A DNA stretch of 64,000 bases, taken from positions 434,001 through 498,000 of the forward strand of contig NZ_JAQNDK010000004.1 in NCBI RefSeq assembly GCF_028368935.1, written 5' to 3'. A program made the position numbers and the translations under genes. This document shows, piece after piece, positions 1 through 64,000 of the stretch. This DNA is from Sorangium aterium. Its GTDB lineage: Bacteria; Myxococcota_A; Polyangia; Polyangiales; Polyangiaceae. Below the pieces are notes generated by a model. That model saw only the letters and a list, made by a program, of their open reading frames with translations. It was not told where the DNA came from and ran no database searches. Numbering within the stretch: position 1 is the first letter of the stretch; each line of letters starts with the position of its first letter.

Positions 1-1
1 C

Positions 2-502
2 TACACGTTCTATGAGCACGAGCGGGTCGGGGCCGAGATGGCCGACCCGATCCTCACGCGGCTCCGCTTCTCGAACGACGAGCGCGCGCGGATCGTGGCG
101 CTCATTCGACACCACCTGATCTGCTACGACGACACCTGGACGGACGCAGCGGTGCGCCGCTGGCTCCGCCGGGTGACCCCGGCGCTGGCGCCGGATCTCT
201 ACGAGATCGGCTTCGCCGACGCGCTCGGCAAGGGGCGCGAGGCGACCGAGGACATCGCCACGATAGGGCGGCTCCGGGAGCGCGTGGACGCGCTGCTCGC
301 GGCGGGCGCGGCGCTCTCCGCCAAGGATCTCGCCGTGAACGGCAATCGATTGATGAAGGAGCTCGGCATTCCGCCGAGCCGGCTCGTCGGCGAGCTCCTG
401 GAGCGCCTCGTCGAGCTCGTCACCGAAGAGCCCGAGGCGAACACGCCCGAGCGCCTGCTCGCGGCGGCGCGCGAACTCGTCGCCTCGAAGAGCACAGTCT
501 AG
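2..502 (+). CDS. cca: CCA tRNA nucleotidyltransferase, C-terminal part (5' end outside window)
   Basis: The reading frame is open from base 2, so this is the tail of a gene that starts before the window. The visible segment begins with the end of an HD-type domain (FYEHERVGAEMA), followed by LIRHHLICYDDTWTDAAVRR, the arrangement seen in the helical C-terminal part of bacterial CCA-adding enzymes and poly(A) polymerase-like proteins. Such enzymes add or repair the CCA end of tRNAs in the cytoplasm. The tRNA-Asn gene in this window does not encode its own CCA, which fits the need for such an enzyme. The nucleotidyltransferase head domain cannot be seen, so a multidomain HD nucleotidyltransferase of another specificity remains possible. 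Confidence 0.8.
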   Translation, partial: YTFYEHERVGAEMADPILTRLRFSNDERARIVALIRHHLICYDDTWTDAAVRRWLRRVTPALAPDLYEIGFADALGKGREATEDIATIGRLRERVDALLAAGAALSAKDLAVNGNRLMKELGIPPSRLVGELLERLVELVTEEPEANTPERLLAAARELVASKSTV

Positions 503-862
503 CGCCCCCGGCCGTCGCAAAGGTGCGAGTCCCGCCGCGGAGCGGACGAGGGGAGCCGCCAGGATCGCTGTGCGCCGCGCTCGCCGCGTGTGCCCGAGGG
601 TGGTCTCGCCGGGCTGCCCCGGGCCGCCTCGTCGCGCGTCGCTCCCATTCACCCGCCCTCGGCCATCTCCTCGCTCCTTTGGTGAGCCTGTCCCAGAGGG
701 CGAGTCGAATGGTCGTGGACAAGGTCCCTGGACCGACAACGGTGGTCGGTTGTCTACCTCCTGTCGGGCTAGATTATTTCATGTCGATCGCGTCCATCGG
801 GACGTGAGTCTGGTAACATCCGTCGCTGCGCATTGTCGCGTTCCCCGATGTGGAGGTCAATT
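503..862. other. Intergenic region without a convincing gene
   Basis: No frame here has a plausible start and coding character. The only structure I see is a short dyad, ACCGAC (732-737) and GTCGGT (745-750), about 110 bases before the lipoprotein start. It could be an operator for the downstream gene, but nothing else supports this. Confidence 0.4.
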
Positions 863-2254
863 TTGAAGCTCTCGACGAAGACGCTTGTTGGGCTGGTTGG
901 TCTGGGTTTGCTTGCGGCCGCGGCAGCCATCGGTGGGTGCTCCGGCGGGGGTGGTGAGGCGAGCCCCGGCAACAGCGGCTCTGGGAGCGGCAGCGGCAGC
1001 GGCGGCAGCGGCGGCAGCGGCGAGACGTCCGGGAGCGGGTTCGGGAACGGCGGTGAGTTCGATGTCGGCTCAGGGACCGGGGACAAGGACGGGGGGCTCA
1101 ACGAGGATACGGCGTGCATCGCGACCCGATTGCAGGCCGATTACCAGCAGCGCCCGGCCGATATCATCTTCATCATCGACAACTCGGGGAGCATGACGGA
1201 CGAGATCAACAGCGTCCAACGGAACATCAACCAGAACTTCGCCTCGATCATCGCGGCGAGCAAGATCGATTACCGCGTCATCATGCTCTCGAAGCACGGC
1301 AGCTCGGACGTCGAGCAGTCGGTCTGCATCGAGGCGCCGCTCGGCAGCGGGAGCTGCTCGCCGGTCCCGCAGAACCCGAACACCAACCCGCCGCACTTCT
1401 ACCAGTACAGCCTGGAGATCGGCAGCCTCGACTCGCTCTGTCTGGCGATCGACACGCTGAATGGGGCGATCCCGCCCAAGGGAGAGGCCACGTCGCCCGG
1501 GTGGTCGCAGTGGCTGCGGACGGACTCGCTGAAGGTGTTCGTCGAGATCACCGACGACGGCGTCAACTGCACGACGAGGTCGCTCGGCGCGGACAAGGCG
1601 GTCTTCGAGGAGGGGGCTGACATCACGCTCTTCGACATCGACGATGATGAGCCCGCGAACAAGAACGTCGCCGGCGGCACCAAATCGGCAGAGGCCTTCG
1701 ACGCGGCCCTGACGGCGGTCGCGCCGGAACTTTTCGGCTCGAAGGACGCGCGCAACTACAAGTTCTTCAGCTTCGTGGGCATCAAGGAGAACACCCCGCC
1801 GACCGCCCCCTGGCCGCCGGAGGCGCCAGCCACCTGGGAGCAGTGCCGGCCGGACTCGGTCGATCCCGGGACGACCTATCAGGTCCTCAGCGTCATGACC
1901 GGCGGGCTGAGATACCCGATCCAGCAGCACGCCACCTACGATGCGGTGTTCCAGGCCATCGCGGACAGCGTGATCTCGGGCGCCAAGCTGTCGTGTGAGA
2001 TCGAGGTGCCCAAGGCGCCGGATGGGCACTCGATCGACCTGAAGACGGTGCAGATCGAGTTCACGCCGAGCAACGGCGGGCAGAAGCAGACCTTCGCCCA
2101 GGTGAAGAGCCTCGAGGAGTGCGCCGGGGCGTCCTCGTCCTTCTACATCGAGGAGGGGATCATCAAGCTGTGCGAGGACACGTGCGCCATGGCGGCGCAG
2201 GACAACACAGCGGGCATGGAGCTGCTCTACGGCTGTTCGGTCAACCCGAACTGA
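863..2254 (+). CDS. Lipoprotein with von Willebrand factor A (VWA) domain
   Basis: I chose the TTG at 863 because GGAGG lies at 852-856 with a six-base gap, and the protein then begins directly with a lipoprotein signal peptide (MKLSTKT, hydrophobic core, lipobox IGGC with Cys26). A longer version from 833 or 848 lacks such a site. After a Gly/Ser-rich linker (about residues 27-70) comes a VWA fold whose MIDAS motif DNSGSM is at residues 106-111. Further cysteines in the mature part suggest disulfides. The product is 463 residues and probably sits on the outer or inner membrane facing the periplasm, where VWA domains bind proteins through a metal ion. Ligand and pathway are unknown. Similar VWA lipoproteins are common in myxobacteria. 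Confidence 0.8.
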   Translation: MKLSTKTLVGLVGLGLLAAAAAIGGCSGGGGEASPGNSGSGSGSGSGGSGGSGETSGSGFGNGGEFDVGSGTGDKDGGLNEDTACIATRLQADYQQRPADIIFIIDNSGSMTDEINSVQRNINQNFASIIAASKIDYRVIMLSKHGSSDVEQSVCIEAPLGSGSCSPVPQNPNTNPPHFYQYSLEIGSLDSLCLAIDTLNGAIPPKGEATSPGWSQWLRTDSLKVFVEITDDGVNCTTRSLGADKAVFEEGADITLFDIDDDEPANKNVAGGTKSAEAFDAALTAVAPELFGSKDARNYKFFSFVGIKENTPPTAPWPPEAPATWEQCRPDSVDPGTTYQVLSVMTGGLRYPIQQHATYDAVFQAIADSVISGAKLSCEIEVPKAPDGHSIDLKTVQIEFTPSNGGQKQTFAQVKSLEECAGASSSFYIEEGIIKLCEDTCAMAAQDNTAGMELLYGCSVNPN

Positions 2255-2384
2255 GCGAGGAGGCGCTCCCGGGCGCGACGCCCCGGGAGCGCCGCCACCT
2301 CGGGGCGTCCGGCCGAGCGAGCCCTCTCCGTGGAGGGATCGCGGGAGCCGGGCGCCCGCACCTGCTACCCTGCGCGAAAGGCAG

Positions 2385-2633
2385 ATGCGGGTCGATGTGG
2401 CGTGCCGTGCCGGCCACGGCGGGAGCGAAGAGCCCGAGACGGTCACCCTGGGGGAGCGCCGCGTGCGGGTGACGGAGATCCTCGACCGGTGGCCCGGGGG
2501 CGATCACCTCTACTTCAAGGTGCGCGGGGACGACGGCGCACGGTACATCCTGCGGCGGGATTTCGAGATCCTCGTCTGGGAGCTCGAGGTCTATGAGGCC
2601 GCCGAGGAGGAGAGGGGGACCGGTCAGGGGTAG
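2385..2633 (+). CDS. Small conserved-looking protein, 82 residues
   Basis: The frame encodes a compact hydrophilic protein beginning MRVDVACRAGHGG, with alternating hydrophobic residues (LYFKVRGDDGARYILRRDF) typical of a small all-beta fold. No signal peptide or membrane segment is visible. It ends ten bases inside the 3' end of the convergent guanine deaminase gene. I do not recognise a named family. Coding is supported mainly by amino-acid composition and by the lack of an alternative gene here. Confidence 0.6.
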   Translation: MRVDVACRAGHGGSEEPETVTLGERRVRVTEILDRWPGGDHLYFKVRGDDGARYILRRDFEILVWELEVYEAAEEERGTGQG

Positions 2634-3892
2634 ACAGGCTGGCCGCGCACGAAGGCGCGCTGGACGGTCGCGTCGGACGCGAAGACGAGGTGGTTCAGCG
2701 TCTCGGCCTCGCCGATCACGTGCTCGGGGAAACGGACGGCGATGAAGTCCGCCTCCTTGCCGACGTCGAGGCTGCCGACGACGCGGCCCAGGCCGACGGC
2801 GTCGGCGGTGCCCTGCGTGGCCAGGACGAAGAGATCGGCGGGGGTCGGGCGGTCGCCGAGGCAGAGGGCGTTGTCGAAGGCGCTCGACATGCTGCGGCGC
2901 ATGTCGAAGCTGCGGCCGGCGCCGACGTCGCTGCCCAGCCCGACAGGGACCCCGCGCGCGCGCGGGTCGGAGAGGCGCATGCGGCCGCTGCCCAGGAAGA
3001 AGTTCGAGTCGGGGCAGTGGACGACCGACGAGCCCGTCTCCGCGAGGCGGTCCCACTCGCGCGGCGAGAGGTGAATGGCATGCGCGAGCAGGGCGCGCCC
3101 GGTGAGCAGGCCGACGCGGTCGTAGACGTCGACGTAGTCGCGCGCCCAGGGGTGCGCGCGCAACGTGGCCTCGCCCTCGGCCGGGTTCTCGGCGACGTGC
3201 GTCTGCACGAGGAGGCCGTGATCGCGGGCGAGCCGCGCGGCCGCCTCCATCAAGGGACGGGAGCAGCTCGGGGCAAAGCGGGGGGTGATCGCGAACTCGA
3301 GGAGGCCGCCGCCCTCGCCGTGCCAGCGCTGCACGAGATCCCGGGCGGCGGGGATGGCCTCGTCGCGAGGGACGCGGAGCGCCTCCGGGCAGCTCTGGTC
3401 CATGAGCGTGAGGCCGGCGATGCCGCGCAAGCCGGCGGCCAAGAGGGCGCGGAACAGCCGGTCGGTCGCGCCGGCGCACGAGCTGGAGAAGACGACGCAG
3501 GTGGTCGTGCCCGACGCGAGCAGCCGACCCGTGAACTCGCCGGCGACGAGCGTGGCATAGGCCTCGTCGCGGAAGCGGGCCTCCTCGGGGAAGACCGACC
3601 GCTCCAGCCAGTCGAGCAGCGGGCCGCTGGCGCTGCCGATGACGCGCGTCTGCGGGAAATGGACGTGCGCGTCGATGAAGCCAGGCATCAACACCGCAGG
3701 CCGCAGGTCGAGCACCGGCCCGCGGAACGCGCCCGGGGCGAACGGCGCTGCCTGGGCGATCCGACCGTCGCTGCCGACCACGAGCAGCGCGTCGTCGATG
3801 GTCCGGACCTGAGCGCCGTCCGGCGACGCGGGGATCGGGGTGAGCAGGCGACCGCGGTAGGCGCGCGGCGACTCCGGCGAGCGCGCGCTCAT
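2624..3892 (-). CDS. guaD: Guanine deaminase
   Basis: Amidohydrolase-fold enzyme of 422 residues that deaminates guanine to xanthine and ammonia in purine salvage. The first metal-binding motif PGFIDAHVHFPQ lies at residues 70-81. Further on are QTHVAENPAE, HAIHLS and HCPDSNFFLGSG, which match the guanine deaminase branch. GSDVGAGRSFDM supplies the late Asp ligand. Length matches bacterial GuaD. The ATG at 3892 overlaps the stop of the upstream SH3-domain gene as ATGA, so the two are translationally coupled. A longer start inside the neighbour is unlikely. Why a purine-salvage gene is coupled to an SH3/SUMF1/sulfatase-like group is not clear. Confidence 0.9.
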   Translation of the reverse strand: MSARSPESPRAYRGRLLTPIPASPDGAQVRTIDDALLVVGSDGRIAQAAPFAPGAFRGPVLDLRPAVLMPGFIDAHVHFPQTRVIGSASGPLLDWLERSVFPEEARFRDEAYATLVAGEFTGRLLASGTTTCVVFSSSCAGATDRLFRALLAAGLRGIAGLTLMDQSCPEALRVPRDEAIPAARDLVQRWHGEGGGLLEFAITPRFAPSCSRPLMEAAARLARDHGLLVQTHVAENPAEGEATLRAHPWARDYVDVYDRVGLLTGRALLAHAIHLSPREWDRLAETGSSVVHCPDSNFFLGSGRMRLSDPRARGVPVGLGSDVGAGRSFDMRRSMSSAFDNALCLGDRPTPADLFVLATQGTADAVGLGRVVGSLDVGKEADFIAVRFPEHVIGEAETLNHLVFASDATVQRAFVRGQPVYP

Positions 3893-4497
3893 CGGATGGC
3901 GATCTCGCTCCGGCGGGCCCAGCCCATGAGCAGGTCGCCCCCGCCGTTCTTCATGACGAGGGCCCACGCGCCCGCCTCGCGCACGATCATCACGATCTCG
4001 CCGGCGGCGATGGAGCCGACCCGGGTGCCGTCCGCCCGCGGCTCGTCGAGCAGCGTGATGCCGCGCGAGGCGATGCCCGCCTGGAGGCGCCCAGGCGCGC
4101 CCGGGTCCTCCTCGTCCTCGAGGGCAGGGCCGTCGTCGTGAGGTGATGGCCGCTCGTCGGAGCCTGGATCCTCGTCGAACGGGAAGCGAGGGTGGATCTG
4201 CGCGCCCCGATCCGCCGAGGGACGCCCGTCGAGGACGTGCGCGAACCGGCCAGCGCTCTGCACCGGCGAGCGATCGCCGGCGACCGCCCGAAACACGACA
4301 GGCGCCATCGGGAGCAGCACGACGGCGGCGGCAGCGAGGAGCACGAGCCCGGTCAGCCGATCGAGCTGGCGCGCGCGCGGCGGGGCCGGCGCGGCGCCCG
4401 GCGGCTCCGCCCGGGCAGCGAGGCGTGTGCCGGCGTGCTCGGCGCGCACGTCGCGGGGGCCAGGCGAGGCACCCTGTCCGGCGGGGGGGTGGTCCAT
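3889..4497 (-). CDS. Membrane-anchored SH3-domain protein
   Basis: 202 residues: a Pro/Ala-rich N-terminus, one transmembrane segment (about 48-68, LTGLVLLAAAAVVLLPMAPV), an acidic linker and a C-terminal bacterial SH3 domain (about 138-200) with the pattern GITLLDEPRADGTRVGSIAAGE and a final MGWARRSEIAIR. Bacterial SH3 domains of this kind usually bind cell-wall peptides or act as adaptors outside the membrane. The start at 4497 was chosen because upstream codons lie in a low-complexity Arg/Pro stretch antisense to the SUMF1-like gene. It shares an ATGA overlap with guaD and follows the SUMF1-like gene by 89 bases. Confidence 0.7.
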   Translation of the reverse strand: MDHPPAGQGASPGPRDVRAEHAGTRLAARAEPPGAAPAPPRARQLDRLTGLVLLAAAAVVLLPMAPVVFRAVAGDRSPVQSAGRFAHVLDGRPSADRGAQIHPRFPFDEDPGSDERPSPHDDGPALEDEEDPGAPGRLQAGIASRGITLLDEPRADGTRVGSIAAGEIVMIVREAGAWALVMKNGGGDLLMGWARRSEIAIR

Positions 4498-4586
4498 CAG
4501 CGCAGAGGATACGCGCTGCGGCGAGCGCGGTCGACTGCGCGGCGAGCGCGAGCGGCCGCGCGCTCGTGTGCGCGGCGGCGAGCGCG

Positions 4587-5678
4587 TCAGCGGAGCTCGC
4601 GCGGCAGCGGGGCGGCGGCAGGGTCGCCGGTGACGGCGCGCTCCGCGGGGACGCCGATCGTGGCGCCGTGGTCCGCGCAGCAGCGGAAGCCCTGCTGGTA
4701 GAACATGTGGTTCTCGTCGTGCGAGCGGGTCGAGGGGCGGCAGCGCGTGCGGACAGGGCCCCAGTAGCCGCCCTTCAGGATGGAGGGGCGCTCGCCCTCG
4801 CGGACCGAACGGGTCCACTCATCGATGTTGCCGGTCATGTCGTAGACGCCGAAGGGGCTCCGGCAGCGGGGCTGGACGCCCGACGCCATGCCCTGCCAGA
4901 GCCGGTCCATCTCGGCCATGGCCGCGGGGCCGCCCCGCGGGCGCAGCGCGGTCTCGATGTACGGGCGCCATGCCTGATCGACGACGCACGCCTCAGGCTC
5001 GCGGATGTAACCGTAGGGGTAGGGGCGCGCCTCCTCGCCCTCGCAGGCGAAGGTCCACTCGGCCTCGTCGCAGAGGCGCTTGCCCTCCTCGGCGCAGAGC
5101 TCGTTCGCCTCGTAGAACGAGACGAGGATGAAAGGATAGACGCCCTTCTGGTTGGGGTACTCGTAGCGATCCATGCAGAAGTGCATCGGCTTCGTGTCGA
5201 GGTCCTTCGACATCGAGAGCCACTTCTCGCGATCGAACTCCGCGCACCGCTCGGGGTAGTCCCTGCTGATCCAGTGCTTGCAGGTGGTCCGCTGCATCTC
5301 GTCGATGGAGCGCAGGTCGCCCTGGGTCTTCGGCGCCGGGTCGAGCTTCATGAGGCCGGAGACCTCGACCATGCCTGTCGGGCAGGCGCCGCGGGTGCCC
5401 TCGATCTGGTCGGTTGCCTCGCGCGACTCGGCAGGCGACGAGGCGATCTGCCAGTGGCGATCGCGCACGAGGCGCCACTCGAAGCGGAGGCGCCGCGGCA
5501 GCGAGCCCGTGATGGCGCCCGCGCCGAGCGTCAGCGGCACGGACGGCGCATCCGCGAGCCGCACCACGAGCAGCGCGAGCGACGCGAGGGCCACCGCGAA
5601 GCCGACGGCGACGGCGGCGCGCAGCGCCCTCGCGCGCGGGGGCGCGGGCTTCCGCGTCGAAGGGGCGAACCTGTGCAT
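4587..5678 (-). CDS. SUMF1/formylglycine-generating-enzyme family membrane protein, probably not a true FGE
   Basis: 363 residues with one N-terminal transmembrane segment (about 20-40) and then an FGE-sulfatase-type domain. Diagnostic stretches are MHFCMDRYEYPNQ, RLCDEAEWTFAC (201-212), YDMTGNIDEW (279-288) and the end GFRCC. True FGEs use two cysteines in the segment after the GGS/GGY turn. Here that segment is GGYWGPVRTRCRPSTR (303-318), with one Cys (313) and Pro/Val where the first would be, so oxidation of a sulfatase cysteine is doubtful. The gene lies 18 bases behind a sulfatase-fold gene whose own active site is also degenerate, so the pair may act together as binding or scaffold proteins at the membrane. 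Confidence 0.75.
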   Translation of the reverse strand: MHRFAPSTRKPAPPRARALRAAVAVGFAVALASLALLVVRLADAPSVPLTLGAGAITGSLPRRLRFEWRLVRDRHWQIASSPAESREATDQIEGTRGACPTGMVEVSGLMKLDPAPKTQGDLRSIDEMQRTTCKHWISRDYPERCAEFDREKWLSMSKDLDTKPMHFCMDRYEYPNQKGVYPFILVSFYEANELCAEEGKRLCDEAEWTFACEGEEARPYPYGYIREPEACVVDQAWRPYIETALRPRGGPAAMAEMDRLWQGMASGVQPRCRSPFGVYDMTGNIDEWTRSVREGERPSILKGGYWGPVRTRCRPSTRSHDENHMFYQQGFRCCADHGATIGVPAERAVTGDPAAAPLPRELR

Positions 5679-5696
5679 GATCCCTCGCAGTAAACT

Positions 5697-8156
5697 CTAC
5701 TGCGAGGGAGACTCGAAGGCAGACAACTTTTCGCGGAGCCGCCCGAGGTCGGCCTCGAAGCGCCGCTCGCCGGACAGGTCGCGGGTCTCGCGGGGATCGC
5801 TCCCGAGATCGAACAGGAGCAGCCGGTCCCGCTTCTTTCGTTCGATCACGAGGAGCTTGAGCTGCCCGTCGACGACCGCGGCGCGGCGGGCCGTGCGAGC
5901 GAACACCGGTCCCCGGGGCGCGCGCTCGGTGCCCGTGGCGATGGCGGTCAGGGAGGCGCCTTCGACGGCCGTGGCCTCCGCGCCGCCGATGTCGAGGACG
6001 GTGGGCGCGAGGTCGACCGTGCTCACGGGATGCGGATAACGGCCTGGCGCGGCGCCGGGGAGGGCGATGACGAGGGGGACGCGGATCGCCTCCTCGTAGA
6101 GCTCGACGCCGTGCCCGACGGGGCCGTGCTCGCCGAGCCCCTCTCCCTGCGAGCCGTGGACGATGACCGCCGTGCGGCCGGCGCGGGGGCCCCTCGCCAC
6201 GGCGTCGAGCAGGGCGCCGAGCTGCCGGTCGACGTAGGCGATCTCGCCGTCGTAGGCGGCGGTCCTGCCGGAGCCGAAGCGGATGCCGGGGTGGGCGACG
6301 TAGCGCTCGTGAGCGTCGAAGAGGTGGAGCCAGAGGAAGATCGGCTGGGTGCGCTGGGCATACCCCTCGAGGAGCTCGATGGCCTTCTCGACCGCGAGGT
6401 GGCCTGTCGCCTCGCGCTCCGGGTGGGCGTCGCCGTAGACGGTCTCGAAGCGGTCGAACCCTTGATCGAAGCCGCGCTCCTGGCTGATCCACGTGAACGA
6501 GCTGACCGCGGCGGTGAGGTAGCCGGCGCGCTTCATGCGCTCCGCGAGGGTGTCGTTCTCGGGCAGCAGCGTCGGCCACTCGCGGCGGTCGCGCGCCGCC
6601 CGGTTGAGGCGGCGGCCGGTGACGAGCGGCGAGATGGCCCGCTGCGTCTCGCTCGAGGCGGCGTAGGCGCGCTCGAACAGCACGCCGCGGGCCGCGAGCT
6701 CGGCGAGCCGCGGGCTGGTGTCGCGGCCGTAGCCGTAGGCCGACGTGTGGTCGGCGCGGACCGTGTCGAGCGTGATGAGGAGGACGTCGGGGCGCATCGG
6801 CGCGGCGGCGGGCGCGGGGGAGGCAGGCGTGGCCCCGGCGGGGGAGATGGACTTCGTCAGGACGGCCGGGATGACCGCGCCGCCCTCGTCGCGCGCGGCA
6901 GGCGCCGACGCGGCGCGCACGTGCGCGGCCGCCGTGGCGCCGGCGGGAGCGGCCGGCGGGGCGCCGGCGGGAGCGGTCGACGCGGCGCTGGATGCGGCGG
7001 CAGGCTTGGCGCCGGCAGCCGCGGTCGTGAGGGCGCCGGCAGGCGAGCCAGCGACGGCCCTGGCGGGCAAGGGGGCGGCGCCCTCGTGGGCTCCGTCGCT
7101 GCAGTCCTGATCGATGCCGTCGCCCGGCGTTTCCCGCGCGCCGTGATACCGGGTGGGGTCGCCCTCGTCGCAGTCGAGGCCGCCGAAGTGCGAGCCCATC
7201 CCGTCGCCGTCGCGGTCGGTCCACTGCTCGAGCGCGCTGAAGAGGGTGGCCGCGAGGCCGCCGCCGGCGCGCACGGCCTGGCCGAGCGGGGGGAACGACT
7301 CGATCCGGGCGGTCGCGGTCATGAGGACCAGGGCGGCGAGCGGGACGCCCGCGATGCCGGCGAGGCGGCCGACGGCCGCGCTGAGGTCGACGCTCGAGAC
7401 GAGCGCGGTCGCCACGAGCGCGATGGCGCCGTCGACGATGGCGGCGCGCACGGCGGCCCCGGCGTCGCCGCTCGTGTTGCCCGCGTGGGCGGCGAGCGGC
7501 GCGAGGGCGGCGACGAGGGGCACGACGCCGATGGCCGTGCCGGCGACGGCGAGGAGCCACGGCTTCACGCCGCGGGCGGCGAGGCGATCGCCGAGCGCGA
7601 CGAGGCGCTGGGTGACGAGCGCCGCCGCCGCGACGCCGGCGAGGCCGAGGACGCCGAAGGTCGCGCCGGCGAGGCCTCGGTGGTGGGTCGTCGCCTTGAG
7701 GAGGGCGGCGAGCGCGGCGAGCACCGGGAAGGCGACGCCGATCCAGAGCGCGACGCGGAGGACGGCGAGCCGCTCGCCGCCCGTGCCGACGATGCCGCGG
7801 AAGCCGCGGCCGGCGGCGCGCGAGAGGATGAGCGCGAGCGTGACGAGCGGGAGCAGGACGGCGGTGCCGACGAGGAGCCCGTCGAGGAAGGAGGCGCCGG
7901 CGCGGGCGGTGCGCAGCGCGGTCGGCACGGCGGAGAGCGAGGCGACGCCGAGGCCGAGCACGCAGGCCTCGCCGAGGCGGGTGGTCCAGGCGCTGCGGCG
8001 CGGCGGCGGAGGGGCCGACCGCCCCGGCGGGGGGAGGGACCGCCCCGGCGGCGCGCTCTGCCGGGCGGGCGGACCGCTCTGCGATCGCGGCGGGACGCTG
8101 TCATGAGAGCCGGCGGCGCTCGGCGGCGGCGGGGGACCTGGTTCGGCGGTGATCAT
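5697..8156 (-). CDS. Membrane protein with MopE-like metal motif and inactive-looking sulfatase domain
   Basis: 819 residues from ATG 8156: Pro-rich cytoplasmic head (1-55), several transmembrane helices (about 62-300), a metal-binding motif DRDGDGMGSHFGGLDCD...DGIDQDCSDG (about 314-355) as in MopE-type repeats, an Ala/Pro linker, and a sulfatase/phosphotransferase fold (about 455-819) starting DVLLITLDTVRADH. At the nucleophile site the usual C/S-x-P-S-R is replaced by SETQRAISPLVTGR (502-515), with Thr at the nucleophile position. The usual SDHGE metal site reads HGSQGE (667-672), losing Asp and His ligands. It may therefore be a pseudoenzyme, or an unusual Thr-nucleophile transferase. An alternative start at 8249 exists, but its extension is low-complexity. 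Confidence 0.75.
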   Translation of the reverse strand: MITAEPGPPPPPSAAGSHDSVPPRSQSGPPARQSAPPGRSLPPPGRSAPPPPRRSAWTTRLGEACVLGLGVASLSAVPTALRTARAGASFLDGLLVGTAVLLPLVTLALILSRAAGRGFRGIVGTGGERLAVLRVALWIGVAFPVLAALAALLKATTHHRGLAGATFGVLGLAGVAAAALVTQRLVALGDRLAARGVKPWLLAVAGTAIGVVPLVAALAPLAAHAGNTSGDAGAAVRAAIVDGAIALVATALVSSVDLSAAVGRLAGIAGVPLAALVLMTATARIESFPPLGQAVRAGGGLAATLFSALEQWTDRDGDGMGSHFGGLDCDEGDPTRYHGARETPGDGIDQDCSDGAHEGAAPLPARAVAGSPAGALTTAAAGAKPAAASSAASTAPAGAPPAAPAGATAAAHVRAASAPAARDEGGAVIPAVLTKSISPAGATPASPAPAAAPMRPDVLLITLDTVRADHTSAYGYGRDTSPRLAELAARGVLFERAYAASSETQRAISPLVTGRRLNRAARDRREWPTLLPENDTLAERMKRAGYLTAAVSSFTWISQERGFDQGFDRFETVYGDAHPEREATGHLAVEKAIELLEGYAQRTQPIFLWLHLFDAHERYVAHPGIRFGSGRTAAYDGEIAYVDRQLGALLDAVARGPRAGRTAVIVHGSQGEGLGEHGPVGHGVELYEEAIRVPLVIALPGAAPGRYPHPVSTVDLAPTVLDIGGAEATAVEGASLTAIATGTERAPRGPVFARTARRAAVVDGQLKLLVIERKKRDRLLLFDLGSDPRETRDLSGERRFEADLGRLREKLSAFESPSQ

Positions 8157-8466
8157 GGGCACGCAGGGGGGAGGGCCGCGCGGGCGCCTCGCGAGGGCCG
8201 GTCGCGCCTGGCTGCGAGGTCGTGCGCCCTGGAGAACGGGGCCTACCATCGGTGTACCGGGCCGCAAAGTATCCTGCGGGAGCGGACGAGCCGGAGGCGG
8301 CGGCAGGGCGCGGGGACCGGGCCGCGAGGGCGCCTTTCGTGTAGGCCGGGCGGCGCGGAAGGCGTCGCGCTGGAGGTATCCGACCGGCCGCGCGCGCTGG
8401 AGACTGCCGGCGGCGCAGCGTGAACGCTGCGTTCGTGAGGCGCATGATCCCGTGCAGCACGTCGAG
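8157..8466. other. Intergenic region upstream of the sulfatase-fold gene
   Basis: Contains no convincing gene. It should hold the promoter of the minus-strand sulfatase-fold gene and the end of the sigma-factor transcript. I see no clear terminator or promoter hexamers. Confidence 0.4.
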
Positions 8467-9006
8467 CTAGCGATCATCCCCGAGGATCGAGCGCAGGTGC
8501 GCCCGCGCGCCTCGCAGCCGAGACTGCACCTCGCGCTTGTTCAGCGCGAGCGTACGCGCGATCTCATTCAGACTACGGCCCTCGTCGTACCTGGCGAGCA
8601 ACACCTCTCGGTAGTCCGCCGGCGCGTCGCGGAGCGCATGCCGGAGGCGTGCGTTGCGCCGCTCGGCCAGCACGACGTTCTCCAGGCTGGCCATGGTCAC
8701 CGATGGAAGCGAGGCGACTTCCTCGATGTCGCTGTATGCGACGAAGCGCGCGCGCTCGCGTCGTCGAGACCGCAGGAGAGGGAGCGCAGCGGTTGCGGTC
8801 AGCCTGAACAGCCAGCCGTCGAAGCTGAGCTGGCCGCGGAGCGAGCGAATCTTGAGGGGGATCTGCAGCAGTACTGTTTGGACGAGGTCGATTCGATCTT
8901 CATCGTCGAGCGGATAGCGTGCGACCTGGCCGGCTATGCGCGGGTGGGCATGTCGCGTGAGCGCTTCGATTGATCGGCGGTCGCCGTTGAGCGCATGGTT
9001 GATCAA
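8467..9006 (-). CDS. ECF-type RNA polymerase sigma factor
   Basis: 179 residues with two helical sigma domains: region 2 (about 1-85, including DEDRIDLVQTVLLQIPLKI and FDGWLFRLTATAALPLLRSRRRE) and region 4 (about 120-175, APADYREVLLARYDEGRSLNEIARTLALNKREVQSRLRGARAHLR). It directs core RNA polymerase to a set of promoters. The start is a TTG at 9006. No anti-sigma gene is adjacent: downstream is the sulfatase-fold gene on the same strand, 310 bases away. Its trigger and regulon cannot be read from the sequence. Confidence 0.85.
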   Translation of the reverse strand: MINHALNGDRRSIEALTRHAHPRIAGQVARYPLDDEDRIDLVQTVLLQIPLKIRSLRGQLSFDGWLFRLTATAALPLLRSRRRERARFVAYSDIEEVASLPSVTMASLENVVLAERRNARLRHALRDAPADYREVLLARYDEGRSLNEIARTLALNKREVQSRLRGARAHLRSILGDDR

Positions 9007-9925
9007 TTCGAAGAGCGTCGTTCGTGTTCTGTGGCAGCGTTCGGGTGCTCCAGCGGTGAGGCCGGTGTTGGTGTCACTTTGGCCATTTTGTCCATTTGTT
9101 CACTTGATCCAGCACGAGCGGCCTCTCGATCAGGCCAAAGTGCCGGGTGCCTTGCAAGAGTTTGATTTCGATGTTGCGTGAGAGTCTCCTTGTGGGGACG
9201 TTTGTGGCGTTGTTGATGTGGTCGATGAAGCGGTCATTGGCCTTCGATTCGGAGAGCAAGGCCTTCTGCCGGGCCGCGCTGGCGCCATGCTGCCCGGAGC
9301 TGGTGGGCCCATGGTCGCTTGCTCGCCGCGGGTCAAGGCCACGGAAGCGACATCCGTCCTGCTGAGCAGCTCTGCCGCTGGACGCGGCCCGGAGCGATGC
9401 GGCCTTCGATCTCCCCGGACCAGAGCTCGCTGAAGTCTAGGGCCCGGTGGCGCCAACGCGTGTCTTGCTCCGTCGCTGGTGTCGGGGCTGGAACTGCCAC
9501 AAAGTGCGGTTACGTCTTGGACGACCCAGGCGAGGAAGTCGCCGAGATGACGGAGCTCGAGGCGGGCGATCCACGCCCGGTCGTCCATCTCCGGCGAGCG
9601 CACGCGGGCAAGGGCCACCTCCTCGGCCTGCTCGCGGGCTTCTTTGGGATGCTCCTCGTCATGGCTGCCTTGTCGCGCGGCACCGGCGGAGAGCCCGCGT
9701 TCACCGTGTTTGCCGCGGCGTCCGTCCTCCGCAGGGCCGTCGGTCGCCTTTGGCGTTGCCGCGTGGCCCTGGCGTCCGACCGGAGCTAGAAGAGTAAGGA
9801 AGAGGCCGTCGGTCGGCACTCCGGGCTGAGCGCCCCGGGGAGTACGCCGAGCGGCCGCAGCCGAGCTTCGATGGATGCAGCCTCCATGGGCTGATGCTGA
9901 TATGGCGGGCCGTTCTGCGTGGGGC
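9007..9925. other. Gene-poor 0.9-kb region with an AT-richer patch
   Basis: No frame shows convincing coding character along its length. Around 9060-9260 the base composition is visibly less GC-rich than the surroundings. The minus strand there reads a 61-codon fragment (9074-9259) containing NIEIKLLQGTRHFGLIERPLV. This may be debris of a transferred gene, but I cannot assign a family. Confidence 0.4.
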
Positions 9926-10867
9926 TCACGACCGGCGCGCTGGCTCGGCGAGCCAGCGGACCAGTGCGTCGCCCTCGAGCTCGAGCAGCGTGTCCTCGAC
10001 CTCGCCCGGACCGAGCGCGCGCGCCCGATCGAGGATCGAGCGCTCCTCCTCCGTGGTGGGTCGCCGCCCGACCCGCCGCGCGAAGAGGCGGCCGAGCAAC
10101 TCGGCGATCGCCTCCTCACGGCCCTTCAACTGTCCCCTCTGCTCCGCCTTCTGCTCGGCCTCGATGATCATCTCGCCGATGATCGGCGTGCGCCGAAGCA
10201 GCCCTTCCTCCATGTCCTCCACCATCGTGACGAGCTCCTTTTGCAGATTGTGCCCCCAGGGGTCGACGGTCGCCAGTACCAGGAACGCCGTGTACAGCTC
10301 CGCCCGCTCCTCACCGGTCACCGTCCGCGCGTGAATCTGGGCGATGACCTCCCGCATTGCCTTCGCGGTCGCGTCCCTGGCGAGCGGCGCGAACGCCAGC
10401 CAGAGCACGCTACCGCGCGCTCGGAGCTCGGCGACCGTGCGTTGATAGACCGCGTCGATGCGGAAGTGCGTACCGCTGAACCGCCGCTCCGGCCAGGCCG
10501 TTCGGAGCACGCCGGTCACAGGCAAGCGCTGCTTGCGGCCCGAGAGGACCACGGCGACGCTCTCGATGGGCGGCACCGGTTCGCGGGGCGCTTCTATGCG
10601 CAGCGCGGCAAAGAGGAAGCCGAGGTACTCGAAGACCTGAGCCGGAACCTCGTCGCGCAGCGCGAAGCAGAACTCGACGTGTAGCACGCGCAGCGTGCCG
10701 TCGATGCGAAGGCGCAGCGCCTTGTCCAGGCGACGCTCGAGCTTGGTGACCTGGGTATCGATCCAGCCAAGGACCTCGACGGAATGGCCTTCCGGGGTGA
10801 AGGCGCGCGCAAGGTCTTCGGGTCGCCTCCGGGCGATATGGCGTAATGCGATGTCGGCGTCTCCCAT
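9926..10867 (-). CDS. Rpn-family (PD-(D/E)XK transposase-like) nuclease
   Basis: 313 residues from ATG 10867, starting MGDADIALRHIARRRPEDLARAF, the usual opening of the Rpn/transposase_31-like group. The core pattern LRIDGTLRVLHVEFCFALRDEVPAQVFEYLGFLF contains the D...E-x-x motif expected for the PD-(D/E)XK nuclease fold, followed by IESVAVVLSGRK. The C-terminus has a DUF4351-like helical tail (ERSILDRARALGPGEVEDTLLELEG). Relatives promote recA-independent recombination or act in phage defence and occur in many mobile copies. The gene stands alone between gene-poor stretches, which fits a mobile or recently acquired element. A longer start at 10924 is possible but adds an unlikely N-terminus. 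Confidence 0.75.
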   Translation of the reverse strand: MGDADIALRHIARRRPEDLARAFTPEGHSVEVLGWIDTQVTKLERRLDKALRLRIDGTLRVLHVEFCFALRDEVPAQVFEYLGFLFAALRIEAPREPVPPIESVAVVLSGRKQRLPVTGVLRTAWPERRFSGTHFRIDAVYQRTVAELRARGSVLWLAFAPLARDATAKAMREVIAQIHARTVTGEERAELYTAFLVLATVDPWGHNLQKELVTMVEDMEEGLLRRTPIIGEMIIEAEQKAEQRGQLKGREEAIAELLGRLFARRVGRRPTTEEERSILDRARALGPGEVEDTLLELEGDALVRWLAEPARRS

Positions 10868-11311
10868 GCAACGCGTCGCTCGCAGGGAGCGTGCCAGAGG
10901 GTGGAGGGCAAAAAGTGACGGCATCCTCGCGTGTCTCTTGAGCTCCGGGGGGTGGCGGCGCCATGGCGGATCGCCGCCCGCGTCCAGCGGGAGCAGCCGA
11001 TGAGCGGCAGCGCGATCGTGTCGTTCGGCGCGGCACAGCCGCTGGGAAGCTCACCCTTTCCACGGCGAACCGCTCCGAGACAACCTGTGAGCAGCCCGAG
11101 CCCGTCGAGCGTGGCTATCTCTCCTCAGATCGACGCTGCCGTTGCCGCCTCGTCTGTGCTGCCGGCAACTCGGAAGCGATGCGCTCGGAGTCGAGGGGGC
11201 GCCACGCGAGGCCGGCAAGATGTCTGCTCGGGTGCGCCAGGGACCCGCGCGGCGCCTGGCAGCAGGTGCCCGCTGGCGGGCTCCGGGCAGGTACGCCACG
11301 ATGGTGAAGCC
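10868..11311. other. Intergenic region between rpn-like gene and Uma2 remnant
   Basis: I see no supported gene, RNA or repeat here. Open frames in this stretch have unlikely Arg/Ser-rich composition. Confidence 0.4.
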
Positions 11312-11542
11312 GTGTCGCGCCCCGCGCGCAAGCTCGCCACGATCGCGGATCTGCTGGCCCTCCCCGAGGCGCAGCGCTTCCACGAGATCATCGGCGGCGA
11401 GCTCGTCCCGAAGTCGATGCCCTCGCAGAAGCACGGCGGGGCCCCGGCATCGCTCGCCGGGATCGTGTTCCGCCCCCGCAACCGGCGGTCCGGCGGTCGC
11501 TGGCCAGGGGGTGGTGGTTCGCCATCCCCGGACGAGGAGTAG
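11312..11542 (+). pseudogene. Uma2-family endonuclease, broken remnant
   Basis: From GTG 11312 the frame reads SRPARKLATIADLLALPEAQ, then RFHEIIGGELVPKSMPSQKHG, a good match to the N-terminus of Uma2 (DUF820) restriction-endonuclease-like proteins, common in many copies in myxobacteria and cyanobacteria. After about 60 codons the match is lost in this frame, while a neighbouring frame carries an ARGWWFAIPG-like stretch resembling the GGWW element of the family. This implies a frameshift near 11470-11500 and loss of the rest of the domain, including most of the PD-(D/E)XK active site. It is probably not functional. Confidence 0.65.
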
Positions 11543-11613
11543 AGCCGCACCTCGACGGGACGGGGGAGCGCGCGGCCGCGCGGGAGCGCCCTCGACGGCG
11601 CCCCCCGGGCTCG

Positions 11614-12822
11614 TCAGGCCTGAGGCCGAGCCGACGGGGCGCCCGGACGCCCGCTCATCGGCAGTCCGCTGGACCAGCCCCTCGCCATGCCCTGGACCAT
11701 GGCCTCGTAGTCGGTCGCCTTGCTCCTGCGATCCCTCGCCTCGCAGAGCGCAGGGTCGGTCGCGAACAGCGAGCGCGCGAGGTCGCGGGCGCCCGCGTTG
11801 ATCGCGGCGTTCTTGGCGTGGCGGCGCTTCGTGAAGGCGGTGAACGCCTCCTCGAGGGAGGCCGCGCTGCTCAGGCACTCGGCCAGGTGCCACGCGTCTT
11901 CGAGGGCCTGACTGGCGCCTTGGCCCGACGTGGGCAGCGCCGCGTGCGCGGCGTCGCCGATCAGCAAGACGTTGTCTCGATGCCACGTGTCGATGGGATC
12001 GTGATCGTGGACGTAGATCTTGTTCATGCGCTCGGAGGGCGTCTCCTCTATCAATTCCGGTATCGGGCTGGGCCACCCGCGGAAGAGGGCGCGGAGCTCG
12101 GCCCGGTAATCTGCTGGCTCCTTGCCCCGAGCCTCAGGGCAGGCCGCGGCGCCGGCCCAGTACGCCTTCGACCGAGATACGGGCACGACGCCGAAGCGCA
12201 CGCCGACACCCCAGCAGTCCATCACCTCGATCTGCGATTCCGAGAACACCGCGCGATCGCTCTCGAACGTGCCAAGCCAGTTGACGAAGCCCTGGTATCT
12301 CGGGCGATTGTCGCCGTGCACGAACGCCCTCGCGACCGATCTCATCCGCCCGTCCGCTCCGAGGATCACGTCCGCCGCGACGGTCGCTCCGTTCGCGAAG
12401 TGGACGCTCGCCGGGCCGGCGGCCGAGGGCTCGATGCGATCGGCGGCGTGCCCGTACCGCACGCGGACACCCAGCCCGTCGACGCGGGACAGCAGCGCCG
12501 CCTGGAGCTCTCTCCTCAGCACCGAGAGGCTCGGGGACCCCATGAGCTCGTCCAGCTTCCGGATGTCCAGCGCGCCGAGCTCCTCGCCGGTCCACGAGAC
12601 CCTCCGCATCCGGGTCGGGCGCCCGGCCAGCCCGGCTACGGAGTCCAGGAGCCCGAGCTCCTGGAGCACGAACGAGGCGTTTGGCCAGCAGACGATCCCC
12701 GCGCCGATGTCCGTCGGCGCAGCGTGCCTCTCGAAAACCTCCACGTCGAACCCCCGTCCGGCGAGGGAGATCGCCGCGCCCAGCCCGGCGATCCCGCCTC
12801 CAAGAATGGCTATCCTCAACAT
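11614..12822 (-). CDS. FAD-dependent monooxygenase (aromatic hydroxylase family)
   Basis: 402 residues from ATG 12822, preceded by GGAAAGG. The N-terminal Rossmann motif is ILGGGIAGLGAAISLAGRGF, ending with VEVFER for FAD ribose binding. The DG motif appears in ILGADGRMRSVARAF and the GD motif in VLLIGDAAHAALPTSGQGA, which together define class A flavoprotein monooxygenases (PHBH fold). Such enzymes hydroxylate aromatic or related substrates with NAD(P)H and oxygen. The substrate cannot be inferred. It follows trmO on the same strand by about 80 bases and may share its transcript. Confidence 0.85.
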   Translation of the reverse strand: MLRIAILGGGIAGLGAAISLAGRGFDVEVFERHAAPTDIGAGIVCWPNASFVLQELGLLDSVAGLAGRPTRMRRVSWTGEELGALDIRKLDELMGSPSLSVLRRELQAALLSRVDGLGVRVRYGHAADRIEPSAAGPASVHFANGATVAADVILGADGRMRSVARAFVHGDNRPRYQGFVNWLGTFESDRAVFSESQIEVMDCWGVGVRFGVVPVSRSKAYWAGAAACPEARGKEPADYRAELRALFRGWPSPIPELIEETPSERMNKIYVHDHDPIDTWHRDNVLLIGDAAHAALPTSGQGASQALEDAWHLAECLSSAASLEEAFTAFTKRRHAKNAAINAGARDLARSLFATDPALCEARDRRSKATDYEAMVQGMARGWSSGLPMSGRPGAPSARPQA

Positions 12823-12903
12823 GAACCTTTCCGTGCTCTCTCGTGGCCTACCTGCGACCACGACCCCAGCAACGACGCTGGTTGTGGTTGCATACCACAC
12901 GCC

Positions 12904-13326
12904 TCACTTGAGCGCTGGCTTGATGTCGAGGACCGGTGTTCCGTCGATGGCTTCGATCGGGCCGATCCGCAGGCGGCCCCCGTCGATCGCGCGCACGAGG
13001 ACGGGATGGAGGCCGAGAGGGTTCGGCCTGTCCGGAGATCGCGTCGCGAAGACACCCGTGAGAGGACTGCGCTCGTCGGACCGTGGGTGGACCTGGAGGA
13101 CGTCGCGACGCGCCTGGTGAAACCACGTGATGACGATGATCTCGTCGCCGACGGCGAGGCCAAGCAGTCCTTCCGCGGCCCACGGGTACACCTCGAGCCA
13201 GGCATCCGGCGCTCCCTCCGAGCCTTGCCTGGGCGCCTCGCTGCGCTCTTTGAGCAAGGACCGGATCACGCCAACCGGGCGCAGCTGAGCGCCGTCCAAC
13301 GCCGCCTCGAGTACCATGGTGCTCAT
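12904..13326 (-). CDS. trmO: tRNA m6t6A37 methyltransferase TrmO (TsaA/YaeB family)
   Basis: 140 residues. The conserved segments LRPVGVIRS, PWAAEGLLGL, FATRSPDRPNPLGLHPV and IDGTPVLDIKP match the beta-barrel TrmO family, which N6-methylates t6A37 in certain tRNAs using S-adenosylmethionine. Length is typical of the single-domain form, which lacks the C-terminal extension of the E. coli protein. The start at 13326 gives MSTMVLEA; the internal Met four codons on is an alternative. A related family member with another role in small-molecule methylation cannot be excluded. Confidence 0.85.
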   Translation of the reverse strand: MSTMVLEAALDGAQLRPVGVIRSLLKERSEAPRQGSEGAPDAWLEVYPWAAEGLLGLAVGDEIIVITWFHQARRDVLQVHPRSDERSPLTGVFATRSPDRPNPLGLHPVLVRAIDGGRLRIGPIEAIDGTPVLDIKPALK

Positions 13327-13827
13327 GGAGGGTAAGGGGATGCCAGACGATGTGCTGGTGTCAACGGCGAATCGTCACGCGTGCTCGGTTGACTCTCAAT
13401 CGACCGTCAGTCGACCGACGACCGACGTTCCTTGCGCGACGCAAGCTGCCGCCAGCGGGGGGGCTTCCAAGCACCAAGCACCAAACACCAAGCAATATTC
13501 CACGTCTCTTATCTCGTCTGCCACATGACGGACGTGATGCGGCGCCGGCCCGAGCGCAGAGATCGTCGACAACGTGCTCTCTATCCTTCAGGTTCTACCG
13601 AGGCGCCGGCGAGAGCCGGTATCCCGCGCCGGCCTCCGGGCCGCTGTTCACCGTCGCGATGCCGGCGCTGGCTGCCTGCGAGGGCACGAGGGTCCTCCAG
13701 CGGAGGCGCCGCCGCGGATGGCGGTGGAGAGCGCGGAGGCCTCGGAGGTTCGCTGATCCGAGGAAGCTCGGGCCATGGCGGCTGAAGCGGCGGCTCGGCG
13801 GCGACTCAAGGCGCGCGCGGAACCCGC
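13327..13827. other. Gene-poor region with short CACCAA-type repeat
   Basis: No convincing gene. Around 13469-13496 a short tandem array of CACCAAG/CACCAAA units occurs in an otherwise unremarkable stretch. The trp promoter begins immediately after this region. Confidence 0.4.
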
Positions 13828-13857
13828 TTGACGCTCGTCGCACCCGCAAGCTATGTT
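13828..13857 (+). promoter_or_regulatory. Predicted sigma-70-type promoter of the trp operon
   Basis: TTGACG at 13828-13833 and TATGTT at 13852-13857 are separated by 18 bases, close to the vegetative consensus. Transcription would start near 13864, about 95 bases before the proposed trp leader peptide and about 320 bases before trpD. Confidence 0.6.
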
Positions 13858-13959
13858 CCCCGCATGTCCCGCGCGCTCCCCGCGTCCTGCGCTCGCTGCT
13901 GTTCCGAGGCCTTCGTCCTCGGCGGCGCGTCGCGCTCGGCCGTCGAGGTGGGTTCGTGC

Positions 13960-14019
13960 GTGGCAGGGCTGCGCTGGTGGCGCTGGTGCTGTACCACGGC
14001 GGGCCCTTATCCCGGGTAA
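13960..14019 (+). CDS. trpL: trp operon leader peptide
   Basis: A 19-residue peptide from GTG 13960, reading (M)AGLRWWRWCCTTAGPYPG, with three Trp codons at 13975-13980 and 13984-13986 and a TAA at 14017. GAGGTGG at 13945-13951 lies eight bases before the start. The same frame is open further upstream (GTG 13948, ATG 13864), so the start is not certain. Its position just before mutually exclusive RNA hairpins and trpD is the classic arrangement of ribosome-mediated attenuation: stalling at the Trp codons when charged tRNA-Trp is scarce favours the antiterminator. Confidence 0.75.
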   Translation: MAGLRWWRWCCTTAGPYPG

Positions 14020-14073
14020 AGCGCCTCCCTGCGAGGAGGACGACCTGAAGGAAAGAAGAAAGAGGGCCCGCCG
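13997..14073 (+). promoter_or_regulatory. trp antiterminator hairpin
   Basis: CGGCGGGCCC at 13997-14006, directly behind the Trp codons, is perfectly complementary to GGGCCCGCCG at 14064-14073, which is also the left arm of the terminator. The two pairings exclude each other. A ribosome stalled at the Trp codons leaves 13997-14006 free to form this structure; a ribosome reaching the stop codon at 14017 covers it. Confidence 0.8.
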
Positions 14074-14099
14074 GAACAACGGTGGGCCTTTTCGCTTTT
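14061..14099 (+). terminator. trp attenuator (intrinsic terminator)
   Basis: GGCCCGCCG (14065-14073) pairs with CGGTGGGCC (14080-14088), one G-U pair included, around a six-base loop. It is followed by TTTTCGCTTTT (14089-14099), and four A/G bases before the stem can pair with the first Ts. It sits between the leader peptide and trpD. Confidence 0.85.
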
Positions 14100-14185
14100 G
14101 TCCGCTATGCAATGCGCCGCAGCGCGACACCCGAGTCCCGAGGATCAGTGTCTGCCAGAACAGCCGTGAACATGAGGAGAGAACC

Positions 14186-15232
14186 ATGATGCATGCAGTC
14201 ATCGATGCGCTCTGCGCCGGCGTGGACCTCTCCACGGAGCAGACCGAGGCGCTGTTCCGCGACCTGATCGCCGGGGCGCTGACGGAGATCGAGCTCTCCG
14301 CGCTGTTCGTCGCGCTCAAGGCGAAGGGCGAGACCCCCGCCGAGATCGCGGGCGCGGCGCGCGCGCTCCGGGGGACGTCGGTGCCGTTCGCGCGGCCGAC
14401 CTATGCCTATGCCGACTGCTGCGGCACCGGCGGAGACGGGCAGTCCACCGTCAACGTGTCGACGGCCGTCGCCTTCGTCGCGGCCGAAGCAGGCCTGCCG
14501 GTCGCCAAGCACGGCAACCGCTCGGTCTCCTCCCAGTGCGGGTCGGCCGACGCGCTCGAGGCGCTGGGCGCCCGGCTCGATCCGCCGGCCGAGGTCTCGC
14601 GCCGCGCCCTCGATGAGGTCGGCTTCTGCTTCCTCTTCGCGCCGCAGTACCACGCCGGGCTCCGCCACGCGATGCCCGTGCGCCGCGCCCTCAAGGTGCG
14701 CACGATCATGAACCTGCTCGGCCCCCTCGTGAACCCGAGCGCGCCGCCGATCCAGGTGATGGGCATCTACGATCCGGAGCTCGTCACCCACGCCGCGCGC
14801 ACGCTCGGCATGCTCGGGTGCCAGGCCGCGCTCGTCGTCCACGGCGGGGGGCTCGACGAGGTCGCCCTGCACGCCCCGACGCGCGCGGCCCGGCTCCGCG
14901 ATGGGGTCGTCGAGGAGCTCACGATCGACCCGGCCGACGCGGGGGTCGCGCCGGCGCCGATCGACGCGCTCCGGGGCGCCGGCCCGGCGGCGAACGCGGC
15001 GTGGCTCCGCGACCTGCTCGCCGGGCGCGGGGCGCCCGCGCACCGCGACGCCGTCGCGATCAACGCCGGCGCGCTGCTCTGGATCGCCGGGCGCGCGGAG
15101 GGGCTGCGGGAAGGGACGGCCCTGGCGCTCGACGTGCTGGGCTCCGGGCGCGCGGCGGAGCGGCTCACGCGCTTCGTGGCGCTGAGCCGGGACGGGGCCC
15201 AGGAAGCGCGGAAGGAGGCGAAACATGGCTGA
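14186..15232 (+). CDS. trpD: Anthranilate phosphoribosyltransferase
   Basis: 348 residues. It transfers phosphoribose from PRPP to anthranilate, the second step from chorismate to tryptophan. The PRPP motif CCGTGGDGQSTVNVSTAVAF, the stretch KHGNRSVSSQCGSADALEALG and VRTIMNLLGPLVNP are all present. AGGAG at 14175-14179 fixes the start at ATG 14186 (MMHAV); open codons upstream belong to the leader region. The stop overlaps the trpCF start (ATGGCTGA), implying translational coupling. It is controlled by the attenuator just upstream. No trpE or trpG lies in front, so anthranilate synthase must be encoded elsewhere. Confidence 0.95.
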   Translation: MMHAVIDALCAGVDLSTEQTEALFRDLIAGALTEIELSALFVALKAKGETPAEIAGAARALRGTSVPFARPTYAYADCCGTGGDGQSTVNVSTAVAFVAAEAGLPVAKHGNRSVSSQCGSADALEALGARLDPPAEVSRRALDEVGFCFLFAPQYHAGLRHAMPVRRALKVRTIMNLLGPLVNPSAPPIQVMGIYDPELVTHAARTLGMLGCQAALVVHGGGLDEVALHAPTRAARLRDGVVEELTIDPADAGVAPAPIDALRGAGPAANAAWLRDLLAGRGAPAHRDAVAINAGALLWIAGRAEGLREGTALALDVLGSGRAAERLTRFVALSRDGAQEARKEAKHG

Positions 15233-16691
15233 GCAGGGCAATGTGCTCGCGCGCATCGTGGAGCGGAAGCGGGCGGACGTGGCGGAGCGCGAGCGGCGGA
15301 CCCCGCTCGCCAGCCTTCGGGCGAGCGCGCCGCCCACCTCGCGGAGCCTCCGGCGCGCGCTCTCCGCGCCGGGCGCGCGGTTCGTTCTGGAGTGCAAGAA
15401 GGCCTCCCCGTCCGAGGGCCTCATCCGGCCGGATTTCGACCCGCACGCCGTCGCCGCGGCGTACTACGGCGTCGCCGACGCGGTGAGCGTGCTGACCGAC
15501 GAGCCCTTCTTCCAGGGCAGCTTCGAGATCCTCCAGGCCGTGCGCGCGGTCGTGGACGTCCCGATCCTCTGCAAGGACTTCGTCGTGACGCCCTACCAGG
15601 TGATCGAGGCGCGGGCGCACGGCGCGGACGCGATCCTGCTCATGCTGTCGGTGCTGGACGACGCGACCGCGCTCCTGTGCCTGGGCGCCGCCGAGGCGCT
15701 CGGCATGGACTGCCTCGTCGAGGTCCACGACGAGGCGGAGCTCGAGCGCGCGCTCGCGCTGCCGGCGCCCGTGATCGGCATCAACAACCGCGATCTCAAG
15801 TCGCTCAAGGTCGATCTCGCCGTCTCGGAGCGGCTCGCCCCGCGCGTGCCGCGCGATCGGATCGTCATCGCCGAGTCGGGCGTCGAGTCGCGCGCCCACG
15901 TGGAGCGGCTCGCGCCCTCGGTGGACGGGTTCCTCGTCGGCACGTCGCTCATGCGCAGCCCCGACATCGCCGACGCCGCGCGCGCGCTGGTGACCGGCAG
16001 GGTGAAGATCTGCGGCCTGACCCGGCCCGGGGACGCGCGCGAGGCGGAGCGGCTCGGGGCCCGCTTCGGCGGCCTCGTCTTCGCCGAGACCTCGCCGCGG
16101 CGGGTGACGCGCGAGCAGGCCGAGATCGTGGTCGCCACGGCCGCGGGGCTGCCCTTCGTCGGTGTTTTCCTCAATCAATCCGTGGATTTCGTCGCCGATA
16201 CGGCGCGGGCGATCGGGCTGCGCGCCGTGCAGCTCCACGGCGACGAGGACGCGGCGTTCATCGAGGCGCTGCGGCGCGCGCTCCCCGAGGGGTGCGAGGT
16301 CTGGAAGGCGGTCCCGATGGCGCCGTCCGGGGAGGCAGCCAGCGCGGCCGGCGAGGCGGGCGCTGGCGCGGAGGTCGAGCGCAGCGCCGATCGGCTGGTC
16401 TTCGACACGCGCACGGCGGAGGCGCGGGGAGGCACGGGGCGGACGTTCGCCTGGAGCGCGATCGACGGCCACCCGGCGCGCGCCCGGAGCCTGCTCGCGG
16501 GCGGGCTGAACCCGGACAACATCGCCGCGGCGCGCCGGGTGGGGACGTGGGGGCTCGACGTCGCGTCGGGCGTCGAGCGCGCGCCCGGCGAGAAGTGCGC
16601 CGACCTGCTCGTGCGCCTGTTCGACAGCGCGCGCGGCCCGTCGCGCCACGACATTGACCCCGCGGCCCCGGCGGACCGCGCCTCCCCCTGA
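15225..16691 (+). CDS. trpCF: Bifunctional indole-3-glycerol phosphate synthase / phosphoribosylanthranilate isomerase
   Basis: 488 residues with two TIM barrels in one chain. Residues 1 to about 255 are Trp[14 protein letters not shown] with the catalytic Lys, [15 protein letters not shown], and [12 protein letters not shown]. From about 260 on is Trp[13 protein letters not shown] with its catalytic Cys, [21 protein letters not shown], and [10 protein letters not shown]. The enzymes catalyse the isomerisation of phosphoribosyl anthranilate and the ring closure that follows. Such C-F fusions are known from E. coli and other lineages. The last 25 residues are a Pro/Ala-rich tail not needed by the barrel. 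The gene overlaps trpD by eight bases. Confidence 0.95.
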
Positions 16692-16741
16692 CGGCACCTC
16701 TCACGACCCACAACGCACAACCGACGATCGAGGCAATCACC

Positions 16742-17935
16742 ATGCAGCAAAGCGGCCGCTTCGGCGCCTTTGGCGGCGCCTATGTCCCGGAGATCCTCGT
16801 GCCCGCGCTCGAGCAGCTCGAGCGCGCGTACCTGGAGGCGCGCGGCGATCCGTCGTTCGCGGCGGAGTTCGACGGGCTGCTGACGACCTACGCGGGGCGC
16901 CCGACGCCGCTCACCCTGTGCCGGAACCTGACCGGCGACCCGCGCGTGAAGCTGTACCTCAAGCGCGAGGACCTGCTCCACGGCGGCGCGCACAAGACGA
17001 ACCAGGCGCTCGGCCAGGGGCTGCTCGCGCGGCGCATGGGCAAGCGGCGGCTCATCGCCGAGACCGGGGCCGGCCAGCACGGCGTCGCGACCGCCATGAT
17101 CGGGGCCCTGCTCGGCATGCCGACGCGCATCTACATGGGCGCGAAGGACGTCGAGCGGCAGCGGCTCAACGTCTTCCGGATGCGCCTCATGGGGGCCGAG
17201 GTGGTGCCCGTGACCTCGGGCTCGCAGACGCTGAAGGACGCCCTCAACGAGGCGCTGCGCTACTGGACCGAGAGCTACGAGGACACGCATTACCTGATCG
17301 GGACGGTCGCCGGGCCTCACCCGTTCCCCACGATCGTGCGCGATTTCCAGTGGGTGATCGGCCGCGAGGCGCGCGCCCAGATCCTGCAGGCCGAGGGGCG
17401 CTTGCCCGACGCGGTGGTCGCGTGCGTGGGCGGCGGCAGCAACGCCATGGGGATCTTCTCCGAGTTCATCCCGGACAAGGACGTGGCGCTCGTCGGCGTC
17501 GAGCCCGCCGGCCACGGCCTGTCGACCGACAAGCACGGGGCGACGCTCCTCAAGGGCCGCCCGGGGGTGCTGCACGGGTCGGAGACCTACATCCTCCAGG
17601 ACGAGCAGGGGCAGGTCGCCGAGACGCACTCGGTTTCGGCGGGGCTCGACTACCCCGGCGTCGGGCCGGAGCACGCGCACCTCATGACGTCGGGCCGGGC
17701 GACGTACGTCGCGGCGACGGACGACGAGGCGCTCGACGCGTTCCAGCGGCTCTCGCGGAGCGAGGGCATCATCCCGGCGTTCGAGTCGGCGCACGCGATC
17801 GCGCACGCGCTGAAGATGGTGGCGGAGGCGGCGCAGGCAGGGCGCGAGGCGGTGCTCGTCGTGAACCTGTCGGGCCGCGGAGACAAGGACATGGAGCAGG
17901 CGCAGAGGCTGCTCGATCCCGGGAGGTCGACATGA
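16742..17935 (+). CDS. trpB: Tryptophan synthase beta chain
   Basis: 397 residues, the normal length of the TrpB1 type. The PLP lysine is in [19 protein letters not shown]. Other marks are [19 protein letters not shown] at the N-terminus, [10 protein letters not shown] with the catalytic Glu, and the phosphate-binding loop [12 protein letters not shown]. It condenses indole, passed through a tunnel from TrpA, with serine to give tryptophan. It lies 50 bases behind trpCF, and its stop overlaps the trpA start as ATGA, as expected for subunits made in equal amounts. Confidence 0.97.
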
Positions 17936-18756
17936 GTCGGGAGACGGTGACGACGCGCTACGATCGCGCATTCGAGCGGCTGCGGCAGCGGGGCGAGGGG
18001 GCGTTCATCCCCTTCCTGATGCTGGGGGATCCCGACCTGGCCACGAGCGCGCGGCTGCTGCGCGCGGCGGTGGAGGGCGGCGCAGACGCGATCGAGGTCG
18101 GGATCCCGTTCTCGGATCCGATCGCGGACGGCCCGACGGTCCAGGCCGCCGCCGTGCGGGCGCTCGAGGCCGGCGTGAGGCCGTCCGACTGCATCGAGCT
18201 CCTGGCGCGCTTCCGGGCGGAGGCGCCGGAGGTGCCGATCGGCATCCTGACGTACGCGAACCTCGTGAAGCACCGCGATCTGGCGGGCTTCTACGCGTCG
18301 GCGGCCGCGGCCGGGGTCGACAGCGTGCTCGTCGCCGACGTGCCGGTGAAGGAGTCGGATCCGTACGTGGCGGCGGCGCGCGCCGTGGGGGTGGCGCCGG
18401 TGCTGATCGCGCCGCTCAACGCCTCGGAGGCCACGCTGCAGCGGCTCGCGGAGCGGTGCGACGCGTACACCTACTGCGTCACGCGCAAGGGCGTGACGGG
18501 GGCGGACGAGCAGCTGCGCCTCGGCCACGGGGCGCTCTTCGAGACGCTGCGCCGGTTCGGTGCGCCGCCCGCGATCCTGGGGTTCGGCATCTCGAAGCCC
18601 GAGCACGTGCGCGACGCCCTCGCCGCCGGGGCGTTCGGCGTGGTCAGCGGGTCCGCGGTCGTCCAGCGGGTCTCGGCGAACGTCGGTGATCCCGAGGCCG
18701 CCGCGCGCGCCGTCGCGAGCTTCGTGCGCGAGATGAAGGCGGCGACGGCGCGCTGA
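17932..18756 (+). CDS. trpA: Tryptophan synthase alpha chain
   Basis: 274 residues, TIM barrel. [33 protein letters not shown] (the first part with the catalytic Glu, the second with the catalytic Asp) and [10 protein letters not shown] are all present. It splits indole-3-glycerol phosphate into indole and glyceraldehyde-3-phosphate. GGGAGG at 17921-17926 and the ATGA overlap with trpB set the start. It is the last gene of the operon. Behind it, an inverted repeat (arms 18767-18775 and 18795-18803) lacks a T-run, so I do not call a terminator. Confidence 0.96.
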
Positions 18757-18977
18757 GCGCGCCGGCCGGCGGCCGTCCGAGGGCGCGAGTCGACCGGCCG
18801 CCGTCCGAGAGGGCAACCGGGGGCTCGCCAGGGGCGCCGACGCCGATCGTGCGGCGCCGGCGCGCGGCCCGGCGGCATGGGACGATGTCGTTCCACCCGT
18901 CGAGCCGGTCGGGTTCACGGCGGAGCGCCGTCGCTACAGCGCCATGCGTGGCTCGCCTTTCGGGCGGCGAACCGAGC

Positions 18978-20084
18978 TCACAGGCACGTGGCGTCGCAGA
19001 GTATCTCCGAGAGCGCGATGCAGCTCTCGTCCCACCCGATCGTGCAGCAGAAGCTGTCTCCATCCTCCCCGCATACGGTCTCGACGCAGCTGTTGCAGGA
19101 CGGGTCGAGCGGCTCGCCCATCTCGCAGAGGTCGTGGGCGCACCCGCAGGCCCGCCCGCAGGCGGCGGTGAGGCCGGCGACGCAGTGGGTGTCCCAGTTG
19201 CTCATGCAGCACGCCGGGTCCTCCGCGCACAGCTCGGTCACGCACGGATCGCAGCCCATGAGCAGGGGCGCGCCTTCCTCGCAGAGGTCGTGGCTGCACT
19301 CGGCCGGCGGGCACGCGCCGCAGTCGGTGGCGCACGCCTGACAGTTCTCCCTGCCGGGCTCGCACACGCCGTCACCGCAGACCGGCGGGATCGGAGGGCA
19401 CACGCCGCAGTCGGTGGCGCACGAATCGCACGTCTCGCCGGCGTCACACCGCAGGTCGCCGCACTCCGCCGCCCCGCCCGCTCCACCGCCGCCTGCGGCG
19501 CCGCCGCCGCCCGTCGAGGCGCTGCTCACCGAGCCACCGCCTGCGGCGTCGCCGCCGCCCGCCGAGGCGCTGCTCACCGAGCCACCGCCTGCGGCGTCGC
19601 CGCCGCCCGTCGAGGCGCTGCTCGTCGAGCCGCTGCTCGTCGAGCCGCCGCCGCCGGCATCGCCGCCGCCCGTCGAAGCGCTGCTCGTCGAAGCGCTGCT
19701 CGTCGAGGCGCTGCTCGTCGAGGCGCCGCCGCCGCCGGCATCGCCGCCGCCCGTCGAGGCGCTGCTCGTCGCGCCGCCTTGCCCGTCCGCTCCGCCGCCG
19801 CCTGCGGCATCGCCGCCAGCCGAGGCGCTGCTCGTCGCGCCGCCTTGCCCGCCCGCTCCGCCGCCGCCAGTGGCATCGCCGCCAGCCGAGCCGCCTTGCC
19901 CGCCCTCTCCGCCGCTGCCCGCCGATCCGCCGGCCGCACCGTGCCCGCCTTGCCCGCCGGACCCGCCGGAGCCGGACGTGCTCGCCGCGCTGCTCGGCGC
20001 GGCGCTCTCGTCGTCGCCGCAGCCGGCGATCATGAGGGTCGATGTCAGGGCGAGCAGAGCACATATCCGGAGTGAACGGTTCAT
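18978..20084 (-). CDS. Lipoprotein with long Gly/Ser/Ala repeat linker and Cys-rich C-terminal domain
   Basis: 368 residues. The signal peptide ends in the lipobox IAGC (Cys 22). Residues about 25-205 are repeats of STGGGDAAGGG/SVSSAS units. The rest (about 208-368) is rich in cysteine, with repeats such as CGDGVCEPGRENCQACATDCG followed by CPPAECSHDLCEEG, which resemble the short disulfide-bonded motifs of myxobacterial surface proteins. It is probably attached to the outer membrane with the Cys domain held away by the linker. It follows the TamA-like gene on the same strand by 58 bases and may be co-transcribed. Its function is unknown. Confidence 0.8.
   Translation of the reverse strand: MNRSLRICALLALTSTLMIAGCGDDESAAPSSAASTSGSGGSGGQGGHGAAGGSAGSGGEGGQGGSAGGDATGGGGAGGQGGATSSASAGGDAAGGGGADGQGGATSSASTGGGDAGGGGASTSSASTSSASTSSASTGGGDAGGGGSTSSGSTSSASTGGGDAAGGGSVSSASAGGGDAAGGGSVSSASTGGGGAAGGGGAGGAAECGDLRCDAGETCDSCATDCGVCPPIPPVCGDGVCEPGRENCQACATDCGACPPAECSHDLCEEGAPLLMGCDPCVTELCAEDPACCMSNWDTHCVAGLTAACGRACGCAHDLCEMGEPLDPSCNSCVETVCGEDGDSFCCTIGWDESCIALSEILCDATCL
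19486..19980. repeat. Coding tandem repeat of the lipoprotein linker
   Basis: Imperfect tandem units built from GCCGCCGCCCGTCGAGGCGC-like 15- to 54-base blocks run through this stretch, with nearly identical copies in succession (for example 19500-19560 and 19560-19620). They encode the Gly/Ser/Ala linker of the lipoprotein. Such runs readily change length by slippage, so the linker may vary between strains. Confidence 0.75.
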
Positions 20085-20142
20085 CAGGGGAGCCTCGTTA
20101 TCATCATGCGGTTGGGAGCCGCCTCGCGCGCGACGCGGCCTG

Positions 20143-23100
20143 TCAAAAGAGCCCTACGGAGAAGTGGAGTGCACCGTCGATCTCGTCCAGCTCGTCGCGC
20201 GGATCCAGGTTGAAGCCGTAGTCGAAGGCGAGGGGACCGATGGGCGTGTTCACCCGCAGGCCGGCGCCGATCCCGTAACGCAAGAGCCGCGGATCGAGGT
20301 TGACGTTCTTCGCCCTGATCCAGAGGTTGCCCGCGTCGAGGAAGAGCCCGAGCTGGAGCAGGTCGGTCAGCGGAATGCGCAGCTCGGCGCGGGGGTTCAC
20401 CATCACCGTCCCGCCGCGCGGGATATCGTCGGTCGAGACCTTCGCGTCCCCGCCCAGCGCCTTTTTCGCCTCCTCGAGCCCGTCCTCAGGATAGAGCGAC
20501 TCGGCCAGATGGGAACGGAGCGAGTCGACGCCGCCGAGGAAGAACAGGCGATCCGGGTACGTCCCGCTCTGGGCCACGAGCGGCTGAATATACCCTCCGG
20601 ACAGGCTCAGGGCGAGGGTGAGCCGCGACCGCGGCGCGAGGGGGATATACCCCGACACACGGCCCGTGAATCGCAGAAAGTGGCTCTCGGGGAAGCTCGA
20701 TTGGGTCCGGACCGAGGCGAAGGCGTCGAAGGCGTCGACGTGCTCGACGCCGCCGGAGAGGAGGAAGCCCCGGGTCGCGGCGAAGGGGGTATCCCGCGTG
20801 TCCCAGGACGCGTCGAGCCGCTGCGCCAGGGCGATCGTGTCGCCCTCGGGCATGCGCAGCTGATCGAGGATATCCCGCTTGTCGGCGCCGACCGCGCCCG
20901 GGAAGAATCCGACTTTGTTCAGCTCGGTCGACAGGGCGAGCTGCGTCGTCACGGCGCGCCGCGGGCGGTAGGTGATCGCGGGGATGATCGCCGTCTTCGT
21001 GACGCCGAAATCCAGCTGGTTGTCGCGCACGTGGATGCCCGCGAGCGACATGCTGACGAGCGGACCGAGGCCGATGTCCGGGAGCGCGACCGAGACCGCG
21101 ATGCGGCGCTCCAGCTGGTCGTCGACCTGGAGCTCCTCGTAGTGGCGGCTCGCCGCCTTGTCCACGATCATGAACTCGAACAGGTAGCTGAGCTGGACGC
21201 CCATCGTGAGGCCGATGGCGAGGCCGCCGATGTTGCGGTGTCCGTACTCGAAGGCGAGGCGCGCGCCCTCGCCGGTCGAGAACCCGATCTGCGGGTTGAG
21301 GTACTGCGGCAGCTGCTCGACCACGTGGATGACGACCCGCTTGTTCTTCTGCGGGACTTCGGGATCCTCGAGCGAGATCGACACGCTGGAGAAGGGGCCG
21401 AGCGTGGCGATGCGCTCCTCGCTCAGGCGGGCCTGCGACTGGCGGAACGGCGCGCCCTCGCGGAGCAGCACGCGGCGGAGGATCAGCTGCTCGTCGGTCC
21501 GGACGGCGCCCTTGACGACGATGCCGGTGACGAACACCCGATCTCGCTCCGAGACGATGAAGCGCGCGCGGGCGCGCGTGCGGTCGGGCGAGGGCTCGAT
21601 GGCCGTGCGGACCTCGGCGAACGCGTAGCCCAGGTCGCGGTAAGCATCCATGATGCGCAGCCGCGCGGCGTCGAGGGCCAGCGTCGAGAGGGGCTGTCCG
21701 ACCTTCAGATCGGCGAGGTCGCTGAGCCAGCGCTCGCTGAACGGCCGCGCCTCGGCGCAGAGGGCGCGGTCGCGCTCGCTCAGGCCGGTCTGGCCGCAGA
21801 AGCCCTTGTTCCCCTCGAAGGCGAGATCGTAGAGCTGGGTCTGCGGGCCGGGATGGACCGGAATGCGGAGCGTCACCTCGGGGGCGCACGCGATGTGCCG
21901 GGCGGCGTCGGGGCGGCACGTGAGGGCGGCGGGGACGGGCGGCTCGGGGAGGGGGAGCCCTTGCGCGTCGGTGAGGCACTGGGCCGTGACGCGCTCGGCG
22001 ACCGGCTCGGGGACGCAGGCGCCCGGCGGGGAGCGGCGCGAGCAGGTGGCGCGGAGCACGGAGACAGGGCCGACGACCGCGTTCAGGTAGCCCTTGCTGA
22101 AGTAGAGATCGCGGAGGTGCTTGAGGGCGCGCTCGTAGGTCTCCTGCGCGTACGTCATCGAGGGGATGAGCTCGACGGGCCGAGCCCGGCCGCCGGCGCC
22201 GCGGGTCGGGCCGAAGAGGTCCGAGATGCCTCGCGGGTCGGGCATCGAGAAGGCGTCGGCGCCGGGCAGGTCCTCCTCGAGGAAGCTCTCGATCTCGCGG
22301 CCGAGGTCGTCCGGGCCGAGGTCGCCCGTGAGGCAAGGGAAGACGCGCTTCGTGACCCGCACCTGGTCGTGCTCGCGGACGGTGAAGGTCAGGTAACGGA
22401 CCGCATCGTCGGGCTTGCCGCCCAGCGAGGGGGTGACCTCGGCGTCGAGGAAGCCGCGCGCGACGTAGAACGCGCGGAGCCGATCGGTGAGATCGTTCGT
22501 CTTCGTCTCGGTCGTCTCGCCGAGATCGAGCGCGGCCTCGAGGGCGTCGTCGTCGAAGGCGCGGTTGCCGTCGAAGACCGGGACGATGCGCGCGCCGGGC
22601 TCGAGGTAGACGTAGAGGTAGTTGTGCGGGCCGACCGCGAGCACGCGGTGGGAGACCTCGGCCTCGTGAAAGCCGCTCCGGCGGAGCAGCTCGGCCATCT
22701 CGCGGTCGGCCACGGCGAGGGCGGGCTCGTCGACGCGGGCGCCGACGCCGAGGCCGTAGCTCTGCTTGAGCGAGCCGAGCTCCCGGTCCGCGCGTGGCGC
22801 CACGACGAAGACGCGCTCGGAGACCACGCGCGGAGCGCCGGCCTCGATGTCGAGGGCGAGGACGACCTGGGAGGGCTCGTCGGTGTCGACGGCGCGGATC
22901 GTGACGGCGGTCGCGGGGTAGCCGTGAAGCGCGTAGAACGCGCGGATGCGGGGGCTGATCTCGGCCAGCGTGGCCGCGGTGATCTCGCCGCCTTCGGCGA
23001 TGCCGGCGGCCTCGAGGGTGTCCTGCCGGTCGAGCGCGCCGCCGGTGATCTGGACGGTGGCGATGCTCCTGCGGGGGACGACGACGATCCGGAGCGCGGC

Positions 23101-23550
23101 GCCGTCCGGCACGAGGTACGCCTCGGCCGACGCGCGGGCGAAGTTGCCGGAGGCGAGCAGCTCGCGCATGGCGCGGCGCGCGGCGTCGGGGCTGAGCGGC
23201 TCGCCGAGGTCGACGCTCGTGACCGGCGACACGATCTGCCATCGATCGCCCTGCGCCGTGACATCGATGCGGACGATCGGCTTGCCGACGAGCTCTCCGA
23301 GGGCCAGCGGCTGGCCGAGCGACGGCACGTCGGTGGCCTGGGTGCCGGCCTCGCCCGAGGGCACGGCCCGTGCCGAAGGCTCGACAGGGTCGAGGTTGGG
23401 CTGACCGGGGTTGAGGTTGGGCTGACCGGGGTTGAGGTTGGCCTGAGCCGGACGTGCGGACGTCGGGGCGGCGTGCGCCGGGACGGCGAGCGCGCCGAGC
23501 GGCAAAAAGCCGAGCAGAAGGGGAATGAGGGTGGAACGGAAGCGAGCCAT
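20143..23550 (-). CDS. Omp85-family outer-membrane protein, TamA/BamA-like
   Basis: 1135 residues from ATG 23550, starting with a signal peptide (MARFRSTLIPLLLGFLPLGALA). Three nine-residue-like repeats (LNPGQPN) follow, encoded by a 21-base direct repeat near 23389-23445. The middle contains several POTRA-type units (for example VDLGEPLSPDAARRAMREL, RAFYALHGYPA and LRDLYFSKGYLNAVV), and the C-terminal third is a barrel with LFFLGGVDSLRSHL, GLFLDAGNLW, GIGAGLRVNTPIGPLAFDYG and a terminal Phe. Omp85 proteins insert or secrete outer-membrane proteins. The tamB gene on the same strand 1 kb away suggests it is the TamA partner. It is larger than E. coli TamA because of extra POTRA-region sequence with cysteines. 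Confidence 0.85.
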   Translation of the reverse strand: MARFRSTLIPLLLGFLPLGALAVPAHAAPTSARPAQANLNPGQPNLNPGQPNLDPVEPSARAVPSGEAGTQATDVPSLGQPLALGELVGKPIVRIDVTAQGDRWQIVSPVTSVDLGEPLSPDAARRAMRELLASGNFARASAEAYLVPDGAALRIVVVPRRSIATVQITGGALDRQDTLEAAGIAEGGEITAATLAEISPRIRAFYALHGYPATAVTIRAVDTDEPSQVVLALDIEAGAPRVVSERVFVVAPRADRELGSLKQSYGLGVGARVDEPALAVADREMAELLRRSGFHEAEVSHRVLAVGPHNYLYVYLEPGARIVPVFDGNRAFDDDALEAALDLGETTETKTNDLTDRLRAFYVARGFLDAEVTPSLGGKPDDAVRYLTFTVREHDQVRVTKRVFPCLTGDLGPDDLGREIESFLEEDLPGADAFSMPDPRGISDLFGPTRGAGGRARPVELIPSMTYAQETYERALKHLRDLYFSKGYLNAVVGPVSVLRATCSRRSPPGACVPEPVAERVTAQCLTDAQGLPLPEPPVPAALTCRPDAARHIACAPEVTLRIPVHPGPQTQLYDLAFEGNKGFCGQTGLSERDRALCAEARPFSERWLSDLADLKVGQPLSTLALDAARLRIMDAYRDLGYAFAEVRTAIEPSPDRTRARARFIVSERDRVFVTGIVVKGAVRTDEQLILRRVLLREGAPFRQSQARLSEERIATLGPFSSVSISLEDPEVPQKNKRVVIHVVEQLPQYLNPQIGFSTGEGARLAFEYGHRNIGGLAIGLTMGVQLSYLFEFMIVDKAASRHYEELQVDDQLERRIAVSVALPDIGLGPLVSMSLAGIHVRDNQLDFGVTKTAIIPAITYRPRRAVTTQLALSTELNKVGFFPGAVGADKRDILDQLRMPEGDTIALAQRLDASWDTRDTPFAATRGFLLSGGVEHVDAFDAFASVRTQSSFPESHFLRFTGRVSGYIPLAPRSRLTLALSLSGGYIQPLVAQSGTYPDRLFFLGGVDSLRSHLAESLYPEDGLEEAKKALGGDAKVSTDDIPRGGTVMVNPRAELRIPLTDLLQLGLFLDAGNLWIRAKNVNLDPRLLRYGIGAGLRVNTPIGPLAFDYGFNLDPRDELDEIDGALHFSVGLF

Positions 23551-23732
23551 CAGGCGCGGAGCGCCGGGGGACGAAACTGAAATGAACCGGCGCCGGCGTG
23601 CACGACGGACGCAGCGTAGCCCGGTTGGGCGCTGGATGGGCAAGAGGCCGCCCCTGCGGCGCCGATGTGCGAGACGCGGGGCTCTCGGCGGGCGAAGCTC
23701 GTGCTAGCGTCGCCGCCCGTGCGAGGCACCGG

Positions 23733-24536
23733 ATGAAGGACCTGGCGATGCTCGTCGGCGCCGTGGCGCATGACGCCAAGGTGGTGACGCTGTGGGAGAG
23801 CCTGCGCGAGCACTTCCGCGAACATGGAATCCTGATTGATTTCGCGCTGTTCTCTACCTACGAGCGCCAGGTCGAGTCGCTGATCCGCGGGCACATCGAC
23901 GTGGCCTGGAACAGCGCCGTCGCGCACGTGCGGGTGAAGCGGCAGACCGAGGGGCGGTCCCGCTCGCTGGCGATGCGCGAGATCGATCGCGACTTCCACA
24001 GCAAGCTGCTCGTCCGCCGCGACGCCGCCGTCGGGGCGCTCAGCGATCTGGAGGGCAAGGCGCTCGCGGTCGGGAGCGTCGACTCGGCGCACGCGCGCAT
24101 CCTGCCGCTCCACTTCCTCCGGCAGGCGGGGGTGGCCGTGGAGAAGATCCAGCTCATGCCGTTCGAGGTGGACGTCGGCAAGCACGGCGACACCGCGACG
24201 AGCGAGGTCCAGGCGCTCGCGGCGCTGCACGAGGGCAAGGCGCAGGCGGCGGCGGTCGGGGACGCGGTGTGGCTCGCCGAGCAGGCGAACGGCCACATCG
24301 ACCTCCGCCGGGTCGACGTCCTCTGGACCACGCCGGCCTACGATTTCGCGATGTTCGACGCGCTGCCGGCGCTGCCCGAGGCGAAGGCCGAGGCGTTCCA
24401 GCGCGCGCTGCTCGGCATGACCTGGAAGAACCCGAAGCACCGGCGCATCTTCGAGCTCATGGGCCACAAGCAGTGGGTCTCCGGCCGCGACGACCGGTAC
24501 GGCGCCCTCGACGCGGCGCTCGCCGCGGCCACCTGA
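23733..24536 (+). CDS. PhnD-like periplasmic-binding-fold protein without signal peptide
   Basis: 267 residues. The fold is that of phosphate/phosphite/phosphonate-binding proteins (PhnD-like): FALFSTYERQVESLIRGHIDVAWNSAVAHV, AVGSVDSAHARILPLHFL and AAAVGDAVWL are typical. No signal peptide or lipobox is visible from ATG 23733, so it appears to be cytoplasmic. No ABC permease or ATPase gene accompanies it, so a transport role is not supported. It may sense or bind a small phosphorylated or carboxylated ligand. It lies between tamA and tamB on the opposite strand, divergent from the first and convergent with the second. Confidence 0.75.
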   Translation: MKDLAMLVGAVAHDAKVVTLWESLREHFREHGILIDFALFSTYERQVESLIRGHIDVAWNSAVAHVRVKRQTEGRSRSLAMREIDRDFHSKLLVRRDAAVGALSDLEGKALAVGSVDSAHARILPLHFLRQAGVAVEKIQLMPFEVDVGKHGDTATSEVQALAALHEGKAQAAAVGDAVWLAEQANGHIDLRRVDVLWTTPAYDFAMFDALPALPEAKAEAFQRALLGMTWKNPKHRRIFELMGHKQWVSGRDDRYGALDAALAAAT

Positions 24537-24593
24537 CGGCCGCGGCTCGGGCGCCGCGCGAGCGTCGTTCGAGCTCGATCCGCGGCTCGAGCG

Positions 24594-27500
24594 TCACTCG
24601 AACTCGAGCCGCCACCTCAGGTCGGCGCCCACGTTGCCGACCGGCGAGCTCGAGGCGTCGCTCGAGTTGTCGTACGACCCCTGGAGGCTCATCCGGTCGC
24701 TGAGCTTCACCTCGACGCCCGCGCGCACCTGGCTGCCCTGCGAGAGCCCCGTCGTCACGTTGGCGCGCACCGCGTCCGTGATGCGCTTGCCGATCGTCAC
24801 CGTCGGCTCCGGGGCGCCGTTCTTGGACGAGTAGCCGGTGCCGAAGCGGAACTCGTCGATGAGGGGGACCATCGTCTTCACCGCCTTGTCGGCGCCGGTC
24901 AGCGACGAGAGCGCCTCGAGGCCCATGGTCTCGCCGAGCGACGACACGGCGCCCTGGTTGAGCTCGGCGCGCGTCATGCCGAGCGTGAGCAGCAGGACGA
25001 TGTCCTCCTGGCTGAGCGGCGGATCGCTCGTCAGGTTGAGCTGGAGGTTGTCGGCGTCACCCTGGGCGTGCAGCTTGATGCGCCAGAGCCCGCTGGAGTT
25101 CGCGCTGCCGCCCGCGGCCGCGGCCGTCGGCGCCGCGGGCTCCGCGCCCGACGTCGCGTCCGCCGCGGCGGTGCTCGTCGACGTGTAGCGGCGGTACTCG
25201 CTCTCGGCGCGCACGTCGACCTTGGGCGCGATGCGGAACGGATCGTCGAAGCGGACGTAGCCGTCCCGGACCTCGAACTCGGTGCTCCGCAGCATGAGCT
25301 TCGAGTCGGGCAGGATGCGCAGCGTGCCGCGCGCGCCGAAGCGCTGGTTCGTGCCCGAGAGCGCGAGCCCGGGCTGCGAGACCTCGAGCCGCATGTCGGC
25401 CAGATCGTTCGAGAAGCGGAGCGGGTTCGGCGAGGCGACGGTGACGTCGAACCGGACAACGTCGTCGGCGGGGTCGTAGGTCTGCACCGCCGTCCGCTGG
25501 CGCCCCGTGAGATCGCCGAGGTCCATGCTCATCAGGATGGGGCGCGTGTAGCTGAAGGACGTGAGCGTGATCTTCCCCTCGACCCGCGGCAGGTTCTTCT
25601 CCCCCGACGCGTCGTCCTCGACGCCGGGCCGGAAGCTCGCCGTCAGGTTGGCGTTCGCGGTGAGGTTCACCCCCTCCGCGACCGGCAGCTTCACGCCGGT
25701 CGCCACGATGGAGGCCTGCGCCGTGCCGAGGGTCAGGCCGCGCACCGGCATGTGCCCCACCGCGCTCACCGTGCCCGTGCCGACCCGCGCGCTGGCCCGG
25801 GTGAGGCGCACCTGGTCGCCGCCGATCGCGATCTCCACGTCGATGTCGTCGAGCGACACCGGCAGGCCGACCACGTCGAGCTCTCCCTCCTTGAGCGTCG
25901 CCGAGCCCGTGTAGCTCAGCCCCTGGAGGGGCCCGGCGACATGGACCTCGGCCTGCACCGTGCCCCGCGCGCGCCGGATCTGCGGGATGTCGGCGCTGAG
26001 CCGCGACAGGTTGGTCGGGCTGACCCGGATCGCCACGTCGAGGTCCGGCGCCGTGAACACCCGCTTGACCTCGCCGGACGCCGTGAACGCGGCGGACAGG
26101 CGCGAGGCGGTGTGCGCCTCGAGGTGGAGCTCCGGCACCTTCAGCGTGTTGCCCGCGAGGCGGATCGGGCCGCTCGGGCTCGTGAGGTGGACCCCCTGGC
26201 CCTCTCGCTCGAGCTTGAGCGCGTCGACCGTGAGCGTGAGGGCCGCCTGCCGGAAATCGGCCAGGGGGAGCCGCTCGATGTCGAGCGACCCGGTCATCGT
26301 GCCCTTCGGCGCTACCGCGAGCGCGGCGCCCGGGATCACGTTCGCGAGCGTGCCCAGGTCGAGCGCGTCCATGCGCACGTCCCCGTCCACGATCTTGCGC
26401 CGCTGGCGCGTGACGCGGAGCCCCTTCAGCGCGACCTGCCCGCCGAACAGCGAGCCGTTCGCGACGATGGATCCGTCGGGGAGGTCGCGGTCGTACTCCG
26501 CCGGGTCGAACGGCGCGCCCTGGGGGTTGCCGCAGATCGGCGTCCTGCCGATGATCTTCGGCGCCTTGTCGTTCGGCACGATCGTGAGCTCGACCCGCGA
26601 GGGCGGCAGGCTCGCGTGCGTGCGGCGGATGCCGACGCGCGAGACGTGGACGTCCGCGAAGCCGGAGAGCCTGCTCACGGTGCCGCCCAGGCTGGCGACG
26701 ACCGACACCGAGCCGTCGAACTGCGAGGCCGCCGCCCCGAGCCCGTCGATCCGCGAGAGCGGGAGGCCGCTCGCGATGACGCTCCCCTTCAGCGCGCCGC
26801 CGTGCGCCACGGAGGCGCTCGCCAGCACCGAGCCCGTGCCCTTGCGCAGCGACGCCGAGCGGACGTCGAGCCGCATGCCGTCGGCGCCGGCGGCCTGGTC
26901 GTCCCAGATCATGTCGAGGTCGACCTCGCCCTCGTCGAAGCGCTCGTCGAGCAGCTCGATGCCGGTGAGCCGCATGCCCGCGTTCACGGCGAGGTAGCCG
27001 CCGCCGCAGCGGTCCTCGGGGCCGCCGAGCGCGAAGTGGGCGCGGGCCGTCCCGCTGGCGGTCGCCTTGTAGGCGGCGAACCGCGGATCCTTGTCGAGGC
27101 GGAGCACCTCGAGGAGGTCGCGCGCGGCGAGGTGCGGCGCCTCGCGCGTGTCGACGGTCGCGTCCACGACGACGATCCCCGACGAGCTGTCGAGCGGGCG
27201 GCCCTTGGGCAGGTTGCCGGCCGGATCGAAATCGACCTTGATCGACGGGATCCGGACGCGGCTCGCCCCGTGCCGGACCCGCGCGTTCTCGAGCGTCAGG
27301 GCGAGCGGCTCGAACGCGACCGGCGAGGGCTCGAGGTCGCCGATGGGGAAGCCGCCGAACACGAATTTCTCGATGCCGACCTCGCCTGTGAGCAACGGGC
27401 GCGCGTACGAGCCGTGCATCGCGGCCTTCAGCGTGGCGACGCCGGCGAGCTCGAGCGCCGCGAGCGGGGAGACCTCGGCGAGGTCCACGCGCGAGCCCGG

Positions 27501-29081
27501 GTGGACCTCGACCCCGAGCTGATCGTTGAAGCCGAGCGAGACGGTGGTCCTGAGGTGCGAGCTCGGCGTGTCGACCGAGAAGCCCGAGAGCACGACGGCG
27601 TTCGGCCGCACCTGGAAGGAGCCGCGGACCGTGCCCTCCTTGACGCCCATCAGGCGCCTGCGGGCAGGGTCCTTCGTCGGGTGATCGAAGATCTCGAAGC
27701 CGTGCGTCTGCACGGCGAGCGGGCCCTCGAGGGAGAGCGGGGACAGCGTGCCGCCGAAGCGATCGAACCTCCCCTCGCGCAGCGTCCACGCGACGTGCGC
27801 CTGCGGGTGGACCGCGAGGTCGCGGAGCAGGCCGGGCAGCTCGATGTTGGCGAGGTCGATCGGCCCGGCCTGGAGCGGCACGCCCTTCTCGAACGGCTTG
27901 ATCTCCGCGCTCGAGATCTTCAGCGTGCCGTCGGCCCAGGCGACGTCGGCGTCGGAGAGCTGCACGGCGTCCGGGGTCGTCGAGACCCTGCCCGCGAGGC
28001 GCGTGACGAAGACCCTGCCGTCGAGGCCCGGCCGGTCGAGCAGGAGCGTGCCCTTGACGCGGGGGAGCGCCAGGCCGAGCGGCGCGGACGCCGCGTCGTA
28101 CTCCGCGTCGACGTCGAGCGAGACCGAGCCGGACGCGGGCGGCAGGCTCAGGAAGCGGTGCACGATCGGCACGGGGAGGCGCGCCCGCACGCGGCCCTCG
28201 ATCCGGTGGGGCATGCCGTCGCCGAGGCCGACGGCGCGGAGGGCGCCGAGCTCGAGCTCCACGCGGCGCCAGTCGCCGTCCTGGAGCGCGCAGGACGGCG
28301 CGGTGCCGGGATCCGGGTCGAAGTCGGCGGCGCCCTCCAGGATCAGCCGGCGGACGAGCGCGCGGCCCGGCTCGACGCGGACGCGCGTGTCGAAGCGGCA
28401 GACGACGTCCTCGTCGACGCTGTCCTCCTCGGCCTCGCGGCCGGGCGCGGGGTGCGTGCGGACGACCGAGACGAGGCCGGAGCGCATCGCGATCTCGAAC
28501 GCGTCCGACGGCTCGGCGGAGACGTCGACGTCGACCTCGGTGGCCTGGACGCGGACGTTGTCGATCGTCAGGTCGAGCCGCGCGTCGGTGATGGCCACCG
28601 AGGAGAGCGGCGCGCGGCCGAGGCCCCCCCCGCCGCCCCCGCCGGTGCTCGGGAGGGTGAGGTTCCGGAGCTCCCCGTCCTTCACCACCGCGCGGACGCG
28701 GGGGCCGATGATCTCGACGTCCCCGGCGTCGATGTGCCCCGCGAGCAGCGAGAACAGGCGCGGGCGGATGGCCACGCGCTCGAGCTCGAGGAACGGCGCG
28801 CCGCCGTCCGAGGAGTCGACGACGAGCCGGTTCAGGCCGACCATGAGGGGCCAGGCCTGGACGCGCACGTCGTAGCGGGCCGTGATGCCGAGCTCGCGCT
28901 CGAGCAGCGCCGCCGTCTCGCGCGCCGCCCAGGCCCGCACCGTCTCGGTGCGCACGAGGAGGCCGAGCGCGAGCGGGATCGCGCCGATCACGGCGAACAC
29001 GACGCACAAAAAGCGCACGGCGAGGCGCCCCCAGTCCCTGCGGGCGCTCGGCGGGGAGCCCTTTCTCCTCGTGCCGTGCAT
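24594..29081 (-). CDS. tamB: Translocation/assembly module protein TamB
   Basis: 1495 residues with an N-terminal membrane anchor (about 22-44, VRFLCVVFAVIGAIPLALGL), a very long repetitive beta-rich body of the AsmA/TamB type, and a C-terminal DUF490 domain (YVRFDDPFRIAPKVDVRAESEYRRY, LQLNLTSDPPLSQEDIVLLLTLGMTRAELNQG). TamB spans the periplasm as a hydrophobic groove that helps outer-membrane protein assembly or moves phospholipids to the outer membrane. Length is in the range of the family. The start at 29081 fits the hydrophobic anchor that follows. The likely partner is the Omp85 protein at 20143-23550. Confidence 0.9.
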   Translation of the reverse strand: MHGTRRKGSPPSARRDWGRLAVRFLCVVFAVIGAIPLALGLLVRTETVRAWAARETAALLERELGITARYDVRVQAWPLMVGLNRLVVDSSDGGAPFLELERVAIRPRLFSLLAGHIDAGDVEIIGPRVRAVVKDGELRNLTLPSTGGGGGGGLGRAPLSSVAITDARLDLTIDNVRVQATEVDVDVSAEPSDAFEIAMRSGLVSVVRTHPAPGREAEEDSVDEDVVCRFDTRVRVEPGRALVRRLILEGAADFDPDPGTAPSCALQDGDWRRVELELGALRAVGLGDGMPHRIEGRVRARLPVPIVHRFLSLPPASGSVSLDVDAEYDAASAPLGLALPRVKGTLLLDRPGLDGRVFVTRLAGRVSTTPDAVQLSDADVAWADGTLKISSAEIKPFEKGVPLQAGPIDLANIELPGLLRDLAVHPQAHVAWTLREGRFDRFGGTLSPLSLEGPLAVQTHGFEIFDHPTKDPARRRLMGVKEGTVRGSFQVRPNAVVLSGFSVDTPSSHLRTTVSLGFNDQLGVEVHPGSRVDLAEVSPLAALELAGVATLKAAMHGSYARPLLTGEVGIEKFVFGGFPIGDLEPSPVAFEPLALTLENARVRHGASRVRIPSIKVDFDPAGNLPKGRPLDSSSGIVVVDATVDTREAPHLAARDLLEVLRLDKDPRFAAYKATASGTARAHFALGGPEDRCGGGYLAVNAGMRLTGIELLDERFDEGEVDLDMIWDDQAAGADGMRLDVRSASLRKGTGSVLASASVAHGGALKGSVIASGLPLSRIDGLGAAASQFDGSVSVVASLGGTVSRLSGFADVHVSRVGIRRTHASLPPSRVELTIVPNDKAPKIIGRTPICGNPQGAPFDPAEYDRDLPDGSIVANGSLFGGQVALKGLRVTRQRRKIVDGDVRMDALDLGTLANVIPGAALAVAPKGTMTGSLDIERLPLADFRQAALTLTVDALKLEREGQGVHLTSPSGPIRLAGNTLKVPELHLEAHTASRLSAAFTASGEVKRVFTAPDLDVAIRVSPTNLSRLSADIPQIRRARGTVQAEVHVAGPLQGLSYTGSATLKEGELDVVGLPVSLDDIDVEIAIGGDQVRLTRASARVGTGTVSAVGHMPVRGLTLGTAQASIVATGVKLPVAEGVNLTANANLTASFRPGVEDDASGEKNLPRVEGKITLTSFSYTRPILMSMDLGDLTGRQRTAVQTYDPADDVVRFDVTVASPNPLRFSNDLADMRLEVSQPGLALSGTNQRFGARGTLRILPDSKLMLRSTEFEVRDGYVRFDDPFRIAPKVDVRAESEYRRYTSTSTAAADATSGAEPAAPTAAAAGGSANSSGLWRIKLHAQGDADNLQLNLTSDPPLSQEDIVLLLTLGMTRAELNQGAVSSLGETMGLEALSSLTGADKAVKTMVPLIDEFRFGTGYSSKNGAPEPTVTIGKRITDAVRANVTTGLSQGSQVRAGVEVKLSDRMSLQGSYDNSSDASSSPVGNVGADLRWRLEFE

Positions 29082-29241
29082 CGGGCGCAGCTTAGCTGAA
29101 GAGCGGTCGGACGCTTACGTGGGTGGGGTGATCCTGTGCGAGGAAAATACCGGTGCGTGCGCGTCGCACCCGACCGGAATCGTGCTCCAGGGTGGAACGC
29201 CGCGGGGGCGCCGTGCAGGGCGGCGTGCGAGGCAGGCCGGG

Positions 29242-30915
<1,674 letters not shown>

Positions 30916-31105
30916 GTCTTCGCCTGCCTGTGCGTGCCCGGCGCGCCGCGGGGCCCCGCTCGGCCTTCGAGCGGGCGCGGCGCTGGCCGGGCTGGGGGGA
31001 GAGGCCGTATGCGAGATCGCCGGCTGACGGTCAAGAGGGCGTCGAGGCGGCTGTAGGCGGGCGCGCAGGGCGCGCGTCGGGACGGACGCGGGCGGGCGCG
31101 CGCGG

Positions 31106-32854
31106 CTAGGCGCGTCGTGCGCCGCGCCCGAACGCCTGCTTGAGGGCGGCGAGATCCTCGCGGCCGACCTCGCGCGTGGCGACGAGCACCGCGAGGTACA
31201 CGAGGGCGACGAGGATCGCCTCACCGAGCACGGCGATCTTGCCGAGCCACGGGAGCTGCGTGCCCGCGGCGATCGCGACGAGCAGCGCGGCGCCGACGCG
31301 GAGCGCCGTCCGGGCGGGGACGAAGCCGCCGGCAGCGCGGTGGAGCAGGACGCCGCCGGCCACCGCGGCGGTGGCGAGCGCGAGCGAGGTGGCGACGGCG
31401 GAGCGCACGAGCATCTCGGGGCCGAACGCGGCGCGCGGGACGGCGATCGAGCAGCCGGTGGCGACGAGGAGGACGGTGGCGGCGGTGAGGGCGGCGGCCG
31501 CGCGCTCCCGGTGCAGGCTGGTGAGCGCCGCCGAGGCGACGCCGAGGACGGCGAACGCACCCATGCCGAGGGAGAGGACGCGGAGCGTGTCGCCGCCGCG
31601 GCTCCAGATCTCGACCGGGAAGGCGAAGCGCAGGACGTGCGGGGCGAGGCCCGAGATGGGGGCGCAGAGGAGCCCGGTGAGCAGGAACGAGAGGCGGACG
31701 CCGGTCATGGCGTAGCGGCGGACCGCGGCGCGGTCGTGCTCGGCGTGCGCGCGCGCGAGCATCGGGAAGAGGATGAACGTGACCGAGAGGAGCAGCTGGT
31801 ACGGCAGGAACGCGAAGAGCTGCGCGCCGCGGTAGACGCCGATGAGGTCGTCCGCGGCGTTCGCGCCGAGCGCGAGCCCGCTCGTGGCCTGCCCGAGGAA
31901 GCGGCGGAGGAGGAAGAAGTCGGTCTGGAGCAGGAGGTTCAGGAACGTCTGCGAGACGGCGAGCGGCAGGAGGAAGGCGGCGTGCTGGCGGATCGAGGGG
32001 CCGGCGCTGCCGCGGCGGCCGAGGCCCGTCCTGGTGAGCGCGAGGGGGACGATGACGGAGGCCGCGGCGACGAAGCCCGCGATCGCGCCGAGGACGCCGC
32101 TCTGGCCGGCGCGGAGGAAGAGGAAGGCGAAGCCGGCGATGCTCGCGGTGCGGAGCGCGCCGTAGCCGACGTCGAAGGCGGCCTGCGTGACGAAGCGCCG
32201 CTGGCCGTTGAGCGCGCCGACGAGCGGGGCGTAGAGGCCGTAGAGGAGGACCACGGCGGCGGCGAGGCGCAGCGGGCCGGCGACGTGCGGGGCCTCCGAG
32301 AAGTCGGCGATGGCGCCGGCGAGGAGCGCGAAGCCGGCGGAGACGACGACGGCGAGGACGGCGTGCAGGGCGAGCGTGCGGCGGAAGGCGGCGGCGACGT
32401 CCTCTTCCGCGACGCTGGAGACGGCGCGCGAGACGCCCTGGATGCCGGTCGCGACGATGACGTTGTTGACGACGCCGACGCCGGCGAGGACGACGGAGAC
32501 CGCGCCGTAGCCGTCGGTGCCGAGCAGCCGCGGGAGGATGAGCTGCTGGACGAAGCCGAAGAGGATGAACGAGACCTTGGCGCCGGCGATGGCGAGGCCG
32601 CCGCGGCCGGCGGAGCGGGCGGTGGCGGGGGAGGGGGCGGTCGGGGCGGAAGGGGAGGGAGAGGAAGCGGCAGGCGCCGGGGCGGCCTGCGTAGGGTCCG
32701 CGGCGGTTTGCGAGGGATCCGGGGCGGAGTGCGGGGGATCCGAGGGCGCCGGAGCGTCCGGCGGCGGCGGGAAGGGCACGGCGGCGCGCTGCACGGCGGC
32801 GTTGTCGCAGAAGCACGCCGGGCGGGCAATCTCGCGCGGAGCGGCCGAGCACAC
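31106..32854 (-). CDS. Polysaccharide/oligosaccharide flippase (Wzx/MOP superfamily)
   Basis: About 582 residues with a Pro/Ala-rich cytoplasmic head (1-80) and then 12-14 hydrophobic helices, beginning [33 protein letters not shown], the typical opening of Wzx-like exporters of the MOP/MATE superfamily. These proteins flip lipid-linked glycans to the outer face of the inner membrane. No glycosyltransferase genes lie nearby, so its substrate is unknown. The start is uncertain because the N-terminal 80 residues are low-complexity; GTG 32854 is the longest choice, and starts up to about residue 75 are possible. Confidence 0.75.
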
Positions 32855-32941
32855 CGGGGCGTCACGTAAACTTCAGCGGCGGTGCGGATTCGCTTGACGG
32901 GAAGGCCTCGCCGACTATCCTCGCGCCCGTCTCCAACGCAT

Positions 32942-33014
32942 TCCAGCTTAGCTCAGTTGGTAGAGCAGGCGGCTGTTAACCGCCGGGTCGCTGGTTCGAG
33001 TCCAGCAGCTGGAG
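32942..33014 (+). tRNA. tRNA-Asn (anticodon GTT)
   Basis: Acceptor arms TCCAGCT (32942-32948) and AGCTGGA (33007-33013) pair perfectly. The anticodon stem GGCGG/CCGCC encloses the loop CTGTTAA, giving anticodon GTT at 32975-32977. The T arm is GCTGG-TTCGAGT-CCAGC (32990-33006). The D arm contains AGCTCAGTTGGTAGAGC. The discriminator is G33014, and CCA is not encoded. Confidence 0.97.
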
Positions 33015-33058
33015 CTATTTTGCCGAGGCGACCCGGTCAGGGCGCCACGCCGACAAGG

Positions 33059-33097
33059 GGCCTTGCCAGAAAATCTGGCAAGGCCTCTTTGTTTTTT
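33059..33097 (+). terminator. Intrinsic terminator behind tRNA-Asn
   Basis: GGCCTTGCCAGA (33059-33070) pairs perfectly over 12 bases with TCTGGCAAGGCC (33074-33085) around an AAA loop, followed by TCTTTGTTTTTT (33086-33097). Confidence 0.92.
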
Positions 33098-33306
33098 CCG
33101 CAGCTCACGCAGCGCGCACGCGGAACCCAGGAGAGCGCTCAGAGCAAGACGTGGCGCGTGACGAGCCACAAGGTTCGGCCCACGCAGAGCCGAGACCGAG
33201 CGGTGCTCTTGAGTTCACGGTGAACGGCTCCCCGCTCTGGGGTTCACAGCTCCTCCTCTCCTTGCCGGTCGCGCCCGCACACCGGAAGATAGAGAGGGAG
33301 GCCGCG

Positions 33307-34254
33307 ATGAAGAAGCACACCATGACGCTGCTGGGAGGGACGCGCGGCGAGCTTCGCGTTCCGGCAGACGTGCTTCTCGAGGCGGTCGGCGCGTTGCTCG
33401 AGGGGGCCCGCCAGGCGACGCGCTTCGTCGTCGAGGGCGAGAGCACGCGCAAGGGGCCGCGACCCGCGTGGCTCGATGTGGCTTGTCGCGTGGAAATCAC
33501 GGGGCTGACCGCTGGTTCCGCCGTCGTGGCGCTCGAGGCTCCGACGCTGGCCGACGTGGCGCCCGAGCGCTTTGGAGGCGCGCATCAAGTCTCGCTGTTC
33601 GTCGAGGCGCAGCGGCTGATCGAGGCGAGCAGCTCGGCCGTGGACCTCTTCGCGGGGGTGCTCGCGAGCGTCGTGAAGGGCGACCGAGATCGCGTGCTCG
33701 CCGACCGCGCGCTGCTCGACACCTGCGTCCGGTTCGCTCGGGCTGCGCGTGACGGCTTCCATGGCATACAGCTCGAAGGCATTGCTGGGCTCGACGCCCC
33801 CCTCGTCGTGCGACGCGACGAGGTGGGCAAGATCGAGCTCCTTCGCGACGAGACCCCGGATCCCAAGGCCGTGCGTGTGACCGGCACGCTCGACACGATC
33901 TCCGCGACGAAGTCCGACGTCGTGCTCACGCTGGCTGATGGCACTGCCGTGGCTGCCCGGCTCGACGCCCGCGACAACGAGCAGCTCAAGACCCTGTTCG
34001 GCTCGCGGGTGGTGGTTGCGGGCATGGCCCAGTTCCGTCCGTCCGGCAAGCTCCTGGTCATCGACGTCGAGTATCTCGGCCCCGCGCGCGCTGGTGACAC
34101 CGTGTTCGAGAGCACCCCGAAAGCCACCGCCAGGAAGCCCGTGGCCTCCTGGGTGCCGCAGGACGAGGCCACTGGCGTGTCGGCGTTCTTCGGCACGTGG
34201 CCGGGAGACGAGACCGACGAGGAGCTGCTCGGCGCGCTCGAGGCGATCCGGTGA
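33307..34254 (+). CDS. Unknown 315-residue partner of a PIN-domain protein
   Basis: The start at ATG 33307 (MKKHTMTLLGGTRGELRVPAD) is preceded by GGGAG at 33296-33300. I recognise no named family. The protein is soluble, mixed alpha/beta, with no membrane segment, helix-turn-helix or ribbon-helix-helix motif. A stretch around residues 200-270 (VRVTGTLDTISATKSDVVLTLADGTAVAAR) looks like a small beta-barrel domain. Its stop overlaps the GTG start of the PIN gene (GTGA), a spacing typical of toxin-antitoxin pairs, so it may restrain the nuclease, although it is far longer than ordinary VapB antitoxins. It may instead be a substrate-binding subunit. Confidence 0.75.
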   Translation: MKKHTMTLLGGTRGELRVPADVLLEAVGALLEGARQATRFVVEGESTRKGPRPAWLDVACRVEITGLTAGSAVVALEAPTLADVAPERFGGAHQVSLFVEAQRLIEASSSAVDLFAGVLASVVKGDRDRVLADRALLDTCVRFARAARDGFHGIQLEGIAGLDAPLVVRRDEVGKIELLRDETPDPKAVRVTGTLDTISATKSDVVLTLADGTAVAARLDARDNEQLKTLFGSRVVVAGMAQFRPSGKLLVIDVEYLGPARAGDTVFESTPKATARKPVASWVPQDEATGVSAFFGTWPGDETDEELLGALEAIR

Positions 34255-34709
34255 GCCAGCGGATCTACCTGCTCGACACGAGCGTGATTCTCCCGCTGGT
34301 GCGCGGTAACGCGCTGGGTCGGTACATCGACGAGCGCTTCGGCCTGCGGTCCGCTGCGCAACGTCCGCTCGTGTCCGTGGTCAGCCTCGGCGAGGTGCGC
34401 GCGCTCGCGCTGCGCAATGCCTGGGGCGACGCCAAGCTGAAGGCGCTCTCGAATGCGCTCGACAGCCTGGTTGTCGTGGACATCAATCATCCAGCCGTCC
34501 TCGAGGCGTACGTGCAGCTCGATCTGGTCTCGCAGCGCCATCCCGACGGCGCCCGCAACATGGGAAAGAACGATCTGTGGATCGCGGCCTGCGCCAAGGC
34601 TGCCGGCGCGACGCTGCTCACCACGGACGACGACTTCTCCCACCTGATCCCCGAGCACCTTGATGGCGAGGTCATCGCTCCCACGATGGCGTCGTCATTG
34701 CTGACGTGA
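34251..34709 (+). CDS. PIN-domain nuclease (VapC-like)
   Basis: 152 residues from GTG 34251. All four acidic residues of the PIN active site can be placed: Asp in [12 protein letters not shown], Glu in [11 protein letters not shown], Asp in [10 protein letters not shown] and Asp in [14 protein letters not shown] proteins of the VapC type cleave tRNA or rRNA as toxins. The GTGA overlap with the preceding 315-residue gene shows tight coupling. It is intact, in contrast to the several broken nuclease genes nearby. Confidence 0.85.
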
Positions 34710-34834
34710 GGTCTGCTGAGGCTACGGACGACGCCGAGCGAGCCGAGGAGCTGAGCGAGCCACTCCGACCTCATCGGGGTCACTGAGCCGGCGCGGGCTC
34801 GGAGCGCGCCCGTGCAGCGCACACGGCATCTCGC

Positions 34835-35224
34835 ATGTTCACCGCGCTCGAGAACGGGATGCCGCCCGCCTGGGGCGACGAAGGCTTCCCTTCGTCGACC
34901 ATGAAGGAGCGCGCGGCCGAGCTGCTCGGAGCGATGGGGCTCGCCGACCGGATGAACTTCAGGGCGACCGCGCTCTCGGGCGGCCAGCAGCAACGCGTGG
35001 CCATCGCGCGCGCGCTGTCGCGCCGACCGCCGCTCGTCCTCGCCGACGAGCCGACAGGGAACCTCGACACCGAGTCGTCGGTCGAGGTCTTCGCGTTGAT
35101 GCGCCGATTCAACCGCGAGCTCGGCACGACGTTCCTCGTCGTCACCCACGATCCGCGCATCGCGGAGCAGTGCGACCGCGTCATCGAGATCGTCGACGGT
35201 AGCATCGCCAACGACCGCGCGTGA
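34835..35224 (+). pseudogene. Truncated copy of the LolD/MacB-type ABC ATPase gene
   Basis: The frame reproduces residues 100-228 of the ATPase encoded at 61519-62205 with only a few differences ([20 protein letters not shown] against [20 protein letters not shown]). The signature ([15 protein letters not shown]) and Walker B ([12 protein letters not shown]) are kept, but the first 99 residues with the Walker A motif are missing and no other part of the exporter is present. DNA similarity continues about 160 bases past the stop. It is therefore a fragment left by a duplication, unlikely to be functional. Confidence 0.85.
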
Positions 35225-35586
35225 CGGTCAACCAGGCGTCGCACCGAGACGCAGCCCGGCGCCTCGCGAGCCGCTCCTGGAGCTCTCGGACGAGACGCCG
35301 CCGAGGTCTCATTTCCGCGTGCGTTCGGCGCTCGGCGAGCACAACGCGCGCGTGAACAGCGTTCGCGCACAGCGCGCTGCGGGCGCGAAGGAAGGCGTAC
35401 CGAGGGCGTTCTGGGCGGTGTTCGCGCCCTCTGGTCTGTCGCCTGGAGAGAGAGCAGCCGAGCGCGTTCAACAGCGGAGGGCCTTCGGGCGGGACCGAGC
35501 CGCTGACCTTTCACCAACTCGCCACCGGCCAAACGAGGGCGAATTGAAGAGCTCGCCAGCGTCACCCCGCTCCCTTCCTTTCCTGT
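35225..35586. other. Gene-poor stretch with duplicated DNA
   Basis: Bases 35225 to about 35385 continue the similarity to 62206-62368 downstream of the intact ATPase gene. From 35455 one copy of a 60-base direct repeat follows. No intact gene is visible. Confidence 0.5.
35455..35514 (+). repeat. 60-base direct repeat, copy 1
   Basis: CAGCCGAGCGCGTTCAACAG and the bases following match 36851-36910 in the same orientation, with about eight mismatches in 60. The two copies flank the broken HNH gene and the OrfA/YhcG chimera. Confidence 0.75.
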
Positions 35587-35911
35587 TGAACACCCGGTCA
35601 CGGTGCCACGGCAGATACGTGCGATGGCCATCCGCCAGCCCGCGCACGCGAAGCGGCCGGTCGAGCCCCAGCGTCGTGCACGCTTCGGCGTCGAGCGCGT
35701 GGCTCACGACGATCGCCCCGTCGTCCGCCACGGTGAGGTGATGAAGCCGCGGTCGAACGCGGCATCAAGGTGCGGCGCGAGCAGGATTCCGTTGTAGACA
35801 TCGAGCCGCTCGGCATCCGTCTCGCAGTCAGCCCACGGCTTGATGTGGCTCGCGCGCAGGAGCGCGGGCACGGCAAGCCCCGTCACGGCGCAGCGCCCCT
35901 CCCACAGGTCG
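35587..35911 (-). pseudogene. HNH endonuclease, 3' remnant with frameshift
   Basis: From 35911 the minus strand reads DLWEGRCAVTGLAVPALLRASHIKPWADC, then YNGILLAPHLDAAFDRGFIT, the core of an HNH_2-type endonuclease with its His and Asn residues. At 35732-35741 a five-base tandem duplication (GGTGAGGTGA on the plus strand) shifts the frame. The match then continues in the next frame with [16 protein letters not shown] and [10 protein letters not shown]. The 5' half of the gene is missing and replaced by the YhcG-like gene, whose last codons overlap this segment. It is not functional as it stands. Confidence 0.75.
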
Positions 35912-36749
35912 GCTGGCGCTCGTGGCGGTCGAGCCAGCGCAGGTACAGCTCCATCTGGCCGGAGTCGGCTGGCTTGAAGTCGCCGATCTTCAGCTCGAAG
36001 GCGACGAGCCGCTGCATGCGCCGGTGGAAGAACAGGAGGTCGAGGTAGTAGTCGTCGCCGTCGAGCGTGATGCGCTTCTGCCGCTCGACGAAGGCGAAGC
36101 CCGCCCCCAGCTCGAGGAGGAAGCGCTCGATCTCGCGGAGGATCGCCGATTCGAGGTCCTTCTCGCTGTACGTGTCCGCAAGCTCGAGGAAGTCGAGCAT
36201 GTACGGGGCGCGGAACACGAGCGCAGGTGAGAGCTCGCCTCTCTCGTGTAGCGCGGCCAGTTCCTTGCGGATCAGCGCCTCCGGCTTCTTGGAGAGCGCT
36301 GTACGCTCGAAGAGCATGCCGTCGATACGCTCGGCGAGGACGCGCGTCGACCACCCTTCCACCCGGCACATCTCGGCGTAGAAGGTGCGCTTCAGATCGT
36401 CCTCCATGTAGATGAGCTGCTTGAAGTGGCTCCACGACAACTGTGTCCGCAGTGCGGAGACAATCTCTGCGCTGGGGAACGCGCGCGCGAACCGAATCAT
36501 GTGCCGCAGGCTCTTCTCGCCGAAGCCGCACCCGTAGCGCGCCTCCAATTGTCTCCCCGCTGCGGAGACAATCTCGGGGGGCTCGCGCCGCAAGAGCGCA
36601 GCGAGCTCGCCGGTGCGACCGGAAGTTTTACACGCCGCCGCATCGCCCAGGATCCGCAGCTTGTACTCGGCCGTGAAGCGGCGACGGTGTGTCTTGGCCG
36701 ATACCTCCGTCGGCGCGGTGAACTGGCGTTCATTGCTACCGTCTTTCAT
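35883..36749 (-). CDS. Chimeric ORF: IS3 OrfA N-terminus joined to a YhcG (DUF1016) nuclease
   Basis: 288 residues. Residues about 20-56 (RRRFTAEYKLRILGDAAAC, ELAALLRRE) match the helix-turn-helix start of IS3-family OrfA transposase proteins. From about residue 58 the sequence is a DUF1016/YhcG nuclease: LSWSHFKQLIYMEDDLKRTF, FERTALSKKPE, LRFLELADTYSEKDLE-like segments and DYYLDLLFFHRRM, with the PD-(D/E)XK residues in YLDLLFF and FELKIGDF. The protein stops after RWLDRHERQ, short of the normal family end. It therefore looks like an in-frame fusion made by insertion and deletion; whether it is expressed or active is unknown. Confidence 0.75.
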   Translation of the reverse strand: MKDGSNERQFTAPTEVSAKTHRRRFTAEYKLRILGDAAACKTSGRTGELAALLRREPPEIVSAAGRQLEARYGCGFGEKSLRHMIRFARAFPSAEIVSALRTQLSWSHFKQLIYMEDDLKRTFYAEMCRVEGWSTRVLAERIDGMLFERTALSKKPEALIRKELAALHERGELSPALVFRAPYMLDFLELADTYSEKDLESAILREIERFLLELGAGFAFVERQKRITLDGDDYYLDLLFFHRRMQRLVAFELKIGDFKPADSGQMELYLRWLDRHERQPTCGRGAAP

Positions 36750-36850
36750 TCTATGATCCGGGCTCGCCCTCCTACAATAAATTGTTGGGGGTCCGATGTC
36801 TCACTTACGTTGGCACGGAGGGCTCTCTGTTCTGACCTCCGGGGAGGGGG

Positions 36851-36910
36851 CAGCCGAGAGCGTTTAACCGCGGAGGACCTTCGGGCGGGACGGGGCCGCT
36901 GACGTTTGAC
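36851..36910 (+). repeat. 60-base direct repeat, copy 2
   Basis: Second copy of the element at 35455-35514, same orientation. The sequence between the copies (about 1.34 kb) is exactly the block of nuclease and transposase debris. Confidence 0.75.
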
Positions 36911-36961
36911 TGGCCAAAGCGCGATCGCGGTCCGGAGGTCCATGGGTATCCGCACCCGCGA

Positions 36962-37411
36962 TCACCTGCTTGCTCGCGTCTCGCGAGTGCGCTGCCGCAC
37001 TACTTGCGCGCGCACAGCCCGCTCGATCCAGTCAACGCAGGCGTCTGCGTCGGCTTCGACCTCGTGCTCCCAAATGCGGAGAACCGTCCAGCCGTTTGCT
37101 TCAAGCGTGGCGTCGTGTTCCCTGTCCCGTGCCCGGTTGCGACGGATCTTCTCCTTCCAGTAGGGAGAAGTCAGCTTCGCCTCCCACTCATCGAAGCGCC
37201 ATCCATGCCAGAAGTCTCCATCCACGAATACGACGACCCGTGCTTTGGCGAAGACGAGATCGGGCTTGCCAGGTAGGTGTCGAACGTACTTCCTATATCG
37301 AAGGCCGCGCGCGAATGAGAGGCGTCGAATGATCAGCTCGGGCTTCGTGTCCGTCTTGCGAATGCGAGACATCGTTCGTCTGCGCTGTTCGGGGGTCATA
37401 TTGTCGGCCAT
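36962..37411 (-). CDS. vsr: Very-short-patch-repair endonuclease Vsr
   Basis: 149 residues from ATG 37411, which has GGGAG nine bases upstream; ATG 37420 is too close to that site. Motifs MTPEQRRRTMSRIRKTDTKPE, LPGKPDLVF, VFVDGDFWHGW and NRARDREHDATLEANGWTVLRIWE define the Vsr family. Vsr nicks DNA beside T:G mismatches left when 5-methylcytosine deaminates, starting their repair. The His/Cys zinc ligands known from E. coli Vsr appear replaced by Asp and His. It is the last gene of the operon headed by a C5-cytosine methyltransferase, its natural companion. Confidence 0.9.
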   Translation of the reverse strand: MADNMTPEQRRRTMSRIRKTDTKPELIIRRLSFARGLRYRKYVRHLPGKPDLVFAKARVVVFVDGDFWHGWRFDEWEAKLTSPYWKEKIRRNRARDREHDATLEANGWTVLRIWEHEVEADADACVDWIERAVRAQVVRQRTRETRASR

Positions 37412-37426
37412 GATCGACATCTCCCA

Positions 37427-38572
37427 CTACGGCGCTTGAGAGCGAACGGTCCACACGGCCGTCGTGACTCGGTCAGCTCGAAACACGGCCGGTGCAGTCG
37501 ACTCCTCAACGTACGCCGCGTCGGTTACCCGCACCGTTTGCTGCGGCTGCGGGATCGCGCCGGAGAACGTGAGCCATTCGCGGCTCAGCCTGGTGACCAC
37601 CGCAGGACCATTTGCACCCGTCCCCCGTGTAGCGTTCAGGTTGATGGATACGAGCTCGCCACCCTCTACCGATTCGACGACGCCCTCGACATGGGTTCCA
37701 CACTGGCCGATCCATTGAGGCTCAGCTGTCCTCCAGAAGGCCTCGCAGAATGGGATGCAGGGGCAGAAGCGGCAGGCATCCGGAGACGGCGACGCTCCGC
37801 TCTCGAACGGCTTCCCGGCGTGCTGGTTGTACCCATCGAGCACGACCAGCGCACGTCGCCCCTCCTCAGCGGCATCTTGAGCCGAGATCGGAACCTCGGC
37901 CCGACTGCGATCCGCTCTTTCGATCACGCCGCGTGCGATCGCGATGCCGTTCTGGTTTGCTAGGTAGGCATACAGGCGAAGCTGCCGAAGCTCGCTCTCC
38001 GTGACCGGATCGGAATCGCCAGCAGCCCCGGTCTTGTAGTCGATCACGGTTGCGTTCGCGGAGTCTAGGACGTCGGCGCGCCCTGCTACTCGCCCGTCCT
38101 TGCTGACAAGGGCCGCCTCGACCGCCAGGCCGCCGCCTGAACTTCGCGCTATGGCATGTCCTGCTCGCCCGCTCAATGACGCGGCAGCGTCTGCTGCCAT
38201 CTGCGCGGCTCGCGCTCTAAACAGGTTGTAGAACGGCAGGCGGTCTGGTCCGTCGAACTTCGCATGCAGAAGCGGGTGTGTGGCAGCGAAGAGCTGTCGC
38301 ATCTTCTCGTCGAAGAAGCGCTCGGCGCCGGATCGCCATTCATCTTCTGTCGTCCCGGCAACCCCGCCCGCTCGCGCTCGCTCGAGGACCGCATGGACGC
38401 CTGTCCCAAGAAGCGCGCGGGGGTGAGGCGGCACGAGCTTGCCATCGCCGCCGGCAAGCCAGGCCGCCCGTGATGTGCATTTCATCGCTGCCTCGTAGAG
38501 CGTCGGCGAGATGCGCTCGATCCTTTTGATGGTCGGAGGGGTCGGTACCAACATCGATGCCTCGCTACTCAT
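37427..38572 (-). CDS. PD-(D/E)XK nuclease with probable Fe-S cluster (RecB/Cas4-like)
   Basis: 381 residues. The nuclease core has H60, Asp168 in AGRADVLD and D178-Y-K180 in VIDYKTG, followed by QLRLYAYL (the motif IV Tyr region of RecB-type nucleases). Cys32 (SPTLYEAAMKC) together with Cys267, Cys270 and Cys276 in the segment DACRFCPCIPFCEAF match the four-cysteine iron-sulfur site of AddB/Cas4-type nucleases. About 95 further residues form a beta-rich tail that may bind nucleic acid. Its start overlaps the helicase stop (ATGAGTAG), so nuclease and helicase are made together and probably act as a helicase-nuclease pair on invading DNA. Confidence 0.85.
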   Translation of the reverse strand: MSSEASMLVPTPPTIKRIERISPTLYEAAMKCTSRAAWLAGGDGKLVPPHPRALLGTGVHAVLERARAGGVAGTTEDEWRSGAERFFDEKMRQLFAATHPLLHAKFDGPDRLPFYNLFRARAAQMAADAAASLSGRAGHAIARSSGGGLAVEAALVSKDGRVAGRADVLDSANATVIDYKTGAAGDSDPVTESELRQLRLYAYLANQNGIAIARGVIERADRSRAEVPISAQDAAEEGRRALVVLDGYNQHAGKPFESGASPSPDACRFCPCIPFCEAFWRTAEPQWIGQCGTHVEGVVESVEGGELVSINLNATRGTGANGPAVVTRLSREWLTFSGAIPQPQQTVRVTDAAYVEESTAPAVFRADRVTTAVWTVRSQAP

Positions 38573-41500
38573 ACGGGAACCTTACGGCGCGGAACACCGT
38601 GCGGAGCTTCCACGTCCAGCCGCGCGCCTCTGCCTGGGCGACCGCGCTCGAAACCTCCGCACAGAAGTTCGATGGATCTTGATCCCACAGCGGGTGGATC
38701 AGGATGAGCACTTCTCCCCTGCCTGGGTCATGGCCCGCGGGCAAGCCCGCGAGCGTGACCTGCGTGTAGGCCAGGCCCTGGAAGTACAGCGCCGCGGTGC
38801 GCTGGACCAGCGTGGCCCAATAAGGCTGCGCCAAATCGATCGGCGCCGCTGGATCCAGCGCGAGCCGCACCATGTCGAGCGCAAGCCGCCAATCGAGCAG
38901 AGGATGGTACGGCATGTTCCCGTACTCGCGGAGGCATCGATGGCACGAGTTTGAGCACTCGTCCTCGTGCGGGGAGCTGACGATTGGGTCATAGAAGGTG
39001 CGAGATTGAGGGCCGCCGTTTCCGAGCATGAAATGCAGCAGCTTCTCGAACTCTGCGGGCGTTCCAAGATGCGTACTGTATCCAGCGCCGTTCTCAAGGC
39101 TGTCGGAGACGAAGATTCGCGCCGAAGGCGGTGCGAACGGCGTTCGCATGTCCATCAGAGGCTGGATGCCGACGTCGAGCTCCGACTCGGCCACGTCGAG
39201 GACCACCGCGGCAGCCCGCCGGGCAAGGAATCCGAACGAGTACCACGCGGCTCGCGCTTCAGGATTGGCGGGATTGAGCGTCACACCGACGGGAGCCCTC
39301 TTGATTCCGGCGACGAGAACGTCTGTATTCGCGATTGAGGCAAGCGCTCGCGTAAGTGGCGCGGCCGTGGTGTCATACTGCGGGCCTCGGACTGCACGCT
39401 GCCGATCTGTCGGAAGGTCCTGCAGCGCGCGCTGAAACGCTTGGTCGACGACCCAGATGTCGCCCACGACGACCTTCTGGAAAACGAAGTCGTCCCCGCC
39501 GTTGTCGTTGACCCGATGGATCCTCGCGGGACCGCGGTCCACCTCGAAGTTTAGACGGTGGGTGGGGCTGCCCGGGGCGCGCCCCATACGCGCGCGCAAT
39601 GCACGCGGAGTAAACTCGAACGCTCCATTGTATTCGGCTTCCGCGGCCCACCAGGTCATGAAGCCCGGAGGTTCAGAGAGATCGACGGTCCGGTAGTCGT
39701 TCCTTGTGCGCGGCGCAGCGCAGAACGGGCAGCCGCCGATCGGAGCCGGTGTCTCCACGAGAGCCTGGCACCTCCGGCAAATGCCGACCTGTACCGGGTT
39801 TCCGAGCGGATCAGGCGACGTTTGAACGCTCCCGCCCGCCGGGAAGTAGTCAACGACCCCCACCGACGTAAGAAGCTCATCGTCTTTCACGGTTTGGGCG
39901 CCGGGGGCGAACTGGCTGATTGCGATGTCGAGCTGCCGGTCGACTATTCCGCGTTCAGGAGGCCAGCCGCCGTCTGCAGACGGAGGACCTCCGTGGAAGA
40001 GGTAGCGAACGCGCGTTGGGAAGCCGAACATCGGGAGTACGCCATGGGAGGCAAGGCGCTCGCTGAGCGCATGGTGGCCCATGCTGTTCTGCGCCACGGC
40101 GTCGATCGCGCGCAGCAGATCGTTGGTCACATGCTGAACCATTGCTGCGATATCCGTAGCCGTATCGAGCGCGGTCCGCCGCACGACAGCGCGACAGACA
40201 TCTTGAATAATCTGGGCGTTGACGCTTACCCACGCAGCGACCGCACCTCGGTAGCCAGACCAGTCGGAGACGGAGCCGAACTCCCCGTGCACATTGTCGC
40301 CGCTGTACGGGAGCTGCAGCGGCTCAAACGCTCTTCGCAGCACCTCCTTGTTTACAACGCGCTTCGCAATCTCCGGCCGTGTGACGTCCACGTAAGGTGG
40401 CGGTGGCGGCTCGGCTGTGATGAGCCACGGGCGCTCGAAGTAATAGTCGTCGTGACTGCGGCCGCGGCATAGAGTGAGTGCGGCGGACATTCCAAGGCCT
40501 CGGCGTCCCGCCCGCCCAACTCGCTGCTGGTAGTTGAACCGCACCGGCGGCATGTTTGCGAGCGCGATCGCTTGGAGAGCGCCGATATCCACGCCCGCTT
40601 CCATAGTGGTCGTTACGCTTAGGAGGTCGACGCCGGTCGCGATCTCAACTTCATCGGCCATGAACACTTCCTGGAATCGCCGCTGCCTGAGGCGGCGATC
40701 GATTCGGTTCGTCTGGCCCGTCAGCTCCTCGCAGTTCAATCGGAACGGGGCATCCGCGCAGCGCGCGAGGTACTCGTAATAGTCGCTCGGCAGGCCCCTC
40801 GTTGAATGCGACGCCGGGTTGGGCGGCAGCTGCCCGCGGCACGCCGTGCAGTAACCGGCAGATGCGTGGAGATGCGAGCACCCGCAGCGTGTGCACACGT
40901 ACACATCAATATTCCCGGACGCGTCGGGCCGCGGGCTCACGACGGTGAAGGAATCAGGATCGACGAGCCACTGCCCGAGGCATGCACCAAGGACGCGCAC
41001 GACGTCCCTTTGGAGATCGTTAGCGGTCATCCCCAGCGGCGGCGCAACCTGTTCCAAGAACGTACTGACGTATTCTGGCGGCTGCCCGCGGCCTTGTGCA
41101 TCGCCTCCCGTCCAGCGCCACTTCTGCGCGAGCATGCGCACTACGCTCGCAGCGGCTTGTTCGGTGGGCGTTGCCGGCGGTGCGTTGCCCGTCCACAAGT
41201 AGCCAAGCCCCAGCGATTCGAAGTCTCTTGCAGCGGAGGCGAAAAAGACGCTCGAAATCACGCTGGCGCGAAACGAATTCTCGATCCTCGCCTGAAGGTT
41301 CTGTTCGAGCGGCTGCAGCCCGGCCTTGTACGCAGGCGGCGAAGCGGACCAGTCGATCAGCTCCGTCCACACGACCTTCGGTCCCTGTCGCTGCGGCTGG
41401 TAGCGCGATACGGATGGCAGCGGGCCGCCGGGATTCATGCCCAGCGCGAGGAGCCGCTGCCTCACCAGGTCGAGGACCTGCCTGAACGTCATGAACATTA

Positions 41501-44099
41501 ACGGGCCTGGCGGAACGGGGGCTCGCAGCATGCCCGGCTGGGGGCCGCCCGTTGCAGCGTGCCTCGAGAGGTCGCCGACGACGTCGCCTGGGAGCGCGGT
41601 CATGAGTTCCTTGCGGCGCTGGTTCTCTGGTTCGGATAGGCCTTCGTCCTCCCTCTTCCTCAGGAGATTGTGGAGCTCGACGGCTTGGGCGTGAACAGTG
41701 AGTTGCTGCTGATGCTGCCGAAGCGAAGCGGCCCCTGCCTCTCCTAGTAACGTAAACGCAATCTGTCGGAGTGTATCTCGGTAGTGCGCCAGCTTGATGC
41801 CGGTCGAGAGTTTGGCGGCATCAAGGCGCGAGTCGGAGAACAGCACGAGCTTTCGCGCTGGCCCCGGCGGCATTTCTCGAACGACGGCGTCCCCAAGGAT
41901 CTGCATGATGCGCTGAAAGCCGGAGCCGAGATCACGGATTGGAGATTTCACGCCGAGGCGACGGCCCCAATCGGCGGCGCAGTGGGGACATTTCGCGGGG
42001 AACGCTTCCGCGTCATCCACAGGGGCCGTAAATGCATAGCCGGCCACGTCGTTCGAACCAGCGCTGCGCCGGCCTGGATTGATCGAGAGGCGGCCCTCGA
42101 TGATGTCGAGCGATGCAGGGCACCACTGGTAGCCGGCTTGACCATCCTGCTGCCATCGCCACGACGGACCTGCGTGGGTGCTCCGCACGAGCGGCGTGGT
42201 GCCCGCAGGCCAAAAGACAAGGTACTCTCCATGAGTTCGATCAAGCGAAGCCGAACGGTCCGGTACATGATTCAAGTCTGGGAAGTCGGGCGACAGAAAC
42301 CACGCGTTGTTGGTGTTGTCGTCCTCGTCCCGGTATCCGCCGATGAACACCTCGCCGCACGGCTGGCAGTAGAGGAGCTCCAGAACTCGGGCGTTGCAAC
42401 TGTCACAGCGAGGGCGGGGCTCTACGTAGAAGCGTCCTACGGGTGGCGTTGGAGCACCGCGAAGGGTCGTGCGCTTCCGCCCTGTGCACGCTGGGTTGAC
42501 GCAAACCCAAAGCCGTCCGGCATTGTGGAAGAAGTAGTGCACACGAAGCGGCAGCGGAGCCACATTCGCTCCACCGCGCGGCTGCCGTGCTGCCACCAGA
42601 GCGCGAACAACCGCACGCGCGGCTTCGGGCGCATCGGGAACCGCGCCGAAGAGCGCAGCTGCGAGCCGGCTCAAGGTGAACGGCGCGCTCGCACCCTCCT
42701 GCCGCACGCGCTCGAGGATGCCCGTTTGAGCGAGGACATCGCCCAGCTTCTGTTCGGCGGTCGTGCCGGCCGAATTCACGCCGGCATCCAACGCCAGGCC
42801 TGCGACGGCCTGATTGAGGTCGCCCGCTTCCAGACGGCGCGCGAACAAACAAAAGGAGCTTGGACCCGGAGCGGTCCCGCCGATGGGGAACGTCGCTCTG
42901 TTCCCATCGATGATTCGGAACGACTTCCGATCGCGGCCGAAGAATTGCTCCAGGTACTCGAGGCTGTCCGGATCATTCGCCTCCATCGACGCACTTGTCG
43001 CGATGATGCGTAGCTGCGGAGAGTCCGGCGTCAACCCCAGCCGGTGCAGCAACGCGCGGAGGAGGTAGCCAACCTCCGTTCCCGGCGTTCCTCGGTATGT
43101 GTGAAGCTCGTCGACGATCAGATGGAAGTGGTTCCGGGTGCGATCGCTCGCCAGCCACGTGCGCGTCTGGTCGAAGATCGTGCCTTCGATGCTGCGCATC
43201 AGCATGATGTTCAGCATGCTGTAGTTCGTGATGAGGATGTCCGGCGGATCTTCCTGCATATCCCACCGGGACCACATTTCCGAACCTTGGGGATCCTGAA
43301 AATAAGAGAGGACGTCATCGTTGGCCGATCGGGCCGCCGATAGCTGCGCGCGGCCCCACTCGCTCTCCATCTCCTTCAGGCGGCGCTTAAGCTCCTGTCG
43401 CTTGGAAGGATTCGTCTGCGGCCCCGAAACCGGCGTCGAACCGGTGTACCGGCCGAACCAGTAGCGATTGCCGCTACGCTTCATCGACAGCCACGTGCGC
43501 CCATCGGGGCTGTCGCAAGCCCGGCGGATTCTGCCGAGCTGGTCTTCGATGAGCGCGTTGAGCGGATACAAGAAGAGGGCGCGGAGTGCTTTTGCGCGGC
43601 CAGTGTCGTGGGCGCGTTGCGGGATACGCTGCTGTTTGCGGAAGTTCCACCAGAGCGCTCGCGCAGAGGGAGCCGCGGGCGCACCCCAGGTGGCCGACTC
43701 TTCGACAAGCGCCGCGAAGACCGGAAGCAGGTAGCACTCGGTCTTGCCGGAGCCGGTGCCCGTTGTGACCACGACGGCTTCGCCAGCTCTCGACGCCTTC
43801 CAGGCATCGAGCTGGTGCTGAAAGAGTTCGCGCCCCGCAGGGAACAGGCCGCCGCTCTCGACGTACTCCGCGACCTCCTGCGGCGCGCCGAGGTGCCTGC
43901 AAGCCGCCCGAACCGTCATGCCCGAGGACTCGTAGGGGACAATGGGCTCAAAGAGCGGGTTCCTGTAGAGCTGGCGGTCCTGATCCAGAAGGTCCCGCCG
44001 TTCCTCCATCAGAGCGGGGTACCGAAGCCGGAAAGGACTGTCTAAGTAGCGCAGATACGCGCTGCGCAACTCGTTGAAGGTGAGGAACGGATCGTTCAT
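38565..44099 (-). CDS. Large DEAD/DEAH helicase with DUF1998-type C-terminus (DruE-like)
   Basis: 1844 residues. Helicase motifs: Walker A GTGSGKT (114-120), DELH box (330-333), TSAS (368-371), FSDSRLDAAK (754-763), VTTTMEAGVDIG and QQRVGRAGRRG (1191-1201). Long insertions carry cysteine clusters at 533-581, 704-707 and 1069-1087, probable zinc ribbons. The C-terminal part has CRRCQAL...CPFCAAPR and ECSNSCHRCLREYGNMPYHPLLDW, as in DUF1998 domains. A single chain with both helicase and DUF1998 parts is the layout of DruE of Druantia systems, rather than the split DrmA/DrmB of DISARM. It is ATGA-coupled to the gene before and overlaps the nuclease gene behind. Confidence 0.8.
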   Translation of the reverse strand: MNDPFLTFNELRSAYLRYLDSPFRLRYPALMEERRDLLDQDRQLYRNPLFEPIVPYESSGMTVRAACRHLGAPQEVAEYVESGGLFPAGRELFQHQLDAWKASRAGEAVVVTTGTGSGKTECYLLPVFAALVEESATWGAPAAPSARALWWNFRKQQRIPQRAHDTGRAKALRALFLYPLNALIEDQLGRIRRACDSPDGRTWLSMKRSGNRYWFGRYTGSTPVSGPQTNPSKRQELKRRLKEMESEWGRAQLSAARSANDDVLSYFQDPQGSEMWSRWDMQEDPPDILITNYSMLNIMLMRSIEGTIFDQTRTWLASDRTRNHFHLIVDELHTYRGTPGTEVGYLLRALLHRLGLTPDSPQLRIIATSASMEANDPDSLEYLEQFFGRDRKSFRIIDGNRATFPIGGTAPGPSSFCLFARRLEAGDLNQAVAGLALDAGVNSAGTTAEQKLGDVLAQTGILERVRQEGASAPFTLSRLAAALFGAVPDAPEAARAVVRALVAARQPRGGANVAPLPLRVHYFFHNAGRLWVCVNPACTGRKRTTLRGAPTPPVGRFYVEPRPRCDSCNARVLELLYCQPCGEVFIGGYRDEDDNTNNAWFLSPDFPDLNHVPDRSASLDRTHGEYLVFWPAGTTPLVRSTHAGPSWRWQQDGQAGYQWCPASLDIIEGRLSINPGRRSAGSNDVAGYAFTAPVDDAEAFPAKCPHCAADWGRRLGVKSPIRDLGSGFQRIMQILGDAVVREMPPGPARKLVLFSDSRLDAAKLSTGIKLAHYRDTLRQIAFTLLGEAGAASLRQHQQQLTVHAQAVELHNLLRKREDEGLSEPENQRRKELMTALPGDVVGDLSRHAATGGPQPGMLRAPVPPGPLMFMTFRQVLDLVRQRLLALGMNPGGPLPSVSRYQPQRQGPKVVWTELIDWSASPPAYKAGLQPLEQNLQARIENSFRASVISSVFFASAARDFESLGLGYLWTGNAPPATPTEQAAASVVRMLAQKWRWTGGDAQGRGQPPEYVSTFLEQVAPPLGMTANDLQRDVVRVLGACLGQWLVDPDSFTVVSPRPDASGNIDVYVCTRCGCSHLHASAGYCTACRGQLPPNPASHSTRGLPSDYYEYLARCADAPFRLNCEELTGQTNRIDRRLRQRRFQEVFMADEVEIATGVDLLSVTTTMEAGVDIGALQAIALANMPPVRFNYQQRVGRAGRRGLGMSAALTLCRGRSHDDYYFERPWLITAEPPPPPYVDVTRPEIAKRVVNKEVLRRAFEPLQLPYSGDNVHGEFGSVSDWSGYRGAVAAWVSVNAQIIQDVCRAVVRRTALDTATDIAAMVQHVTNDLLRAIDAVAQNSMGHHALSERLASHGVLPMFGFPTRVRYLFHGGPPSADGGWPPERGIVDRQLDIAISQFAPGAQTVKDDELLTSVGVVDYFPAGGSVQTSPDPLGNPVQVGICRRCQALVETPAPIGGCPFCAAPRTRNDYRTVDLSEPPGFMTWWAAEAEYNGAFEFTPRALRARMGRAPGSPTHRLNFEVDRGPARIHRVNDNGGDDFVFQKVVVGDIWVVDQAFQRALQDLPTDRQRAVRGPQYDTTAAPLTRALASIANTDVLVAGIKRAPVGVTLNPANPEARAAWYSFGFLARRAAAVVLDVAESELDVGIQPLMDMRTPFAPPSARIFVSDSLENGAGYSTHLGTPAEFEKLLHFMLGNGGPQSRTFYDPIVSSPHEDECSNSCHRCLREYGNMPYHPLLDWRLALDMVRLALDPAAPIDLAQPYWATLVQRTAALYFQGLAYTQVTLAGLPAGHDPGRGEVLILIHPLWDQDPSNFCAEVSSAVAQAEARGWTWKLRTVFRAVRFPYE

Positions 44100-44995
44100 C
44101 GCTTTGCCTCTGGCATCGGAACACCCTGCCCCAAGCCGACGAGCAGCATTGAGGCAATACGAGGATCAACGCTCTCGAAGAGAATCTCGCCTTCGCTGGC
44201 AGCGCTCGGGCGGCCGCCCGCGAGACACGCGGCGCGCGCATAGATCGCGGGCAGCGGAGCCCATGTTGGGACACGCAGGCGCCCCTCGTCGTGCGAATAA
44301 TTCACGATTCGTGCACCCCTCACGTATGCCGCGCAATATATCGACGCACGCTTCTCGATCTCTCTCATGCCGGTCTTCCCAGCGTGTACCAGGTAGCGCC
44401 TGACGCCCTGTCGATTGCTGTACTCACGAACCGTGCGATCGAGCCGCTCGTTCACCCACTTTTCGTCCTGGAACGACCACGAGCGCACGGACCAGTTGAT
44501 TGGCTCCTGCGCGGGCTGGCCAGCGTCAACCATAGCCCTGATCGGCGGCAGCCGTGTCGAGAGGATCGCTGCCGCATTGGCGACATATTCGATTCCGAGG
44601 CTCTCGGCGAGTCCGGCAACCGCTTCCCGCGCACCCGTCACGTGCACGCGTGTGAGCCCTGCAATAGGCTCGGCTGTCGTGACCATGACATTGGATGAAC
44701 CGGCTCCACAGAGCCGATCCATGATCGACCGCGTCCGCCCGCCCACAAACAGGTGCTCTCGGTTTTGTGAGAGGCCGACCAGAGCCGGACGCAGCATCCG
44801 CCAGCGTCGGGACCCCTCGACGAAGAAGTCGACGTGACTCAGGTCGGAGAAGGCAATGCGCAGGGTGCGGACACGGGACTGCGCGTCGAGGGGGTCTTGG
44901 TCGCCCGTGAGCTCCTCAACAGCCTCGCGGAATGCTCCCCATGCGCCGGAGCCGAGGTGGGTCATCCATTCGAGGAGGAGATCCCACGTCTTCAT
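44096..44995 (-). CDS. Unknown defence-operon protein (DruG-like by position)
   Basis: 299 residues from ATG 44995, overlapping the previous stop (ATGA) and ending in an ATGA with the helicase gene. I recognise no family by sequence. It starts MKTWDLLLEWMTHLGSGAWGAFREAVEEL and contains VGGRTRSIMDRL and VRRYLVHAGKTGMREIEKRAS; there is no membrane segment or obvious catalytic motif. The position between the 655-residue protein and the helicase corresponds to DruG in Druantia type II. The name rests on synteny only. Confidence 0.7.
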   Translation of the reverse strand: MKTWDLLLEWMTHLGSGAWGAFREAVEELTGDQDPLDAQSRVRTLRIAFSDLSHVDFFVEGSRRWRMLRPALVGLSQNREHLFVGGRTRSIMDRLCGAGSSNVMVTTAEPIAGLTRVHVTGAREAVAGLAESLGIEYVANAAAILSTRLPPIRAMVDAGQPAQEPINWSVRSWSFQDEKWVNERLDRTVREYSNRQGVRRYLVHAGKTGMREIEKRASIYCAAYVRGARIVNYSHDEGRLRVPTWAPLPAIYARAACLAGGRPSAASEGEILFESVDPRIASMLLVGLGQGVPMPEAKR

Positions 44996-46959
44996 CTCCG
45001 CCTCCGTCCGGCCCGCTTGCTTGATCTCGCTGCTTCCATCAGCTGGCGCCATTCGGCGCTGAGGCGCTCGTCTCTGCACCCATGTTGGCAGAGGAAATCC
45101 GGCCGCCGTATGCCCGCCTGGTACACGGTGTCGGCCCAGCTTGCGCCACTCTTCTTGCCGCGTGCAGGGGCGCCCGGTCGCGGAGCAGGCCGGCTGAGTA
45201 TGTGATCGTGGATGTGAAGAGCTTTCGCCCCTGGGCCTGATGCAACGCGGACCGCCCAACGCACCTGGAAGCTTGGCCGAACCAGAGCACCCTCGGAGGG
45301 CGCGAAGATGCTCTCGCTTTCGCCTGGCCCAGCTCCGAGAAGAACCCAGTGGCCCGCTGGAACAGCCACGGGAATCGGCTGATCGATGTCCGGCCCTAAC
45401 CACGATCGGCAATCAGTGTGAACGGCACCTTTCAGGACCGTTACCCGCTGCCGCAGCCGATTTCCAATCTCGATGACGTGCTGGCCCGCAGCTCCGAGCA
45501 GGTCCGTGTGAACCCGTCCTCCGTCGTCGAGGCGCACCTCCTGTCCGTCGACCTTTGCGACGAGGCCACGATGCGAGCCGAGCACGGTCAGCCGTGCAGG
45601 AGCGGACTCCAGCCAGCTCCATCGTCGCCCCAGCCGCAGCCCGCCCTCCGGGATCAGTGCAAGGCTCGTTTCAACTCCGAGGCGCTCCAGGCCCGGAGGC
45701 GGGGAACATTCGTTCGTCGCGCGAACGTCGGTGAACAGGCACCAGCCGGTTGGGATGGTGTCGTCTCGGCGAGGACGAACCCGTTCGTGGCTCAATGCCT
45801 GCAGATAGCGAGCAACGTCGTCAACGAGAGGCTCAGCGCAGAGGACCGCGCAGTCTGTGTCGGCCCGAAGGACTCGATCCGAGACAAAACCGGTGTACTC
45901 CTCGGATGGCGTGAGCGGCAGAACGCGTGCGCGGCGTAGCTGGAGGTAGTAGCGCCCCCCGTTGTTGCTGCGGGTTCCGATGCGGACGCCGTTCTCGAGG
46001 AGCTGCCCATCATCACGCCCGAGTTGAACAGGCTCGTACCAGCCGTCTTGGCTGGAGGCAAACACGAGTTCTCTGTCTTCGATCAGCTCTGGAAACCCGG
46101 AGGGCCTTCGGGCGAGGAGATGAAGCTGCGCGCGGCGCCGGCGAATGTCCATCCAGAGTTCGATCGTTGCCGTTCGTGCGCCGGATGAATCCACCCGGCA
46201 TCCGTCCCAACGCTCAAGCTCGTGAGCTACCTGGCGGACGACGAACGGCCGGCGGTGACGATCCTTCAATGCGTTCTGGCCCGATTCCGTGAGGTGACGC
46301 CACGGCCCGGACGCTTCGTAGAGGTCGTACGTGAGGCGATCGAGCGGCGCGCGCGCGCCGGGCTCGTAACCGTAGGCATCGAAGAACTGCGGCAGCCGCT
46401 CGATGTCAACTTGCCGAAGTGGTACGTGCGCAAACGGGTATGCGACGTAGCGTCGCACGCCAACGGCGTCCGGAGCGGCAAGTTCGCGCCCGTAGTGCAC
46501 TTTCAGCCAGGCAGCCAGCTCGTCCCAAAGATCGATGAACGCGTCTCCCTCGAAGCCGACCGGATACGACCTAGCCAGATCGCATCCGAGCATCTCGGCG
46601 AGCCGCGGGTAGAAGGCGCGGCCTGTGTGCTCGTCGTCCGTGCGCATGTGGAACGCGGCGAGCACGGAGAGCGCGAGAAAGCCGATCCCGAACGGCACGT
46701 CGTTGGGTGACGTCGACTTCAGGGCGCGGAGCTTCTTCGCGCTGCTCAGGACGCGGTGCCGATACATGCCAGCGACCGCTGCTGTGAAGTCGGCTTCTGC
46801 TTCCTCGGGGGAGCGTCCTCCCTCGCCTGCTTCCTCGAGTGCTGCTGCGAGCGTTCGTGGAGCGACCGTGAGCAGAACAATGCCCTCGCAGGAGTGCGCA
46901 AGGAGGCAGTGCTCCGCGAGCATGTAGTTCCAGAGGATGTACCGGCCCTCGGAGCTCAT
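44992..46959 (-). CDS. Unknown defence-operon protein (DruF-like by position)
   Basis: 655 residues. It begins MSSEGRYILWNYMLAEHCLL. Residues 1-190 are helical; the middle and end are beta-rich (LRLGRRWSWLESAPARLTVLGSHRGLVAKVDGQE, HWVLLGAGPGESESIFAP), resembling repeated immunoglobulin-like or jelly-roll folds. The last 60 residues are basic with CQHGC, perhaps a DNA contact. No catalytic motif is recognised. It starts nine bases after the methyltransferase stop and overlaps the next gene, the place of DruF in Druantia type II. It may serve target recognition or complex assembly, but this is a guess. Confidence 0.7.
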   Translation of the reverse strand: MSSEGRYILWNYMLAEHCLLAHSCEGIVLLTVAPRTLAAALEEAGEGGRSPEEAEADFTAAVAGMYRHRVLSSAKKLRALKSTSPNDVPFGIGFLALSVLAAFHMRTDDEHTGRAFYPRLAEMLGCDLARSYPVGFEGDAFIDLWDELAAWLKVHYGRELAAPDAVGVRRYVAYPFAHVPLRQVDIERLPQFFDAYGYEPGARAPLDRLTYDLYEASGPWRHLTESGQNALKDRHRRPFVVRQVAHELERWDGCRVDSSGARTATIELWMDIRRRRAQLHLLARRPSGFPELIEDRELVFASSQDGWYEPVQLGRDDGQLLENGVRIGTRSNNGGRYYLQLRRARVLPLTPSEEYTGFVSDRVLRADTDCAVLCAEPLVDDVARYLQALSHERVRPRRDDTIPTGWCLFTDVRATNECSPPPGLERLGVETSLALIPEGGLRLGRRWSWLESAPARLTVLGSHRGLVAKVDGQEVRLDDGGRVHTDLLGAAGQHVIEIGNRLRQRVTVLKGAVHTDCRSWLGPDIDQPIPVAVPAGHWVLLGAGPGESESIFAPSEGALVRPSFQVRWAVRVASGPGAKALHIHDHILSRPAPRPGAPARGKKSGASWADTVYQAGIRRPDFLCQHGCRDERLSAEWRQLMEAARSSKRAGRRRR

Positions 46960-46968
46960 TTTTGTCGC

Positions 46969-49008
46969 TCACAGATTCAGCATAAATTCAGCGATGGCTT
47001 TTGTGACGAGCGGGCACACTGCATTCGCCAGTTGCTGCTGCTTGTGAACCAGCCCTCCTGGTTTGCCGCTTGCGGTTCCGGCGAACCGGAACCAGTCAGG
47101 GAATGACTGCAGACGTGAGGCCTCTCTCAGCGAGAGGCCTCGATGTTGGCTCGGATGAACCAGCATACTCTTTCGGTAGTGGCCGATCGTGATCGATGGC
47201 TCGTCCCACCGGAGCCTGCGGTAGATGTTGCTGTGCGTCCGCGAGACGTCGGCGTAGTTCGTCATCTGGTCGCGGATGCTTTCCCAGTTCCCGCCCGCAG
47301 GGATGCTGCGATAGCGCTCGATGACATAGTCAGCGTGCCTCGAGGTGACGTGATCGAAGGCGACGCCGTGCTCCGCGCCTGCCCGTGCGTACCGAAGGAA
47401 TTCGTTCTCTTGAAGAACTTCATCCGAAGGCTCGTCGTACGACGCGCGCTCCTCCGACTCTCCGTTCCCGATCCGCGGAAGGTCGGCGATCGCGTTTCGG
47501 ACAGTGACAAAAGGGCGCGACGGGTTCCCGTGAGAAGGCTTCGGGAAAGGGCCCCACGGCCCGAAGTCGTCTGCCGAGTAGCCGAGATCGCGATGCAGCC
47601 CCATAAGGAAAAAGCGTGTGCGGTTCTGGGGCACGCCGTACCAGACGGCGTCGAGCAGCTTCGGGAAGAGCACGTAGCCGGCCGCCTTCAATCGCCGCTC
47701 GATCACATCGACGACGGAGACCGACGTGCCGGCGTTCGGCGTCCAAAGAATTCCTTGAACATTCTCCATCAGGAAGCCGAGAGGCCGGAGCCGCAGGATG
47801 TACTTGATGAAGACGTCGACTAACTCGTTGTGTGGATTGCTCGCGGACCAGGAGTTTCGATTGGCCATCGAGAAGCCCTGGCACGGCGGACCGCCGATCA
47901 GGAAAGTAGCGCCTCCCGCTTCGCGAGCCACGGCCTCGGCGCGCTCAAGAACCGCCTTCTCGCGAAGGTCTGCCGCTTCGCTCGATTCGGGCGTTCTCGA
48001 AGCGGGCCGGAGGCGCGCCGCGCGCTCGAATGACTTGTGGTTGGCGCGGAGCGTCTGGACGAAGATCGGGTTTGCTTCGCCGGAGTAGATGATCCGATAG
48101 CGTCCTTGTGGGCCGCCGCCGAGCAAGAATCCAAGCCCCATCCCTCCGGCCCCCGAGAAGAGCTCAATGACATTGAGGATGGATGCAGCCTGTCGCAGCA
48201 GTCCTTTCGTGGACGTTTGGATCTGAGGCAGCTCAGCCTGCGCGCGAGCGTCCTGCTGCCGCGCAAGTGCGATATTTGCGCGCGCCGTGATTGCAGATGC
48301 GGCCCCCGACGGCTCTGCCCCAGTTCTTGCAGCCTCTCTACGCTTCTCGTTCCTAGAGGCGCGACGTATCCACCGAGCGTGCGCGACAAGCTGGACGAGA
48401 TCAGCGAGGCCTGCATCAAACGATGCAAGACCAATAATGGTGCCTCGGTGGACGCCTTGGATGCCGCCGACCTGTGCTGCGAAGAGCCACCCCGTGCCGG
48501 CCGGAAGGGCCACAGTCGCGAGCTTTGCAGCGCTGCACTCGAGCTCAGCACCATCAGGCATCACTGTCGAGATGTCCCTCCACCTTCCGCGTTCGAGCAC
48601 ATCCGCGGCTGCAACGGTGGGACGCCCGCGCTCGTTCAGCTGCACGACGGTGCTCGGGCGGATTTGAACGACGAACGGGAGATCCCGCTCGCCGAGCATC
48701 TCCAAGAACGCGGAGGCCGAGCCGTAGGACGTCCCAGCGACCACCACCGGCTGGCCTCCGTCCGCAGCGCGATCGACGAGCTTCGAGGCGAGCTCAATTT
48801 TTGCGCTTCGCTTCGAGCGCATGCTTCCCGCCTCGTAAGTCCTGCGGGCGACTACAAGCTTGCTCGCGCCGTTCAGGCGGTGGACTCGCACAGTGATTGT
48901 TTGGCCGGTATCCTCGCTGCCTACGCCGGCGAGACGGCGCCGCTCGGCGGCCGTCGAGTTGTCCTCGACGAGCAGGATCTCATCGAAGCGCCCAATGTAA
49001 TGGGTCAC
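46969..49008 (-). CDS. C5-cytosine DNA methyltransferase with transposase-like N-terminal domain (DruM-like)
   Basis: 679 residues from GTG 49008, chosen because AAGGAGGG precedes it by seven bases; a start at 49074 has no such site. Methyltransferase motifs: I NVIELFSGAGGMGLGF (279-294), IV GGPPCQGFS with Cys376, VI ENVQGI (415-420), VIII QNRTRFF (461-467), IX LREASRLQSFPDWFRF, X QQLANAV. It would transfer a methyl group to carbon 5 of cytosine and protect host DNA. Residues about 69-224 resemble the DDE domain of IS701-type transposases (KIELASKLVDRAADGGQPVV, SYGSASAFLEMLGERDLPFV, LADLVQLVAHARW), but the first Asp position reads AGTSYG, so this part is probably not a working transposase. 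Confidence 0.85.
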   Translation of the reverse strand: MTHYIGRFDEILLVEDNSTAAERRRLAGVGSEDTGQTITVRVHRLNGASKLVVARRTYEAGSMRSKRSAKIELASKLVDRAADGGQPVVVAGTSYGSASAFLEMLGERDLPFVVQIRPSTVVQLNERGRPTVAAADVLERGRWRDISTVMPDGAELECSAAKLATVALPAGTGWLFAAQVGGIQGVHRGTIIGLASFDAGLADLVQLVAHARWIRRASRNEKRREAARTGAEPSGAASAITARANIALARQQDARAQAELPQIQTSTKGLLRQAASILNVIELFSGAGGMGLGFLLGGGPQGRYRIIYSGEANPIFVQTLRANHKSFERAARLRPASRTPESSEAADLREKAVLERAEAVAREAGGATFLIGGPPCQGFSMANRNSWSASNPHNELVDVFIKYILRLRPLGFLMENVQGILWTPNAGTSVSVVDVIERRLKAAGYVLFPKLLDAVWYGVPQNRTRFFLMGLHRDLGYSADDFGPWGPFPKPSHGNPSRPFVTVRNAIADLPRIGNGESEERASYDEPSDEVLQENEFLRYARAGAEHGVAFDHVTSRHADYVIERYRSIPAGGNWESIRDQMTNYADVSRTHSNIYRRLRWDEPSITIGHYRKSMLVHPSQHRGLSLREASRLQSFPDWFRFAGTASGKPGGLVHKQQQLANAVCPLVTKAIAEFMLNL

Positions 49009-49095
49009 TGTCGCACCCTCCTTCGCTGGTCGGTAGAACCGCGCAGACCCGCCTTGGATGAGACCGAAAGGCACGAGGGGAGGTACGGGCAGCGG

Positions 49096-49308
49096 TCAAC
49101 GGGCGTCATCGTCCGCCCTCTTCGATGGGTTGCGGTCACCGGCGCCGCCTCGACGAACCCACTCGTCGCTCTCGTCGGTCTTGAACTTCGAGAGCCTGCC
49201 GACGCGATGGGCTGGAACAGCGCGCGGTTCGATCCATCGGTAGATTCTGTCCTTCCCCGCACCGAGATGGCGGGACAACTCTTCGACCGAAACCCACGGC
49301 TCAGACAT
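49096..49308 (-). CDS. Excisionase/AlpA-type helix-turn-helix protein
   Basis: 70 residues from ATG 49308. VSVEELSRHLGAGKDRIYRWIEPRAVPAHRVGR is a winged helix-turn-helix of the MerR/excisionase (HTH_17) type, with the usual R-V-G-R wing. It is the first gene of the defence operon, 87 bases before the methyltransferase start, so it may regulate the operon, or be left from the mobile element that brought it. Longer open codons upstream belong to the recombinase-associated remnant. Confidence 0.75.
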   Translation of the reverse strand: MSEPWVSVEELSRHLGAGKDRIYRWIEPRAVPAHRVGRLSKFKTDESDEWVRRGGAGDRNPSKRADDDAR

Positions 49309-49429
49309 GGTCTGCGGACCTGAACATGCGAGCGCGATCATGTCAGGCTCGCCCGGCCAAAACAAGCGTCGATCTGGCAGGATCGTCGAAACTCCTGAAC
49401 GACGCCCGCTGCTCGGCTCACGTACCCGC

Positions 49430-49788
49430 GTGGGCCGCGGCCCGCAGCGTTCGCTCGGCCATCCCGCTCGGTGCCGTCGACCGCCTCGAGCCCGAGCACG
49501 CGTGCCTGCGGGTCGGGGGCGAGGAGGAGAAGGCTGGACCACTCGGGCACGCGTAAGCCCCAGCTTGCGCGCGATGGCCGTGCGGTCGGTGACGAAGCCC
49601 GGATCGAGCGCGCCCTGTAGGTGGTGCGCGAGGGCCTGCATCCGGGCGACCTTCGCGAGGTGCCGGATGGGCTCGGGCTTCGGGGGCCACGGCTGCCCGG
49701 TGAGGAGCACGCGCGAGCTACGGCGGCGTAACAGCGTCTCCGTGAGTACGTGGCAGTGCTTCGGCGTCCGTGAATCGGTCGTCGTCAT
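49430..49788 (-). pseudogene. Serine-recombinase-associated small protein, frameshifted
   Basis: From ATG 49788 the frame reads ARMQALAHHLQGALDPGFVT and DRTAIARKLGLTRARV, a KorB-like helix-turn-helix found in short genes that sit behind large serine recombinases. The expected continuation (LLLLAPDPQARVLGLEAVDG) is in another frame after about 49527, and a later piece (AERTLRAAAHAGT) is in a third frame. Two frameshifts therefore break it. Its start overlaps the recombinase remnant stop as ATGA. Confidence 0.65.
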
Positions 49789-50051
49789 GCAGCGTCCTGC
49801 GAGCGCACGTCGGCGCCGAAGTTCACGAATTCGACCTCGACGACGCCGATGGCCTCCTCCACGCGCACCGCCGCGACGAGCGCGCGTAGCAGACGCCCTC
49901 GGTTCTCGGGCGTCATCAGGCGCCAGACGTTCGCGAAGTCGCGCAGCGCGCCGAGCATCCCCTTCACCTCTGCGTCTGCGGCCTCGAGGTTGGCTAGGTC
50001 GCGCTCGGTCTCGGCGATGTGGCGTTCGGCGGCGACGCCTCGATCCGCCTC
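49785..50051 (-). pseudogene. Serine site-specific recombinase, C-terminal remnant
   Basis: The minus strand reads AERHIAETERDLANLEAADA, then a segment with MKGMLGALRDFANVWRLMTPENRGRLLRALV and VRVEEAIGVVEVEFVNFG. This coiled-coil plus tail is typical of the end of large serine recombinases/resolvases. An in-frame stop at 50052-50054 and the absence of catalytic and recombinase domains upstream show that only the 3' end remains. Confidence 0.7.
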
Positions 50052-50157
50052 CTATTTCCAGTCCTCGCGGAGCAGGGGCCCGTGGCTCAAGGAAGTGCTA
50101 CCGCGGCTCCCGCTCAGAAGTGTTAGCAGGGCTCCGCTCGTACACGTCCTCACCGCC

Positions 50158-50313
50158 CATCTGGACATCCCCCCGCCCATCTGGACAGGGGGTGGGGTCA
50201 TCTGGACATCCCGCCCGCCCATCTGGACAGGGGGTGGGGTCATCTGGACATCCCGCCCGCTCATCTGGACAGGGGGTAGGGTCATCTGGACATCCCCCTC
50301 GCTCATCTGGACA
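50158..50313. repeat. Eight-copy array of CATCTGGACA with 21-base phasing
   Basis: CATCTGGACA occurs exactly at 50158, 50178, 50199, 50220, 50241, 50262, 50283 and 50304; spacing is 20 and then 21 bases throughout, two helical turns. Spacers alternate between GGGGGTGGGGT-like and TCCCGCCCGCC-like sequence, so a 42-base unit repeats about four times. The reverse strand reads TGTCCAGATG. It resembles a multi-site binding array for a DNA-binding protein, such as the internal terminal repeats of an IS21-type element or plasmid-like iterons. No transposase gene is attached. Confidence 0.85.
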
Positions 50314-50462
50314 TCCCACCTCGCCGCCTCGCCTCCCGGCTCCCCCCACCCGTGTCCAGATCCTGCTCCGCGCTGGACGTCCCCGCGACCGAGCTCATCC
50401 TTGCCGCTTTGCGTCGTGCCCCGAGGGGCGCGGATCGCAGGAGGAGGGGTCAGGCAATCATC

Positions 50463-51323
50463 ATGGCAAAGCAAGGACAGGACTTCGAACGCTGGGTCAA
50501 GGTCGCCGCCGGGTCGGAGCGGACCGACAACCCGCTGAACATTCCGTACGACATCGCCGTGCGCGAGGCGGTCGCCGCCGCGGCGTTCGTGAAGAAGTAC
50601 TGGGAGCCCGACGGCGATCGCCCGGGCCTCAAGCGGGTCAAGAGCCGCCTGCCCGCATCGAGCGGCGAGGAGCTGCTCTCCATCGTGCACGCGGTGCAGG
50701 AGGCGCAGACGCGGCTGCTCCTCATCGTCGATCCGGCCGTGGCCGATCTCGGCGAGCGCGCCCGGTTCGTCGTCGATGAGCTCGAGTCGGCGCTCGAGTT
50801 CCTGCTCGACGACGACGTCGACGAGCCCGCCGACGCGCAGCTCGCGCGCATCAAGGAGTTCCACGCGCAGGACGGCCAGCGCTCGAGCGCCCTCTCCCAG
50901 GCGCTCCGCGATTACGCGGGGCTCGCGGAGCCGCTCAAGGACCGCCTGGTCGAGGCGGACGAGGCGTTCGACGTGCGCCTCATCGCCGAGGCCAGGAAGC
51001 TCGCGGAGGATCTGCAACAGCGGGCGCTGGAGGCGGCCCCCGAAGCGGGCGCCTCGCCCGCCGCGACCACGATCCGCAACCAGCTGCTGCACCTCATGGT
51101 CCAGCGCGTCGGCTCCATCCGGAAGACCGCGGCCCACGTCTTCCGGCGCCACCCCGAGATCGCCCGCGAGGTGACGAGCGCTTACGAGCGGCGCCGGCGC
51201 GCGGCGGCGCGGCGCGAGAAGGCCCGTAAGGCCACCGAGTCCGGACAGGCCAACGGCAAGCCGGCGGCGGCGCCGGTGCCCGTGACCCCCGCGCCCGCGA
51301 CCCCCGCGCCCGCGACCTCCTAG
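50463..51323 (+). CDS. Unknown soluble helical protein, 286 residues
   Basis: From ATG 50463 the protein begins MAKQGQDFERWVKVAAGSER. It is mostly helical, with two Ala-rich amphipathic segments and acidic stretches (FLLDDDVDEPADAQLARIKEF), then a basic region (SAYERRRRAAARREKARKA) and a Pro/Ala tail of PAPAT repeats. No membrane segment, signal peptide or catalytic motif is visible. I do not recognise the family. The basic region and flexible tail could contact nucleic acid. Confidence 0.65.
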   Translation: MAKQGQDFERWVKVAAGSERTDNPLNIPYDIAVREAVAAAAFVKKYWEPDGDRPGLKRVKSRLPASSGEELLSIVHAVQEAQTRLLLIVDPAVADLGERARFVVDELESALEFLLDDDVDEPADAQLARIKEFHAQDGQRSSALSQALRDYAGLAEPLKDRLVEADEAFDVRLIAEARKLAEDLQQRALEAAPEAGASPAATTIRNQLLHLMVQRVGSIRKTAAHVFRRHPEIAREVTSAYERRRRAAARREKARKATESGQANGKPAAAPVPVTPAPATPAPATS

Positions 51324-52559
51324 ACATCGGCCGGCGCTCGGCCGTCGTAATCCCGGCCGGCTCGCCGTCCGCGCGGAAACTGCGCTCCGAGGCGCGTCCG
51401 CTCCCATCCAGCGTCGCCGTTGGCAGCCTTCAGCGACGGCGCCGGAAGCGGAGGACGAGCGCGGCGACCATGCCAACGAGCACGAGCAGGGCACGCCGAC
51501 CCACGCCCAATCCCGGGGATGCGAGCCAAAGGTGACGGCCACCGCGCCGCACCCGCGAGGCCACGCTCGTTTCCTCAGGCAGCCCATCCTCTCATAGACC
51601 GCCCCCCCGGTCCGCCGGAAGGTACGGACCCCGCCGCGGTGCTCCTCGACACCGCGGCCCCGCTATCTGCGCGGGCTCCAGGTGCGCTAGCGCGATCGCG
51701 AGCTCGCCGGCGTCCAGCGCCTCGACGTGGCCGAGCTCCACCAGGTGGACGGTGGACGGCGACGGCCCCGAACTCGCGCGGCGCTTCTACCTGGAGGAGA
51801 TGATCCCCTGACCGAGGAGCGCCCCGTGGCGCGCCCGTGCCGCCGACACCGGCCGCTCCACCCTCACCCTCGGGGGCGACGTGGCCGAGTTCGACCACGT
51901 GGACGGGGGACGCACCGAGCTCGCCGACGCGCGCCGCCGCCGAGCTCGTCGGCGTCCTCCTCAACGCCGCGGCCGGTCGCTGTCTGCTCGGCGCCATGTA
52001 CGACGCCAGAGCGCTCGCGCGATCGCGGGCGTCCTCCTCGACGCCCGCGGCCGCTCCGCGGTCGACGGGGGCCGCGGCGCCGAGCGCGCGCTCGAGGAGC
52101 TCGCGGCGACGTGGCCGAGCTCCACCAGGTGGATGGCATGGCGATGGCCACGAGCTCGCCGGCGTCCACCTCGACGCTGCGGCCGCTCCGGGGCGACCGA
52201 GCCGCGCCGCCATGTACCGCCCGCTGGCGATGGACCCGGCGCACGCATCGACGCCGGCGACGGACCCGAGCTCGCCGACCATCTCTCGACACCTCGGCCG
52301 CGGGGCTGCTCCGGCTCGGCCTACACGTCGGACGGGTTCCCTCCCGGACACCGGACGTCGTTGCCCACGCAGAGGAGCAGAGAGAGGAAGGGCGGTCGAC
52401 GTGGAAAGAGGCCGGTGGGAGCCGCGTATGGAACCAAGAGGACGGTTCCCGACGTGACCTGTTCATGTCCTAAAGCCTTTGTTTTCTAGTTCGGAAGAGA
52501 TGCGGCACGCATCAGGGAAGCACACATGAGCTCGGCACACCGATCGCAACGGGCACGGC
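51324..52559. other. 1.2-kb gene-poor region with three diverged repeats
   Basis: No convincing gene despite several open frames, whose compositions are Arg/Pro/Ala-rich. A motif GACGTGGCCGAGCTCCACCA occurs near 51727 and 52109, and a diverged form (GACGTGGCCGAGTTCGACCA) near 51884, each followed by similar GGTGGA(C/T)GG-rich sequence and CTCGCCG blocks. Copies about 160-225 bases apart suggest a decayed gene made of internal repeats. Confidence 0.5.
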
Positions 52560-52985
52560 ATGCGAACGATCACTACCACCATCACAGCAGCTCTCATTTG
52601 CTGTTCCATCCCTTCGTGTACGGTCGACCAGACGCCTGACTCGGAAGCCGTGTGGGACGATGAAACCCTGGAGGCTGGCGAACCGCTCGCAGCACGAGGA
52701 AGGTGCGAAGACGCGGTAGACGAGGGGGCTGACATCTGGAGGCTCATGTGTGGATCAGCGATGGATATATTCTTGACGCGGTATGACACGCGTCTCTGCC
52801 TTGCGGAGAGCAGCGAAGGGCGAGCCGTGGGCCACGCGAAGTGCCGTTCCAGTTGCCCGACTGCATGCCTCGCGCTTTCGACGCGATGGGAGCTCTACTG
52901 TGAAGAGCGCGCGCCCCTGCTCCTGAAGAGCATCTGCGAACAGGCGCGACAAAACGGGCAGAGGAGGTGCCTGAGCTCCTGTTGA
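52560..52985 (+). CDS. Small Cys-rich secreted protein or lipoprotein
   Basis: 141 residues from ATG 52560. The N-terminus MRTITTTITAALICCSIPSC is a short signal peptide, with a possible lipobox ending at Cys20. Nine or more cysteines follow in the mature part (GRCEDAVDEG, LMCGSAMD, CRSSCPTACLAL, ICEQARQNGQRRCLSSC), suggesting a disulfide-stabilised periplasmic or surface protein. GC content is lower than in the surrounding genes. I recognise no family. Confidence 0.65.
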   Translation: MRTITTTITAALICCSIPSCTVDQTPDSEAVWDDETLEAGEPLAARGRCEDAVDEGADIWRLMCGSAMDIFLTRYDTRLCLAESSEGRAVGHAKCRSSCPTACLALSTRWELYCEERAPLLLKSICEQARQNGQRRCLSSC

Positions 52986-53030
52986 GGTAGGGCGCTTGAC
53001 ATCGCCGAAGAGGGCGCTAGCTGGTGGGGC

Positions 53031-53339
53031 ATGCCGGACGTGATTGCGGAACGTACCCTCGATCTGACACTTCCGAACGGGACGCACGAAAGCATCCGAG
53101 TGCGACTGTGGTCACCCGAGTACAGACCACACGCTATGTGCTGGGAAGCTGACGTGGAGGTCGCTGGAGCGGGGGACGCCCATAAGACCCACGGAGTCGG
53201 CATCGATGCTTTCCAGGCGCTGCACAGCGCGCTCTATTTGATCCCGTCGATGCTCGTCAAATATGAGGGTGTGGGCCGGCTCTCGTGGCTCGATGCGGAG
53301 TGGCTCGGGTTCCCAGAGATCAAACTCACTGAGCCGTGA
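53031..53339 (+). CDS. Small protein of the DUF6968 type
   Basis: 102 residues. The pattern AERTLDLTLPNGTHESIRVRLWSPE, CWEADVEVAG and GVGIDAFQALHSALYLI resembles DUF6968-like immunity-type or orphan proteins: a beta hairpin followed by an amphipathic helix carrying a G-x-D-x-x-Q-A-L motif. No signal peptide. The function is unknown. The family name is from memory of the pattern and should be treated as tentative. Confidence 0.6.
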   Translation: MPDVIAERTLDLTLPNGTHESIRVRLWSPEYRPHAMCWEADVEVAGAGDAHKTHGVGIDAFQALHSALYLIPSMLVKYEGVGRLSWLDAEWLGFPEIKLTEP

Positions 53340-53513
53340 CTCCGGCGCGCTGACATGCCCGAACTCCGCCACACGGACGGCGGACGCTCAGGGGAAGGCC
53401 ATCCACCATCGCCGTTAGCGGCCTTCGGAGACGACGCCGCCGGTTTGGGGGCGCCGGTAGGCGGTCGTTGCGCCAAGCGTCGGCTCGGCCGGGCGGCGGT
53501 GGCTCCGGCGAGC

Positions 53514-54641
53514 TCAGGCGATGCAGCAGAACGTGGACGGCTCGGCCGGCTGGAGCTCGCCGACGGGCTCGCCGCCCTGCGGTGCGCATGCGCCCGGCTC
53601 CACCTCCACGACCGCGGCCGACTTGCTCCCCAGGCCGAGGCCGGGCGGCGTCACCCCGCAAAACGGGACGCTCGAGTCGACGAGGGTCGACGCGACCAGG
53701 TCCGTGCATGCCGCGTCGCGGTACACGGACGCCATGATCGTGCACGAGGCGCCGGTCGGCTCGCCGCAGCTACAGGGGGTGCAATCGCGGCCGTCGAGCA
53801 CGTCTTTATAGAAGACATGCCTCTGGGGGTAGCCCTCAGGACAGGCGGCGTCGCCCTCGTGATAGATGCAGGTCAGGAACGCAGGCGGCGCTGCCGGCGC
53901 GCACGTCGTCGCGTCGGCGCACGCGGTGTGCGCCCCGGCGACGCAGGCCGTCGCGCGCGTCGCCCACCAGAGCGCGTTCTGCGGGATGGGCTGCGGGGCT
54001 TCGATGCGCGGCGTGCAAGCGCCGGCCGTGACCGAGGGCGCCGCGATCGTCAGCGACTGCACGCAGGGCTCGCCGTTGCAGTCCTGATCGGCGGGGATCG
54101 CGCCGTCGGCGGTGCAGGCGCCGTCCCATGCGTCGGGCGCGGCGAACGGCGTCGCGACAGCGTCGGGCTCGTCGCCGGGGCACGAGGACGACGATGCGGC
54201 CCACGCAGTGGGGAGCGAACACGAGACCTCGGGCGGGTCGCACGCGCAGGTCGGGCACGTCTTCGGCACCTGCTGGAGATCGGCGAAGCCCTCGTACCCG
54301 ATCGTCGGCGCGTCGGCGGGGCATTCGGGGGTGGCCTCCGGCGGACCGAACCAGAGGAGCGCCGGGCCGGACCAGCCGAGCGGGGCGGGGGAGACGCACT
54401 GGCCGGAGCACAGCGCGCTGTGGGCCTCACCGCCAGCGCCGCCCTGTCCGCCAGAGCCGCCCTGACCGCCGCCGTCACCACCACCACCGCCGCCCTGACC
54501 GCCGTCGCCGCCGTACTTCTCGCACCACTCAGGATAGTGGACGCGCTCTTCGTCCGAACAGGGGCCCTCAATGACGATGGGGGCTTGGGTGCAGCTCGCG
54601 GTCAATAGGACGCCTGCGAGGGCAAAGCTCGGAACGCGCAT
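53514..54641 (-). CDS. Cys-rich lipoprotein with Gly-rich linker
   Basis: 375 residues from ATG 54641 (MRVPSFALAGVLLTASC, lipobox TASC). After CSDEERVHYPEWCEKYGG comes a Gly/Gln-rich linker (GGQGGGGGGDGGGQGGSGG), then a body with about 25 cysteines, including CPTCACDPPEVSC and DCTPCSCGEPTGASC. This is the architecture of many myxobacterial outer-membrane lipoproteins: lipid anchor, flexible stalk, disulfide-rich head. No enzyme motif is visible. Confidence 0.75.
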   Translation of the reverse strand: MRVPSFALAGVLLTASCTQAPIVIEGPCSDEERVHYPEWCEKYGGDGGQGGGGGGDGGGQGGSGGQGGAGGEAHSALCSGQCVSPAPLGWSGPALLWFGPPEATPECPADAPTIGYEGFADLQQVPKTCPTCACDPPEVSCSLPTAWAASSSSCPGDEPDAVATPFAAPDAWDGACTADGAIPADQDCNGEPCVQSLTIAAPSVTAGACTPRIEAPQPIPQNALWWATRATACVAGAHTACADATTCAPAAPPAFLTCIYHEGDAACPEGYPQRHVFYKDVLDGRDCTPCSCGEPTGASCTIMASVYRDAACTDLVASTLVDSSVPFCGVTPPGLGLGSKSAAVVEVEPGACAPQGGEPVGELQPAEPSTFCCIA

Positions 54642-54793
54642 GCGTCGTACCCTATGGGAATGATGGCCCTGAGCGCAAGGCGGCTGTCGTACCGCGGGCC
54701 TGGCGCGCGCTGAGCATTCCCTCGGTCGTGAAACGTTACTCATTTTTTTTTGTCACCTTGGGGGAGGGCGGATATCTCTGCCGCCGGACCTCC

Positions 54794-55960
54794 TCATAGG
54801 TTCAGTTCGAGACCGATCCCGAATGCCGCACCGAGCGCGGGAGCGCTCCAGATTGCGCGTTCTGATTTGGCGATGCCTCCACGACGGAGGAGTGACGCGT
54901 CGATCGTGCGCTGAACCGCCTCGGCAGTTCCGTACCCAGAGAGGCCCTCTGACAGCGGCCACCTGACGCCGGCTCGCAGGCCAATTCCGGCACGAAGATT
55001 CAGCAGCATTCTCGCGATCCTTGGAGCTTCGGGCACGACACGGAGCACGCCGAGCTCTCCGACCCCGCACGCGAAGAGAAACTGCCGGTGAAGGCACAGG
55101 GCAGCGCTCGCGGTGAGCGCCGATGTCGCCACACGCACGTCGTCCACGTTGGTCGACAGCGATGAGAGCCCGCGGGCTTCCAGCGCGACCGACCATGCCG
55201 GCCAGCGTCCCGTGACCGCCAACGTCGGCCCAACCGCAACGCCGGGCGTCAGCCCCAGCGCCATCGTGGCGCCGGCGCCAACGCTCCACCGGAAGCGCTC
55301 CGCCGCAGCTTGCCCCGCACTGATCGAGGGCGGCGCCTGCACGGATCGCAGCTCGCGCGCCGGCGCCGCCTTGCCCGGCCGGCGGGCGGGTGGCGCCTCG
55401 CTCGGCGGCAGCGCCGGCTGCCCCGCGCACGGGCGCTCGGGGGAGCATGGCGCCTCGGCCGGCGTCGCGGGCTCTTCCTGCGGGGCCGGCGCTGCCTGCG
55501 GCGGCGGGCGCTCGCCCGGGTCGTCGAGCTGCACGGCGATGGACAGGGCTACCATCGAAACCAGCGTCTTGCAGTCGCCGCGGGTCCTGTAGCCGTCGGT
55601 CCAGCGCAACCTGCCGCGGCGATCGCGAAGGTACATCGATGCAATGAGCTCGCCCTGCTCTTGTTCTATCGACGCCGCCATCGCGAGCGGAGCCTCCGCG
55701 TCGAAGGGGTCGAAGCTCATGCGCCGGGCGATCTCCGCGCGCAGGAACTGCTCGTCGGGGCAGCGCTCGGCGCCTGGGCCGAGCGTGAGCTCGAGCCGCA
55801 CGCGGGCCCGGCGCGGTCCGGGATCGGCCCGGGCCGGCGTGGCCGCGAGCTGCGCGATGGCGACCGCGACCAGCGAGGCGAGCGTTGCGCGCCATGCCTG
55901 CTTTCCCCGTCGCCGGCCGTGCGACGGGGGGCGCGCGCGTCGCGGCGGCTCTGCGCTCAC
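54794..55960 (-). CDS. Secreted protein coupled to sigma factor gene, probable outer-membrane beta-barrel
   Basis: 388 residues. A signal peptide ends near TPARADPG. The N-terminal part (residues 45-150) resembles the small periplasmic domain found with sigma-linked myxobacterial proteins (RCPDEQFLRAEIARRMSFDPF, GRLRWTDGYRTRGDCKTLVSMVALSIAVQLD). After a Pro/Ala linker the C-terminus alternates Gly and hydrophobic residues (GAGATMALGLTPGVAVGPTLAVTGRW ... GAAFGIGLELNL), ending like an outer-membrane barrel. Its ATG overlaps the sigma gene stop (ATGA), so the two are expressed together. It may sense or respond to envelope stress. Confidence 0.7.
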   Translation of the reverse strand: MSAEPPRRARPPSHGRRRGKQAWRATLASLVAVAIAQLAATPARADPGPRRARVRLELTLGPGAERCPDEQFLRAEIARRMSFDPFDAEAPLAMAASIEQEQGELIASMYLRDRRGRLRWTDGYRTRGDCKTLVSMVALSIAVQLDDPGERPPPQAAPAPQEEPATPAEAPCSPERPCAGQPALPPSEAPPARRPGKAAPARELRSVQAPPSISAGQAAAERFRWSVGAGATMALGLTPGVAVGPTLAVTGRWPAWSVALEARGLSSLSTNVDDVRVATSALTASAALCLHRQFLFACGVGELGVLRVVPEAPRIARMLLNLRAGIGLRAGVRWPLSEGLSGYGTAEAVQRTIDASLLRRGGIAKSERAIWSAPALGAAFGIGLELNL

Positions 55961-57441
55961 GGCCGATCGTGCCCGGTCGTGCCGCCGGTCGTGGTGACCG
56001 GCAGCGCTCCTGCGCTCGACCGCAGCCGCTCGCGAAGCAACGTCAGCCGGCCGTGAGGAAACCGCTGAGCATGCGCATTGATGTGCTCCAGGGCGGCGGC
56101 GCGCTCGCCGTGCAACAGCGCCTGCCTGGCCGCATCAAGCAGCGCGAGCTCCTCGTCGAGCCGATCCTGGCTCTGGTCTGGGGGCGCCGGGGCGTGCCTC
56201 GATCCGGCCGGCTTGCGCTGGCCTGGCCCATCGGTCGTCCGTGCCGCGGGCGCTCGGGGGCTCTGGGTGTCTCGGGGGCTCTGGGTGTCTCGGGGGCTCT
56301 GGGCGTCGGCGGAGCGCGTTGCGTCGTCGGGGCGCGGCGCTTCACCGACAACGCCCCGGGGTCGCGGCTCCGGCGTCGGGGCCGGATGTGTGCTCCGCGC
56401 GACGACGAACGGTATCGCGGTCGGGCCGAGGTGGCGCGCCCAGTGCACCGGCGCTCGAGCGAGCCAGGCGGCCAGAAGCACGCCGCCGGCGACGCCTGCC
56501 GCACCCCACCCGAGCGCCGGTCGAAGGCCTCGGGCGACCGGGCGCGCGAGGCGCACGAAGCGTGCTCGCCACCGTGTCCCATCGACCCGCGCTCCGGCGC
56601 TCGGCGCGGCCGGGTCGCTCGCAGGCAGGATCGTCTCGCGGAGCGAACGCAACGAGGTCGCGGAGAACAGCGGGAGCACGAGGACGCTGGACCGGAGCGC
56701 CCGCCTCTCTTCGGGGCGCAGCCGCTTTTCGGCGGCGCGGTAGTCCCGGCGCGCGAGGCGCAGCCGGCTCGCGGCGGTGTGCTCGTTGAGCGAAAGGGCG
56801 CGCGCGATCTCGCGCATCGGGACGTCGTATGCGTCGGCCAGGACGAGAACGGCGCGGCGCTCGGGCGCGAGCTCCGACAGGAGGCGGATCGCGAGCGCGA
56901 GCCGCTCCTGCACGGCGATGTGATGCTCGCTGCTCGCCGCGATGTCTGCCTGCTGGAAGCAGGCGGCGTCCGCGAGCCCCACCGGCACCTCGCGGCGCCG
57001 GTAGGCGCGCTCCAGGTGATGGCGGACCTGCCGCCAGGCGATCCCGAAGAGCCACGACGCCTCCGCCCTCCAGTGCTCGCCGAGGCGCTCCGGTCGAGCT
57101 GGATCGGGCATGCCCGTGGGTGTGCTGCGCGGGCGAGGCGGCGTATCACCCGGCGCGCTGTCTGCGGCGACGGCGGCGGCCAGCGCGGGCGCTGCGGCGG
57201 ATCCCGGGGCGTCTGGCGAGTCCACCAGGGCCGCGGCGCGCGCGCTGCTGGACCGCATCGGGTCGTACCGGGGGAAGCTGCGGTAGGCGCCCAGCAGGAC
57301 GTCCTGACACAGGTCGTCGAGGTCGTCCTCGGCGACGCCGAGGAACCGGAGCATGCCAGGGAGGACGTGAACGGCGGTTGTGTGCATGGATGTCCAGGCG
57401 CCGTGCTGGACAGGGGCGGCCGGAGGACGAGAAAGGCTCAT
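55957..57441 (-). CDS. RNA polymerase sigma factor fused to a transmembrane/TPR-like tail
   Basis: 494 residues. Region 2 begins DDLDDLCQDVLLGAYRSFPRYDP and resumes, after a 55-residue Ala/Pro-rich insert, with EASWLFGIAWRQVRHHLERAY. Region 4 is APERRAVLVLADAYDVPMREIARALSLNEHTAASRLRLAR. Residues about 325-345 (GWGAAGVAGGVLLAAWLA) form a membrane segment. The last 80 residues contain a TPR-like repeat (LLDAARQALLHGERAAALEHINAHAQRFPHGRL). Thus a sigma factor and what is usually a separate membrane regulator are one chain, which would hold the sigma domain at the membrane until release. The downstream gene overlaps as ATGA. Confidence 0.8.
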   Translation of the reverse strand: MSLSRPPAAPVQHGAWTSMHTTAVHVLPGMLRFLGVAEDDLDDLCQDVLLGAYRSFPRYDPMRSSSARAAALVDSPDAPGSAAAPALAAAVAADSAPGDTPPRPRSTPTGMPDPARPERLGEHWRAEASWLFGIAWRQVRHHLERAYRRREVPVGLADAACFQQADIAASSEHHIAVQERLALAIRLLSELAPERRAVLVLADAYDVPMREIARALSLNEHTAASRLRLARRDYRAAEKRLRPEERRALRSSVLVLPLFSATSLRSLRETILPASDPAAPSAGARVDGTRWRARFVRLARPVARGLRPALGWGAAGVAGGVLLAAWLARAPVHWARHLGPTAIPFVVARSTHPAPTPEPRPRGVVGEAPRPDDATRSADAQSPRDTQSPRDTQSPRAPAARTTDGPGQRKPAGSRHAPAPPDQSQDRLDEELALLDAARQALLHGERAAALEHINAHAQRFPHGRLTLLRERLRSSAGALPVTTTGGTTGHDRP

Positions 57442-57625
57442 GCTCAGAATTACGGGGCGTTTCCCGCGGCCGTCACAGAATCGGACCGGGCCGAGGCCCC
57501 CTCCGACCCGATGCGGCCCCCCTCCGACCCGGTGCGATGCCAGCTCGGACGAGGGGCGACCCCCTCGACCACGGGGATGCCCGATGGGAGGGGGGCAGGT
57601 CCTCCAGCAGACCGAGGCCTCCAGC
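57333..57625. repeat. Duplicated segment: sigma gene 5' end and upstream region, copy 1
   Basis: This stretch covers the first 36 codons of the sigma gene (57441 downward) and about 180 bases upstream. It matches 62482-62770 in the same orientation with scattered mismatches and small gaps. The remaining upstream sequence to 57828 holds no gene that I can support. Confidence 0.85.
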
Positions 57626-57828
57626 TGCCGTTCGCCGCGTGGCGAACCTGCCCGACCCTCCGATCTGCCGGGAGTTCGATGTCGGCGCCCTGCGCCCAGA
57701 GTGTCGTGATGTCACGATAGCGCGTGCGTGTGGTGGTTCCCCGTGAAGGTGACGGCGGTGGGGTGACGATGCCGTAGAAGGGGTGCTGGCCAACGGGCCG
57801 ACATGCATGGATACCGGACCCGACTCGA

Positions 57829-58722
57829 TCACCGACGCCGGGCAGTATCCGCAACGGCCCACGACGCTCGTAGCAGCTGGAGAGCCGACCGCGGACGGCT
57901 CGTCGGAGCGCACCGCGAGAGGATGATCTTCCAGCCGTTCCGTGCGCTCGCCGCCTCCGCGACGATGTCTGCGACCTCGCTCGGGTCCACCCGCTCTTCA
58001 GAGAGCCGCGCCGTCGCACCGTACTCCGCGGCGAGCGCACGGCGCTCGGCCGGGCCCTTGGCGCGCGAGAGGATGCACGCGTAGGCCTCGCACGAGTACG
58101 CGAACGTCTCTCGCTTGCGGTACTCGATGTCGAGGAGCCACTCCTTCGTCCGCGTCTCGCGAAGACCGACGGTCGCGCGCTTGCAGTTGTGGAAGATGTG
58201 GGCCGCCTCGTGAACGATGAAGTCGGCGAACGGATCGTCGTCCGCGAAGTACTCGACCGAGACATAGCAGGTCGTCCCCTCGCTCAAGCCAACGAGGCGC
58301 GGCGCGTCCTCGCCGAGCAGATCCACACCGAGGCTCGCGAGGTACAGGTTGGCGAGCGTCCACGCCGAGCTGTCGTATCCATGCTTCAGCAAGAGCGGCT
58401 CGATGTTCGCGCTCGTGACGAACACGACCGACGTCCCGAGCGTCGCGAGCACCGCGTCCTGCTCGACCCGCGGGAACAGCCCCCGCACCATCGGCTCGAC
58501 CTTGCCGCGCGTGATGGCGACGGTGTCGGCGTGCGGCAGGGATTCGTGCGCGAGTCCTTCGGCTCGCCGCCGCACCTCGCGAACGAGCGCGCCTCGGAGC
58601 TCCTCGTGAGCGCGGTTCGCACGCTCCATGAACTCGCCGGGCCACGCCGCGTGGTGTGGGTCGGTCTCGCCGGTGCGGAGGTACCGCTCGACCTCGTCGG
58701 CGGCGCTGGGCACGTTGCTCAC
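57829..58722 (-). CDS. HExxH-motif protein, putative zinc metallopeptidase-like
   Basis: 297 residues from ATG 58722 (MSNVPSAADEVERYLRTGE). The central stretch FADFIVHEAAHIFHNCKRATVG contains HEAAH, the HExxH zinc-binding signature, followed by an acidic helix (KEWLLDIEYRKRETFAYSCEAYACILSRA) in which a Glu could be the third ligand. No signal peptide is visible, so it is probably cytoplasmic. Overall the family is not one I recognise. It lies between the two copies of the sigma 5' duplication, next to the divergent ABC exporter operon. Confidence 0.7.
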   Translation of the reverse strand: MSNVPSAADEVERYLRTGETDPHHAAWPGEFMERANRAHEELRGALVREVRRRAEGLAHESLPHADTVAITRGKVEPMVRGLFPRVEQDAVLATLGTSVVFVTSANIEPLLLKHGYDSSAWTLANLYLASLGVDLLGEDAPRLVGLSEGTTCYVSVEYFADDDPFADFIVHEAAHIFHNCKRATVGLRETRTKEWLLDIEYRKRETFAYSCEAYACILSRAKGPAERRALAAEYGATARLSEERVDPSEVADIVAEAASARNGWKIILSRCAPTSRPRSALQLLRASWAVADTARRR

Positions 58723-59095
58723 TGGCGCACTCTACTCGGGCAGCACTTCCGGTTTGGCAGCAATCGACGCGGACGGTGCGCGCCGGGTGGCCGCTTTTGC
58801 GGCAAGGAGGCTATTCGTGTTGGTGAGCTCGTACTTGCGCGGAAAGGCGGTGAAGAAAATCGGTGAAGTCGGCCCAGCGCGCAGTCAGCATCCGGGAGTG
58901 CTCGCGCGGGTCAAGGGTGCGCTCGCGACGCGAGCCGGCTGCGCCGCCCTTGACCCACGCTCCGCCCTCCCGGGCCGGAACCTCGAGCGATGGGCAAGCG
59001 GGCCTCCGGCGGGGGCTCCGTCTTTTCTCCTGCGCCAACGTTCCGCATGACGGGCCTCACAGGCCGCGTCGGTTTGGTGGTAAACGGTTCGGCAA
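58723..59095. other. Divergent intergenic region before the exporter operon
   Basis: It must hold the promoters of the HExxH gene (minus) and the exporter operon (plus). I see no strong hexamers, RNA gene or repeat. Confidence 0.4.
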
Positions 59096-60304
59096 ATGAG
59101 GACGCTCTTACGGCGCCCTGGGCTCTGGCTCCTGATCGCGTTGCTCGCGGCCTCCACGATCGTGGTGGCGGTGCGCGCGCGTGGACCCAAGGTGAAGGTC
59201 GCCGTGGCCGCTCGAAAGGAGCTCGAGCAGCGCGTCGTCGCGAGCGGACGGGTGAGGGTGCCGACGCGCGTTCAGGTCGCGGCGCAGGTCCCGGGCCTCG
59301 TCGTCGCGGTCGGCGCGATCGAGGGGCAACGCGTGAAGGCGGGCGATCTCCTCGTGCAGATCGACGACGCCGAGGCGCGCGCGGCGGTGTCGCAGGCGAA
59401 GGCCGCCGTCGACCAGGCGAGCGCGCGCGTCGAGCAGCTCCGCCGCGTCGGCGCGATCGTCGCGACGGAGGCGCTCCGTCAAGCGGAGACGAACCTCGAG
59501 CGTGCCGAGGTCGAGCTCGCGCGGGTGCGAGAGCTCTCGGCGTCGGGCGCGGTCGCTCAAGCCGAGCTCGACAACGCCCAGCACAGCGTCGAGCTCGCGC
59601 GCGCGCAAAAGGTCGCGGCGGAGGCGCAACGTATCGCGTCGACGCCGATGGGCGCGGACTCCCGCGTCGCGCTGACCGCGCTCCTCCAGGCGCAGGCGCA
59701 GCACGTCGGCGCGACCGTTCGCCTCGCGCAGACGCGGATCGTGGCGCATCAGGACGGCGTCGTGCTCACGCGCTCCGTGGAGCCCGGCGACGTCGTGCAG
59801 CCGGCGCGAACGTTGATGGTGCTCGCCGCGGACGGGAGCCCGCAGCTCGTCTTCCAGCCCGATGAGCGGAACCTCGCGTGGATCGCGCTGGGGCAGAAGG
59901 CGCGCGCTTCCGCGGACGCATATCCGCAACAGCTGTTCGACGCCGAGGTGAGCTATATCGCGCCTTCCATCGATCCGCAGAGAGGCAGTGTCGAGGTGCG
60001 CCTCGCGGTGCCGAGCGCGCCAGCCTTTCTCTTGCCCGACATGACCGTATCCATCGATCTCTCGGTCGCTCGGCGCGAGAGTGCGCTCGTCGTTCCGAGC
60101 GACGCCGTGCGCGACGCGGCGACGTCGGCGCCTTGGCTGTTCGCCGTCGAGGGCGATCGCCTCGTGCGCAAGGACGTGAAGCTGGGCATCCGCGGAGAGG
60201 GCGCCGTCGAGGTCGTCGAGGGCCTCGGCGAGGGGAGCGTCGTTGTGTTGCCCGACGGACGGGTCCATGCGCCGGGCCAGCGCGTGCGCACGGAGCTCGA
60301 TTGA
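59096..60304 (+). CDS. HlyD/MacA-type periplasmic adaptor of an ABC exporter
   Basis: 402 residues. One N-terminal membrane anchor (LLRRPGLWLLIALLAASTIVVAV) is followed by a lipoyl half-motif (VAAQVPGLVVAVGAIEGQRVKAGDLLVQID), a long coiled-coil hairpin (about 100-200), the second lipoyl half (IVAHQDGVVLTRSVEPGDVV) and a beta-barrel plus membrane-proximal domain. Such proteins connect an inner-membrane ABC transporter with an outer-membrane channel. The permease gene starts two bases after its stop and the ATPase gene follows, so the three form one export system of the MacAB/LolCDE-related type. No outer-membrane factor gene is next to them. Confidence 0.87.
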   Translation: MRTLLRRPGLWLLIALLAASTIVVAVRARGPKVKVAVAARKELEQRVVASGRVRVPTRVQVAAQVPGLVVAVGAIEGQRVKAGDLLVQIDDAEARAAVSQAKAAVDQASARVEQLRRVGAIVATEALRQAETNLERAEVELARVRELSASGAVAQAELDNAQHSVELARAQKVAAEAQRIASTPMGADSRVALTALLQAQAQHVGATVRLAQTRIVAHQDGVVLTRSVEPGDVVQPARTLMVLAADGSPQLVFQPDERNLAWIALGQKARASADAYPQQLFDAEVSYIAPSIDPQRGSVEVRLAVPSAPAFLLPDMTVSIDLSVARRESALVVPSDAVRDAATSAPWLFAVEGDRLVRKDVKLGIRGEGAVEVVEGLGEGSVVVLPDGRVHAPGQRVRTELD

Positions 60305-60305
60305 G

Positions 60306-61526
60306 ATGCCGTTCGAATGGTTCGTGGCGCTCCGTTACCTGCGCGACGCGAAGGGGCAGACCGCGCTGATCCTCGCGGCGGTGTCGGTGGGCGTGAGCGT
60401 CATTGTCTTCCTCTCCGCGCTGATCAACGGCCTTCAGGTGTCGCTCATCGACAAGACGCTCGGCTCGCAGCCGCACATCACGTTGCAGGTGCAGCGCGAA
60501 GCGGCGCGCCCGCTCGTCGACCCCTCGAACGATCTCGCCGTCGCGCGCTCCGTGCAGCCCGCGCCGCAGCGCCTTCGCTCCATCGACCAGTGGCCGCTCG
60601 TCATGGCCGACGCGGAGCGCACCGCCGGCGTCGTCGCCGCGTCGGCGGCGATCGTGGGCGCCGGCTTTGCCGTCCGCGCCGAGGCGAAGAACGCCATCGT
60701 CGTGCGCGGCGTCGATCCGGAGCGCTTCCTCGCGATCATCGACGTCCGGAAGCGCATGCGCGCGGGCCGGTTCGACGTCGCCGGGGGCGACGCGGTCATC
60801 GGTGTCGTGCTCGCGAACGAGCTCGGCGTCGGGGTCGGCGACAAGATCCGGATCACGACCACCGAAGGGATCGACGATGTCGTCGCGATCACGGGCGTCT
60901 TCTCGCTCGGCAACGAGGCGGTCGACAAGACCTGGGTGATCACGTCGCTCCGCAGGGCGCAGACGCTCTATGCGCTCCCCGGCGGCGCGACCTCGATCGA
61001 GCTCAAGGTCGCCGACGTGTTCGCCGCCGAGGCCGTCGCGGGCGAGCTGCGCGGGAGGACGGGGCTGAAGGCGGACAGCTGGATGAAGATCAACGCCGAG
61101 CTGCTCACCGGCCTCTCGGCGCAAAGCAGCTCGAAGAGCATGATCCAGTTCTTCGTCGTCCTCGCGGTCGCGCTGGGAATCGCGAGTGTGCTCATCGTGT
61201 CGGTCGTCCAGAAGTCGCGCGAGATAGGCATCCTCCGCGCGGTCGGCACGCCGCGGGGCCGCGTCCTGCGCATCTTCCTGATCCAGGGCGCGGTCCTCGG
61301 GCTCCTCGGGTCGTTCGTCGGATCGGCGCTCGGGGCGCTCCTGTCGAAGCTCTTCGAGGGCCTCGTGCGCGGGCCCGACGGCGCCCCGAAGTTTCCCGTG
61401 CAGCTCGATCTCGAGCTCTTCGTGCTCGCGACCGCCCTCGCGGTCGGCGTGGGGCTCCTCGCCGCCGTGCTCCCCGCCCGGCGCGCCTCGAGGCTCGATC
61501 CGGCGTTGGCGATCCGCAATGGCTGA
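60306..61526 (+). CDS. ABC transporter permease, FtsX/MacB-like domain
   Basis: 406 residues from ATG 60306. The first helix (about 20-42, [22 protein letters not shown]) is followed by a large periplasmic domain (about 45-270) containing [10 protein letters not shown] and [15 protein letters not shown], then three helices with the FtsX-type pattern [26 protein letters not shown] and the ending [17 protein letters not shown]. This is a mechanotransmission-type exporter subunit, as in MacB and LolC/E. The ATPase gene starts inside its last codons (ATGGCTGA). Confidence 0.9.
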
Positions 61527-62205
61527 TCCGCTGCTCGTCGTCGAAGGCGTGGTGAAGGAATACGGCCAGGCCGTCGTCTCGCGCGCGCTCGACGGAGTCG
61601 ATCTCCGGCTCGAGAGGGGCGAGTTCGCCGCGCTGATCGGTCCGTCCGGCTCCGGCAAGAGCACTCTGCTCAACATCATCGGCCTGCTCGACCGGCCGAC
61701 GCGCGGGCGCGTGGTGGTCGACGGCAAGGACACGACGGGGCTCGACGAGGCGAGCCTCACCCGGCTTCGCGCGCGGACGCTCGGCTTCGTGTTCCAGTTC
61801 CATCACCTCTTGCCGATGTTCACCGCGCTCGAGAACGTGATGCTGCCCGCCTGGGGCGACGAGGGATTCCCTTCGTCGACCATGAAGGCGCGCGCGGCCG
61901 AGCTGCTTAGAGCGGTGGGGCTCGCCGATCGGATGAACTTCAGGGCGACCGCCCTCTCGGGCGGCCAGCAGCAACGCGTGGCCATCGCGCGCGCGCTGTC
62001 GCGCCGACCGCCGCTCGTCCTCGCCGACGAGCCGACAGGGAACCTCGACACCGAGTCGTCGGCCGAGGTCTTCGCGTTGATGCGCCGCTTCAACCGCGAG
62101 CTCGGCACGACGTTCCTCGTCGTCACGCACGATCCGCGCATCGCGGAGCAGTGCGAACGCGTGATCGAGATCGTCGACGGGCGCATCGCCAGCGACCGCG
62201 TATGA
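61519..62205 (+). CDS. ABC transporter ATP-binding protein (LolD/MacB family)
   Basis: 228 residues. Walker [10 protein letters not shown] (41-49), the Q-loop region [10 protein letters not shown], signature [15 protein letters not shown] and Walker [13 protein letters not shown] are all intact. It powers the permease encoded directly upstream. The family (LolD/MacB ATPase) handles lipoproteins, peptides or drugs. The last 129 codons and the following 160 bases are duplicated at 34835-35385, where only the fragment remains. Confidence 0.92.
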
Positions 62206-62368
62206 GGGGCATTCAGGCGTCGCAAGGAGACGCGGCCCGGCGCCTCGCGAGCCGCTCCTCGAGCTCGAGGACGAGACGCCGCCGAGGTCTCGTTTCCACG
62301 TGCGTTCGGCGCTCGGCCAGCACGATGCGCGCGTGAACAGTGTCCGCGTAGAGAGCGCCGCGGGCCTG
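61816..62368. repeat. Parent copy of the ATPase-tail duplication
   Basis: About 550 bases, from codon 100 of the ATPase gene to about 160 bases past its stop, recur at 34835-35385 in the same orientation with scattered mismatches. Confidence 0.85.
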
Positions 62369-62481
62369 CGTCGCTCACTCGTCTGCGCGCTTCCAGTCCG
62401 CTCCCGATGCGGCCGCTCGGCACCGCGCCGTCGAGCGTGTCCGCAACCAGCGTCAGCTTCTTGAGGTCGAGTCGTATCGGT

Positions 62482-62770
62482 GACGCCGAGGAACCGGAGC
62501 ATGCCCGGGAGGACGTGAACGGCGGGTGCGTGCATGGATGTCCAGGCGCCGTGCTGGACCGGGGCGGCCGGAGGACGAGAAGGGCTCATGCTCAGAATTA
62601 CGGGGCGTTTCCCGCGGCCGTCACAGAATCGGACCGGGACGAGGCCCCCTCCGACCCGATGCGGCCCCCTTCGACCCGATGCGATCCCATCCAGCTCGGA
62701 CGAGGGGGGCGGCCCTCGTCGACCGGGTGGAACGCCCGAGGGGAGGGGAGCAGGTACTCCAGCAGACCTG
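62482..62770. repeat. Duplicated segment: sigma gene 5' end, copy 2 (non-coding here)
   Basis: Matches 57333-57625. The minus strand repeats the first 36 codons of the sigma gene ([20 protein letters not shown] and the following [10 protein letters not shown]) from 62589 downward, after which similarity ends and unrelated sequence follows. It is thus a start without a gene. The rest of the gap 62206-63053 holds the ATPase-tail flank, this copy, and a short perfect inverted repeat GAAACC/GGTTTC near 62812-62827. Confidence 0.85.
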
Positions 62771-63053
62771 GTACTGCGTCGCCTGAAACACCGAACGGGT
62801 TAAAACCCCGCGAAACCGCCCGGTTTCATGGCCCACCGCGCCCCAGGGCCCCCGGTGCGTCGATCGACAGGCATGCTGCTGCTGTGCACGCCGGCTCGTA
62901 AATTGGCGGATTTGTTGGGACTTCGGCCCGTTTGGCGCACTGGTTCACCGTCAACGCCGGGCGCATTATAGTGCCGCACGTGGCCCGGCAGCCAACGAGC
63001 GAGCAGGGCCGACCCTCCTCTTCCAGAAGCTCAAGCTCTTCCAGGAGTAAAAG

Positions 63054-64000
63054 ATGACCGTGAAAGCCTTTGGTGCCCATGCCGCCGACAAGCCGCTCGA
63101 GGCGCTCGACATCTTTCGTCGCGCCCCGGGCGACCACGATGTGCAGATCGACATCGCCTACTGCGGCGTCTGCCACTCGGACCTGCACACCGTCCGAGGT
63201 GAATGGGCGGGCACGCTCTATCCGTGCGTTCCTGGGCACGAGATCGTGGGGCGGGTGTCCGCTGTGGGTGCCCAGGTATCTCGCTTCAAGAAGGGCGAGC
63301 TGGTCGGCGTCGGTTGCATCGTCGACAGCTGCGGTCGCTGCGCGTCCTGCGCCGAACACCTCGAGCAGTACTGCGAGAGGGGCATGACGCTCACCTACAA
63401 CTCTCCGACCCCGGACGCCCCCGGGCACACGCTGGGCGGCTACTCCCAGCGGATCGTCGTCAACGACAGGTACGTGGTGAAGATCACCCATCGCGAGGAT
63501 CAGCTGGCGGCCGTCGCCCCGCTGCTCTGCGCCGGCATCACCACCTATTCGCCGCTCCGGCACTGGAACGCCGGGCCCGGCAAGAAGATCGGCGTGGTGG
63601 GCATCGGCGGGCTCGGCCACATGGGCGTCAAGCTCGCCCACGCGATGGGCGCGCACACCGTCGCGTTCACGACGTCGGAGTCGAAGCGGCAGGACGCCAA
63701 GGCCCTCGGCGCGGACGAGGTGGTGGTGTCGCGCAACGCGAGCGAGATGGACGCTCACGCCGACAGCTTCGACATGATCCTGGACACGGTCGCGGTGAGC
63801 CACGACCTCGACGCCTTTACGCGGCTGCTCAGGCGGGACGGCGCCCTGGTGCTCGTGGGCGTGCCGAAGGACGCCCACCCGTCGCCCGCCGTCTTCAACC
63901 TCGTGCTCAAGCGCAGGACGATCGCCGGGTCGACGATCGGCGGCATCGCCGAGACGCAGGAGATGCTCGATTTCTGCGCGGAGAAGGGGATCGTCGCCGA
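63054..64000 (+). CDS. Zinc-dependent alcohol dehydrogenase (YahK/AdhC-like), 3' end outside window
   Basis: The frame from ATG 63054 (AGGAG at 63043-63047, six-base gap) is open to the window end, about 315 codons. It reads MTVKAFGAHAADKPLEALDI, YCGVCHSDLHTVRGEW (catalytic zinc Cys), PGHEIVGRVSAVG, a structural-zinc four-Cys segment (VDSCGRCASC, QYCERG), and the NAD(P) Rossmann motif VVGIGGLGHMGVKLAHAMGA. This is the cinnamyl-alcohol-dehydrogenase-like branch that reduces a broad range of aldehydes with NADPH. The visible part covers nearly the full usual 350 residues. Confidence 0.93.
   Translation, partial: MTVKAFGAHAADKPLEALDIFRRAPGDHDVQIDIAYCGVCHSDLHTVRGEWAGTLYPCVPGHEIVGRVSAVGAQVSRFKKGELVGVGCIVDSCGRCASCAEHLEQYCERGMTLTYNSPTPDAPGHTLGGYSQRIVVNDRYVVKITHREDQLAAVAPLLCAGITTYSPLRHWNAGPGKKIGVVGIGGLGHMGVKLAHAMGAHTVAFTTSESKRQDAKALGADEVVVSRNASEMDAHADSFDMILDTVAVSHDLDAFTRLLRRDGALVLVGVPKDAHPSPAVFNLVLKRRTIAGSTIGGIAETQEMLDFCAEKGIVA

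What the first reader, a model, noticed from the sequence alone, without database searches (positions are those of the whole stretch)
36962..49308. Seven-gene defence operon resembling an extended Druantia type II system
Seven minus-strand genes with overlaps or tiny gaps: HTH, C5-methyltransferase, 655-residue protein, 299-residue protein, 1844-residue helicase with DUF1998-like end, PD-(D/E)XK nuclease, Vsr. The middle four match the order DruM-DruF-DruG-DruE as I remember Druantia type II. The added nuclease overlaps the helicase gene by eight bases, so it looks like a working part of the system. A Druantia-like system with a built-in nuclease and Vsr would explain how DNA is destroyed, which is not obvious for Druantia itself. 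The base composition of the operon is visibly less GC-rich than its surroundings, and recombinase debris flanks it.
Basis: partly seen in the sequence, partly recalled or inferred. Interest (0 to 1): 0.85.

Follow-up and report, generated by a model that had tools for sequence, protein, structure and literature searches.

The report
Druantia variant with transposase-derived methyltransferase
This is an intact set of bacterial anti-phage genes of the already known Druantia kind, and its DNA-methylating protein carries a fused, apparently dead transposase core that has been kept in several distantly related bacteria.

Summary
The operon is real and intact, but it is not Druantia type II. PADLOC profiles give DruE4 (1830 bits; DruE2 1591), DruF, DruL4 and DruK, and no DruG: a type IV-like core. 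The "built-in nuclease" already has a PADLOC family, DruK. Among 44 related loci with enough flank, Vsr occurs in 13 of 24 with a C5-methyltransferase and 0 of 20 without, so repair of deaminated 5mC explains it better than destruction of phage DNA.

The methyltransferase is a fusion: residues ~29-252 are a transposase core (Pfam DDE_5; modelled fold matches the Tn5 inhibitor, Z 15.3) joined to an intact C5-MTase. The same fusion is one open frame in six other genomes of three other phyla and on a Nostoc plasmid, always beside DruE. It is under purifying selection (dN/dS 0.24-0.28); the second catalytic Asp is gone in all seven aligned.

Best reading: restriction-modification-like defence. The MTase, placed by a pseudo-transposase module, marks self DNA; DruE, DruF and DruL attack unmarked DNA; DruK cuts. 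Composition is shown, mechanism inferred. New variant of a known kind.

The parts
49096..49308 (-). 70-residue helix-turn-helix protein of the excisionase/MAD1 kind; peripheral
   Evidence: TIGR01764 39.5 bits (cut-off 28.8), MAD1 model 43.5 (cut-off 80, not passed). In the seven core-clade loci scanned, the only clear counterpart is a broken one in L033 (E 2.2e-5)
46969..49074 (-). druM-like gene: transposase-derived domain fused to a C5-cytosine methyltransferase, 701 aa from GTG 49074, or 679 aa from the likelier GTG 49008
48319..48990 (-). pseudo-transposase domain, residues 29-252
   Evidence: DDE_5 29.0 bits (cut-off 27); Tn5 inhibitor fold Z 15.3; second catalytic Asp replaced by Gly/Ser; dN/dS 0.24-0.28
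46969..48186 (-). C5-MTase domain, residues 297-701, with PCQGFS and ENV motifs conserved
   Evidence: DNA_methylase 149 bits; dcm 126 bits (cut-off 100.65); invariant columns
44992..46959 (-). druF, 655 aa, function unknown
   Evidence: DruF2 E 2.9e-31, DruF4 E 4.2e-24
44096..44995 (-). druL, 299 aa; residues 1-70 look like a winged helix
   Evidence: DruL4 E 1.5e-22; AF2 mean pLDDT 92.9; winged-helix matches only at Z <= 5.5
38565..44099 (-). druE, 1844-aa YprA-family helicase: Walker A 113, DELH 330, GRAGR 1195, Cys cluster near 1719; no nuclease motif seen at the C-terminus
   Evidence: DruE4 1829.6 bits; motifs
37427..38572 (-). druK, 381-aa PD-(D/E)XK nuclease with four conserved cysteines (Cas4/AddB-like pattern)
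   Evidence: DruK E 1.7e-23; PDDEXK_1 56.9 bits (cut-off 22); conserved columns
36962..37420 (-). vsr-like gene, 152 aa, zinc-ligand positions changed
   Evidence: TIGR00632 130.9 bits (cut-off 97.85); alignment
49788..50051 (-). probable serine-integrase tail upstream of the operon
   Evidence: phrog_95 E 6.6e-4; weak

Best explanation
A horizontally acquired Druantia system with a type IV-like core (DruE-DruF-DruL), working like a restriction-modification system. Shown: the gene set, its repeated order in other phyla, a C5-MTase with its catalytic motifs, a helicase with its motifs, a PD-(D/E)XK nuclease, and a transposase-derived domain fused to the MTase that is conserved, under purifying selection and lacks the second catalytic Asp. 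Inferred: (1) the MTase marks host DNA; (2) the dead transposase core is a binding module, for DNA or for partner proteins, that places the MTase; (3) DruE with DruF and DruL loads on unmarked or replicating phage DNA and unwinds it; (4) DruK cuts the exposed strand in trans, because this DruE shows no active nuclease; (5) Vsr repairs T:G mismatches left by deaminated 5mC and is a maintenance gene, not an effector.
For: Core identity. Order MTase-DruF-DruL-DruE-DruK-Vsr repeated in L033, L034, L035 (own clade) and, with an unfused MTase, in L049 and L111 (Alphaproteobacteria). Fusion conserved as one frame in 7 of 10 clade members, window included. Selection. Fold. Dead catalytic site. Vsr only with an MTase, 13 of 24 against 0 of 20. 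DruE without nuclease motif. Type III DruE prefers 3' ssDNA and needs its own nuclease pocket (PMC13192584, passages).
Against: 20 of 44 evaluable relatives have no MTase and 31 of 44 no DruK downstream, so neither is needed for Druantia of this kind in general. In the own clade 3 of 9 relatives (L036, L039, L087) have no DruK, yet keep the rest. L032 has Ile in place of a nearly invariant active-site Lys of DruK. L033 does without the transposase domain. The co-occurrence tests ignore shared ancestry. The MTase hits general type II MTase models better than DruM models. No defence or methylation was measured.
Confidence: 0.55

Rival explanations
1. One reading: an extended Druantia type II in which DruK and Vsr are two effector nucleases that destroy phage DNA.
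For: 8-base DruE/DruK overlap and 6-base DruK/Vsr gap; Vsr keeps the catalytic Asp and His; ARMADA helicases carry predicted active Vsr nucleases (PMC12458937, section 8); the clade's Vsr has lost the zinc-ligand residues, so its job may have changed.
Against: No DruG. Vsr goes with the MTase, 0 of 20 loci without one have it, and in L098 and L074 it sits beside a divergent MTase gene away from DruE/DruK. DruK is already a known Druantia-associated family.
Confidence: 0.15
2. The MTase, DruK and Vsr are accessory genes: defence needs DruE-DruF-DruL alone, the MTase being an independent self-mark or anti-restriction gene carried along.
For: 20 of 44 evaluable relatives have no MTase at all; type III Druantia works with DruH and DruE only (PMC13192584, PMC13316683; passages).
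Against: All 10 members of the window's DruE clade have an MTase, L032 as a fragment cut by the contig end, in nine of them as the gene before DruF.
Confidence: 0.23
3. The transposase-like N-terminal part is an insertion-sequence remnant read through by chance, without function.
For: It evolves faster than the MTase (29-59% against 57-80% identity in all but the closest pair); it is absent in L033; the weak matches elsewhere are insertion-sequence transposases, in up to 9 copies per genome.
Against: One open frame with the MTase in seven genomes of four phyla and a plasmid; dN/dS 0.24-0.28, against 0.36-0.84 in the linker; invariant motifs such as RPST.
Confidence: 0.04

Closest known systems
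Druantia type IV (PADLOC 2021, PMC8565338)
   Same: DruE4, DruF4/DruF2 and DruL4 matches in the order DruF-DruL-DruE; no DruG
   Different: A DruM-like MTase is present, fused to a transposase-derived domain; DruK and Vsr follow. The paper describes type IV as lacking DruM and DruG
Druantia type II (DruMFGE; Doron 2018, recalled; named in PMC13316683, passages)
   Same: C5-MTase first, then DruF, last DruE; DruE2 1591 bits
   Different: No DruG; DruL instead; DruE4 scores higher; the five DruM models hit are 336-380 positions long, without room for the N-terminal domain
YprA-family defence systems: DISARM, Dpd, ARMADA (PMC12458937)
   Same: YprA-like helicase with MrfA-type zinc-binding part; MTase and nuclease genes in several of them
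   Different: No BrxHII- or PglX-like gene and no PLD nuclease among the seven proteins' Pfam/PADLOC matches
IS701/IS4-type DDE transposases, Tn5
   Same: RNase H-like core with the beta insertion: 1b7e Z 15.3, rmsd 3.4, 198 aligned; Nostoc transposase in L125, hhalign probability 94
   Different: Second catalytic Asp lost, Glu position variable, N-terminal part of the transposase missing, fused to an MTase
SETMAR (PMC8704517, search listing and abstract start only)
   Same: A methyltransferase and an inactive transposase in one protein
   Different: Unrelated enzymes and host; it methylates protein lysine, not DNA; analogy only

Membership tests
Druantia (any type) | DruE, YprA-family helicase with DUF1998/MZB part | tested here: met
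   DruE4 1829.6 bits over residues 1-1829; MZB 19.4 bits, below its cut-off of 24.2
Druantia (any type) | protects against phage | not testable with these tools
   needs plaque assays
Druantia type II | DruM, DruF and DruE present | tested here: met
   DruM 2.3e-56 (general MTase_II 1.8e-75 is better), DruF2 2.9e-31, DruE2 1590.8 bits
Druantia type II | DruG present | tested here: not met
   no DruG model among the matches of the seven proteins at E <= 0.1 (for the MTase the best 25 of 57 families were shown); that the library holds DruG models is recalled
Druantia type IV | DruE, DruF and DruL present | tested here: met
   DruE4 1829.6 bits, DruF4 4.2e-24, DruL4 1.5e-22
Druantia type IV | DruM and DruG absent | tested here: inconclusive
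   DruG not seen; an MTase that matches DruM models stands in the DruM place, but general MTase models score higher. Hence filed as a type IV-like variant, not as plain type IV
DruK nuclease / Cas4-AddB-like Fe-S nuclease | PD-(D/E)XK residues and four cysteines | tested here: met
   E152, D167, Y179, C32 invariant and K180, C267, C270, C276 in at least 90% of 19 sequences; Cas4 model TIGR00372 27.1 bits, cut-off 65, not passed, so it is not called Cas4
Vsr mismatch endonuclease | family profile and catalytic Asp/His | tested here: met
   TIGR00632 130.9 bits, cut-off 97.85; D54 and H72 invariant in 16 sequences (roles recalled)
Vsr mismatch endonuclease | structural zinc ligands (HGCFWHxHxC ... 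WECE; recalled) | tested here: not met
   VDGDFWHGW and WEHE in the window; likewise changed in L032-L035. So it is called Vsr-like
Active DDE transposase (IS701/IS4 kind) | D-D-E catalytic triad | tested here: not met
   second Asp is Gly or Ser in 7 of 7 and 6 of 6 against L125; first Asp kept in 5 of 6; Glu position D/N/D/E/E/N. The fold is met
DISARM | DrmA, DrmB, DrmC (PLD) and DrmM | tested here: not met
   DrmMII matches only through the shared MTase class; DrmA a 66-residue stretch at 7.5e-9; no PLD nuclease match
MADS | MAD1-MAD8 gene set | tested here: not met
   only the HTH resembles MAD1 and stays below the cut-off (43.5 of 80); no other MADS model among the matches shown

The most novel reading that the evidence does not exclude
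A transposase catalytic core has been domesticated as a dead, fused recognition or recruitment module of a cytosine methyltransferase inside a Druantia system: it reads a DNA structure or end and couples self-marking to the helicase complex. In architecture this would be a bacterial counterpart of SETMAR.
Probability: 0.4. Interest if true: 0.75.

Novelty: new variant of a known kind. Interest (0 to 1): 0.5.

Why it matters
How Druantia systems that carry a methyltransferase tell self from phage, and what cuts DNA when DruE has no active nuclease, are open questions. This clade makes both testable: one fused protein offers a marking enzyme plus a pseudo-transposase module, and DruK is a defined nuclease candidate that some relatives lack. 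It also shows a transposase core reused as a fixed part of an immune protein across phyla, and it suggests that Vsr in such operons serves upkeep of methylated DNA.

Tried and rejected
Druantia type II was rejected for lack of DruG. DISARM and Dpd gave only short helicase matches and a shared MTase class. ARMADA, BRIGADE and TALON were read about; their partner genes do not show among the matches. Bell et al. equate Druantia II with Type IV CoCoNuT, whose operon includes a CnuB homologue; no McrB-like GTPase shows in the seven proteins. How their naming maps onto PADLOC type IV was not resolved. MADS was considered because of the HTH; it is below the MAD1 cut-off.

My note, that all three transposase residues had changed, was wrong: one search shows the first Asp kept in 5 of 6, the Glu position variable, and only the second Asp lost throughout.

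The AF2 model of the whole fusion rests on 7 sequences: mean pLDDT 53.5, pTM 0.40; between residues 31 and 250 most 10-residue blocks lie at 60-87, three near 46-47. Foldseek's Tn5 match has a good E-value (3.6e-7) but rmsd 8.7 and TM 0.21 on the query length. DruL gave a good model (92.9), no Foldseek match below E 0.4, and winged-helix matches at Z <= 5.5 only; its profile hits the regulator 2g7u at E 0.0013. No known fold can be claimed or excluded for its other parts. PDB profile searches found nothing for DruF (E <= 1) or DruK (E <= 0.1). DruF was not modelled. Sequence relatives of DruE in the PDB: 9wae (549 bits), 9tu7 (146), 6znp (48).

In 235 genomes of the window's phylum no DruE near the window's was reported: the best other match is 36% over about 340 residues, and only the two best candidates per genome were scored. 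Viral contigs gave six MTases at 27-31% identity, matched from residue 245 or later, and none with the domain; phages gave nothing.

Paper searches. No paper describing the fusion was seen in those listings. The library lacks most subscription journals, Doron 2018 is recalled only, and supplements were not read.

Rows dropped: the window's own copy L001; 36 of 80 loci with short flanks from the evaluable set; 11 of 81 DruE rows under 1500 aa from the tree; L033 and L038 from the fused-domain alignment A6. One search kept the best 80 of 98 relatives.

Full report
WHAT IS THERE. The seven minus-strand ORFs are open and closely packed. The genome has 13.47 Mb in 7 contigs; a myxobacterium is likely (inference from size, GC and the nearest DruE, L032, labelled Myxococcota). 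Gene GC is 0.60-0.65 against 0.70-0.71 around the operon. The genome has one full-length DruE; the only other match is 70 residues at E 1.9e-4. In 235 genomes sampled from its phylum the best other match is 36% identical over about 340 residues (two candidates scored per genome). With the GC step and a probable serine-integrase tail at 49788-50051 (weak), this points to horizontal gain. DNA similarity to L032 (DruE 86% identical) runs from window 37009 to 47272, where the L032 contig begins; beyond vsr there is only a separate 66% match in the DUF1016/YhcG frame.

WHAT THE GENES ARE. PADLOC: DruE4 1830 bits, DruE2 1591; DruF2 E 2.9e-31, DruF4 4.2e-24; DruL4 1.5e-22; DruK 1.7e-23; Vsr 7.4e-16; MTase_II 1.8e-75 and DruM 2.3e-56. 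No DruG. The PADLOC paper (PMC8565338; passages; section 14) sets type IV apart by DruE and DruF with DruL instead of DruM and DruG: 168 instances, 11 phyla. So the core is type IV-like, with an MTase in the DruM place. DruL also matches the C-terminal part of the long DruF2 models (also three DruL relatives and L064's), so in some systems DruF and DruL are probably one protein.

THE OVERLOOKED PART. Residues 76-166 of the MTase protein hit DDE_5 (29.0 bits, cut-off 27) and 89-242 hit the IS701 transposase model (41.2 bits, far below its cut-off of 150). Of 7 domains scanned alone, 5 hit DDE_5. The same fusion is one open frame of 690-722 residues, stop to stop, in L034 (Rhodopirellula MAG, Planctomycetota), L035 (Gemmatimonadetes MAG), L036 (Calothrix), L037 (Chamaesiphon MAG), L039 and L087 (Nostoc), and it occurs as WP_179069910.1 on Nostoc sp. 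C052 plasmid pC052_B, two genes from a DruE (there DDE_5 is at 25.1 bits, just under the cut-off). Identity of the domain between genomes is 29-59% and of the MTase 57-80%, but for the L039/L087 pair at 97 and 95%. dN/dS of the domain is 0.24, 0.28, 0.25 and 0.27 in four pairs; of the MTase 0.15, 0.11 and 0.12 in three, the fourth being saturated; of the linker between them 0.36-0.84. The deep pairs have high dS, so their values are rough.

FOLD AND CATALYTIC SITE. The AF2 model of the fusion is modest (mean pLDDT 53.5), but most of residues 31-250 is at 60-87. That part matches Tn5 transposase: Foldseek 1mm8 E 3.6e-7 (rmsd 8.7); 1b7e Z 15.3, rmsd 3.4, 198 residues, model 29-252 on chain 89-340. 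A stand-alone Nostoc transposase (L125) matches the domain profile at E 1.2e-8 and by hhalign at probability 94, E 8.6e-8. Compared with it, the second catalytic Asp is Gly or Ser in all six fused sequences compared (and Ser in the seventh), the Glu position reads D, N, D, E, E, N, and the first Asp is kept in five of six. Which residues are catalytic in L125 was assigned by motif, from recall. About 100 N-terminal residues of the transposase have no counterpart. I therefore call it a pseudo-transposase domain.

WHERE THE FUSION OCCURS. The domain profile was run on 244 genomes of the phylum of L036 (15 with a match), 249 of the phylum of L035 (3), 246 of the phylum of L034 (1) and 222 of the window's phylum (4). 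In each, the only full-length match listed is the seed genome; the rest are partial and weak (E 5.4e-9 or worse), with up to 9 copies in one genome, as expected of insertion sequences. At most 10-11 first-look candidates were scored per genome, so a rare copy could be missed. Among 72,556 plasmids there is one match, the Druantia-bearing one. In the eight genomes of clade loci searched whole, the six fused loci match fully; the genomes of L032 (its MTase cut by the contig end) and L033 (domain absent) do not match. In the DruE tree (quick method, 70 of 81 rows) the window falls in a clade of 10, SH-aLRT 100; seven carry the fusion, window included; L033, sister of L034, lacks it but keeps the linker motif; L038 has another MTase; L032 cannot be judged. 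The simplest history is one capture early in this clade and a loss in L033 (inference).

NEIGHBOUR COUNTS. Of 80 related loci (the best 80 of 98), 44 have at least 5 kb before and 2 kb after DruE. In these, Vsr occurs in 13 of 24 loci with an MTase anywhere in the locus and in 0 of 20 without (Fisher 5e-5); DruK lies downstream in 12 of 24 and 1 of 20 (0.002). DruK downstream: 13 of 44; Vsr downstream on the same strand: 10 of 44; both: 6 of 44. In all 80 loci Vsr is in 16 of 32 with an MTase and 0 of 48 without. Shared ancestry is not corrected for. Among the nine relatives in the window's clade DruK is in six and Vsr in four; L037 ends 0.6 kb after DruK, so its Vsr is untested.

DRUK AND VSR. 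In 19 DruK sequences C32, E152, D167 and Y179 are invariant and K180, C267, C270 and C276 nearly so, a pattern like Cas4/AddB Fe-S nucleases (recalled); L032 has Ile for K180. Vsr passes its TIGR cut-off, keeps the Asp and His of the active site, and in the window and L032-L035 has lost the zinc-ligand residues (roles recalled). So it is Vsr-like, and its repair role in this clade is less sure than in classical Vsr.

HOW IT PROBABLY WORKS. Type III DruE prefers 3' ssDNA-containing substrates, and a change in its PLD nuclease pocket abolishes defence (PMC13192584, passages). Bell et al. report inactivated Vsr domains at the C-terminus of Druantia I and II helicases (PMC12458937, section 8), and by eye no PD-(D/E)XK motif is seen there in this DruE. 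So another protein should cut; DruK is the best candidate here, though relatives without DruK must use something else. The MTase most likely marks self DNA, and the Vsr-like enzyme most likely repairs deamination damage. The pseudo-transposase domain is most likely a binding module. None of these steps has been tested by experiment.

LITERATURE. Seen: PMC8565338 (passages, section 14), PMC12458937 (outline and abstract, passages, sections 5, 8, 26), PMC11090510, PMC13192584 and PMC13316683 (passages). No paper in the listings was seen to describe an MTase-transposase fusion in Druantia; this is no proof of absence.

VERDICT. The added value lies in the conserved pseudo-transposase-methyltransferase fusion.

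Noticed in passing
window 35704-36749 (-): A DUF1016/YhcG nuclease frame (126 and 90 bits) overlapped by an HNH_2 frame (46 bits) just downstream of vsr; similar DNA lies near the Druantia operon in L032 (66%) and L034 (71%), so YhcG may be a recurrent neighbour.
   Followed up: partly
L051, L056, L057, L064, L077 and similar loci: A large sister group of DruE loci (Chloroflexota, Cyanobacteriota and others; 28 tree rows) has DruF frames often of 560-600 aa and DruL frames often near 445 aa. In it one locus (L067) shows an MTase and none shows DruK or Vsr. Its effector is not evident.
   Followed up: no
L033:2850-3050: Before the MTase of L033 lies a broken counterpart of the window's HTH gene, with two in-frame stops, while the operon's large genes are open.
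   Followed up: partly
window 50470-50560 (-): ARAGORN calls a 91-base tRNA-Asp close to the upstream edge of the island; its odd length makes it doubtful. Whether it was an integration site was not tested.
   Followed up: no
L041:15460-16504: DruK is split over three frames (120, 124 and 99 aa) in a Bacillota MAG, a sign of decay or of sequencing error.
   Followed up: no
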